DNA from: Acorus gramineus | Taxonomy: Eukaryota > Streptophyta > Magnoliopsida > Acorales > Acoraceae | Direction: 5' to 3' | DNA: 64,000 bases | NCBI GenBank assembly: GCA_030737835.1 | Contig: CM060850.1 | Location: 1,267,788-1,331,787, forward strand | Shown: piece after piece, positions 1-64,000 of the stretch | Numbering within the stretch: the stretch's first letter is position 1 | Layout of the letters: every line of letters begins with the position of its first letter | Position numbers and translations under genes: made by a program | The notes under the pieces: model-generated | What the model was told of the DNA's origin: nothing | What the model saw: the letters and a program-made list of their open reading frames with translations, nothing else | The model's database searches: none

Positions 1-516
1 ACATAATTTGTCCGAGCCACAACCCCTTGATCAAAGTTAGATGAGTGTGTCTGAACATGAATTACCCAGATTGTCTTCTTTCTATCCCTCTGTCTGCTAA
101 TTTGTTTATTTCGCTGATCCCTGTCTCCCTCTTATGCTGTCTTGTGAAGGTTGAAACAAAAGTAAGTTGACTTGTTTAATTTAACCATGGTTTTTACAAC
201 TATTCAATCAATTTGATTTTGAAATTTTCAATTTTAAATCAATTACTCAGGTGATTTAAAATTCTATATCTTTTCCTGCCAGAATTTTATAGTTTTTGTT
301 GTATGCTTGCAGTAGGCTGCAATATTGGATTTATTTTTATTTTTTTTTTTTTGGTTCTAGTACGTGGCATCAGTATGAAAAAGTACTGGTGTCTGAGAAT
401 AGTTTTATTAATATACAGGTTCTGTGGAGTTGGGAAAAAAAAGGCACCTTCTTCTTCTATATGGCTTTCAGTTGAAATTTTTTTTTTTTTCTTATTTTTC
501 TATTGTATGCTTGCAG

Positions 517-826
517 AAGGGCTGAAAATAACATGTATAGTGTCACAATGACTGATGGGGCCATCTCGGTTGGCACATTAAAATTTCCTTTGAATGTTGA
601 AAAGAAGTTCACCATGGAATTGTTGTAAGCCACCTCATCAATTTTTTACTTTTCATACTTGCACTTCTCTTAAGTTTCAGCGTATTTGTTCTTTTAGTTT
701 CATTTTCTCACACGGCAACATATGGAGAATATAAATCCATGAAAGCATGTCTCCTCAAAACTGTTTTTTCTACTTATGTGCAGGTACTTGGATAACAGGA
801 TCAGAATAACACGCAGTCATAAGCAG
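517..826 (+). CDS. 3' exons of a probable plastid-lipid-associated (fibrillin-like) protein, partial
   Basis: Two exons fit together in phase. Exon 517-624 is preceded by ttgcag and followed by gtaagc. Exon 784-826 is preceded by gtgcag and followed by gtaata. The joined reading ends in FTMELLYLDNRIRITRSHK. The YLDxxIRITR pattern resembles the C-terminal signature of the PAP/fibrillin family, plastoglobule and thylakoid proteins that bind lipids. Upstream exons lie outside the window or were not recognised. A possible last exon near 1035-1055 would stop after about seven codons, but the usual hydrophobic FVL-type ending of the family is not visible there, so the 3' end is unresolved. The gene would converge on the mannosidase gene to its right. 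The family call rests on one short motif. Confidence 0.35.
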
Positions 827-1854
827 GTAATATCTGTCCATTTATATGTCAGTAGATCCAAATAATCAGACCTGCAAAGGACCTGACAAAATGTAAGTGT
901 TTTTCACAATCCACTTAGCATGTGTTATCCTGTAGTTTCTTATCCAGTCTGGAATGCTCAATTCATTACCATTGTCGAATGACTTTCATGATTTTATTGG
1001 CCACCTGCACATATACTGATTGTTGTAAAACAGGTCTGTTTAAAAACAGGGATTTAAAATGGAAACCAGGTAGTTATACTAAACTAAATATGGTCAGGCT
1101 TTCAGTTTCCTTCTGATAAATTTCTACTCATTAATTCCATATCAACTACAAGAAGAAACAATGAAATTCTTCACTCAGTTCTTCTCAGCTCAGATTTGAC
1201 CAATAATGCACTCAGGATTACTGATTTTCTGAACTAGATGTAAAATCAATACCAAACTGGAGATCAACACTAAAGAGCATTTATGGGAAAATCTTTCAGC
1301 TTTCACAGAAGATGCATGAAATGGTGGCCTTTCCACTCAGCTCCTCCTTTCCTCCTTTAGGGGCCATGGGTCACATAAATTGCAAATATTAAAAGGAACT
1401 CTTCAAATAGAAGGCATATAATGCTGCACATAGTCTTGCTTCTTTCTTTATGTGGAACCATTTGGACTGTTGATCACTCAAAATGATTTTGACATTACAA
1501 AAGAAAAACCAAGGCAGGTTAAGAATACATTTTTTTTGTGAAATGGAAAGATGAACAGCTATTTAGTGATCCCATAAACAAAATTAATCATTCCAAGTCC
1601 ACCAACTTCAGTGTCCAACTTTAAGAACCATCCTGCCTCACTTTTATCCCCGCCCTTTACCATCTTGTATGTAGTAAATGTACATTCATGAATATATATA
1701 CCATTATATATATTAAATGTATGTAGACTAAAATAAATCAAACTGAGACCAGGTGTATCTAACTTGGCTACAGTTCTAAAGAAAGTGACTGGCTGTGATT
1801 TAAAAATCTCAACAGCTCCTAGTCACATGTTTTTCAGAGGATATGATGCGTCCA

Positions 1855-7894
<6,040 letters not shown>

Positions 7895-8214
7895 CTCGCA
7901 CTCCCCGGTTCGAACGAGTGGGTTCCAAGACTCGACCTTTTATATGAGATCTGTTCAATAATCGGCGATGTTTTAGGAGGTAATCATAAATCCGTCGTTC
8001 CACGTTTGGATTGAGCGCGATTTGTAAGTTATGCTAATTGGTTTACACACGCGATGCTGTGGTGGACTCGCCAAAGACTTCGCTCGTCGTGTACCAGGGG
8101 TTTTAAATTTGGGGCATATAATATCACCCCATCAGCTATTCAATCCACCCCTTATTCATTTATATTTATTTTATGTATTTTAAATAGGCCAATCCACCCC
8201 TTCGGCCTTCACAT

Positions 8215-8990
8215 CCCAGCAAACACAACCAAGCCAGTTGTGCCCCTGTCCCCCTGGTGGAGCCTTCAACGCCGCACACTTCCTCGCGCGTAACAAGCCC
8301 ATCGCGCCCTTGTCTACCACGCTCATCTCTATCGTGCGCCGCCTCCTCGCGGCGGCCCTCATCGACGATCCTCATACTGTCTGTACTATGATCCTTGACA
8401 CGGCATCATCCTCAATACGGATCATCCACTAGCGCGTCGATGGACCTTTTTCTCCGCTTAACATTCAACAACAAATGTGGGCTCACCTTCAGAAGGACCT
8501 GGAGACACCCTCCCTAACCTTCTAGACAACCCATTCTCCTCCACCTTTGACTTTGCCCTCGAGTCCACCGTCCACCCTCCAGAGGCCCCTTTACCCCTGC
8601 TTCTTCTAGCACCTCAAGAAAATCTTCAACCTCAGCACAAAGAGGAAGCTCTCCACGAGCCTTCACATCAACACCTACATGGCTACATGTCGGAGTCAGA
8701 GGCCGTCAAGGCCTAGAAATCGACCCCCTCCGACGATCTCCCGCTTCATGAAAAAATGCAACACGGGCTGGAATCTCTTCCCCTTCTCTGCCCTCAACTT
8801 TGTCCTTACTAGCCGGGATGTGCTCTCATGATTCTTCTACAACCCATTTATAGAGGATCGCATCCTTGTCAAGATCGTTTAAATTTTCATCAAAACCCAC
8901 TGTGGAAGAGGCCGAGGTTGTCAAGTTCATCGTGGCGGTGGGCATGGTCAGGAGGTGCGACCGTATGAGTTGTTGACGGGAAGGGTTATA
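8215..8990 (+). pseudogene. GC-rich, unidentified gene-like sequence inside the Pack-MULE-like element
   Basis: About 780 bp of GC-rich, CCxTCC-rich sequence with coding-like composition lies between the arms of the element. Short open stretches exist at 8238-8432 and 8477-8716 (+), but there is no continuous frame or recognisable domain, and frames break by stops. I do not recognise the parent gene. Capture of an exon by the transposon is the simplest reading; a decayed resident gene cannot be excluded. The mannosidase 5' end is only about 200 bp to the left. Confidence 0.35.
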
Positions 8991-9066
8991 TATTATATTA
9001 TTATAATGTGAAGGTGTGGGTTGAAGGGGATTGACCAGTTTCAAATATACAAAAAAATAAAAAAAT

Positions 9067-9893
9067 GGGAAAAATTCATGTAACCCTATGTAATCACCCC
9101 CATTATATCAAAAAAACCCTCTCCGCTTGCCTTCCGTTCGTATGTTTAACGGGGCAAGGGGTTATATGGATTTATGGCAGATTACAGGGGGTTATATGGA
9201 TTTTTCTCATTTTTTTATTTTTCTTTATATGTGATTTAAAAATTAGGTTGTTTAACATTATTTTTGAATTTTTTTCAAGATATCACGCACCTTTAATTTT
9301 AATAAAAGAAAAAAGATTATTCAGATCATAAACACATACAAGATCACCCACCAAAGAGATAGAAGTAAAAGAGATATTTTTTCTTTTGGTATTTCAAAAA
9401 AGAACTCAAAACTACTACTCCACGTACAATTTTATCCCCAACAAAATTCACTCATGACACCAACACAAGAGGTGCCCCAAGATTTAATAAAAAAATATAA
9501 TTCGCATTTTTGAAAATTTGTAGGTTGATGTTACACACTTTTTGTTATAAAATTCATTTTCTTTTACTTCTATCTCTTTGATAGGTGATCTTGCATGTGT
9601 TTATAATCTGAATAACCCTTTTTCTTTTATTAAAATTAAAGGTGCATGGTATCTTAAAAAAAATTCAAAACTAAATGTTAAACAGTCCAATTTTTAAACC
9701 ACGTAAAGAAAATTAAAAAAAAACAAGAAAAATTCATATAACCCCCTGTAATCTGTCATAAATCCATATAACCCTCTGCCCCGTTAAACAGATGGACGGA
9801 AGGCAGACGAATGGGGTTTTATAGATATAGAGGGGTGATTACAGAGGGTTATATGGATTTATGAAGATTACTGGGGTTATATGGATTTTTCCC
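9067..9893. mobile_element. Foldback (long inverted repeat) element of the 'ttatatggattt' family
   Basis: The left arm runs from gggaaaaattcatgtaaccc to about 9400 and the right arm from about 9540 to ...ttatatggatttttccc. The two arms are inverted copies of each other over more than 300 bp. For example aacggggcaaggggttatat pairs with the complement of ataaccctctgccccgtt, and tagaagtaaaagagat at 9360 pairs with atctctttgatag near 9575. The spacer is only about 140 bp. Each arm repeats the word TTATATGGATTT. The flanks are A-rich on both sides (ataaaaaaat / acaaaaaata), so a 9-10 bp target duplication is possible but cannot be proven. Similar terminal words recur at 28.2-29.0 kb and 35.2 kb. 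Confidence 0.8.
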
Positions 9894-10181
9894 ACAAAAA
9901 ATAATAATGAGGGGTGGGTTGAACAGATGATGAGATGGTAATAACTGCCCCCAACTTCCCACACCATGAATTATATACTCTTCATTTTTATTTTTGTTCT
10001 TACAAGTGAAAGGCCCTACTAATATGCGTATATTAGCTAACTTTCGAAACAAAAAAAATCCATTTCATTTCCTTAATTAAGAAAGACACCCTATATTGAT
10101 ATTTAAATACTATTTACTATACAATTTATTTATTAAGATAATTTTTTTTTTTTCTTCTAATCAAGATCTGTTTAAAATTAT

Positions 10182-10451
10182 GGGATTTTTATTTTTAAAT
10201 CCCCACAAACTATCATATTTAGTGATCGATCCCTCTCTTCTTCGTATTTAGGTTTTAGTCCCCCGATATAAAGGATAATTCATGAATAGGTCCCTCACAG
10301 GACTAAAAAATAAATTAAATAATTTATGGATAGGTTCCTCTTAGGAACTAAAAAGAAACTATTATTTAAATCTGAAAACTAAAACTTAAATACGAAGAAG
10401 GGATCGATCACTAGATATGATGATTTGTGGAGACTTAAAATTAAAAATCTC
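10182..10451. mobile_element. 270-bp MITE with about 80-bp terminal inverted repeats
   Basis: The left end gggatttttatttttaaat runs on through agtgatcgatccctctcttc and attcgtattt-like sequence. It is matched in inverse orientation by 10380-10451, which contains gaagggatcgatcactaga and ends attaaaaatctc. The middle has two near copies of a word like ataggtycctc...aggactaaaaa. It is non-coding, and a target duplication is not clear (AT-rich flanks). Confidence 0.75.
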
Positions 10452-13120
10452 AAATATTATTTCCTGATTACTTTGGTGATCCAGATAATATAAATCAATC
10501 AACAAAAGTGACAACATCCATACTAAAAATTGATGGGTTCACAAGCTCATCTTAAAAATTATTCAAGAACCACGTAATCACCAAAAATATTTATAAATAA
10601 GCAGCCCTATTTTAAAATTTTCACCTACAGCCCCAAATTTTGCTTTTCAGGGCCGGACCTACAGCCTAACTTGGGCCATTAAAGATCAACAGTACTTACA
10701 AATATTCCTGTAACACCTTTTTCAGGTTTCCTCCAGAGATGCTTTTTTGACATTTAAACCATCCAAATGTTCCAAAATTTTAACCTCACCCCAACAGGAA
10801 GCATTGGATCATAATATGGAAAAGCCCCCCGTTTGTCAAGGCACTGTGATAGGTTCACATACCTGGTCCATAACAACATAAGTCACAACAAATCTCCTTT
10901 TCTCGCCGAGCGATCATGTCATGTGTGAACAAACGAATGGTTAAAATCATAAACACTTATTATTCCACAAAAAAAAATATATCATAAGCATTTATATTGT
11001 TACACTGAAATATCATGGGCCGAAGGCTGAAGCTTGAACATTTTATTGATAAGATATCATCATCCACAATTTTGCCCATATACACGGGTCACACAATAAT
11101 AATGGTAAGCTCCTGAATCCTGATGCTTTATAAGAAGTTTAGGAGGGGAGAATGTTTTACCTCACCAAACTGGATTTGGGGGAGCTCACAATCTGCAAAG
11201 CATGCAAGCCATAATATTTGAATTATTAAGTTGTGCTGGCAAATTCTGATTCTGTTCAAGCTGCATTCCCTCAAAGCCCCCTTGAAGGAAGCTCGCTAGA
11301 GTACAAAATTCTGAAAGCTTCAATGTGATATGCTGCATTTAATCAATGTAAGGAACAGAATTAGAAGTACTATATCAACTCTATAGTTAAAAAAGTCATG
11401 CAAAAACTGAGTTGTGAATCATTACTCTTCCGAATCACTGTTGGACTGCCAATTATGCGTTCTACAAAAGAATATCAAGAAGACAGAAATCAACATCCTC
11501 CAATAACCAGCATTACAGCATACGGATCACTTATCAATCAATACCGGATAAGTAAGACCTATTGATCAAGAAAAACCATCCACTGCTATCCATAACTATG
11601 GGAAATTAAATGTAGTCTTCTTACCTAGCATCAAGCACTAATGAGCCCAGATAATGTTATACCAGCTCTTACTTGCCATTATACAAACTTAACTGGAGAA
11701 CAAAACAGCCACATAATGCTTCATATTGTTTTGATGTTTCAAAGGTTTATAAAAACTGTGACGCAGAAAGATTGTGAAACTAATATCAAGCAACCCAAAG
11801 TGGAAATGGGAAAAAAGCATATCAGCATGATGTTTTCCCACTCGTGTGTGTGTGTGCATGCTACAAAATGAAGATTCAAAGGAGCAGCACAACTTACATG
11901 AAAAACTCATATCCTTTGAGAGGAAGATCATGTACAAGAAAACTTTTCCTCAACAAATATACCAGTCCCATTCTTCAATTCCAATGGCACTGGATGAGCC
12001 AATTGCCTCGGGCCAAGTAAGAGGAAACAATCAAACTATGTAAGATGTAGCAAGAATGATTGTGTATAAGAAGATAGTAGTTAACTCATAATGAGTATCA
12101 TCATCATGTGAAAGTTCACAAGTAAAAGAAGGTTATCAATCCATCACTATGTGACGCAAAATGTCCTTGAAATTAACTTTTATTTTCATAAAAACAAAAG
12201 AACTTCAAAGTATAAAACCCACAAACCCAAAGGCCAAACTGAACCCACAAGGACTTGATGAGGGAACCATTTCAAAAAATTGTCAACGATGTCCCAAGTC
12301 CAAAAGAATGAAACAAGCGTAATATCAAACCCTTTTCCCCCTTTTGGCCTCAACAGGAACTCAATAAAAGTATGAATAGCCATAAAAATTCTGTACCCAA
12401 CTACCCCTTACCCTCACTTTTTTTCCCTTCAATTAGCATGACAAGAAAGCTTTCAGAATTCAGAAATCACATTAGAAAACCTACTGCAAATTACATATCC
12501 AATAGTACAACCACCATGGAAGTCCATTCAAAGTCATGGATCTATAGTCACAAACAGGACCAAAGAATTGTTTCAAATGAGTTTACATTCATAAGGAACC
12601 AGAGAACATGAAACAGGCAAATGAATATCTTCTGTAAGTCCTTTTTTCGAGAGAGACTGCAGCAAGAAATGGGTACCATTCGAAAATTGCCAAATTTGCA
12701 ATTATCACCTAATAATTAATAAACCTCTACTAAACATGGAAGATGAAGCAGATCCATATGGAGATGAAGCATCCTCATTCATAAACATGCAAAGAAGAAT
12801 ATAGTTATAGCAAAACTGAAGTTGCTAACTGAATAGACACTATAAAAAATAACCAATTTATCAAATACCTACTTAACATCACCACAACACAGATAAATAG
12901 ATAGCTGCCAGGTAATCTTCGAAGTTAAGTATTCATTTGTTTCCAATAAGGAACATCGCAACTTCAGGACATACAAAAATACAAAGAGATTATCAGCACA
13001 ACATTTTCATACACTACGCAGATATATACATCAACAAAGATAAGACAGCTAAAAAAAAAGAAGCAATTGGCGGTTATCAGGGGCACAGGACGACTTACGA
13101 GGCACAAAGCCAACCGTAAA
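10452..13120. other. Intergenic or 3' flank, no gene recognised
   Basis: AT-rich single-copy-looking sequence between the MITE and the stop codon of the coiled-coil gene. Small open frames on both strands do not resemble known proteins. The part at 11150-11340 has a short minus-strand reading without stops that could be an untranslated or alternative exon of the minus-strand gene, but nothing confirms it. A (GT)n-like run lies at 11844-11856. Confidence 0.4.
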
Positions 13121-14122
13121 TCAACCGCTGACACTCTTCTCAGAGCAGACGTCCCCTGTTGCCCCCTCGTTGTCCGACTCCTCCTCCTCGACCAGGTGGT
13201 TGTCCTCAACGTTCTCTTCCCTCTCCGCCCCACCACGCCCGCTCTCCGTCTCCAGCGACTGCAGCCGCCTCCGCAGGTCCGCCATCTCCTGCTCCATCAA
13301 GAACAGCCTCTCCTTCAGCGTCAAATTCTCCTCCTCCAGCTGCGCGATGTGCGTGTCCTGATCATCAACACGGTTTTCAAGAAGGTAAGCGTGCTCATCG
13401 GCGAATCCGCCGCCGGGGTGGATCATCTCAAACCGGCTGAGGTCGTGATCAAGCCTCCTCTCCACCTCCACATGCTCCTCCACGTCGCTCTCGCTCGATC
13501 CGTCATCCTCCGCTTCGTCGTCCGCCCCAGCCCCCGCCTCGGGATTCGTGCGTAGGCGGATCAGGCCCTTCATCGAGCCGTAGCCGTCCACGCCCCACTC
13601 CTCCTTGGCCATGTCGCCGAGGACCTCCCGCGAGGGGGAGAAGGTCGGGGTCGGGAGGATCGCCGGGGTCACCGGGCAGGGAGAGACGAGCGACGCGATC
13701 CCGCCGGACTTCTTGGCGCGGATGATGAAGGAGGTCGTGTTTCTCGGCGCGAACGGCGCGAACCGGTTCTGGAACTTCTTCTTGGGGTAGAACCGGCGAG
13801 CCTTCACGCGGTTCTGGAACTGCAGATCCTGGAGCCTCGGCGGTTGGTACACCCCGCCGGAAACTCCACCACCGGTCGCAACGGCCGACGACAACGAGGG
13901 CTTCTTGCGCTTGTCGGCGAATTTCTTCCCCTTCCAAACGCCCCTCGCGGGCTTGCCGGAGGCGCCGGCACCGGGGACGAAACCCATCCGTTGAGGGTTC
14001 AGGAAATGGACGGGATCCTCCGCCGGCGCTTGTGGCAACAACGGCGGCTGCTGCGACTGCGGAGGCATCGGTTGCTGCCAGTGCGGGTAAGTCCGGTTCA
14101 TGATCTGAGATAGATCGTTCAT
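13121..14122 (-). CDS. Plant-specific basic/acidic coiled-coil protein, intronless (PRLI-interacting-factor-like)
   Basis: A single-exon reading frame of 333 codons. The frame is open upstream to 14134, but the codon there is TTG, so I take the ATG at 14122 (MNDLSQIMNRTYPHW). In order it has a Q/P-rich N terminus, a Lys/Arg-rich basic stretch (KGKKFADKRKK), and a block starting FIIRAKKSGGIASLVSPCP and ending MKGLIRLR at roughly residues 125-190. An acidic run (DDEAEDDGSSESD) follows, then a heptad-rich coiled coil (about residues 255-300, IAQLEEENLTLKERL) and an acidic tail. I recognise the RAKKSGG block as conserved in plant proteins often labelled PRLI-interacting factor. The molecular function is unknown to me; basic plus acidic regions suggest a nuclear protein, which is inference. 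GC content is far above the flanks. Confidence 0.8.
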   Translation of the reverse strand: MNDLSQIMNRTYPHWQQPMPPQSQQPPLLPQAPAEDPVHFLNPQRMGFVPGAGASGKPARGVWKGKKFADKRKKPSLSSAVATGGGVSGGVYQPPRLQDLQFQNRVKARRFYPKKKFQNRFAPFAPRNTTSFIIRAKKSGGIASLVSPCPVTPAILPTPTFSPSREVLGDMAKEEWGVDGYGSMKGLIRLRTNPEAGAGADDEAEDDGSSESDVEEHVEVERRLDHDLSRFEMIHPGGGFADEHAYLLENRVDDQDTHIAQLEEENLTLKERLFLMEQEMADLRRRLQSLETESGRGGAEREENVEDNHLVEEEESDNEGATGDVCSEKSVSG

Positions 14123-14141
14123 CGCGCGAAACAAAGCAAGA

Positions 14142-14185
14142 AAACCCTAATTTACTTTAGAAAACAAAACAGGGGGAAACCCTAA
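14142..14185 (-). promoter_or_regulatory. Two telo-box motifs just upstream of the coiled-coil gene
   Basis: AAACCCTAA occurs on the plus strand at 14142-14150 and again at 14177-14185, the second running on into CCTAG. Both lie 20-65 bp upstream of the ATG on the minus strand, so they are in the 5' leader or promoter. Telo-boxes are common in plant promoters of growth- and translation-related genes. The effect here is inferred. Confidence 0.5.
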
Positions 14186-14916
14186 CCCTAGAAACCTTAA
14201 TCTATCAGAAAGATCGAAAGGTTTCACGGAGTCTATTTTGTTTATTATTTGTTCTTTTTTCGTTATTGAAGAAATAAAATACAAGACACGATTATTGAAG
14301 AGATGCCGAACAATATCGATCTCACGCACTCCGATAATCGATAATGTAATAAAACCGAAACCTCCAGAGTTTCAAGTGGTCTTACTTATAGGGGTAGAAA
14401 AAACAACGGACGGTCGGATTTGGACGATGTCTGCTTGGACGGCCGAGATTAGTAGTTCCTGTGAAAGTGTTGAGCGTCTCAAACGGCCAAGAGATCCGTC
14501 CGTAGGATCCTCTGCGATTGCTCAGATCATCATTTTGGACCGTCTGATCATGATCTTTCGGAAGTTCAAGGTAAAACTCTCTTCGTATTCGGACATTAAT
14601 AATGGATCTGGCCGTTAACAGGAACTTCACACGTTAACAAAATTTAATAAGCGGTGATACACTAATGCCCCGTTCGGATGGGGGGGCCGGGGGGGAATAA
14701 GGGGTGGAATAGAGGGGACAAAGGAAAAAAAAATTTATTTGGGTGGGTGGTATTAAGGATATAGCTATGTCAAACAACTGTTGAATAAGAGGGTATAGTT
14801 ATTCTAAGACAGCCATGGAATTGGATTATTCCATCATTTATTAGCCAATGCTTTTTCAACTAAAAAATTAATTCTGTTGAGTTTGAAAACCAACGTGAAG
14901 AAGTGACGTCGGCACC

Positions 14917-16131
14917 TAGGGCTGTAACTCGGGTAGGTTGAGTTCGGGTTGACCCCAATCCGATCAATCCGAATTCCAAACTAATCAATTCTAACCCGAC
15001 CCAATCCGATTTTCAACCCGGATTGCACTAACCCGAACCCAAGCCGTATTAAATAAATCAATCCGACCCAACTCAACCTAACCCGATTTTTAAACATGAT
15101 GTGCAAATTAAATAAACCAACTCGACCCAACCCATAAGATTAGTTAGGTGAGGAGGATAATTTCCCCTATAGTTAAATTTGTAGAAGTGAGATTAAAACT
15201 CGATTTGGACTTTGTTTTTGTCTTAATGACTAACTGTGATTGACACAATGAATGACTGTCTTTTACTGAGCCTCTAGAGTGCTATCGCACGACCTCTTTA
15301 TAGGCTGTCTACGTATCTCTTGGGGATCAAGTCACACGTAGTTTTTTTACCGGCCTTGTAATTGCCTTGCCACTAAGTGTTTAGTGGGCTTTTTTCTAGG
15401 GAAACGTTCCTCACGTCGGACCCTTGATTACCCACGTTTCATAGGTAGTGGGCCTTAATTACTAACTTTGCAGTTACAGGCGTTTCATTCCTCTGACCGT
15501 TTCTTCAGTCTGCTCGTGATCCTTTGGCCTACTCGTTTTCCTGTCACGTCATTTTGAGTACGTTTGCGAGACAGAAATCACCCGACCAGACCTCTTGTCT
15601 GGTCGTGTCTTCTCTGCTCGTACGCGAGGAGTAAGGTCGTCCAACCATACCTCTTGTCTAGTCGTGTCTTAACTGCTCGGGGTGGTATTCTTTCACGAGG
15701 TGCCTGACTGTTCGAATAGACCCTGGATCTACCCGTGTCAACGCATCTAGGAAAGTCATCATTGCTCAGAATCCAGACTCTGATTTGCGGGGCCCACGCA
15801 TGGCCCATATCCTTCTTGCAATGGCACGTCAATCCTGGCCTGACACGTGTCGTGGTGCGGATTTTTATCTCCACATTAGGTTTACTAAAATTTAAACAGC
15901 CCAAATTAGAAACTATAAAATGAACGATCATGATCTTTTTTTTTTAATTATTAGTTTACGGGTTCAGGTTGGGTCGGGTTGTGAGTGAGGCTAACCCGAG
16001 CTGAACCCGATTTGTGAGTCTACCTAAATTGGTCAACCCGAACCCGAATCCGATATGACCAACCCAACCTGTATAAAAATTGAGTTCAACCCGTCGGATT
16101 CAGGTTTAACCCGATCCAAATTGCAGCCCTA
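14917..16131. mobile_element. hAT-like non-autonomous element with 8-bp target duplication
   Basis: The ends are TAGGGCTGTAA and the inverse TTGCAGCCCTA. The flanks are TCGGCACC (14909-14916) and TCCGCACC (16132-16139), an 8-bp duplication with one change, as hAT elements make. Both sub-terminal regions (14930-15130 and 15955-16115) are packed with words such as AACCCGA, GGGTTGGGTCGGGTT and CAACCCGAACCC. This is a composition typical of hAT sub-terminal binding sites. The centre (15180-15900) is different and contains an imperfect repeat of a CTCTTGTCTxGTCGTGTCTT word (15592 and 15650). There is no transposase frame. Confidence 0.8.
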
Positions 16132-16139
16132 TCCGCACC

Positions 16140-16245
16140 GCTACCAGAGAAAAACGTGAAGAGGATTGGCCGCTGCCACTGAAGAGGAGGATCACGACAC
16201 CCATGTCGTATTTCATAGAAGAACAAAAGGGAGAAATGGTGGAGG

Positions 16246-16276
<31 letters not shown>

Positions 16277-17590
16277 GATAATGAGTTGATGAGAACATCC
16301 ATGAACTCAGTGGGTGATGATGCTTAAGTTTATATTGGGTGTTTTGATGATCAAATCATATTTGATTTGCTTTGAGTGTTTTGAATGATCAAATCACATA
16401 TTTCATTAATAAAATTATTTATCTCTAAAATATACATAAAACTCAAAATAGTTTATGTCTCTATCTAAATTGGTACAGTATCCATTTGAATGTGAGGTAA
16501 GGGGCAGTTGCCGGTTGACGACATGGAACATGGGTGAACATGTAACCTCGAACCCCATGTTTGAGAAAATTCTGCAGTTCAACATCTATTCAATTTCGTT
16601 TTATACACTGCATTCACATCATTTTTTTTGTTCACCGTGTTATTTATCATGTGTTTGAAAATTTGTCAACACAATGATTTTAGAAAAACAACCAGAGTTC
16701 AAAATCTTCTCTTCCGCTGCATTTTCAAATGATACCTTAATTATTTTTGTAACCTCAAGTCAATGTAAGATTTTCATAGAGTATATATCTGTGAATTTTA
16801 TTTTATTTAAGTATGTATTTTATTTTTTGTAAAAGTGTATAATTCATTAGATAAATATATATTTTAAAAAATACAAAAAATATTCTAATCTTCAAAGTGA
16901 TTGCTTGTGTAAACATTTCCATTTCTATAAGGTTGTTGTTTGTTTCATGAAAATACACCAATATTAATTCAAACAAATTATATTGACTTTTGATATTGGA
17001 CAAAGAAAAAAGTGGGGCTAAATATTATTTCAGTTTTGGGTGGAAAAAAATCATTATTTTTATTTTAAAATCAAAATAATTGTCAGTATTCTGATTTTTT
17101 TTTTTATAACAAATCGTATAAGTTATTGTTCTCATTTATTCCTTTATCCTAAAATTTATCCCAATACCAAATTAATCTAAAGTCCAGAAGACCTAGTTAA
17201 TGACCCCAGTCAAGATATGGTGGGATTAATATGCAGCAAGAGCATTCGTTTTTTGACCAAATAAAAACAGGATTACAAAACCAAAGATCATCGGAAAAAA
17301 AATCAGCTTCTTCTGGAGGGATTTACATGGAGCTATACCAAGGGGAAAATATAATAAAAGTGAGTAGCTGTTCTGGTATGCTTACCAGCCATTCAATTCC
17401 AATGGCTTAGCTTATTCCCCACTTTTGGTTAGTGGTCAATTTATGACCCAAAAAAGTGGTGTCGTCTATTCATGGATAATGACTAAAACCCACCTCAAAC
17501 TGTACATAACTTCCTCTGCTTAGCTATAATTGCGTTTGAAAGCAATTTTGCAAAACAGCTTTTTAGTTTAAGCATATATCATTTAGTATA
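16140..17590. other. AT-rich intergenic stretch, no gene seen
   Basis: It contains a (GA)n run at about 16252-16275 and otherwise AT-rich sequence with stops in all frames. No protein, RNA gene or clear repeat boundary was recognised. Confidence 0.4.
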
Positions 17591-17599
17591 TCTATCTAT

Positions 17600-18085
17600 G
17601 GCCCTGTTTGGAAAGAGACCGGGTTAGGTCCAACACGCATTGGATAATTTGATTATTCAAATCGATCATGACCGTTCGATCTTATCACTTTGAAATACAA
17701 AATTTAATTGAATCATAAAAAAAGAAATATTAGAATTTAATCTTAATTTTGAAATTTAACATAATATCTCAGTCATAATGACTCAATAAGATCGGACGAT
17801 CACGATTGCGTTGGACTGTTTGAAAAACTAACCCGGTCCTGGTCCCGGTCCCGTTTGAAAATGGGTTTGAGCAGTTTTTTAATTTGCATAAAGCTGTTTT
17901 TTCAAACCCGTTTCCAAACAGAAAAACTAGAATCAAAAGTTGCACACAGATTTTTGTGAAAAAATAATTAAAATCTGAGTTTTTCAAAAGTCATAGAAAA
18001 ACAGTTTCCTGTAAAATCAATTTTAAACATAATTTTTATCTAAAATTAGTTTGCAATCATGCAACTAAACGCAGCTTATGTCTCA
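17600..18085. mobile_element. MITE remnants beginning ggccctgtttgg
   Basis: The sequence opens with the Tourist/Harbinger-type terminus ggccctgtttgg at about 17600. It holds inverted words around 17650-17820 (cgatcatgaccgttcgatct against agatcggacgatcacgattg) and a tttccaaacag end near 17920. The part to 18080 (gcaatcatgcaactaaac) resembles the ends of the cgcgattgcaa MITE family at 18859, which suggests nested insertion. Exact borders are uncertain. Confidence 0.45.
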
Positions 18086-18858
18086 TGGTTGAAAAATACG
18101 AGGATAGTTAAAGGCTAGATGATCTAAGTTAGATCTCGTGGAATTGTTCTCTCGATTCATCGAGAACAAATTCTCAGTGTGAATCAATCATACAATAATA
18201 TAATATTATTTAAATTGTGTATGCATGATTTTTTCACTGTACCTAAACAGACAGATGCTTTAAATTTATCCCATATACGTATGATGGAATTCAGATTGAC
18301 ATTTTTTTACATGACCAAATCGAATAAAAGTGAGTGTTATATATGGATTTTTCTATATAAAAAAAAAAATCTTGCTTAAACAAAAAAGGATTTTCATTCT
18401 CATTCGATTCCTTATGTTCTAAGGGAACAATAGTCCATTTTATCACTCCAAAGATCTGACTTTGTGCATATCTTCTGATTACATGTTTGGTGTTTTATTG
18501 CATACATATATATACCAATGCACGTATGCAAACTCTTGGACAGTTTATTGAATGTTCTGTGGAAAAACCTTCACACGATCGAGGTATTAAACAAAACCAG
18601 GTTATTATTGAAATTCATGATCTTTATAAAAGAATATAATATTGTCGAGTATGACTGAACATATGATTTTTTTTTTTTTTTTGGTAAAGGAGCATATGGT
18701 ATTTTTTGAGCTTGACTGAATTTAAGAATAAAAAAAACTAAATCAAATGGTAGCATATGTCACTTGTGAGAAAAAAATTAAGATTTATAATTTTTAATAT
18801 AAATGAGCTAGTGCTCACCATTGATTCCATTCCATGTCATGTACCTAGGGATAACTTA

Positions 18859-19089
18859 GGGTGTGTTTGGTTGCGCGATTGCAAAATTGATTCTGCAGGA
18901 ATCTGCGATTGTAAAACTGATTCTGCAGGAAGCTCACTTTCTCAGTTTTTTAAAATCGCAGCTTTTGAACACTATTTGTCTGAAATCTGTGTGCAAAAAA
19001 CTGCTACAGTAAAACTGTTTGGTTGTACGATTGTAAACCCAGCTTCCTGCAATCGCAATTGCAACGCAATCGCGCAACCAAATGCACCC
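18859..19089. mobile_element. 231-bp MITE, type copy of a local family
   Basis: Terminal inverted repeats are gggtgtgtttggttgcgcga on the left and, inverted, gggtgcatttggttgcgcga on the right; these agree except for two bases. The inside has a duplicated gattctgcagga word. Diverged relatives occur at about 19681-19885, 33868-34098 and at the edge of the 17.6-18.1 kb block. Non-coding. Confidence 0.8.
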
Positions 19090-19680
19090 TAGTTTCATGA
19101 TTTCAGTGAAGTGTATCTTTGTATTTGACGAAATTTTCTCTCAATGCATATGCTTTTTATTTAAAAAGAGAGACATACAACTAAAAGCATGTACAGTGTG
19201 TTCTGAGTGTATATTTGATAATTTTATAATGTGTTTTTCTTCCATTGATGTTTGAACATTTGTTGTAATTTGTAGATATGATATCTTTGGTCATTTTAAA
19301 TATTGATAAGAAAAGAATGGGGTAATTTTTGAAGCAAAAATAAAAATAAAAATTGCTCCCTACAATTCATAGACGGGATAAGATTAGGTTCAACATGATT
19401 ATCCAATGCGATCGTAATTGTCTTATCTTATCGAGTTATCATGATTTATATATTTGTCATTCAATTAGATTTAAAATTATGATCAATTAAATTCTATATA
19501 ACATTTTTTTATAATTCAATTAAATTTTATATTTTAAAATGATAAAATCGAATGCTCACAATTGTGTTAAACGAGCGATGGACATACTCAATGTCATTTG
19601 TCTCTAAAATATAGGAAACAACTGAAACTTTGGATGATGCTCTAGGACTAAACTCGTGTCATCGAAACTACACACGAGGT

Positions 19681-19885
19681 AGCGTTTGATAACGCGATTG
19701 TAAAATTGATTTTTTGTAATCATTGGGTTTAAAACTGATTCTACATAAAGTTGTTTTTTCTTAGCTTTATCAAATCACAGCTTTTAGAGACTATTTATCT
19801 AAAATTTATTTATAAGAAGCTACGATTATAAAATCGTTTGATTACATGATTACTGATTCAGTTTTTTACCATTACGCAATCAGCT
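19681..19885. mobile_element. Diverged copy of the 18859-19089 MITE family
   Basis: It shares the order of motifs with the type copy: gtttgataacgcgattgtaa, aaactgattct, cagcttttagagactattt, then aatcgtttgattac and acgcaatcagct. It is more decayed than the type copy. No target duplication could be read. Confidence 0.6.
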
Positions 19886-19889
19886 TTTT

Positions 19890-22240
19890 GTATTAAATCT
19901 CTCGAATATCACTGTACATTACCCCTCAATCACTTTTACGTGATGTGCAACGTAAAGTCTGCAGTACCTATTCCTGAGTTGTCAATCGCACGCGCGGCTT
20001 CTCATCATGGTAACCACACTTTGCAATTTGCATACATTGGATTATTATATTTTATTTATACACGTGGACAAAGACAACCCATGAACTGGCTCTTTTTTAT
20101 TTTGTAAATAGCTGATTATTTATCCACCTGAATAGTTAGCTGGTGTACACGTTAGTTACTGGTTAGTCCTCATTTATAACCCCTAAGTTTTTTGTTAAGT
20201 AAAATTTGATTCGTGAGTTGATTATATCATTATACAAAAAATGACACTACGGGTCATACGGGTGTGACATAAGCTTATTCATTCCTAATAACTATTTGAG
20301 ATAGATAACAATACATGTTGAATAAACAAATTTTTGTTTAGTTGCCTTTTCAATTTAAAAAAGTAAAAATAACATTTTTGTTGTTTGGTTTGCCTTGAAT
20401 AAAGTAATGATAACTGGTGGATAAATGATGGATAAGAGTTTATGATTTTTTAAATAACAATTATATCTTTAATAAGTGTGAGAAATGTGTGACTGATTTG
20501 AGAAATCTGATAATTTTTTAAATATGTGTGTAAGACTATTAGGTGAGATATATATTTTAAAATGACATATAATGAAATTTTTATCCATATATTGGTTTAG
20601 ATAAGCCATGATAAACAATTCCAACATGGCAACATATCTTTAGAATAGTTACAAGACATTATCATAGTTTATTCAGACTTACCAAGGTTTATTTGGGAAA
20701 AACAAACAACGAATAAATGATATTCTCCTGTATTCACCCATATTCTTTGTTAATTTTCCCCCATAAAGGGGGGAGGGGGGGGGGTTTACTTAATTAAAAC
20801 ATTAGTATTGATATTTAAAATTCATCTAGTATGAGCCTCAATAAGAAATTATCAAAATAATGAATCAATCGTGGAATATGTTAGACTCGGTTACTTTTAT
20901 CACCCAAAACTCAGATCACATATGTTTTCATTTTTTTTAAATAGTAAACATCATCTAATAAGGTATATGTTATGATAAAAAGTATATATCGTTCAATTTC
21001 GAATTAAATTAATTAATTTTTAATAAGTGTAAGAGATAATATTTAATGATATATATATATCATCAAACGAGGTATATGATTCACTAAATTTTTAACGAGA
21101 TATATAAGAGTGTATATTGAACTGTTAAAAAAACTGAATGAAAATAAAATCCTTTTTTTTACGGAAGATTCACAATGAATGAATTTTTTGTTTTCTTTCT
21201 TCAGCAAATCCTCTTCCACCGATTCTAATGCCTCTAGCCCCTGTTTAGTTGTTTATGTAAGGACAAAATAGGATAGAATAGTGGTGAATAAATCTAAAAA
21301 TTTATTTATTTATTAAGAACTAGTAGTTATAGTTATATCAGAATAAGTGAAAATAAGCTGGTATTGGTATTCCTCATCCTCTTTGGGATTGTGTCATTCA
21401 ATCTAATATATTCCATTGGTATAAAGGAGGCCCACGTACCAAATCAACTATTATCACCTCGTATAATTAAACTAAGGGTTCATATGCCAAATCATATTTT
21501 TATAATTTTATAAATTATTATTTGTATCTTATTCACATCTTATCTTATGAACTATTTAACCATGATCAACAAAAAAAAATTTATTTTTTTGTTTTCCAAT
21601 AAAAATAACTAAATACACAAAAAAAAACAAGAAGAAAATAACTTATTTCTTGTTGATACTATAAGCTCATGTCTGGTTGGGGAAATGGGGGTGGAATAAA
21701 TGGGGATAAGGTGAAATAGTGATAAAATGGGTGTTTAGAAGACTGGAATAAATGAGAATCTATATAACAGGATTCACTGGTATAATTATTCCTACTATCC
21801 TGGAATTAAATTATTCTAGTTTATTCAACTCATTTGAATATGTGAACTTCACTGTTAAAAAAATTGTCATCACCTTTTATAAATCAAATGACCCATATGT
21901 CAAATCATTTTTTTATATTTTATAAATTTTTATTCACATATTATTCACATTTTATCCACAATTTATCCATGGTCAACCAAATAATAAAAACTTTACTATT
22001 ACGTTTCCCAACGAGAATAATTAAAATACAACTAAACAAAAAAACACTCATTCTCATTTAATACTAGTCTATACTAGATTATCCATAAACCATAAAATAA
22101 CTTAATTCTTTATTCAAATAGAGGTTTATAGTTATTTATCTCAGAATAACTTTATCGTTCCATACTAAATGCACAAGGATACGTAAGTCATACTCCCAAA
22201 CGTAAAGGGCACATGAGTAAAAACAACCCTTGTTAACTAA
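19890..22240. other. AT-rich transposon graveyard, no gene seen
   Basis: No coding frame is convincing. Several stretches carry decayed MITE-like starts and ends, such as gcccctgtttagttg near 21237, tgtctggttggggaaatggg near 21670, and repeated ggtgataaataa/ttattccac-type words. A G-rich tract (runs of 7 and 10 G) lies near 20768-20784. Exact elements cannot be delimited by eye. Confidence 0.4.
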
Positions 22241-23585
22241 GGGGGCGGTTATTTCCACCCACAAGAGTCACTCCCCCCACCCTCTCAAAAAATAAGAAAG
22301 TGATTTTTTTAAAGGGTGAACCATCATAATTCATTCGACTTTGTGAAGTCATCCATTACGTCACAGATCGACATCACATAGTCGAACTGGTCATATAGAC
22401 TTAATGTCCTTTCTGTGGCCCATTCGACTTTATGTAGTCATCAATTATATACTCCGTTCAACATCATAGAGTCAAATATGTCACAAAAACCTAAAACCCT
22501 TTTCTGTGACCCATTTGACTTCGTGAAGTGTCACAGGTCGACATCATATGGTCAAACTAGACCTAAGGCCTTTTCTACGATTTATTCAACTTTGTGTTTT
22601 GAACAATATGTTCACTTGTTATGGCATTCTCAATGAAATGTTGTTTTCAAATAATGGTGTGTTATTCATTATCATGAAGGACAGATCATATGATATAGTG
22701 TTTGAACATCTCTTTGTAAAGTCATCCATTATGTCACAAGTCGAATGGGCCGTAGAGAGGGTCTTAGGTCTTTGTGACCAGTTCAACTTTATAATGTCAA
22801 CCTGTGACATAATGGTAATGTTTTTACAAACCTAACCTTTCAATGAACCGAAAAAATGAACGAGTCAAGGGTCACTGGTTCAACCGTTGGGTCAACTGAA
22901 TTTAAATAATGACATAATTATAATATAATAAATTTTTTAATTATCATTACTAAATAAAAATATAAAATATTTTGAAAAATCTTTACATAAAGCTTTTACT
23001 TAACATTATAACATGATTTTAGCATATAAAATCTAAACTTTTTATTAGATTTCATGTTTTAACAAGTGGTTAATCACAATTTCTATGAATAAAAAATCAT
23101 TCAATATTTTTAACCCTTAGCCGATTCACAAAAATCGTTGATTCAACCGGTGGCTTAATTAGGTTATTTTACTGATTTTTTATATCATCAGAGGGTAAAC
23201 CGAACCGGAATTCAAAGCGGGTGAAAGGTTTAACCAGTTTAACTGGATGGGTTGGGTCGGGTTTTAAAACACTGAATTAGTGAATAACTTCACAAAGTCG
23301 AATGGATCACAAAAAGGGCCTTAAGTTTCTGTGACATATTCGACACTGTGATGTCAAATGGAGTATATAACTGATGATTACACAAAATCAAATAGGTCAC
23401 AGAGAGGCTCATAGGTCTTTATGACCAGTTCGACTCTGTGATGTCGACTGTGACATAATGAATGATTTTATAAAATCGAATAGATCGGGGTGAGTTCACC
23501 CTTAAAAAAAATCATATTCTTTTTTTTTTTTTTTTTTTAAAGAGAGGTGGATGAATAGCCCAGTGGGTGAAAATAGCGGCCTCCC
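22241..23585. mobile_element. Mutator-like foldback element, 1345 bp, with nested repeat
   Basis: The ends gggggcggttatttccaccc and (inverted) gggaggccgctattttcaccc are similar, and the arms continue inward with aagggtgaa. Flanks are TGTTAACTAA (22231-22240) and TAATAACTAA (23586-23595), 8 of 10 bases equal, consistent with a 9-10 bp Mutator-type duplication. Both arms contain many variants of a word like TTCGACTTTGTGAAGTCAT and GACATCACATAGTCGAAC, in direct and inverted order. A foreign-looking block at about 22830-23275 with ggttcaaccg/aaccggtg words seems nested inside. The right arm holds a poly-T run (23521-23538). No transposase is visible. Confidence 0.7.
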
Positions 23586-23751
23586 TAATAACTAAACATG
23601 GAAAGAATATGACAAACCAAATTCTTAGGGGGAACAGCTGTTTCCCGCTTTCCATACCAAAAAGCAACCTCGTCACGCCAATTCGACAAACCAAATTCTG
23701 ACCGTCCATCCGGTCTCCCAGACCAACGGCCGAGATGTAACATCGGGCGGG

Positions 23752-23760
23752 CTTTATAAA
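23752..23760 (+). promoter_or_regulatory. Probable TATA box of the actin gene
   Basis: CTTTATAAA occurs about 160 bp upstream of the leader-intron donor and some 100 bp upstream of a (GA)n stretch at 23862-23882 that would lie in the untranslated leader. The position fits transcription starting near 23785-23790. No other TATA-like site lies in the short interval between the foldback element and the gene. Confidence 0.5.
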
Positions 23761-23916
23761 GGGCCCCATTTCAAGGACCCAGCGATTTGGATCCTCCATT
23801 TGGTCGGTCTCTCGTTTTAAACGCGAACGCGGGCACCTCTTCTTCCCAACTTTTTTTGTGGAGAGAGAGAGAGAGAGAGAGAGCGCGAGAGGCAGATCGG
23901 TATAGGGTTTCGAGAG

Positions 23917-25275
23917 GTGAGTCTCTCTTTCTGCACTGAAGTGAATCTCTCTTTCTGCATTGAATTATTGTGCGATCGTCGTGTTCTACGGTAGTATCGA
24001 TCTGCTCGAGAGGACGTTTTTTTTCTTCTTCTTTATTTTTGGCTTATTTTATCGTGATTTTGGATCTGTGGCTTCCTAGATGCTTGGATTGATCGTTTTT
24101 TGTGATTGGTCTGGTCTGCATTTTTTCATCTGTTGGGATTGGTTGTGGTTTATCGTTTTTTTTTCCCTTTCTTCAAGCGGAGTGGATTGGGATCTAGATG
24201 TTATAAGATGTGCATTTTGTTTTGTTGACAGAGATTATTTTCTTTGCGAGAATATTATATTATTCGTTTTCTTATTGCTGATTCGCATTCAATGTTGTTG
24301 TTTATTTGTGTATCTCGTATTGAAGATTCGGTATTCAAGAGGTTCTTCTATATATGTTGATTTGGATTAATGCAATTTATATATCAGCGGAATTGAATGC
24401 ATTTGATTTGATTTTGAAATTGCATCTAATGCAATTTATAATCAAATGGTTTTTTTAAAGTGCATTTTAATAAACATTAATGTCAAACCTCCCTCCAAAT
24501 TATGTGCTTTGTTCCTCCATGAATTAAATGATTGCAGAAAATCTATAAATTCTCCAATGAATTTCTGTTTTTGGATCTGCTTAGCCTCGCCCTATTGAAA
24601 CTGCTCCACTTTCCTGATCTGTTCACATTGTTCGATGGTTTTGTTGTTACCATCTCTATAATAAACAGAGATTCAAATTAATCCAGTGAATGTCTTGTGT
24701 TGCTATTAAATTCAGGATATCCTGTAAAACATGGGAACAGTTCATTAAGTCATTATCTGGTTTCACGAGATCCGTAAAATGTAGCTACTTATTTCACCTT
24801 CAGGTGATCCTTTGACTAGGGATTACCTTGTATGTTACATTATCAATGATTGCATGAATAGTCCATCTCGTGTTCATGAAAAATGGATTTATGTTTTTGA
24901 TGAGACACAAAGGACTTTTATCCACTCCTATTACCTATCTCCATCTGTTTTAAACGAGTTTTTTTAGTGAGAATTTGTAAAGCCAACTTGACTTGGCTGC
25001 TTATCCATTGGATTTCAATGTTTAGCACTTGGTTTCTATAGAAGGTTGCTAGAGAAGACTGTTTCCTTATATGTGAATTATTGAGCACGCTTAACTTATT
25101 GGAAGAACACAACAGGTTGGATGGCTTAACCAGGATTATCTTAGTGAATAATTTAATCAATGCCAAAATTGGCTTCTTCATTATCATTACCGATTGATGA
25201 TAAATTTCTCATACATCTCGAATCTGGAAGTTAATCATCTTCTGACAATCTGATGCAATGCTGGTATCTTAACAG
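23917..25275 (+). other. Leader (5'-UTR) intron of the actin gene
   Basis: The donor cgagag|gtgagt is at 23917 and the acceptor cttaacag ends at 25275, nine bases before the start codon. The intron is 1359 bp and T-rich near its 5' end. Plant actin genes typically have such a leader intron just before the ATG, and it often enhances expression (family knowledge). The borders are read from splice consensus only. Confidence 0.75.
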
Positions 25276-25284
25276 TGATAAAAG

Positions 25285-27160
<1,876 letters not shown>

Positions 27161-27392
27161 TATTGTCGATGTTGTGGTGATTATGATGCGAGGTGAAATG
27201 CTGGCTGGTTTTCTTGGCTTTCAATTTTTTCCCCTTCTCTTCCATTCCATGTTTGTGTGGACAAAATGACCTTATTGGGGCAGAATTTCCTGCCTCTCCA
27301 TATTCCTAGCAGATTTTTTTATTGTTATTAGTGTGGTGAAATTTGAACTGTGAAATCCGGGGAAAAGCCTCTTTGGAGATCCACTGTTAGCT

Positions 27393-27398
27393 AATAAA
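27393..27398 (+). terminator. Likely polyadenylation signal of the actin gene
   Basis: AATAAA occurs about 230 bp downstream of the stop codon, in T-rich sequence. Plant signals are loose, so this is the best candidate and not a certain one. Confidence 0.4.
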
Positions 27399-27719
27399 AA
27401 TAATTTCTGTTAATGCTGTTTGCTTGGTTATATAATTTGTCAGAACTCCTATCCTTTCATCCAACTTCATTCTTTTTTTTTCTTTTTTTTGTTGATGCCA
27501 TCGGGTTCATATTGTCTATAATTGGTGAGGCTGTGCCAAAAAGGGAAAAAAAAAATGTAATATCGTCTATTATTCACATACCAATTATAATGGAAGCAAA
27601 AAAAACTTCATATTATAGAAATCAGTATTTATAAGATAGAAATGTAATATAATATATGAAATTAAACTAAGAATATATAAAATTATAGAAATGTAATAAT
27701 CAATTATGAAAATTTCATA

Positions 27720-28060
27720 TCAATTTATAGATATGTAAATGAGGGTGTTGGGGAGAGAGTTGTGATTTTGTCAGGGGAGAAAGAAAGTTGTGTGAGCTAT
27801 TGAAAATTCTAAGGAAGAGGCCAGGGGAGAGAGATGGTCGGGAAGAGAGGAAGGTTGCAGGTTGCCGTTTCGCTTAGGAGAGAGAACGTCGAGGAGAAGG
27901 TCGCAGGGTCGTCATGGAGAGAGGATATTGCAAAAATCACCGGGAAGAGAGAACATCATAGGAGTCACTGGGGAGAGAGAACGTTGGAAGAAAGATGACG
28001 TTTTAGGGGAAAAAGATACTTTTTGGGAAATAAAGAGGGTGAGGATAATTTAGATATAAA
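27720..28060. repeat. Purine-rich stretch with repeated gggagagagaacg words
   Basis: The word GGGAGAGAGA(A/T), often followed by CGT or a similar end, recurs about six times at roughly 35-50-bp spacing between 27752 and 27990. One frame stays open by chance (27862-28053), giving a repetitive Arg/Glu-rich peptide. I regard this as decayed minisatellite or transposon sequence and not as a gene. Confidence 0.5.
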
Positions 28061-28189
28061 ATAATAAGGTGACATGGGTGAATAACACAAAATAAAAATG
28101 GGACTATTTCAAGGGTAAATAAAAAAAATCAAAGGGTAAAAAAACAATTCGACTGTAGTCAAGGGGTATTTGAGCAATTCACCCATGGA

Positions 28190-28995
28190 ATATTAGCTAA
28201 TATCCATCATCCCCTTATTTTTTTTTTTGAAAATCCAAATAACCCCCTGAAAATTTCTCTGCTTAAACAAAAAAATCGTCCAGTTAAATTTTCATCAATT
28301 TAGAAAGAATATCCATGGAATACTCTGTTACTTAACGTCACCCTGAAAATATATATCCATATAACCCCCTGAAAGATTGCGAATATACATATCGACCCCT
28401 CATTTTTCTGAATATCCATAACTCCCTGAAATTACGCGTTTAATTCATATTATCCCATATTGTTATCTAGTTAAAACTTATGTGTGGTTAACCTAACAAT
28501 ATACAACAATTTATTATTAACATATTGAAGAAGAAACACAATGAATTAATTTTTTTATTGAAAACATTTTCATCATTTAGAAAAATCATATTAATTTTTT
28601 TTAAATCTCATAAGGTTATTTGAATAAATGCATTAGCTCCACTTTTACATGAATAAGATATATCCAGAATATTTCATAAAATTTGACAGAAAACTAATTC
28701 AGGGGTTTAATATTTATCCATGAGAAAAAATAGGAGGTCATATGAATTTTAGAAAAATGAGGCTCAATATAGATATTCGCAAACTTTAAAGGGTTATATG
28801 CATTTTTTCCTTAGCTGTGGATGGCCGTGATAAGGTTTAAAAAAGAATTTAATCATATGTGGTTAAACTAATCACACCCCAATTTCGAGGTGTTAATGAC
28901 AAGAGGGTATATTAATATAACCCAAACAATCAAAGGGTTATATGAATTTTCAGAAAAACATGGGGTATGGATATTAGTGGACTTTAGGGGGTTAT
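28190..28995. mobile_element. Diverged foldback element related to that at 9067-9893
   Basis: The left part (28225-28450) repeats atatccatataaccccctga-like words. The right part (28690-28995) has the inverse, such as ttcaggggtttaat, ggttatatgcatttt and agggggttatatatgggtc. The centre is AT-rich. Both shape and words match the 9-kb element, but divergence is strong and borders are approximate. Confidence 0.55.
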
Positions 28996-30199
28996 ATATG
29001 GGTCTTAATTTTATTTCAAAATTAAAACGAACGTATCAAAAAAAGGAAAAGATAAAGAAAAAGTCTATCTACAAGTTACAAGTAATATTTTTCTTTTCTT
29101 TTCGGTGAAAAAGAAATGCAGAAGATGGAGACAAATTTTGATGAGAGGATATCCAATGAAGAACTTTATAATGGAGGGTTAAAATATATTAAAAAAATTT
29201 AGAGTCTTATTATTTATATATCAACTCCAACTAAAATATTTATTTTCATCTTTATTCTATTTTTTTATATCTATTTTTTTAATAAGACTTCAATTTATAA
29301 TATCCTTTTTATTTTTTTGATGTAGTACACATAATTGAAAAATATTAAAAAATTTAAAATCGACAAAAGTTAATATTATTAGTTTCAGACCAAGTGACCA
29401 ATAAACTTATCAATTATTTCAAACTTATATCTGCATCCAAAAAACCTGTATTCATATCTGATTAAAATAATAACAAAATAATATTTATTATTAATAATAT
29501 ATTTATATTTATATTCCATACCACACTCACAGTGATTTCCGTACAAAGGAGGATTAGAAGATTACTAATGCAGCGGTTTATCTATTTCAAGATAGATTTA
29601 GATGCTGTTTATTATATGTTGTGTTTTATTTAATTTTTCATGTACTTTCTTTTGTTGTACTATCAGTTTTAATTATAATAAATGATATTTTAGTACATAA
29701 GTGTAAATGATAATTAATATAATATTAGTAAAAAAAATAAAAAATATATATGTTAAACATATTCAATATGAATCATATTGACGACATCTATCCAACTGTA
29801 CTAATTTTATAAAAATTGAAATTATATAATAGAAGTTATCAAACATTTTAAAATAACAACACCACCACCAAACCTCCATATTTGGAGGCTCACAATGAGC
29901 TTCCAAATATGGGGCCTCCATTTTTGAGGCCTTTCAGGCGAACGAATGGAGTCAATAAACCATCCAAACAAGCTCCATTTTGAGACATACATTCATCAAA
30001 TGAAATATATATTCGTTGAGCCGCAACAAAGGGATCTTCGCGGGGTAGAGATTTTACATGGAAAACGCTTGGGAAGACTCCCTGTTGTTCATCTCAACTT
30101 GGGGGTGCTCCCTGGTGGGCGCACGAGGAGTCCGGCTGGCAAAAACGTGCTACATATTAACCTCGACTAGTACTTTTTAAGTCTGCTGTGATCTTGTCT
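28996..30199. other. AT-rich intergenic stretch, no gene seen
   Basis: Very AT-rich, with stops in all frames. A small GC-richer island at 29865-30165 starts with a hairpin (cctccatatttggaggctca against tgagcttccaaatatgg, 29874-29914) and contains a 74-codon frame of no recognisable family. It is likely transposon debris. Confidence 0.4.
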
Positions 30200-30519
30200 G
30201 TGAAGAGTAAGTCTGTCAATTATCTAAAAAAATATCTGTATTAATCCGTATATGAAAATGTAAAAAATATCTGTATTCATATCCGAACTAAAATATCCTT
30301 ATCTAAAATTTTTTTAATCGAATATAAATTGTATCCGATGCAAATAATATTCAGTATTATTTTATTTATATATATTAGGATTAATTTCAAACCCTCGTAT
30401 CAAAATCTCACGTTCTAGAACAAAACACAGTAACATATGTTAGGGAAAGTTGGAAACCTCGTCGTGTTTCGTCTCTGGCAAAAACAGAGAAGAAAAAAAA
30501 CCCACAAAATCAACCCTAG

Positions 30520-31015
30520 AATCTGCTCGTCCAGTTCATCACCATCACCCTCATCATCATCATCTCCTCCACCCAATCCACTCTCATCCTCCCCCTCCAC
30601 CACTCCCTCTCCACCACCACCTCCACCACCCACCACCACCACCTCAAAACCACCTCCCATCGCCAACACATCCACCACAACCACCACGGCAGCGACTACA
30701 CCCTCTTCTTCTCCATCGGCCGCCGCCCCATCACCCTCTACATGGACACCGGCAGCGACCACGTCTGGTTCCCCTGTTCCCCTTTCGAATGCATCCTCTG
30801 CGACGACGTACAGACCCCAATCCCCCTCCCTCCCCCCATCTCCGCCACCTCCTCTGCCGTCTCCTGCGGCTCCCCACTCTGCTCCGCCGCCCACTCCGCC
30901 GCCGTCCCCTTCAGCTCCCCAATCTGCTCTGCCGCCCACTCCTCCCTCCCCTCCTTCGACGTCTGCATCGCCGCCTCCTGTCCCTTAGAGACCATCGAAA
31001 CCTCCATCTTCGTCT
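30520..31015 (+). pseudogene. Captured N-terminal fragment of a pepsin-like (A1) aspartyl protease
   Basis: An open frame without an ATG begins with a signal-peptide-like stretch (LLVQFITITLIIIISSTQS). It continues through SDYTLFFSIG and the active-site block MDTGSDHVWFPCSPFECILC. It then has Cys-rich sequence typical of plant nepenthesin-like proteases (VSCGSPLCSAAHS) and ends at CPLETIETS. A full enzyme would need about 300 more residues with the second catalytic DTG/DSG, so this is a fragment of about 165 codons. Two near-identical words (ccctagaatctgctcgtcc at about 30514 and 31061) bracket it. It lies entirely within the hAT-like element. Seen directly: frame and motifs. Inferred: capture. 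Confidence 0.75.
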
Positions 31016-31894
31016 CTTATCCAACCAAAAACAAAAAAATAAAAAATCACAAATCAGCCCTAGAATCTGCTCGTCCCGGTCTCTCTTCTTCTTTCTTCTA
31101 ACTGCTTCGGATATTTCGGATAATTATTCGAATATGTATTCAAATGTTTGGATATGGTACGATACATGTTTATGAATATCCGTCAGATATCGGATATGGA
31201 TAATATTTTGGGTGATTTTACTTGAGCCCCTTAGAATGGTAAATAAACCCCTTTTATTAATAAGTCCCTTACATTTTCATAATTTAATTTAAAAGCCCCT
31301 CATATATTAACTTCATATTTAAACAATAACTAAGCCTCTTTTATATCAAAGCATATCTCTTACCCTTCCATGACTCTCCCAAAAACTCGATCTCTCTTAC
31401 CAATTCGACTTCTCCACATATAAAAATAGATTTTTTTATTAATATTCAGCCAATCAAACACATATATATATATATTTTTAATTTTTTGGTGAAAATTAAA
31501 ATCCATATTTATATATATCTATTCAATTTCAATTGGAGCATACATTAATGCCCAGAATTCAGGCCATATTGATGTCCAAGTATAAACCTCTTTTATAAAT
31601 AAATATATAAATAAATAAATTTAAATGAGATTGGGGTTATGCTTATTAAAAAAATCTTAACTAAAACAATAATGATTCCTAGGCCCCAACTTCACAGGCC
31701 TCAAACCAGGCCCCATGATGTGGCAAGTATATATTGTCTATTATATCCTAATGTTTATCTCATTCTCTCCCAATAATTGTTAAAACCCTTCAAAAATAAA
31801 AATATAAAAAAAACAATCAACGACCCAAATTAAAAGCCCATCTCTCTCTTATCTCTTCAAAACCTTCCAAATAAAATCAAAACTCTCTCTCTCA

Positions 31895-32182
31895 ATGGGT
31901 TCCATCGTCGCCAACGAAGAAAAATCCGATGCCGACGGCAAACCTCCACTCTCCGCCGCCGCAACACCCTCCCGTCCCATCTGGAGCTCCAGCTCCCGCA
32001 ACCGTCGACGGCGATGGCGGCAGAGGATTTTGAGATGGTCTCCTGGAAGCCGTCGGCGTGCACGAGCCTTTGTCGCAGATCGACGCTGCCTCTCCCACCG
32101 CCTCCGCCGCGGGTCGACGCTCAGAACAACCCCTTTTTTTTCAATTTGGATGTTACCTCAATGTCTCTCGAATCAGGTTTGA
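31895..32182 (+). CDS. Small GC-rich ORF (95 aa) inside the MULE-like element, origin unknown
   Basis: ATG at 31895 follows a CT-rich leader (cactctctctctctcaATG) and opens a frame beginning MGSIVANEEKSDADGKPPLS, then Arg-rich. The DNA is much more GC-rich than the surrounding element, and a donor-like caggtttg follows at about 32174. This fits a captured first exon of a plant gene. I cannot name the parent. Whether it is transcribed or translated is unknown. The overlapping frames on both strands seem to be a by-product of high GC. Confidence 0.3.
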   Translation: MGSIVANEEKSDADGKPPLSAAATPSRPIWSSSSRNRRRRWRQRILRWSPGSRRRARAFVADRRCLSHRLRRGSTLRTTPFFSIWMLPQCLSNQV

Positions 32183-32490
32183 CATTATTATATTTGTAAT
32201 CGAGTTGTGTTTTACTTATTGTTTTAAATTTAAACACGATTTTTTTATGTAATGAATGTCATTTTTCACAGTTTGATTTGTTTTTGTCTCAATATCTAAA
32301 TATAGCAATCGATACTGTTACATTTTATATGGGGGTAGTTTGTTTAATGCTACTGCTACATTATTGACAATGTAAATAGACATTTTTAAAATCTGTGTTG
32401 TTTTTGTTACATTTGTAAATGTAACAGTCAACCGCATGCATGTATTAATTTATATTTGTTACATTCATAAATGTGTCAACTACATGTATA

Positions 32491-32960
32491 TTGCATAGAA
32501 TGTAAAACATTTGGTAAATGTAACCGTTATGTCACATTTATGTAAATGTAACAGTTTTCATCAAAATGAATCAAATGGTTCATGTAATATTTGTTAAATG
32601 TAACTTATAACAAAAAATGTGTTTGACATTTTTTATAAAATGTAACTGACTATTGAATAGAGGATCGGTTTAAAATTGTTTAAACATTGCATGGAATGTA
32701 AAACATTTAGGTAAATGTAACTATTATGTTACATTTATGTAAATGTAACAGTTTTTATGAAAATGAATCAAATAATTCATGTAATATTTGTTAAATGTAA
32801 CTCATAAAAAAAAAGGTGTTTGATATTTTTCATAAAATGTAACTGACTATTGAAGAAAGAATCTGTTTAAAATTGTTTAAACATTGCATGGAATGTAAAA
32901 CAATTATGTAAATGTAACAATGTTTATGTAAATACAACAAATAATTGTAAAGGATGTAAA
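32491..32960. repeat. About 200-bp tandem repeat, 2.3 copies, rich in the word gtaaatgtaac
   Basis: Copies start at ttgcatagaatgtaaaac (32491), ttgcatggaatgtaaaac (32697) and, partial, at 32884. Within each unit the words ATGTAAC and TTTATGTAAATGTAACA recur. Units one and two match through ctgactattgaa and taaaattgtttaaac. Located inside the MULE-like element. Confidence 0.7.
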
Positions 32961-33639
32961 TATTTAGGAAATGTATTTGTATTTTCAGAGATGATCTTAT
33001 TTATGTAAATTGAAAAGATGTTTGTCAAATGCTATAATGTTTAGTTAATAACATTCTTAAAAAAATATATACAGTACGAATGTAATTTGAAAGAAAAAGA
33101 GTAGCCGTTTGGATTTTGACAAAAAAAAAATAATTTAGGTAAGTTTTTGTGTAATTTAGGTTAATTTTGGGAAAGGATTTCAAAATTCAATTACCAAGTA
33201 AGGATTTCAAAATTCAAATTGTGAAATACATAACATTAGTAACTGATTTGAGAAAAAAAGGGATTTGGATTAATGGAAAAGATTTTTAATAAAGGGCAGA
33301 TTTATATTTTAACATTTAACTCTTTTTGAAAAATTAACAAGCCAACCAATGAGATGATGACACCTCATGGGGCTTGTGAGTGGGGCCTGTATTTTGAGGC
33401 CTGGGTATCATGACTCTAACTAAAGATTTTATTAAAAAATTAGGTGGGCTTACTTATTGGGGGGTGTAGTTATTAGAAAAATCTAAATGGATCTTTGACA
33501 GCAAAATTCATTTAAGAGGGATTTATTTACAATTTTGAGGGGCTCAAGTAGAGCCACCCTAATATTTCACATATTTAGTTTGGATACGGATACGAATATG
33601 GGCAGATCCGCTTCATATCCGTCTAATTGACAAGCTCAG

Positions 33640-34295
33640 TGAAGAGGATGTATTATGTTTTGTTTTGGTGTGATGCTCCGTCTACCTTTTATTCTCTTGT
33701 TTTAGGGGGATTGATTGCTCTACACTACTTGTGTGTGTAACCATCTCGCAACCTCATCTCTCTCCCCCTCGCTTTGAGGAAAGATTCGGACCAGTGTAAC
33801 ATCTTATATAAAGTTATATAGTCTACCATTTCCTAAAAAAAAAATTTAGATGAATTGAATGAATGATTTTTTTGGTAGTGGGATTGCAAAACTGATTTGT
33901 TGCAAACGTTGGGTTTAAAATTAATTCGGTAGGAAGCTTCCCCTCCCTCAACTTTTGAAAAACGCAGCTTTTAGACACTATTTACTTCAAATATATCTGC
34001 ATGAAGTTGTCTTAGTTTTTCTGTTTGGTTGCACGATTACAGAAATATCTTCCTTCAAATGCAAAAATTGTTTCATCGTGCAACTAAACTCTACCTAAGT
34101 ATATACTTAAGTAAACAAAATATATAAAACAATTTTTGTAACCCATCCCGTTTTTTTCTTTAAAAAGTCTTTTGTTTTTTCTTTTAAAATAAAACTTTGG
34201 TTTTCCACCTTTCGAATGTTTGTGTCAAGTTCTTCAAAAATGGGTTTTAAAAAAAGATCGTTTTTGAGGGGGACCAAAAGGGAGTTTCACTTCCA
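33640..34295. mobile_element. Intergenic with a copy of the 18859 MITE family at about 33868-34098
   Basis: Between 33868 and 34098 the motif order of the 18.9-kb MITE returns: gggattgcaaaactgatt, cgcagcttttagacactattt, tctgtttggttgcacgatta, then tcgtgcaactaaactc. The remaining sequence is AT-rich without a gene. Confidence 0.6.
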
Positions 34296-34304
34296 TTCCC
34301 CAAA

Positions 34305-34759
34305 GGGTACATCTACTCCCACCAACCATTTGTCTAATAACACCAACAATAAAAAATCATTTATAAATTTAATTTGAACATCACTAATCCCACCAACCAT
34401 TCGACGGTCGACTTGTCGCCTTCATTTTGAACAATCGACAGTTGGTCTGTCAAACATTTATTTAACAAATTCGATAATCACCCTGTCAACCTTCCTTTAC
34501 AACCTTCGACCATCTCCCTGTTAACCATTTTTTACAAACTTCGACAGCAGTTTTATCAACCTTCCTTTACAATATTTGACAAAATCTCTATCAATTTTCT
34601 TTTACACCCTTTGACCTTAACAGTGTCGAACCGAAATATTATGTAGGAAGGGTCGATTGGTTTGTGGGATCAATGATGTTCAAATTAAATTTATATATGT
34701 ATTTTTTATTTTTTTGATTGGTGTTATTAAACAAATGGTGTATGGGGATAGACGTGCCT
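34305..34759. mobile_element. 455-bp MULE-type MITE with perfect 9-bp target duplication
   Basis: TTCCCCAAA flanks it on both sides (34296-34304 and 34760-34768). Inverted ends are gggtacatctactccc and aggcacgtctatcccc (inverted). The arms continue to match through taataacaccaa and ataaatttaatttgaacatc for about 100 bp. The interval between the arms is a 35-bp tandem repeat. Confidence 0.85.
34401..34640. repeat. 35-bp tandem repeat, six to seven units
   Basis: Units begin TCGAC or TTGAC, contain a CTGTCAA-like centre and a CCTTCCTTTACAA-like end. Examples are units starting at about 34435, 34470 (tcgataatcaccctgtcaac), 34505, 34540, 34575 and 34610. It fills the centre of the 34305-34759 MITE. 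Confidence 0.7.
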
Positions 34760-34769
34760 TTCCCCAAAC

Positions 34770-35839
34770 TATTAAAAAACAAAAATAGTCATTTTTTCTT
34801 TTTTTTCTCTTTCATTAGATCTCCAATAGAGGGTGTTGACTTAGGTACCAAAATCAAGTAATCAAGTAATATAATAAAATCGACACAATTGTACTGAGAA
34901 TACCAAAACCAGGTGTATACTCAGGGAAAGAATTGGCGTTTTTCTTCAATGTCGATTATACTCGTTTTTCTTCAATGTCGATTATACTCGTTTAAGCTCA
35001 TGAATTTCACTCATTTATACTAAAATTTTATTTTCAACCCCTAAAAACCCTAAAATGAAGAAGAATGTCAAACTCGTTGAGGCTCGTAAACTCGACTCAT
35101 TTATAAACGAGTCAAACTTGAACATGTTAAAGCTCAACTCGTTTACCCTTCCTCAACATAGGGGATCAATAGCATATAAAGTTTCAAACTGGTAGGGGCA
35201 TGTGGATTTTCATCTTGTTTGCAAGGTGTTACATGGATTTTCTCAGAAATCAATGGGTTATATGGATGTAGGACAGATTTCAAGGAGTTACATAGATTGA
35301 AACTACATGGTTAACCATGATTGAAAATATAATATACTAAAAATCTTATATAATTTGTTAAAAATATAAAAACTCTTTCATATATATACTTTGTTAATAT
35401 GAGTATATGCCACAATGATTATCTATCACCGTATATAGATTTGGAATTGGAGTTGAAAAAAAAATTATGCAACAGCATGATAAATAAAAATCCAAAATCA
35501 ATATCATTCTACATCGCCTTTCTAATAATGTAAATTCACCATTCAATGGGACTGTAGACTCAAGAATTAGAGTGAAAACACTACCAACTCTCCTGACTGG
35601 GGCCAATGTAAATACAAAACCAACTACTCTACAAAAATATCCAAAACCAGTAACCCTTACATCTGTTGTTTATACACAGCAATTAGAGCAACTTAAAACC
35701 TCAACACTTTCCTATTCAGATTCATCAGTGGACTGTTATCTAGAAAGTATCTGTTAACTCGCTATCACACAACCAACTCCACAAAAAAAAAAAAAAAAAA
35801 TCAAATATAACATAAACTGATATAAAGGGGGGAATTCCG
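34770..35839. other. Intergenic, callose synthase 3' flank, with a foldback relic near 35155-35300
   Basis: Words like ggggcatgtggattttcat, gttacatggattttct and gggttatatggatgta at 35200-35270 resemble one arm of the 9067-9893 foldback family. A small direct duplication (tttttcttcaatgtcgatta) occurs at about 34942 and 34968. The rest is AT-rich and includes the likely 3' UTR of the callose synthase gene. No further gene seen. Confidence 0.45.
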
Positions 35840-38800
35840 TTACAGGTTGGTGTTGGGATTGTTTCCTGCGAGGATAAGGGAGATCTCCAGCCCCCTGCTG
35901 AACGCCTGGTTGAAAAGCAAACGCGTCTGGAACGTGGATACGAATGGGAACCATGAGAAGATGGCAACTGGAATGAATATGAGCATTCCCATCCCAGCAT
36001 CGTATAGACGGGCAACTGAACGCACGGACTTCCATGCCCCACATTTCTTTATCAGAGGCTTCCACGCAACCGCAATCTGATGAAAACGATGAAGCATGTG
36101 AAGTTTTAGTTATGTTTGCTTTAAAGAAATTGAGTTCGCATGCAAGCAGATGGCGAGGTTGAATTTTAAAACATTTTCAGAAAGCAAGATGGTTCATTTA
36201 CACAGTATCTAAAACCATTAGTGCAATTTTTATTTTTTTATCATTAATCATTGAGTCGCATGGATGAATGGTTATATTCTTTATTATTGCAGGAAAACCT
36301 TCAGATTCAAACCAATTTTTAAATGATGAGACATACAATATGTAATCCGATTATCAGTAATATTATCGTTCCTGAGACACATGGCTTGTTTTCTGTGTTG
36401 TCTGTCCTACCATGCGAAACAATAGAAAGAGAAACTAGACAAAAGGCTGAAGCTACTCACGGAAAGAATTCCCCAGCCTGTTGGGAGAAATGCTAATATG
36501 CAAGCAAAGATGTCTGGGAAAGAGAGTTTTGTTGTCGCAATTGCAACGATTAAACCAGCGATTACAAGCATGAAGGATACACCTTGGATGAAGCGCAGCA
36601 ATAGTTGAAAATTTACGGACGCCTTTTCGCTGAAGGTGAATAACTAGAAAAAAAATACAAAACAAAACCTCACGTAAATTTACACAAGTGATACGAGAAC
36701 TACAACTTAAGATTTTTTTTACGGCATTCACAAATGCTTCCACATACCTTGAAAAGAATCAGCAGAACTATGAAGACAATCCATGAAAATCCATATGCCT
36801 GCAGCAAATGGAAATGTGAGGTAATTTTGAGGAAATTACATTTTGAATGTTAAGAATAAATTAACAAATCCTGACCAAATATTTTAAGTGTTACTGCTAA
36901 CAAAAAAACAAATCCCAACAAAATAGGCAAGGGTCACTAAGTGAGAACCACAATTCAAGCGGTTCCAACAAACCCTAACCATCTTCTTTTAGGGGATCCT
37001 TTCGTGGATCTCAAAGCAAACTGATTCCGAGCTAGGAATCCATGTGGAAGGAATCCATTCATACAGAAGTTCCTGCAACTTTTACTCCCACAATAGAAAC
37101 TAGATGGTAGGTACACATTTTGAAATACAACTACTGTAAGGGTCACGAAAATTGTTGACTCCAGATGTACATCCAAGTCTTGTAATTTTCCCTAAGTAGA
37201 TATGTAAAAACCTATCATGCTGTTTATACGAAGTTTATAGAATAATAGTCAAGCCTGAGGAAAAAGTTATCAATTAGTTTATCCACTAACCTGTAGCATC
37301 AAAGTTGACCAGAAGCCTCAGGCAATTGCTTCAAACAATCGCCAACAAGTCACTGACAAGAAAATTCTAAAAGCATGCAGATCCCTTTCAACCCACAGAG
37401 GGAATTATTGTAGGCTGACATTTGTGACTAAATGTAATTTATAAAGCCAAAGCAAACCCACGGAAAAACACAAGCTATTTCAATGTAGATGTAGAATTCC
37501 AGTTGAAAGATATATGTTCGATTGTAACTTTCAACAAGCAGAAAAATTGGATGAACATGCAGTCTTGTGCATTTCTAGTTCTTATGCTAGCAATTGCCAA
37601 AACGTCATAAAAAGATAACTGGTTTATTATATAGATGAATAGCTATAAAAACCAACACTGAATGGTGCGTATTTACATAATAATATGAGACCCATAGCGG
37701 CAAAATCATGATATCAACCTTTAAGTGAAAAAGGTCAACGGGCACAAACAACACGTATAGTAAGCATAAAAATAAAATCACCCCAGCTTGGACCATCAAA
37801 TGTGAGCTTTGTACTTTGGTCTTCAGGACATGGGATTTGGGAAGTCATATGCAAAGCACACGGAATAACTAAATAGGAAGTTTTTATACCGTCAGTGATG
37901 TGCTTGATCCAGTCGCATGCAGTTTGTATACAATGCCATATTGGAAAATGAAAAACCGTAGACTCAAGATGGTCTCAAATATCCTTCCGCTTAGGGTACG
38001 TATATGGGCCTGTACAAAACAATTTTCTGATGTCAAGTAAAACCCATTAATTAACAAATCAGGAGATCAGACTCAAGCTATGTATTCATTAAATTTCAGT
38101 GATTGAATGATACAAGGGTTTTAATCCACAGTGTCATAAATTACTATAGGTAGAAGTAGCTTAAGCTTCCAGAAGCTTTCCCAACAAATCAGCTGATATA
38201 TAAAAGATCTCTTTACCTGGGGTTCAACTGCTAAATTATATGCACAATGTAAAATGTAGATTAAGATGCTACTGTAACACAAACAAAAGAAAATTCCAGT
38301 ACCAGGGGACAAACATAAACTGATGAACACTTATACCTAATAGGGCGCTGCAACTTGCAAGTGTGATGCACATCATTTTGTGGGGACCATTTTTGACAAT
38401 TGTATTTGCATCATGAGGGGAAGGGATTTTATTGACATCATTTTGGAGTCACAGTTGTAGTAGACATTTCAATAAGGATATTTTGAAAAACTTACAAGAT
38501 TTCAGTTGCTGGTTTTATAATGTAAAAATGCTTCTTTAGTTAAACAAAATTACTTTGGGCTTATTAAATGGAAAAAAAAGCAGCAATCACTTGACAATAT
38601 CCAAAATAATATAGAACATATTAAGAGCATTTTGTAATAAGAATGCTGTGGAAATACCAGCTCCTCATCCCACCAAGCTTCCCAGCTCTCTTCTCCCTTA
38701 ACTCCGATTCCACCTCGATAAAGAAGCCAGTTTGTCCAGTCACTGAAGTCCTCCACTGTCCTGAATGAAAAAAAAAAATTCAACATATCTTAGTCCAGCC

Positions 38801-41421
38801 AAAGTACCGGTGGAAAAAAAATGCATCAATAAGAATACTTACTTCTGCCATTCAAAGCCAGATGGGTTGAACAGATAAGGCGCAAGAAGCCAAGAGAGTG
38901 CCATAAACCAACTACTAACAGTCAGTAGGATGTAGGCCACTGCACCACCGTCATTATATCCATATGCAAGGTATACCACTAACAGAAGTACCACTTCAAA
39001 TCTACACATTGGAAACAACAAACTCAGTATACTTCAATCCTGCTCTTTTTGGTTGCTTCTTTGAAATCAGGGAGAAAAAAAAAATCTACAAACCCTTTCA
39101 CAAAATGGCTACGGGAGTAAAGTCTATAATTCTCTGAAAACTTTATATGGCGGACCACAAAACCCCTACCAGTTGCTTGATACTATAACCCACAAATCAG
39201 CAAAAGTTAGTATAAATTGATTATAATAAAATCAAAATAAGAATATGATTACTTGCCTTTGCACCACCATGAAGAATTGTCCGACCAAAATAATGTGTCC
39301 TCGTACCAAGAGCAAATGTGAAATATACAGAACAGAGCTGAAGCTGCATTGTAGTAAAACTGACAATTGCCTGATAAATGAGAAACACACATGTAATTGG
39401 AACATGATTTCTGAATATTATCTCTACATAAATAAAAATAATAATAGCATCCCAAACATTTTTTAAATATAACCATACCAGATCATGCAGATTCCTACAA
39501 GAAAACGAATATGTGAATTTTGAATCCTATGATCCTAAGAGACCATTAAACAATGTGATTCCAGCTGGCATTGACTATGCAAAATGCTCAGCATGGCTCA
39601 AGTGATTGGGTGTCTAAATTTCCAAAATCTGCCAAATGATAACAGCACATAACATTTCATGGAAAATTGGTCTGTACAAGTCAGGTTATCAGTGAGATAA
39701 GAAATGACTTGACCAATGTACGTCAGGTTATCAATAACACCTCCATCATTTTATTCAAGATTACAATAATGAAAATACATATATTCAAGAAATTCTAATT
39801 TTATTTTGTCAGGAAGTTACCAAACAAAAACATTTAATTTTATTCCCCGTTCTTGGAAATAAACTTGACTCTTGCATGGACAGTACAGATGTGGTAACAG
39901 CATTTAGATGAACATAGAACATTTGGAACACAAGTTCAGCCAGAAAGTTTATTGTGAAGGGATTTCAAATAGAAATGGGTGGACAAAAAAATATGAACCA
40001 TAAAAACAAATGAAAACATACATGCCTTTAGCACACAAGTAATATTTATAAGTGCTAGCAATAATCTCACCAAAAGATGAACTTAAAAGAATGAACCAAG
40101 AAGGCCTCACAAGGGTATACAAAAGATGATACAAGATTGAGGAGAATCGAGTCATGGACATGAGGAAATGGGTACATGCACAAGCTTTGGATGACAATTA
40201 TAAAAAAAGTCACAGAGAACTTCAACATTGTAGACATGAAGGTCCAAAGGTGGAGATCAGAAGAGTTGTCAAAGATGACAGCATGTGGAGGAGGATGTCC
40301 TCAATAGTACTCTAAGAAGTACATATTAGAAGCTATTATTGTTGGAAGATACAACCATGAAGAAGGATGTGTTTCAAAATTCAAATGAACAATCTTGGGA
40401 TCTTGTGTCGTAGTCTCTCTTATTTCTCTTTCCTTTTTTTTCTCTAAAAATGTTCAAAACTTGTAGCTTGAATCAGTGCATGGATTTGGAAGCAGGCCTG
40501 ATAATGACCACACTAATTTCTTCTCAATAGGGCCTGTCAGACATCAATATTGCGGACTTCTCCGACATCTATAATGCTTTCTTCCAATGGGTATTTTTTT
40601 GGTAGTCATCAGAAAATCTAGCCAGGCATATTTATCTTCAAAAAGAGGTATGAACCTCTAGTGATTGGAGCTAGTGATCCTTCAGCAGAATAAAAGAATA
40701 AGAGACTAAAGCATGTCTACAATGTAACTCTCAATGTAAATTGCCATGTCAACAACAACAAAAAAAAAAAATTGCCCCCATGGAAACTATGATGAAAGTG
40801 AACCTCTAAAATCGGCATAGTGAATACCTCAGGTAAACACAAGTTTAATAGAAGTTAGAAGCTATTTAACATATAAAAGGAAACTTCAATCCCGTGCATG
40901 TACTAAGAAAAAATTCAGAAGGATGTTACTAATAAATTTACAAGCAAAAGATATTACCATGTAGTCTCAAGGTAAAAGCATCAAATATGAACTAAATTGC
41001 TTGAATAAAAAAAGGAATACATACTGTTAGAAAACCTTGCTCCAATATGAAACCTAGAATCATAGGAACTGCAGTGAAGACACCAATTTGAAACAGAAAT
41101 TGTGTGTTGAGAGCTGTAGTCAAGGCAGTGTTATGCAATATATCAGCTTTATCCTGAAGAGAGGCACCAACTCCAGACAATGCCTGAAATAAGAAATGCA
41201 CAATTTTAGTATGGAAAGTAGAAACATGAATAATACAGGGTATATTGGACTGGAATAGATGCCGGATATATCTAATAACATGTCGAACCATATAAAAAAA
41301 AACCACATCTGCATTATGCAAATAAGTTTTGAGGAGGGTTAGATACACCCCATGATCATGGAACCCCACCCCATATTTTGTTTGTTTTTGGGATGGAGGT
41401 AGAGCAGACAAAAAAAAAGGT

Positions 41422-41454
<33 letters not shown>

Positions 41455-44400
41455 GGGGGGGGGGGGGTTGTGGAGGCGAACGGAGAAGGCAGCATTGGCG
41501 AGGCAGCTGACGTGGTGGCTGCGAGGGGTGGTGGAAGCGGCGGGAGGAGGGTGGCGAGGAGAGAAAGGGCCGTGTGCTGCATCGGAGAGTGTGTGCTGCT
41601 GGGAACCCAGCAGCCACCATGAGGGGAGGTAGACACACCACGACGGGGACGACCACAGCCGTCAAGACCACGGAAGTGAAGGCCATGATCGCGAACATTT
41701 GCTTATCGAGGACTTGCACGTTGCAGCCTATGTTAAGCACGATCAACTCAAAGAAGCCCTTGGTGTTCATGAGCATGCCGAGCAAGAGCCCCTCGGGGAA
41801 GGGCATGGAGTATGAGAACACGACGAGGAATGCCTCACAATCTTGGCCGCACCCGCGACGGAGATCACGAGCACAAGGAAGCACACAGTGTGCGCATTGG
41901 TGATGGCAGAGAGGCCAGTGCGAAGTTTCAAGAGAATAGACATGAAAGGAAAACATTAATTGAAAACTTTGAAATCCTTCTTTTTTTTTTTGGAAAGAAA
42001 AGGTGGGTGGTGCCACCTTGATTCATAAATAAAAACGCAGTTACAAAGTTTGAATTGGTAGTGAGAGGATACAGATTTAAACATAAAAATAAAATCGCAC
42101 CACGGCAGTGCCAAGGGCCACACCTATACAGTCTACGGGCCACACCGACTAGCACCGCACACTCCCCATCCATTTTGTAACTCCTCCACATGCTTCGAGC
42201 CACCTACAAACTCGATTTGTAACGCTAGAGAGGCCCTTCCCCAACTCTTTGATGTGAGTTTCCATGATGCTCCATATGTTCTCAATGCATATACCTGCTC
42301 CCTCAAATACGGTCGAGGGTGGCTAGGGTGGTCGGTTTTGGTCTCGGATTTCACATCAACCATATCACCCACATTCCTACGAAAATCGTTGACATAAGTA
42401 CCCTCGCCGCAACCGATCACATTTTGTGCTTGCAGAATCTGTTGCATGTCTCCCATAGCTCCTTGACCGTCCACGGGGTTGAGCATTCTCCTATACAGCC
42501 CTCTTGTATCTCCCATAGCCTTGCAGACACCTCACACTAGTAGAATAAATGATCAATGGTCTCCAGCATCACTCTCCATAGCGCACTCAAGTATCATCAT
42601 CAGATTGCAATTTTGCCCGACAGGAATTTGTGTTGAAAACCTTTAGTGGCACTTTTGCGCTCCACACCACCTTTGCATTCGCCGCCATATCTGCATCACC
42701 CGATCAATGGTGCCACCACCATCTGTATCCCTCTTTGACTGCATCCTACACATGGTTTCACCAACCATAATGCCATGTCCTCTCCTGTGGCATGGAAGAA
42801 TCAACTACGAAATATGAACACAAAAGCAGAAATCTCATTTTCCATCCCCACACCACCTATATTTGCTAGAGGATTGAATTTAAACAACTCCAATCAAACC
42901 TAAACACGACATACTTATGGACAACAAAAAGCCAATGAGCCCACAATACACCTTTTAGAACACTTTTCTCTATAAACATATTATCGACAACAAAGTGCAT
43001 ATATTAATAATTGCTTACACAATCTTCATAAAGTTTTGACATCTCATAATCTCATACTAATATATTGCTCTTAAGCTTTGGTGTTAGACAAATAGACACC
43101 TCATTGGTGCAAGATGTCCATTCATCTAGCACCCCTTGATAAGCTCCATCACTTTCGATAATTGTTCCTTTTGTGAATTCTTGGTTTCCTTCTCGTGTGA
43201 ATTACCCATCCTGCATCTTGTTGTGTCGCCTCCCACAAGTCGGTCAAGGCGATCCTCCCTTGTAACCTTGTTGATTGCCAACTGCTGCAGGCACGGAAAT
43301 TGGTGGATTGTGTTTCTATTACCGTCATCCAATAGATTGTATGATTTCCTCCCCGCCCCCAAACAAATCCCAAAAATGATCAATGTTCTATGTGACACCA
43401 ACAGGAGGTGGGATGGATCTATCCTACACCATGCCTCAATGATTTGAGGCCCATGTCGCGTTCGAGTTTGTCAGCCATTTCCAAACCCATGTAGCCATGT
43501 CCACTAGGTTGAGGACTCCCAAACCACCCCGGTCCTTTTCCAAGCACACCACCTCCCACCACACAAGGTAGGGGTTCCTCCAGTCATTGTTCATGCATTT
43601 CCATCAGAATGGAGATTAAATAACTCCTAAATGAATATTCCTTAAATCTTCACATACACAATCTACATATATGAAGAAGTTTGGTCATTAGATGACCAGA
43701 AATCCAAGGTTTTTTTTTTTCCTTTCAAAGCAACAACATCTGGCATTAGCACTCTTCTCATTTCCATCTTCATGTAAAGACAAAAGACACTACATATAGT
43801 AGTTTTTTCTTAGGCCAACACTTTAAGAAATAAACATTGAAATGAATCAACTGGATTTCAAAACCCGTCGTACAGAGTTTATGAGAGAGGAAACACATCT
43901 ACTTTGTCAGCATTAACTAAATGGAATAAGAGCATGTAACCTATACTTGTGGCATGGAAGAATCAACTAGGAAATATGAAGTAACACAAAAGCAGAAATC
44001 TCATATTTCATCCCCACCTCACCTATATTTGCTAGAGAATTGCATTCAACCAACTCCAATCAAACCTAAACACGACAGACATACTTATGGACAACAAAAA
44101 GCCAATGAGCCCACAATATACATTTTAGATACACTTTTTTGTATAAACATATCATCGACAACAAAGTGCATATATTCGATCTTCATAAAGTTCTGACCTC
44201 ATAATCTCATATTAATATATTGCTCTTAAGCTATGGTGTTAGACAAACAGACACCTCATTGGTGGGTGAACGGGGGAGGAGTGTTTATGACCAATGCGGC
44301 CTTAACCTTTGGTCTTCCATACTAAGACCCCCTAGTTTGGAACTCCACTAGGATGGGCATTGCCTTTTTTACCATCTGAATTATGTTTCTTGTCAAACAA

Positions 44401-47400
44401 AAGGAAACCTAATTATCAAAATGGTCGTTTAGGCAACCTAGGCTGAGTTGGCATACAAGACGTCAATGAAATGGAAAACCACGATGAGGACAATGCCTTA
44501 AGGTTTCAGGCATAAACTTCACGATGACATGCCCATAGTTATGCAATTAAGGGTGGGTCCATAAGCAACATTGTGCATAAATATTTCTCCATCAAATTCG
44601 GAGAGGAGCAAATTGAAGACAAGGAGAATAAGAACCTTTTTGAAACCCATTCGAGAAAACTTCTTCAAAAGGGAGAGAGCTTGACTTCCACAATGGAAGG
44701 ATGAGTTCCATTTCCACATCCCTTCACATTACTGAGAAAATCTAGAAGCCACATTCAATGAAAGAGCTCGACAATATTTGATATGGACAGCGATAATTTC
44801 CCGGGCCCGATGGTTGTTCACCATGAAGTTCAAGTTTTTTGGAAAGTGGTGAAAAAAGACACAATAGAGATGATGAACATCTTTCATGAGGGAGGATAAA
44901 TTTGTGTTTGTGTCAACCCCACTTTCATTTCTTTAATTCCAAAGAAAGTGGAGCAGCAGGAATTGGGGGTTACCATCCCATTAATCTCCTTAAATTCAGA
45001 TGCTCAATCTAATTTTAAACATTAAAAGAAGGAAAACTGCATAACATATTTTAGTACTACACTATTCAAGGAAAAGGGGAAGAAAGAACAATAAACATAA
45101 AGCATTCCTTGTGTACATCAATCATTGAGAAATTTCAAATTAAGGAATGATAATAGATAAAACATTAGAGCATACTCACCAAGTATGTTTTCCCATATAG
45201 AAAAATATACACGGTCAGCACGGTAAGCTGTAAAACATAAATAAAATGTCATTATCAGAAAAGCAAACATCCACTTAAACAACATATTTGCATAAGTAGC
45301 TTTTTATGCAACAGGGGGTGGTAAGCAATGAGGGAACTGAGTAACACTTGTGAGTGGGATTTTAACCCTTGACCTTGATTGAAACCACTTGGCCGGGGCC
45401 CAATTCCAAATGCCACCCACTTGAAGAGAAATAAAGAAACACATGTTCGAATGCAATATTTGATCATTATGTCGCATGGAATATGTTGGAATTTGTTCTA
45501 AAAATTATTGTTTATTCCAAAAGCATCAGAAATTTCCATAATATTTCAGAAAGTTTCTGACAATGAGATCTGGTAGTACATGGTTTTCAAAAATAAACCA
45601 ATACTATGGCAGATAAAGCTTATGCCAATTATATCAGTTCTTAAATAATGAAATAATAAATGTCACACATTAAGCTAAAACAATTCGTTGTTCATCACTT
45701 CATTAAATGCTGTTAGGTTGGGTTTGTAAATACTGATTCTCATTCAACTATGCAAATAAAAGAAGCTAACTTATATTTGGGGTTGGAATCATGCGAGCAT
45801 TGTTGTATTAAGCATTTAAGAAAAGTCATGTCAAAAATTCTGTACCCATATATTGATAGTCTGATACATGTCTGATTCATTATCACGTATCATTTGACAT
45901 TGCTGTCAGTGAACTCTTATTATTGCTCTCGATGGGGCAAATCTATCAGACCCTGGTTCACTGTGAGTAGGAAATTCTAGAACAATGTTTAGTTCTCAAA
46001 TGAATCAAGTTCATAAAAAAAGGTCTGAATCTGCCAATATTAGGTAGGGCCCACAAGCAATTGGGCCACCTTCAGTTATTGATATATAGAAATTGAAAAT
46101 TCAGATAAGTTTTAAGCACAATATATAGCATTCGGTTTAAACTTTGGTTATTATGTCAACACTGATTTTTAGGTTAACAGAAAACACTGGAAATTCAATT
46201 TTCAGTAAGTAGCATACCATGGTACAAAAGTAGAAACCAACAGTGGAAAAGTAGAATGACATCATTCGCAAAAAATCAAAGAGCTGCCCAAGCCTGTAGA
46301 CATCCCTGCTAAGAACTTGTTCACCATTTCCACCAGCTACCTTTCCATCAAACAAGGCGATCTGATTCAACCCAACATCTCTTCCTTTTCCGACCTGAAA
46401 ATGTTACATTCCAGCATTCAGAAAACAGAGAAGAATGTCTAGAGAAATCTGAGACCACAACTCCTGAGAAATATAATGCCATCACTACCTGGATGTACTC
46501 GTGATGAGTTACATTGCCTTGCCGTAGTGTTGAATTGAATCCTGAAAATCAACATAAAATATTACGTTAACCTAACAGTTAACCTATCCTATTGGACAAG
46601 CATATTTTATTTATTCCGTAATGTCCAAAAGTGCAGAGAGAAATTTTCCTTGGGTCAAATGATAGAGATGGTTTTTGGAAATTATAAGGGCTTATGTGCA
46701 TATGAGACAGGAAATGAGCTGTGTTGATGACAGACTTCTGGAAAAAGGCTACATAAGGCTGTCCACGAATTGTTATTAGAGTTCACATGAGCTACATAAG
46801 ACCTGACACCACCTTGTCATGGTATGCATTAGCCAATATGCAAATGCATCAGCTTATATTCTCTTCTCATATGATTCAATTTATCAGCCTACACTGCCAA
46901 GCACATACTGTTCACTACCTTGGGGAACATAACGGATCATACCATCTGCTATCATCTACAATATAAAATTTTGAAAAAGAAAGATTTTCATATATATACA
47001 ATCCTACCTGCAAATATATCCTCACTGATGTTAATGACTCGTGATGCTTTGCTGATGCCACCTCTTGTAACATGAAAAACTCTATCAAAAACATCTGGAT
47101 GACCATAATGCATCCGCACCCTATATAACAGAACATGTCATCCAGAATCATGTGATAGAGGAAATCACGAATTATATATAAAGAGACACTGAACTTACTT
47201 TAATGGGTTCGCCAAAACACGCTGACCGAGAGTCACAAAGCTTGTCTCCTGGTTGGACATGAATGAAGCAAGAGAAGATACACTGCATATCATTTACATG
47301 GAAAAGATTATGCTGGTGAAAAGCATGCCCTCGAATAATTCTGAGAAAACATAAAATAAATCTAATAGAGGTTTATAGATACCTTCCAGTAAAGACATGT

Positions 47401-50400
47401 TCCCGGACACCTAGAATGGTAGGTGGACGAAGGCCATGATCCCTATTAAATTCTTCAAGAAGATTTCTCATCTTCAAAGCTTCCTCAAAATAATTATCCT
47501 AATTTAAAAATCAGTCAAATCAGATTTACGGTACAAAGAAGTCATTGTACTGATTATTAATGGTTATCGAGAGAGTAATCAAGGGACAAACACTGTATTA
47601 GCTACATATTTAATAAATCTACTTGATGTGTGGAAAGCAATGAAATGAACTTACTGAAATATTTAAAAAAGTAAGTGAAATGAGATTATAGGGATAAAGA
47701 GGCATGGTATTTGGTGATTGAAAGAGACAAATCAAATGCAACACTGTGTCAGCTATATATATGACACATGCATGCAGAATAGCTCAAATTTGAGTTTGCC
47801 ACACTACCATCAGAAATATCGTCAGTTTTTACATTACAATACTTGATGGTTAGCCCAGTAGCTCAACAAAAAAGGATGAGGGAGATCAAAATGTTGAGAG
47901 GGGCAACAATTAATTAATTGTTTAATGTCTGTCACATGTTTTGCAGATAGTTTTCTAGGAAAGACAGGAAAATAGAACAGCAAGTCACAAAGGTGATTAC
48001 AGTATTTCTGATAATTATTATATTAAATTCAGGAAGTAACTAACAGAAACCTACTTTACCTCAATAAATTATAAATAAGATGACTGATATTTAAATATCT
48101 TAACGTTAAAAAAAATGGATTGAAAAGGTCAGACATCTGTTACAGGTAAAATCATTTTGCTGCATGTCAATTACGCCGCAAGAGCACCAGTATACATCAT
48201 TGGCAATGAAAGCATCAGCCAGTTTAAATGGAAAGCTGAACGTGAGCACACACATGCTTCTATCAATACAACAGCAATCAAAATTTCCAAAGCACACTCA
48301 TATATGCAACTGTGCCACCGGACAGCAACAAGAGAGCACATAAACTAGGTACTTGCCAAATGTTATGTCCTACAGACAAAAAAGTTTAGAACACAAAACA
48401 GTTCAACTCAACGTATATAACAGGAAAATGTTTCCTGGGGTGACAAAACAATATAACTGATAATCCATAAATTATGTTTTCCACCTATATTAAAAAGACA
48501 GATCAAATTTATGTTTCTATATTATGTCAGTCATAAATTATGAAGCCCTCTAGAAATTGGAAACAATCGTCCTGACAAATATAAAACCACAAAAATTAGC
48601 TGTCATATATAGTGAAAGAAACAACAAAGTCAGTTTCATCATCATGTGTAATAAATTATAGCAATTAAAAATTGAAACCTAATGTATAATAAGGTTATGG
48701 CACAAAAGAAGAGTGCTTCATTTACTTCATTAGTTAATAAAAACAACATGGGACCTATTTTTACCTGGTTCATATCAATAGTCTGAAGTGCATTTCCACG
48801 GGTAAATATGATGGCATGGTTTTGATTTTCAGGCTTCCCTTCACCAAGCTTTGGGTTTCCAGGCAGCTTAATAGAATAAATTTCCTGCAATACTCAATTA
48901 AAAGAAGATCAAATGATCAAATTACAAAGAGAAGTAACATTCTTAGGATCAAGTATATAGACAATAATCCAAATAATTTTGATAACTGAACAAATTTGTT
49001 CTTTTGAAAAAACACATCACAATCACAATCACGAATGACGAACCACCAATATGCATCCGGTTCTAACAAACACCAGGACATCACTAAAAGGGTTTTCTAG
49101 CCAAATTATATATATAAAAAACTCCTAATTATCTACGCTGATTCAGATATTGAATTACTCCCTCTTGAAGTACAGCCACACTGATCACTCCCTGCAGAAA
49201 ATCCAAAACCTCATTTCCATTGGCTTTTAATCAATTCAATTTATAAAAATAAAGCATGCATTTCCAATTCCATGGCTACTTAAATTAAATTGTCAATGAA
49301 TATGTTGACTATTGATTTCTTTAAATGTAAAAAACAACAAATTATGGAATAACACATAAAATTGGTGTTTTTTTTTTTTTTGAAAATAGTAAGCATTCTA
49401 CCTCAATATTATTAAGGGAATGGGCATATGAAATTACAAAAAAAAAAAAAGGCAGCACTACAGTAAAAGAGACATTGACTATAGCCACCGTCAGTGCACG
49501 AAAAACAAAAGCTACACATCAATAATAAAACGGTTCCCAATAAACAAAACACTACTAGCCCCTGTATGCCCCAATCTTCTATGAAGTGGACCACCGTCAC
49601 CCAAGTGTTCTCAACATATGGAGTTCCCTGTTTAAACACCACCTCATTCCACGAAAACCAAATCGCCCACACCACCGACAGGACATAAGACTAAGAAGAT
49701 ATTTGCCTTTGCGCTCCTATCACCCTTCATCCACAGCTTCTTCACTGCTTCCCATATACCATCCAAGCCCAAAAAAATCACATCCATCCCCATGGCCAAC
49801 CCCATCCACCTCTATAATTGTCACGCCCATGGGCATAAGAGAAACAAGTATATGTGGTATCAATCTCCTCATTGCACATTATGCAAAACGTGCCATCCAG
49901 AGGGGCCATCTCGCTCTATAAGATTTTTTCATCATCTTTTCTTGGTGCAAAAGCCACATAAAAGCCTTGACCTTCAATGAAATCTTGACACCTCACACCT
50001 CCTCAGACTTTATTCCCATGTCCTGCCTTCTTCATCTTGATCTTCTCCACCAATTATAGCAGTTGTGCAGTTGTGTACCGAGAAACATATAAAAATTCTG
50101 TTCACAAAGAATATTTGGAATATCACATTTCTGCACTTATTTCATGAGTCATGTAATTCTACGCATTCACATCCATCATTTATCCACATCCCTCATAATT
50201 TCTCACATATTTGATCAGCTTTGGTAGCATGAAAGCCACAGCAGCTATTCATTTATATTCTTTCAAGTCCTTTCAACGCACCTTTTCTTAATTTAAAAAA
50301 AATAGTATCCCCATGGAAACCAACACGAAAGAAACAGATTCCACAACCCTCTTCTTTGGGCACCTAATGGCCATGCATTCTTCTAGCTCATCCTTTTCAC

Positions 50401-53400
50401 ATTTTAAATAAAGAAACCAAAATGAAATATAGTTTTATCATTTTTTAGATACTGAAGAGTGAGGCAGGAATCCAACACAATAACGTGCACCAATTAAAGA
50501 AGACAGCTGTGTTGTGCAAGAAATAGTATGCTAAACATCCTATACACGTGTACCATACTGTGATTTTTCAACAAACCAATTGAACATAAAACAAATTTTT
50601 AACTCCAAATCATGGTCATTTCAAAAATTTGCAATCCCTCGTATCCTCGTAGCTATACCAGCAATATGACACAGCTCTCGAATTTAGCCTGTGTATATTC
50701 AATTATATCCAAGAACAGATATGTTCCAAGTGGATCACCGGAATCCTTCTAATATCTATGAAAAGAAAATTACTAAACACCACAATATGCTTATCCCTAT
50801 TCTGCACCATCATTCACCCCTCTCTCAAGCATTATATCAAGAAGTAATCAAATCTATCATATAAGATAACAGTAAGAAAACTCCTATATGAACCTGCTCA
50901 CCCGGGAAACTATAGACATGAACAAAATTATAGCCATATGACATTAACAAAACTTTCATGAGTGTTAGACCATGCAAATCCACAATTGCATGAGTTGAGG
51001 TTTACATAATGAAACACAGGAATCAACATATAGATCAGATTATGAATCGTGGATAAGAACCAGATTTCATATGCCATTTTCTTTATTAAAAAATGAAGTT
51101 TGGAGCATTTATATAAATATGATTCCCCTCAAACAAATTAATCTCATTCACAATATAAAAAATGAGGGATTTCTGTAACATCAATTCCTCTATCAAATTA
51201 ATGCAGAGGTCAGTATGAATTTCATTAGTTCAACGCATTCTCATTAAAAAAGTAAAGCAGCAAAAGAAAACAAGATTAAGAAGGAGAAGATGCAAATTAT
51301 AAGATGAAGTCATAGAATAGGCAAAATCGACTAACAAAACATATGCATTAATAGAGAGGTGGCAGATGCATGCATTATTAACCTTATCTTTCCCATTGAT
51401 ATCAGGCTTAACAAGTTTTGAATAGTACTCCGTTTGTGGTTTACCATCTTTAAATGTATCCACGACATCAATGAAGGCAATTCTAAGAGCTTCATTCCTA
51501 GAAGCAAAACAAATTGGAAAGTTAGTTTAAAAAGGAGCACAAACTACCATTAAACACTCCATATGTAACCATGCACATGACTGCTAACATTTAAAAATGG
51601 GGAAATCAACATAAAATCACATAATATTTTAAACAAACCGCTGCATCAATAATGCAATATCATCAGCCTCTGGCTTCTGCTCTTCCTTCTGCTTTCCATA
51701 AATCTGACATGTAACAACATATGTAAACTTCAGATCTGCCTGAGCTCGGGCTTCAGGAGACAAATTAAAGCCTTGAGTTTCGGTTGCATTGTTAAGTGAT
51801 GCAGCAGCCTCCACATCTGCTGTTTTTCAAGAAAACAATTAAAAAAAAACATCACAACACATGATGTGAAAAGAAGCATGTGCACACACACACATACACA
51901 CACACACAGAAGCACCGAATTACAGACCTCCGTCTTTCATCCTTTCCAAATAGCTTTGAAGCATCAAAGCTTTTCTATAGTACATCATTCCACGAACTGC
52001 AAATCTCAACACAGGGACAGTGAGGTAGAAATTCAAAAAGGTTTCTCAACAAACACAAATAAACAGTCATAATTAACAGACTATCAGGTAATAGCAAGAG
52101 TTATGTTGGCCTAAAAAATTATCATTCAGAATACATAATAATTAATAACTTATTCAAGTAATTTATATAGCTCAGAGAAAATTAAAATAAAATAAGAGAA
52201 AAATCCATTGAAAGAATGAATAATGGGGAAAAAAAACACATGACAAAAAGATCTTCAGCAGGCAAGGCAAGAGAAACATCAACATTTGTTGATAGTTAGT
52301 CATCCTGTTATGTTATGGAGCAATTTTTTTCACATTAGAAGTCAACTCATGTTATAGGGCACCTCTAGTTTATCATTAATGTACGGGAGGAATTATGTGA
52401 TGGTTTGCAACATCGAGTAAGTGATAAAGTAACTTAATAGAATTTTCAAGAAACTTTCCAAGATGAACAGTTTTATTGGAAAAGGAACCAACTTCAAGAA
52501 TTTCATTTTACAATAAAACAACATTTTGTTTTGTTCTCATTAAAAATAAGTAGACTATTCAATAAAAAAACAGCAAAGATGTCAGGAAGTGCAAAACAAA
52601 AAAGTATACCAGTTCGTGCTAATGTTTGCCCACGATAAGAAGCCCAAAATCTAAGCTCCAAGACATCATTTGGTTCTTCGAAAAGTTCATGATCTGTCAC
52701 ATTCTCATCACGACCTATGCGTGCGAGGAAGTTCTTCCACTCATCTGTTCCACATAAAGAACCATATCACTAAATAATAAAAAACAATTTTAATATAACT
52801 AGAAATAGAGAAAACATTCAAATGCTCTGTGTAACTAAATTATTACTTGGAGAAAACAGTTAGGTTTATATTGCTTAACAGTGCAACAATTAGAACAATT
52901 AAAACGTAAAGTACTAATCCAGTGTTTTAAATCGTGAACGATATATCGATATATCGGTCGATATATCGTTTTCGGCGACGAAATCGCGATTTCGCGAGGT
53001 TTTATCAAAACCACGCTGACATCATGCTGACGTCAGCGATATATTGACGATATATCGATGATATATCGAAATCCGACGATATATCGATGATATATCGTTG
53101 TTTTTTTTTTTACCATGTGAGCAGGTCTTCTTTTGAGAAAATGGGGTCACAAAGTTTAATAAAAGTAAGTAAGTTTTAATTGAGGACGTTTTTGGTGTTT
53201 CATGGATTGAATGGTGACTTCTGAGTTGGAGAGAGAGAGAGTGTGTGTGGGAAACCCATGTTATTATATCCTTATAATTTTTGATACAATCTAGTATGTT
53301 TTTATTAGTTATTATATTTTAATAAAATATATATTTTATTAAAAAAAATTACACCTTTTTACAAATGATTTGATACCGTTTATTAGAATATATATATTTT

Positions 53401-56400
53401 TTAAAAAAAAACACATAACTTATGGGATAAATATGAATGAGTCAATTTATTTGAGTATTTATTTTAATTAAAAAAATAACTCATGGAATAAAATGTATTA
53501 TTTATATAAAAAAAGTGTGTACAGTATCTGACCTTATATTCTATCCACGTCTAACATTTTTCAAATATTAACTTACAGTAATAAAAAAAAACACAATTTA
53601 TCCTTTGAAATCTCACATATATCTCCTTTTTTAAATGTATTGAATTTAAAAAATGTTATTTATTTACTTAGTTATTTTTGTTATAGGATCCAATCAAATT
53701 TGGTACAATCAGTATAATCGGCACACCATTAGGTGGAACCCAATGCAAGGATTTTGTAACCAATTCAATGGATTATCTATTTAAATAAAATTTCCTCACT
53801 TTTATAGTTTTATGTTTTTTTGGTGGGTATATAATTTTATGTCGTAGTTAATTAGTTATGTATTTTTATTTCAAACCAAAACCATTGTAAAATTATTAAT
53901 ATCTTCATATCAAATTATTCTTATTCATTTTCATTATTTTCCACAATTTTCTATCTTTTTTTTGCTGTTTTTTCAGTTTTTTTCCATTTTTTTTCAAAAA
54001 AAAAAAAAAAATTCGGCCAATCGATATATCGATTATCGATATTTAAAACACTGCTAATCAAAGTGGTGAACCTACATGCATTATTATCTCTGTATCAACA
54101 AAAATTTAAGGTGTAAAGGCTAATTGTTGTTTTTGCAGTTTGACCTCCTTTGAAACACAGACCACAGCCTCGAGTACAGTGGTAGGCTATAATAACTTGA
54201 AGTCATTTCAAATCTCCTCTTTTAGTTCGCTGATGAAACTACTAACAAGTGCCTTATCAGGCCATCCTTAGACGCGAGTAGCCTACTTAACAAATCTGAC
54301 TTGATACTCATGCACATTTCTGATCTGTCATAATTTGAACTTCTCAATACACTAAAGGTCCAAAATGCACACAAGAGCTTACCTAAATTCATGTCATCCT
54401 AAACACGGAAGGTTGGTTTCATACCATTGAAACCACAAGAGAGCCCCATCCTATAGGTAGAAAAGAGACAAACATACTAGCACTGTATTTATTGTTCCTT
54501 GTGTTGTGAGGTGTCTTGCATTCTAACATGAAGCGCCTGTTCGTGAAGGCCTAGGGCCGGCCAGAATTTTTATAGGGGCATTTTTGTAATTTTGGTTAAT
54601 TATACCCTATTTATTTAGTCTCTTCCTTGTTAGGCTTAAATTGAGAGACTTCCTGTGAGAGACGGCCGTCCTAGGGTTTCTTCTCTAAGAGAAAGGGATG
54701 CTGTTGAGGAGAAAGAGAGTGAGAGTTTTGTACTCCGATTACTTATACAGTGAATCGTTTTCAGCTCTCCTCAATAGACGTAGGCATATTTTGCCAAACT
54801 AGTGAACTACATAAATCTGTGTGTGTGTTTTCGTGTGGTATTTTTTTCTCTTGATTGTTCTACGGGTGTTCAGATCTAATCCTAAAGGCGTCGTCGCATC
54901 AACACCTCGATATTAGAAGAATTGCTTAGCTTTATAAATCCATCTTGTAGGATCTTTCCTAGAAAACCTAGGAAGCTCTAGACGCGCGAATCGAGCTAGC
55001 AATCATCCTACCTTGCCTCCTCCTCTCTCTCTCTCTCTATCTCGCGATGAACGACGACATCAAACTTGACAGTAATCACAACAATGAGCTCTTACTCTCA
55101 CGGAGATCCTAGCCTACCCACAAGGCCACAACAACTCTCCTTTAAGTTTTTGAAGACCACACGTTACTTCATAGAGACAAGTGTGGTTGATGTGCTCTTC
55201 ATAGTGCTTGAACCTTCGAATCGCTTATTTTTCAAGGGGGTTGTGTGGGGCTGTTGTGAATATGAGATGAATATAAAAAAGAGAAAGGAGTTAGTTGGAT
55301 CAGAAAAGAGGGGTTGTTCAAGGGGAAAAAAAAGGGGGAACGGTTGATCATGTTTGGCATATATAATTTTTTTTATGGGTTCGTCAAGGGGGAAGATGGG
55401 GATTGGGATAGGGTAAAAGTGGGGGTTTAAAACAAGGGATGAGGGATCTTTTGAAGATTTGGAAAAAAAAGGGAGAGGGGGGTGTCATGTGGATAAATAT
55501 AGGGATTACCTGGTTTTGAGGGAAGGAATTTTTTCAACCTAGATTTAAACATTATGGTTTTCAAGGGGGGGAGGGAGGTGGATAGTGATTGAGTTAAAAA
55601 AGGGCAGAGATTAGAAAAGGTGGCTAGGTGGGAGTAAAATGAGGTGTGGATGTGGTGAAAACACGCACACACACATTTATTTATTTTACACACACACACA
55701 CACATTTATTTATTTTAGGCAATCTGCGAATGTAACCCTAGGTATTTTTTGTATTGCATGTTTAACCTTACCCCGTTTTAATTTTTGAATTTTTCTTCAA
55801 GGGAAACCAACCTCCTAAACAATTGGAGGGAACTGAACCTCCTACTTTATAGTTGAATTCTTTTCTAAATTATTTAGGCCCCGTTTGGGACCGCAACGGA
55901 TAACTCCGCGTTCACAAAAGCAGGGGGCGGCAGAGAAACTACTTTCCAGGGCTTCACAAACGCGGCGAAAAATAGCCTTCCAACTCTTGTTTTGCAGTGA
56001 AAATGTAGACGCCCATATTTTGTTTGGATCCGCGGTGGTGTTACGCCGCGGAATCCGCCCCATCATGGATCCAAATGGAGCCTTAGAGAATATGAAGTCT
56101 TTAATAAGACTCTGCTTTACAATTAATAACCTAAAATCTTGGAAACTAAATAACTAACTAATAACAAAATAGCTATCCTACCAAAATAGATAGATCTACA
56201 GAAACTGTCATCCTTCGACATGTGCAATGATAATTGAAAATGAGACAAACAAGTTTAAAAGCATAGAATTTAACCTGGAAAGATCTTTTGGAGGTAAAAC
56301 AAAGTGGATATCCCATCCTCGTTTCTCTTTAGGAGTTCAGACATGCTATAAAGTACAATTTCAGAGTAATATGGCGTGAAAACACTGCAGTAAGACAAGC

Positions 56401-59400
56401 TCAGAATTATATTTTGAAAGTTACTATGAAAAGATATAATTAGATAATAACTGTAAAATATAGCAACAGAGTCAAATATTTTTAACCTAAAAGACAACAT
56501 CTCCTGAACTGGCTTGGCCTTTGGCATATCCATGAATAGAGAGTTTGAAAAGAACGCGAGTCTACGCCTAGCCTCTAGGTTTTTAGGGACATTGGCCGCT
56601 GACTCTTTCATAGTCAATAGTGAATGCAATCTTCTAATTTGAGATTTCTGCATTTATTATTGAAATCAATAAACCTTCTTGAAAGCTGTGGATGTTGCAG
56701 AAAAAGGCGAACACAGCAAGAGTATGGGTTAAAGATTAGAGAGAAAAATAGGTACCAGTTCAGGATCCTTGGGCCACTTTAAAGTAGAAAAAAGGCGACC
56801 TTCAGCCTTTGCTCTAGATAAATTGTACCATGTGTCATAATGCTCCCTGAAAATAAGAAGGAAAAAAAAAAGAGAGAAACACTTAGCTTTCATAAAGTTA
56901 TATTAAATTTAAAAGGGCTTATTCATACAAATTAAAAATGCATCACCTGATATTAAAAGAAAGAAGATCATGGTGCATAGCATCATAAAGATCTTGCATA
57001 GCTTTGACAGCTCCCTTTGCAAGTTCAGGTGATTCTGCTCCTTTCTAAAACAACCGAAATAAGTATTAAGATATCAACAATATTTAATCAGTTTACAAAT
57101 TATAGACAGGATATTGTTGCTGCACTCTGAAGGCCATGTAAAGGAAATCATAGAGGAATTATAAGTAAAAGCAGACAACCAAGTGAATAAGAATCAACAA
57201 AAGTTGTGTGGAATTCAACTTACAAGCATTTAACTTGCATACAGATAAATAGGTAAATCAGAAAATGTATATATCATCCACTTATTGTAAATTAGAAGTC
57301 CTAGAAGTATTTTAGTTTCAAACTGAATTGGAAATTACGATACAGAATTTTATTAAGATTTTACCGAATATAACCATTTTTCCAAACCATCAAGTTTGCT
57401 ACATCAAGAGATTCGAATTTGTGCGTTTTGTATAAATATGCATATGTTGGTCAAGTAATTTCGGCGTGTATATATTAAAAAGTTGTATTACTTCTGTACT
57501 TTGAATATTAATAAAGGCAGATATGAACTAAATTGTAGAACCATATTAAACTGTACTGTGAATTTTCAGTGAGTGCGAGTTGCTCATACTTATCAGGATA
57601 CCCACATAAACTAACTCTTTCAAATAACCAAAATCTTCACTTAGTTTCTGAAGACCACTTGTCCCCACAACATGGCATACACAGAGAAACAAGTATTCAT
57701 TGATGAGACATGCACCTAAGAGAATTTCCAGATCACCATAAACCATAAATCCTTTTCACATCAATATGGGGTCAGCCTGAAAAAGATTTGGTTTTTTAAC
57801 TGGCTCAAAGTCAGTTGACAGGTAGATCCGTATATGGAGAGCAACCTTAAGGTATTAATGTCAAATTCCTAGCCTTATCTAATTAGCAGGTATTGCATCC
57901 TACATTGGTCCTAGTAAAGATGATATAGATGAAGATAGACTCTATATTTAACTAAAAACTTATGAATCTACATTAACTACAGCTAAAGATGGATACTTCA
58001 AATGAGTAAACATGGATTCAAGGATGCTGAATGTAAACAAAAATGGGATCTAAAAAGTGGCGATCAAATAGGAAATGTAGTAAATATTAGATACATCAAA
58101 CAACAACAAAAGAAGAAACATTGGCACAAAATGTGGCTAGACTAAATCAACATGAGGTAAATATATCCGACTGCTGAAGGAATCTAACCCTTACCAGGTG
58201 GGTCATTAGAATCCTCTTCTACTGATTTTCTTTGGAGTTTACCCCAATTAATAATACTTGAAGATAAACTCCCACATTTTCTAAAAGCACCTTCATACCC
58301 TCCCTCCATTTGTTCCCACCCTTAGCAATCTCTGCCAAAATCAATAGTCCTTGCATATCCCTCAATAGTAGTATCATCAATGTAAGATTTGGCCAGCTCC
58401 CACATATACAACCTTCAAAAGTGATTTCTGTCCACTTCTGAACGAGCAGAATATATGACCAGCATTTTACATATGCAAACCATCTCAAAAGATTTTCCCT
58501 GACTTTGTCCTCAATCAATGTTTTGCCTATCATCCACCTTAACATCCACATTTCTCCTACCATCATGTTTTGAACATTCAATTTCTTTACTAACATTCAG
58601 AACCATATAACATGGTCAACTGAATAGATATTTTATAAAACTTTCTTCAACTCTACGTGGTACTATACTATCATATGACATCAAAAGGTGACCTCCATTT
58701 TATCCAACATATTTCCCATTCCCCTTAAGCATGGAACCTCGAGGACAAGGTTATGTTCATAAATCATAATTGTCCTTTCATCATCACTATCACTAAATTA
58801 CACATTGTGTTTTGTTCAACTAATCCTTTATCTTAGTTCCTAAAGCTTCTTACCATTATTCTTGTATGGCTTGCAGCCCCTCCCTCATACTGTCAACCAA
58901 CACTATTTTGTGGGTAAAAAATATGCATAATGACGAGTGTGCTCTTTATAGTATCAACAGCGCGACCATAACAGTGTAAAGAGGATATTGTGTTTCTCCA
59001 TGTGAAATTGCAATCATTTATCATTAAGTCCCAACAGATGAAAATTGCAATATAAAACGATGCCAAGCAGTGGAGTAAGATGATTTTCAGGATAAATGAC
59101 TCAAAGTAGTTGGGAAACTGTTTTGGTAATGATGATGAAGTGACAGAAGGTGATTGGTGATTTCACACCTTTCCTCAAACAACGATAATAGACAAGGAAA
59201 TAAAAGGGGGACATAAACCAGATTCAATCAAAAGGTAAAGCATGCACATGTTCATATGCAATTTGGAACAACAGACACCCATAAAATAGAATATCAAACA
59301 GAGCAACATTTGTGAGAAATGTTACCAATATCCCAGTAAGTGCAGTGATTCTAGACATCACAAGTGGCAGCTTGCTTAGGTCTAGGTCAACCTGAATGTT

Positions 59401-62400
59401 CTTCTTACCAAGACTTCCATCAATGTCATCGTATATTCTCTCCAACCTGCGATCTATTCATGTGATCACTGAAATTGAAGAAATGACCAATTTGTAGGTG
59501 AGAGGCAGGAAACTTACCACTGCTTCCCCTCACCATCAAGAATTGATGTTAAAACAAATTTAATGCTATAATAGCACTCCTGGACAGCATATTTCATGTA
59601 ATCATCCCTTGAGATTCTTTCCCAGAGCTCGTCTTGTGAGTCCTTGTTACCCTTGCCCTCTACAGCAATATCTCTAGCCAGAAAAATCTGATTCACTCAC
59701 TCATAATCAGCACTGCATTTCAAAATAGGAACGGAATTTCCATTTCTTTTTTGCCTGTATAAAAGAATAAAGAATGCAAACCTTGCTAGCAATAAGGAAA
59801 AGTGGCCACTGAACCAGATGAAAATTTCCAGAATTTTTAGGCATGAGGAGAAGCTCCATTTCACTGCAAGCATCAAAAAACATAGGAATAACATTCTAGA
59901 TTGACTAATATCAAGATTGACAAATAAACAAAAGGAGTGTGCAAATAATAATGCAGTCCTTACAGGTTAGTAAGAAAATCCTCTTCTCGTAAGTTTTTTA
60001 TAATTTCATTCCAAAAGGGCGCAAAACTAGCAGCATCAGCCTTGTTCTTATCCGCAACCTTCCATAGTGCAGCTCAATGCTTAGTCAATTCGACTTACAC
60101 CTCATTTTTACATAAATTTCAATAATATAAAAAGCAATTCCAATGAAATATAATAATAAAAAAAAAGTAACAGAGGTGTTTTCAATGTTCCACATTTGGG
60201 ATTAGGCATCCAGCAGATATTTACTGTATCCTCCCAGCAACATATAACTGTTTCTCCCTTATAATAGGCAGTTATGAAACACCAGAAAACATTTAAACAA
60301 AAGAAGATACTGGATAACATGCCTGTAATCATCTTTATCCTTGGAAATTATTCAACAAAAGGAAAACATTGTAACTACTAATCAATTTGAAATGATTTTC
60401 ATTTTTCAATATAAGCAGTTACATAGAATAACATGCCTGTAATCATCATTATCCTTGGAAATTATTCACACGTCAATATGTAACTACTAGTAAGCAGTTA
60501 CATATTGACATGTGTAAACAAATTTGAAATGAATTTCATTTTTCCATATATTTCAAATAAATGATGATCTTAATTTAGAACAAATAACCGGAGACAATCG
60601 TGCCAGTACATTTTCCCTCTTCAGGAAGGAAAGTTTCGGGCACTGATGGGACTTTACAAGCCATAACATTTCCCGTATTTAAGGTAGGTCATTTAGGTTA
60701 GTAATTGGTCACTATAGATAGCAAATACAAGGTCGGCATGACAACACTTATGATGAGGAGGAGATAGAAAGAGGAAGAATAAGATGTATAAAATCTACAA
60801 AGCAGGAAAGAATATGAATTACATGATGAAAAAGAACTACCTATAGCACAAGGAAACTAATTATGAGTAAAATTACTGAAGGGAACAATCAAAAGCCTAG
60901 GCTAATCGGGAAATTAATGGCAGTCGTATGACATTAAACTAGGTTTGCATTAGTTAAAATATCATCACTGATACATCACAACGGAGTAAACCAACTTATC
61001 AGAATGTCATCTGCCAGTTCAGAGGCCCCTGTTCCATGCATCAAGCATGTTATGCTTTAAAGATTACACATTATATTAGATGTTAACAACATAACATATG
61101 CATTTGGTGATCCTGCACCAAGAGAAACTCGTGTTTTCAGACTGAGTTAGAGGGTTCGGACCCGGCCCACTATTCTGCATCTCAGCCATCTGTTTTTCTT
61201 TCTTCTCACTCTCTCTCCTTTCTTTTCTGATTTAGCTCTAGACTTCTAGGTAAGTAGGAACCTCAACTACTACCAAGGGCCTTGTTTTCCTTCTCTCTCA
61301 TTCTCTCCGCATGGAACAGAACCCTGATTTTATAATTACAATTTGATGGAATATTTTCTACTATTCTTCAAAAAAAAATTGCAAGTTATGATTGGTGACT
61401 GAAGAGCTCTATTTTCTCCATTTTCCAGATAACTAACATTTCAATTGTTAATTTCTCCAAATCTTTACTGAACTTAAAAAACATCAGATATTGCCAAACA
61501 GTTTGCCATCATCCATCATGTAAACCACATATGGCACTGCATATGCACACAGGACCCCTGCCACATAAATCACATAAACTACTTTATATACGTTGGGGTA
61601 AAATTAACGATTATGAAATGCCATGGGAATGGGTAAAAGGAAACCTTCTAATACAGTATTGCTACTAGACTGTTCCATATAATCAAGTGAGCAGACTCTT
61701 TTCTTGTACCTAATTCGGAGAACTAACAAATCTGAAGAAACAAGCTTCAGCAATCCCATAATTTCCAGCCTTGCATAATTTTGCAAAGACTTTGGCAAAA
61801 CAGATGTCCTATTTAGGTATCACATAATAGCCATCACAGGATTTAAGTTACAGATGATTATTATGCTTAGAGAAAGTAAGAAAAGAGAACTAAAACAAAA
61901 CAAAATGTTCCAATAAGAAATCAACAACCATGAAATGTTAAAAAAAAATACAGACACAACCAACCTTAAAACATATGTTCGTAATCTAAAGTGAAAGTTA
62001 AATTCTAATGTTTCAAAAATTTCCAAAGGGTGCATAGAAGAACTTCTCACCTGACCTGCAGATTGGAGAAAGGCCCTGAAAAAATTATATCAAATCAGAA
62101 CTAAATTTAATAGATGGGAGTACCATGGATAACCAATGAACAACAATTTACACCACCTTCTGGAGAGCGGAACATGAAGATTGTCGATAAAGGCACCAGG
62201 AAACTTCTCGAAGAATTTGTGCACAGCTTCCACAGATCTAATCTGGAAGGGGGGATCAGAAGTATGTGAACATGCAAGCCAGCAAATATAAATAGATGGA
62301 CCACATAAACCAAATACAAACAAATTATCTCTGAACTCAATCACTTAAAATTGCATTTATAAAAATATTTTACAACCAAGCCTCAAGCTGCACTTTTATC

Positions 62401-63473
62401 CCGGGCATTTCAAGGCTACATTGCAAGTACTATAACGAACAAGACAGAGTCAGACCAGAACGTTTGTCCTTTTAGATTATGTAAACCCAGCTAGCGATAA
62501 AAATAATACACAGAAAAAATTATTTTCGCATTAGCATGCTCTATACAACACACATAATTGAAGAGCACATAACCGTTTTCTCCAAAAAAGAATGAGAGAG
62601 AGAGAGAGGTTCCAACAAACAATAGGAGGATAAAATTTTAAGCTCAACAAAGGAATTTTCCAGGCAATATCTTGGCCATTTATGACACAGATTTGGGGGC
62701 TACTGGGAAAAGCCACAAGGTAGGAGGTTGACTTCGTGTTACTGGTGCAGATGCGAGAGGCAGGGAAAAAAAACAGAGTGACAAAACATCAAAGCAAAAT
62801 CACTCAATCTTACATTCCAGATGTTGTCCAGGCAACATGGTTATAGAGAAACCAAGTTATCTCCAAGGGAAGCACGCTGTCTCTGAAACATTGGGAAGTC
62901 AGTTGAAAGACTCGTCAAGGATTGGGGCTCAGTCGGGTTTTGTTGGTAGGGGGCAAATTTGTTAACAGAATATGGGTGTCGTGTTGTAAGGAGCACAGGG
63001 GATAGGGTTTCAGTAGATATCTCTTCTACTGTGTACCCTGTGTCCCTGTTGCATTTTCTTTTTCTTTGTTCTTTTTCATTGGCACTCTTAACCAATTTTT
63101 TTAATAAAATGGTGGTAGTGAGCCAAGCAGTTTCTCAAAAAAAGAAAAAAAAAATCCCGGCTGTGTTTAACAGGGATAACACCTGAACCACTAACATGGG
63201 AAGCATAACTACCACCTCGCCAGCGAGCATGAAGTCCTGGTCAGCAGGATGGAAGATGGGCGTTTCAGCTAATGTCTGTTGATAATGGATGATGGCCTTA
63301 GTGTACAAGATGGGCGCACTCTTGCAAATCATCCCAATAGCTGGGGTGGGACGTAAATAGGCTTTGATGTCAAGTTGTGGTCCGGTCTAAGCATCTAATA
63401 TAAGCCTTTGTGGACAAATAAAAGCTACCTTTTAAACTCACACACATTCTGAACAAATCACATGGTACCATAC

Positions 63474-63510
<37 letters not shown>

Positions 63511-63675
63511 CAATATGGTATATGAAATGAACCCCATGCTTAACAATTGACATAACCAAAGATAGAAAACGCATTGAAAATGACTTACCTCCCCTAAACG
63601 ATCTCTAGCACCCATCAAAAACCCAATAATGGCAGATATCACGGTGTAAAACACATGAATATCTAGGAGATATAT
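35840..63675 (-). CDS. CALS9: Callose synthase (1,3-beta-glucan synthase, GSL10/CalS9-like), C-terminal 1182 residues
   Basis: Plasma-membrane enzyme making callose from UDP-glucose. In-window exons: 63589-63675, 62157-62242, 62051-62075, 59964-60058, 59782-59863, 59518-59687, 59326-59446, 56947-57044, 56756-56846, 56487-56647, 56275-56384, 52610-52744, 51928-51996, 51639-51816, 51383-51497, 48765-48884, 47383-47498, 47199-47282, 47008-47120, 46489-46541, 46218-46394, 45180-45227, 41025-41183, 39257-39370, 39094-39182, 38843-39001, 38658-38760, 37890-38009, 36748-36798, 36461-36643, 35840-36076. They total 3549 bp with every phase agreeing. The glucan synthase domain starts near LEARRRLAFFSNSLFMD and includes SVFTPYYSE, FWASYRGQTLARTVRG, KPENQNHAIIFTRG and RVINISEDIFAG. 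Membrane segments follow, ending SRGLEISLILAGNNPNTNL. One intron is GC-AG. The dense introns and GNNPNTNL-type end favour GSL10; GSL8 is the alternative. The first ~700 residues lie beyond 64000. Confidence 0.95.
39183..39256 (-). other. GC-AG intron of the callose synthase gene
   Basis: The exon at 39257-39370 ends GGTGCAAAG and is followed by gcaagtaatc on the coding strand. The donor is therefore GC, in the context AAG|GCAAGT that such donors favour. The acceptor is gttatag at 39183. The protein runs HGGAK then YQATGRGF, as in the family, so no GT donor fits better. Confidence 0.85.
41411..41467. repeat. (GA)n followed by a 15-G run
   Basis: About 28 bases of GA repeat (to about 41450) run directly into 15 consecutive G at about 41453-41467. 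It lies in the 4-kb callose synthase intron, immediately left of the CHX fragment. The length is probably variable and sequencing error-prone. Confidence 0.8.
41600..41945 (-). pseudogene. Cation/H+ antiporter (CHX) gene fragment in a callose synthase intron
   Basis: In one frame: SMPFPEGLLLGMLMNTKGFF, then ELIVLNIG, VQVLDKQMFAIMAFTSVVLT and AVVVPVVV. This matches the last membrane helices of plant CHX antiporters, where LLMNTKG and FAIMV..LLTT-like words are conserved. Upstream, in another frame, LRTGLSAITNAHTVCFLVLV and VISVAGAAKI give the preceding helix, so a frameshift separates the two parts (near 41830). Only about 115 codons are present, without the rest of the transporter. It is non-functional. 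The GC content is much higher than the intron. How it arrived (retroposition or transposon capture) is not visible. Confidence 0.75.
42000..43620 (-). mobile_element. Decayed LINE (reverse transcriptase 3' half and zinc-finger region)
   Basis: Read on the minus strand, 43440-43600 gives NNDWRNPYLVWWEVVCLEKD followed by RGGLGVLNLVDMATWVWKW, the hallmark of the C-terminal part of plant L1-type reverse transcriptases. Around 42540-42600 the reading LETIDHLFY corresponds to the zf-RVT motif (C..E.ETTDHLF). Many stops and frameshifts occur. The segment 42783-43113 inside it is a separate repeat unit also present at 43949-44268. Confidence 0.7.
42783..43113. repeat. Direct repeat copy 1 (about 330 bp)
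   Basis: It starts tgtggcatggaagaatcaac, passes through ccaactccaatcaaacctaa-like and aacaaaaagccaatgagccc words, and ends gacacctcattggtg. It is nearly identical to 43949-44268, with small indels (the second copy lacks a stretch near 43005). It interrupts the LINE-like reading between its reverse-transcriptase and zinc-finger parts. Confidence 0.8.
43949..44268. repeat. Direct repeat copy 2
   Basis: Same order of words as 42783-43113: tgtggcatggaagaatcaac at the left, gacacctcattggtg at the right. It lies between the minus-strand LINE remnant and the plus-strand LINE fragment that begins just to its right. The start-to-start distance is about 1166 bp. Confidence 0.8.
44270..44990 (+). mobile_element. 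LINE fragment, reverse transcriptase N-terminal part
   Basis: At 44800-44990 on the plus strand the readings DGPDGF, then in a neighbouring frame NPTFISLIPKKVEQQ and a PLISL word appear. They match the start of plant LINE reverse transcriptase (normally NxTFISLIPKK...FRPISL). Frames are broken by stops and indels. Orientation is opposite to the LINE remnant at 42.0-43.6 kb, so this is a second insertion or an inverted piece. Confidence 0.65.
49375..50040 (-). mobile_element. LINE 3'-end remnant in a callose synthase intron
   Basis: Minus-strand readings include CIMCNEEIDTTYTCF (zf-RVT type) near 49870. Nearer the end is VWAIWFSWNEVVFKQGTPY (about 49605-49665), the usual end of plant LINE polyproteins (W..W..RN...F). 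A poly-T run on the plus strand at 49367-49381 would be the poly(A) tail. The remaining frames are broken. Confidence 0.65.
52920..54053. mobile_element. hAT-like element with cgatatatcg-rich ends
   Basis: Ends CAGTGTTTTAAAT and ATTTAAAACACTG are perfect inverted repeats of 13 bp. CTAATC flanks both sides (52914-52919 and 54054-54059). The left sub-terminal zone (52935-53100) is packed with GATATATCG words; the right has tcgatatatcgattatcgat. The centre is AT-rich and non-coding. It lies in the intron between the exons at 52610-52744 and 56275-56384. The visible duplication is 6 bp, short for hAT (8 bp), so the superfamily is probable only. Confidence 0.75.
54110..54310 (-). pseudogene. Ty3/gypsy gag relic
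   Basis: One minus-strand frame reads HEYQVRFVK, then (after stops) GWPDKALVSSFISELKEEI and PTTVLEAVVCVSKEVKLQKQ. This order (YQ..F..L..R..GW...ALV..FI.GLK.EI....KP.T..EA...A) is that of gypsy gag proteins. Four in-frame stops show it is dead. It abuts the right end of the hAT-like element. Confidence 0.65.
54545..54900 (+). mobile_element. Copia LTR-like relic (R/U5 part)
   Basis: The run ctcctcaatagacgtaggca, followed by gccaaactagtgaactaca and taaatctgtgtgtgtgt, has the layout seen in the R/U5 part of many plant Copia LTRs (GACGTAGGC ... GCCGAACCACGTAAATCT). Upstream are gggccggccagaattt and tataccctatttatttagtc. No internal domain or second LTR was seen, so it may be a solo or truncated LTR. 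Borders are approximate. Confidence 0.5.
55600..55720. repeat. CA microsatellite with duplicated cacatttatttatttta unit
   Basis: The block (CA)n-CATTTATTTATTTTA occurs twice in tandem at 55665-55687 and 55688-55720. The preceding 55250-55640 is strongly purine-rich on the plus strand and holds no gene. Confidence 0.7.
55877..56082. mobile_element. Tourist-like (PIF/Harbinger) MITE with TTA target duplication
   Basis: 206 bp. Ends are GGCCCCGTTTGGGACC and, inverted, GGCTCCATTTGGATCC. TTA flanks both ends (55874-55876 and 56083-56085), as Harbinger elements require. GC-rich inside, with ccgcggtggtgttacgccgcgg as an inner hairpin. Located in a callose synthase intron about 190 bp from the next exon. 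Confidence 0.85.
58200..58620 (-). mobile_element. Non-LTR retrotransposon C-terminal relic in a callose synthase intron
   Basis: Minus-strand reading VGEMWMLRWMIGKTL followed by IEDKVRENLLRWFAYVK resembles the C-terminal tail of plant non-LTR (RTE-type) reverse transcriptases (EMRMLRWM.G.T ... DKMRENRLRWFGHV). The frame is open for 125 codons but the rest of the element is not recognisable. Inserted between the exons at 56947-57044 and 59326-59446. Confidence 0.65.
60315..60550. repeat. Local duplication with a hairpin in the second copy
   Basis: The words ataacatgcctgtaatcatc, ttatccttggaaattattca and caatttgaaatga(t/a)tttcat occur at 60316-60408 and again at 60427-60545. The second copy contains an inverted pair, acgtcaatatgtaacta against agttacatattgaca (60472-60515), which the first copy lacks. 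It sits in the callose synthase intron 60059-62050. Confidence 0.65.
62800..63155 (+). mobile_element. Probable 5'-truncated LINE insertion with poly(A)
   Basis: The plus-strand part ends tttaataaaatggtggtagt and then an A-rich run at 63137-63153. It is preceded by T-rich sequence encoding FLFLCSFSLALLTNFFNKM, the kind of tail seen in plant LINE 3' ends. No reverse-transcriptase domain remains. A target duplication was not found. Confidence 0.4.
63135..63332 (-). other. Unidentified 65-codon open stretch in a callose synthase intron
   Basis: It reads MICKSAPILYTKAIIHYQQT, then a PADQDFMLAGEVVVMLPM block, and ends in poly-Phe from the A-rich tail of the neighbouring insertion. Composition looks protein-like and GC is higher than the flanks. 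The neighbouring callose synthase exons join in phase without it, so it is not one of them. Possibly a fragment of another gene brought in with the insertion; I do not recognise it. Confidence 0.3.
63474..63507. repeat. (TAA)n microsatellite
   Basis: About eleven TAA/AAT units in a row, interrupted by nothing. It lies about 80 bp 3' of the callose synthase exon at 63589-63675, inside the intron. Confidence 0.9.
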
Positions 63676-64000
63676 CTGCAAAACAGTTTCAAGGAAATAA
63701 TAAGTTAATAAGAAACTGATATATACAGTAAATGTTTTCCATCATTCCAATAACTTCAAAATCTCATTTAAATTATTACAGAAATTTTGACAACAATAAT
63801 TCTCTTATTTTGTTGATCGGCAGGTCTTGAGGTAGCTTACATAATCCACCTAAAAAAAATCTGTGCAGCAGAAGATATTTATATACAACTCAAATTTACA
63901 TAACAATTTTTTTTGTATGGGAAACTTATGGTGTAACGGATGGTTTCTTTATTTATTTCACATCTTCACATTGGAGATCCGTTGTCTCCTTTGTACCGGG

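Follow-up and report, generated by a model that had tools for sequence, protein, structure and literature searches.

The systems closest to the locus analysed here are the Pack-hAT elements of the Pack-TYPE kind, for which the excerpts of PMC8903248 drawn on here report 8-nt duplications, local insertions in the same orientation and examples of fusion, based on a survey of maize and rice. Gene fragments inside Ds elements are called rare in the excerpts of PMC3260210, which suggest errors of repair as their cause and describe the way in which DNA transposons take up genes as not known. MULEs with extra inverted repeats appear in excerpts of PMC3310237, and excerpts of PMC2528002 give duplications of 8 and 9 bp for the hAT elements and MULEs of grapevine, respectively; the background further includes part of a 2026 review (PMC13317346).

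Here we analyse a nest of transposons in Acorus gramineus within a window (i.e., the whole stretch of 64,000 nucleotides, C4:1267788-1331787) by comparing it with genome copies taken from one 398.6-Mb assembly, the window's own. In our best explanation, which we hold with high confidence, the locus is a stepwise nest of cut-and-paste elements, built up by capture of a gene fragment, insertion of a hAT-type element, insertion of MULE-A and insertion of MULE-B. The outer element resembles the Pack-hAT and other Pack-TYPE elements (as excerpted from PMC8903248) in its non-autonomous hAT ends, its 8-bp duplication and its captured coding DNA, as well as in having several capture-bearing copies and a related end in the same orientation nearby; it differs in that a diverged direct repeat brackets the capture and in that this copy has been split by two MULE-type elements. 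There is a similar likeness to the maize elements Ds2 and Ds-l4 in the excerpts of PMC3260210 (i.e., hAT ends, an 8-bp duplication, possible gene-fragment filler and a length of about 1 kb), whereas Ac/Ds ends read C/TAGGGATGAAA and the family in the window has TAAGNCTGTCAATTA-like ends with TATCCG-type subterminal motifs. With the short non-autonomous MULEs and Pack-MULEs, as far as the excerpts of PMC3310237 and PMC2528002 go, the inner elements share 9-bp duplications and inverted ends, MULE-A being alike in its many short copies and MULE-B in its GC-rich block; the inverted ends of MULE-A and MULE-B (about 50-60 bp) are below those of long-TIR MULEs, and no gene source was identified for the GC-rich block. 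The nest is a well-resolved new example of Pack-hAT elements and nested transposons and not a new kind of transposon, and we make no claim that it is the first such nest in print; every one of its steps is backed by a copy without the later step, a completeness that is rare.

Ends and genome copies of the outer hAT-type element

The outer element and its duplication are located as follows (positions are those of the window):

30208-33638, + strand: hAT-type non-autonomous element with a captured gene fragment; its ends are shared by genome copies
30200-30207, no strand: left 8-bp target-site duplication of the hAT-type element, GTGAAGAG, directly outside 30208
33639-33646, no strand: right 8-bp target-site duplication of the hAT-type element, GTGAAGAG, directly outside 33638

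A preliminary description, made from the letters alone, had proposed this perfect duplication, which indeed reads the same on both sides, and its boundaries for the outer and inner insertions (30208, 33638, 31210 and 33559) are exact in all four cases. After subtraction of the later insertions and one duplication copy, the hAT-type element measures 1,072 bp. Its inverted ends agree at 12 of 15 positions, and together with the duplication they say little on their own, because 2 real pairs, against 0.42 expected by chance (60 shuffles), turned up when the whole window was scanned freely for exact 8-bp duplications with inverted ends that agree at 12/15 positions or more. With the right end fixed within 33600-33660, a partner was found in none of 3000 shuffled left flanks. 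Local alignment of the outer ends is modest, the score for the first 40 bases being reached by 1/500 shuffles and that for longer subterminal stretches by 8/500. TATCCG-type motifs are at their window maximum in the 150-bp bins that flank the inner insertion (9 and 5 motifs; mean 0.32), meaning that removal of the inner element rejoins an ATATCCG-rich subterminal part, as had been claimed. The element combines two features expected of a hAT-type element, namely an 8-bp duplication and short inverted ends with subterminal motifs.

A hAT inverted end carries a conserved A at position 2 and a conserved G at position 5; the terminal bases are TAAGT and TGAGC in the window, and TAAGG and TAAGC in the genome copy L003. 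Among the 150 PF05699 places listed of 554 genome candidates, inspection by eye placed none within 10 kb of the outer-element family, and no autonomous partner of the family was found among them.

To search for the family we used 30150-30700 as a query and scored the best 40 of 342 candidates. This gave at least 51 genome matches, and 35 of the 50 non-self matches listed start at query bases 51-72 (base 1 of the element is query base 59). When 26 family loci were scanned for both ends, 10 carried an 8-bp duplication with no more than one mismatch and 16 yielded no pair; among the 20 loci outside the end-defining set, 6 carried such a duplication. Two loci, L003 (C52) and L002 (C57), match the outer element from its first to its last base, contain the protease fragment and both leaders described below and lack the inner insertion; these are the uninterrupted copies with the same ends that the preliminary description had suggested looking for. 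The alignment of the window with L003 has 862 identities and 135 mismatches (its 213 gap positions include unrelated flanks), and the duplication of L003 reads ATTCCCAT/ATGCCCAT. Over 8,045 bp, L002 and L003 have surroundings that are 97% alike, and the two represent one insertion in a duplicated region. A third locus, L006 (C32), has the 5' end, the 3' part of the captured fragment and leader B, with no complete end pair on the scan. The flanks of L002/L003 and of L006 differ from those of the window. Because the same capture is found in the uninterrupted L002/L003 and, in part, in L006, the hAT-type element moved after the capture. It thus has what characterises a Pack-TYPE element, i.e., a copied host-gene fragment between its ends and movement after capture.

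An older repeat received the hAT-type element

The hAT-type element itself lies inside another repeat, a layer that the earlier account of the nest had left out:

30055-33850, + strand: older repeat, with flank parts at about 30055-30207 and 33647-33844, collinear with L063

The older repeat has an A-rich end near 33835-33844, and L063 (C5) runs collinearly from 30055 through the insertion point to this A-rich end without the hAT element (261 identities, 75 mismatches and 44 gaps; for the left flank alone, 109 identities and 30 mismatches). A site lacking the element, which had been proposed as a check, is in this way provided by a paralogue; it is diverged (78% identity), its 8 bases not reading GTGAAGAG. 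A second locus, L055 (C9), is 78% identical to the left flank and crosses the hAT insertion point more weakly (15/1000 shuffles reach its score). In L062 (C32), only the right flank is present, starting at 33643 inside the duplication; the missing left flank may reflect 5' truncation. Positions 33639-33850 have 39 non-self genome matches, mostly to the last 80 bp or so, and this repeated, A-tailed 3' end suggests that the older repeat is a retroposon, a provisional name.

Two MULE-type elements, one inside the other

The inner insertion lies in the 3' subterminal region of the hAT-type element:

31210-33559, + strand: MULE-A, short MULE-type element in the hAT 3' subterminal region, recognised by inverted ends, copies and duplication
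31201-31209, no strand: left 9-bp duplication of MULE-A, TAATATTTT, directly outside 31210
33560-33568, no strand: right 9-bp duplication of MULE-A, TAATATTTC, 8/9 bases matching, directly outside 33559
31667-33416, + strand: MULE-B, 1,750-bp MULE-type element inside MULE-A, recognised by the copy in L009 and by MULE-A copies without MULE-B
31658-31666, no strand: left 9-bp duplication of MULE-B, TAACTAAAA, missed in the preliminary description
33417-33425, no strand: right 9-bp duplication of MULE-B, TAACTAAAG, 8/9 bases matching
31895-32140, + strand: GC-rich coding-like block of MULE-B (GC 0.626), with no Pfam family above the cut-off

Without MULE-B, MULE-A measures 591 bp; its inverted ends are 82% identical over 50 nt, and 0/500 shuffles reach the score of the inner inverted arms. 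The hAT site without MULE-A is seen in L003. A Mutator-like 9-bp duplication is present at the ends of MULE-A, with the single mismatch reported earlier, and we found 46 genome matches to 31210-31657. Specifically, 9-bp duplications sit precisely at the ends of 11 of the 19 fetched non-self copies, 7 of them perfect and the rest with one mismatch; in the other 8, the pair has 2 mismatches in two cases, and in six cases no pair is convincing (one of these is a run of A and was not counted).

The inner insertion had been described as one MULE-type element with GC-rich DNA in a nest of three layers. On this reading, a single element would span 31210-33559 and have a GC-rich capture between long inverted repeats that have partly decayed. 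Its outermost ends do pair well as inverted repeats and are flanked by a 9-bp duplication, and the block 31643-31725 / 33358-33438 at first resembled an inner part of the inverted repeat (0/500 shuffles). Against this, all 19 fetched copies of MULE-A (584-721 bp) are continuous over the MULE-B site (31657/33426), with at most one extra base, and the second inverted block belongs to MULE-B, whose end it forms and which occurs by itself in L009, flanked by its own perfect 9-bp duplication; unless every MULE-A copy precisely lost the same stretch, the single-element reading is refuted, and we consider it extremely improbable. The hAT-type element was indeed split by a MULE-type insertion, as claimed, and this insertion consists of two elements, MULE-B inside MULE-A, which should be masked separately in annotation.

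L009, the surroundings of L003, contains a 1,607-bp MULE-B that lies 75 bp past the hAT copy between perfect 9-bp duplications (TAGCGAGAA). The ends of this copy correspond base for base to 31667 and 33416 in the window, and it lacks 31750-32133. A Mutator-like 9-bp duplication is thus present at the ends of MULE-B too (8/9 in the window, 9/9 in L009). Pfam searches with the reading frames of MULE-B gave only matches below the cut-off, and no gene source was identified for the GC-rich block. A search with 31740-32200 (best 40 of 514 candidates scored) gave at least 46 matches, of which at least 19 non-self matches span almost the whole query at 71-89%; these are probably copies of MULE-B. Because it recurs at these other places, the GC-rich DNA of MULE-B is not a private, recent capture.

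Within the left arm of MULE-A (31255-31660), an inverted block proved to be the end of MULE-B. Two further candidates were rejected in this arm, namely a tandem TIR or extra TIR copy (12/500 shuffles reach its score) and a small separate element at 31255-31660 (4/60 random placements reach the best candidate).

A captured fragment of a host aspartyl-protease gene

The coding-like DNA of the outer element comprises:

30536-31009, + strand: captured host aspartyl-protease fragment, about codons 16-166 of 473, including the first catalytic motif DTGSD, by similarity to L004
30842-30942, + strand: 45-bp in-frame tandem duplication, private to the window copy (absent in L002, L003, L006 and the source gene by alignment)

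The source gene, L004 (C4:27213900), is located on the same contig about 25.9 Mb from the window and has a single open frame of 473 aa, of which the captured part is approximately the first third. The fragment matches it at 90.2% over 389 bases and 88.6% over 79 bases; at the protein level it is 87% identical to L004 and at most 41% identical to other genes, with the element copies on C57 and C52 next by score or identity. Pfam assigns the fragment to TAXi_N (profile positions 1-62 of 176, E 1e-9). We take the motifs DTGSD and DSGTT of L004 to be protease motifs, and the gene and its fragment presumably resemble the Arabidopsis gene At4g16563. A search of PDB sequences with the protease fragment gave a best E of 0.083, to an unrelated entry. 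The protease fragment inside a hAT-type element, recognised in the preliminary description, is borne out by its source gene and by the L002/L003 copies with the same ends. Both inserted coding-like regions had also been called GC-rich and foreign: they are GC-rich (0.643 and 0.626), and we rejected a foreign origin, given that the protease source is a host gene on the same contig and that a host-like ORF at 13121-14146 has a GC of 0.635 and a GC3 of 0.819.

To assess the coding state of the captured frame, we compared each copy with the source L004. In the window copy (140 comparable codons, with 8 codons omitted because of gaps) there are 4 synonymous and 17 non-synonymous differences (pN/pS 1.45) and no stop. 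The corresponding counts are 15 and 27 in L003 (pN/pS 0.63, 2 stops), 14 and 22 in L002 (pN/pS 0.55, 1 stop), and 10 and 19 in 57 codons of L006 (pN/pS 0.69, no stop). The protease fragment in the window shows no sign of purifying selection. It is very unlikely that the captured frame (193 open codons, 30520-31101) functions as a new gene or as a source of regulation. While it has stayed open despite the 45-bp duplication and deletions, it holds the first catalytic motif only, its translation has no in-frame start ahead of that motif, its pN/pS against the source is 1.45, and stops occur in 2 of the 3 other capture-bearing copies compared. The captured frame is most likely non-functional, and the open frame of 193 codons should not be called a gene in annotation.

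A direct repeat brackets the captured fragment

The fragment is bracketed by two copies of a leader:

30453-30537, + strand: leader A, upstream arm of the direct repeat bracketing the fragment, by alignment to 30997-31081
30997-31081, + strand: leader B, downstream arm, its first bases overlapping the end of the captured coding sequence (GAAACCTC, against GAGACCTC in the source gene), by alignment

Leaders A and B align with 67 identities, 14 mismatches and 8 gaps (0/500 shuffles), and the direct repeat around the fragment points either to a template switch in the course of repair or to two adjacent elements that fused. We infer the manner of capture from this arrangement, a concrete junction for which two current models predict different progenitors: one leader followed by TCTCTTCTTC and the 3' subterminal region under template switching, and two partial elements, with leader A and leader B, under fusion.

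Under template switching, repair after excision or breakage would have copied the protease gene, returned to the element at a short similarity and recopied the leader. We regard this as a reasonable possibility that falls somewhat short of probable. It is favoured by the bracketing repeat itself, by the absence of the leader beside the source gene in L004 and by the return junction, where GAAACCTC in leader A and GAGACCTC in the source gene match at 7 of 8 bases (by eye); moreover, repair errors have been proposed for Ds elements in the excerpts of PMC3260210. By contrast, 16 of the 97 columns in the alignment of the leaders differ in the window and in L003 alike, some of these columns preceding the junction, meaning that these differences predate the split between window and L003 and exceed what simple recopying would leave. 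The genome search with the leader gave five matches, all within capture-bearing copies, and so revealed neither the single-leader progenitor that template switching calls for nor a leader-bearing element without the capture, which fusion calls for.

Alternatively, two leader-bearing relatives in the same orientation around the gene segment may have lost their inner ends, with the outer ends then moving the whole. Fusion of this kind, which we entertain with some doubt, accounts for both the divergence of the leaders and their direct orientation; the model and hAT examples of it are in print (excerpts of PMC8903248), and a 5' end of the family lies in the same orientation at 29402, 806 bp upstream. 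However, it requires that a gene now intact once received two insertions within its coding sequence, and the patch of similarity at the return junction would be a coincidence.

A bolder claim would be that the leader-fragment-leader arrangement is a preserved record of gene uptake by a hAT element, i.e., of repair copying and a switch back at a short similarity, then transposition. We consider it rather unlikely; if it were true and a progenitor with a single leader came to light, this locus would establish the direction of a process that the excerpts of PMC3260210 call unknown.

Order of events and surroundings of the nest

Returning to the stepwise nest, a non-autonomous hAT-type element first took up about codons 16-166 of the host aspartyl-protease gene, and transposition of the capture-bearing element then produced several copies with the same capture. 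One copy inserted into the older repeat at 30208-33638, with an 8-bp duplication, followed by MULE-A in the TATCCG-rich 3' subterminal region of that copy, with a 9-bp duplication, and by MULE-B in MULE-A, with another 9-bp duplication. The order that had been proposed (capture, outer insertion, inner insertion) is borne out by the copies, since L002/L003 lack MULE-A and the capture is common to the copies. For all three insertions there are empty or uninterrupted sites, which are paralogous and come from one assembly.

Several observations weigh against the stepwise nest: because of their shared surroundings, L002 and L003 amount to a single insertion; the L063 site is diverged and L062 is without the left flank; the free scan expects 0.42 chance pairs equal to the outer ends; pN/pS is 0.63 in L003 and 0.55 in L002, though with 2 and 1 stops; and each MULE duplication contains one mismatch. 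Because none of the three elements shows a transposase, each was presumably moved by enzymes from elsewhere; we infer these enzymes and the time scale of the nest. The ORF list for 29800-34100 comprises 14 frames of 70 aa or more, and Pfam assigned none of them to a transposase family.

Rfam and tRNA scans and a comparison with plasmid records gave no match, and a search of PDB sequences with an ORF neighbouring the nest gave nothing useful. Upstream of the nest lies an actin gene (Pfam Actin, 2.5e-50 and 2.6e-71), the last exon of which ends near 27162.

Repeats and reading frames around the nested elements

At 29402-29500 we observed another, older 5' end of the hAT family to which the outer element (i.e., the non-autonomous hAT-type element carrying the protease capture) belongs. 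This end begins TAAACTTATCAATTATTTC and lies 806 bp upstream of the outer element in the same orientation; the score of its likeness to the hAT-family 5' end was equalled in 10 of 500 shuffled sequences, and a search for a partner 3' end and target-site duplication found neither. Also present was a short hairpin-like repeat (29869-29923; CCATATTTGGAGGCTC...GAGCTTCCAAATATGG), for which the genome search returned dozens of matches on both strands. Further features were as follows.

13121-14146, minus strand: single GC-rich open reading frame (341 aa; GC3 0.819)
32490-32918, within MULE-B (the innermost MULE-type element): tandem repeat, 197-bp unit, 2.2 copies
35017-35341: AT-rich, 8-bp repeat ATACTAAA with inverted ends (13/15), from a scan for duplication plus inverted ends
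35843-36643, minus strand: short open reading frames

The ATACTAAA pair with its 13/15 ends is at about chance expectation. For the 341-aa frame, the Pfam search gave only a sub-threshold match. The short frames we took to resemble the C-terminal part of callose synthase, a likeness supported neither by Pfam nor, for the first frame, by PDB. Around the tandem repeat, TGTAAC/GTTACA motifs were concentrated, with 14 of the 58 in the window falling in 32180-33060.

Relatives at other loci

Similarity to L062, a relative of the outer element's right flank, starts at 33643, inside the right duplication; this start probably reflects 5' truncation, its coincidence with the duplication being unexplained. 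In the surroundings of an uninterrupted capture-bearing copy (surroundings L009, ~4300-7090) and in the corresponding part of L010, this hAT copy, whose protease capture is that of the outer element, and a copy of MULE-B are separated by 75 bp. This stretch is duplicated on two contigs (97%), and by eye the sequence between and after the two elements reads like retrotransposon integrase.
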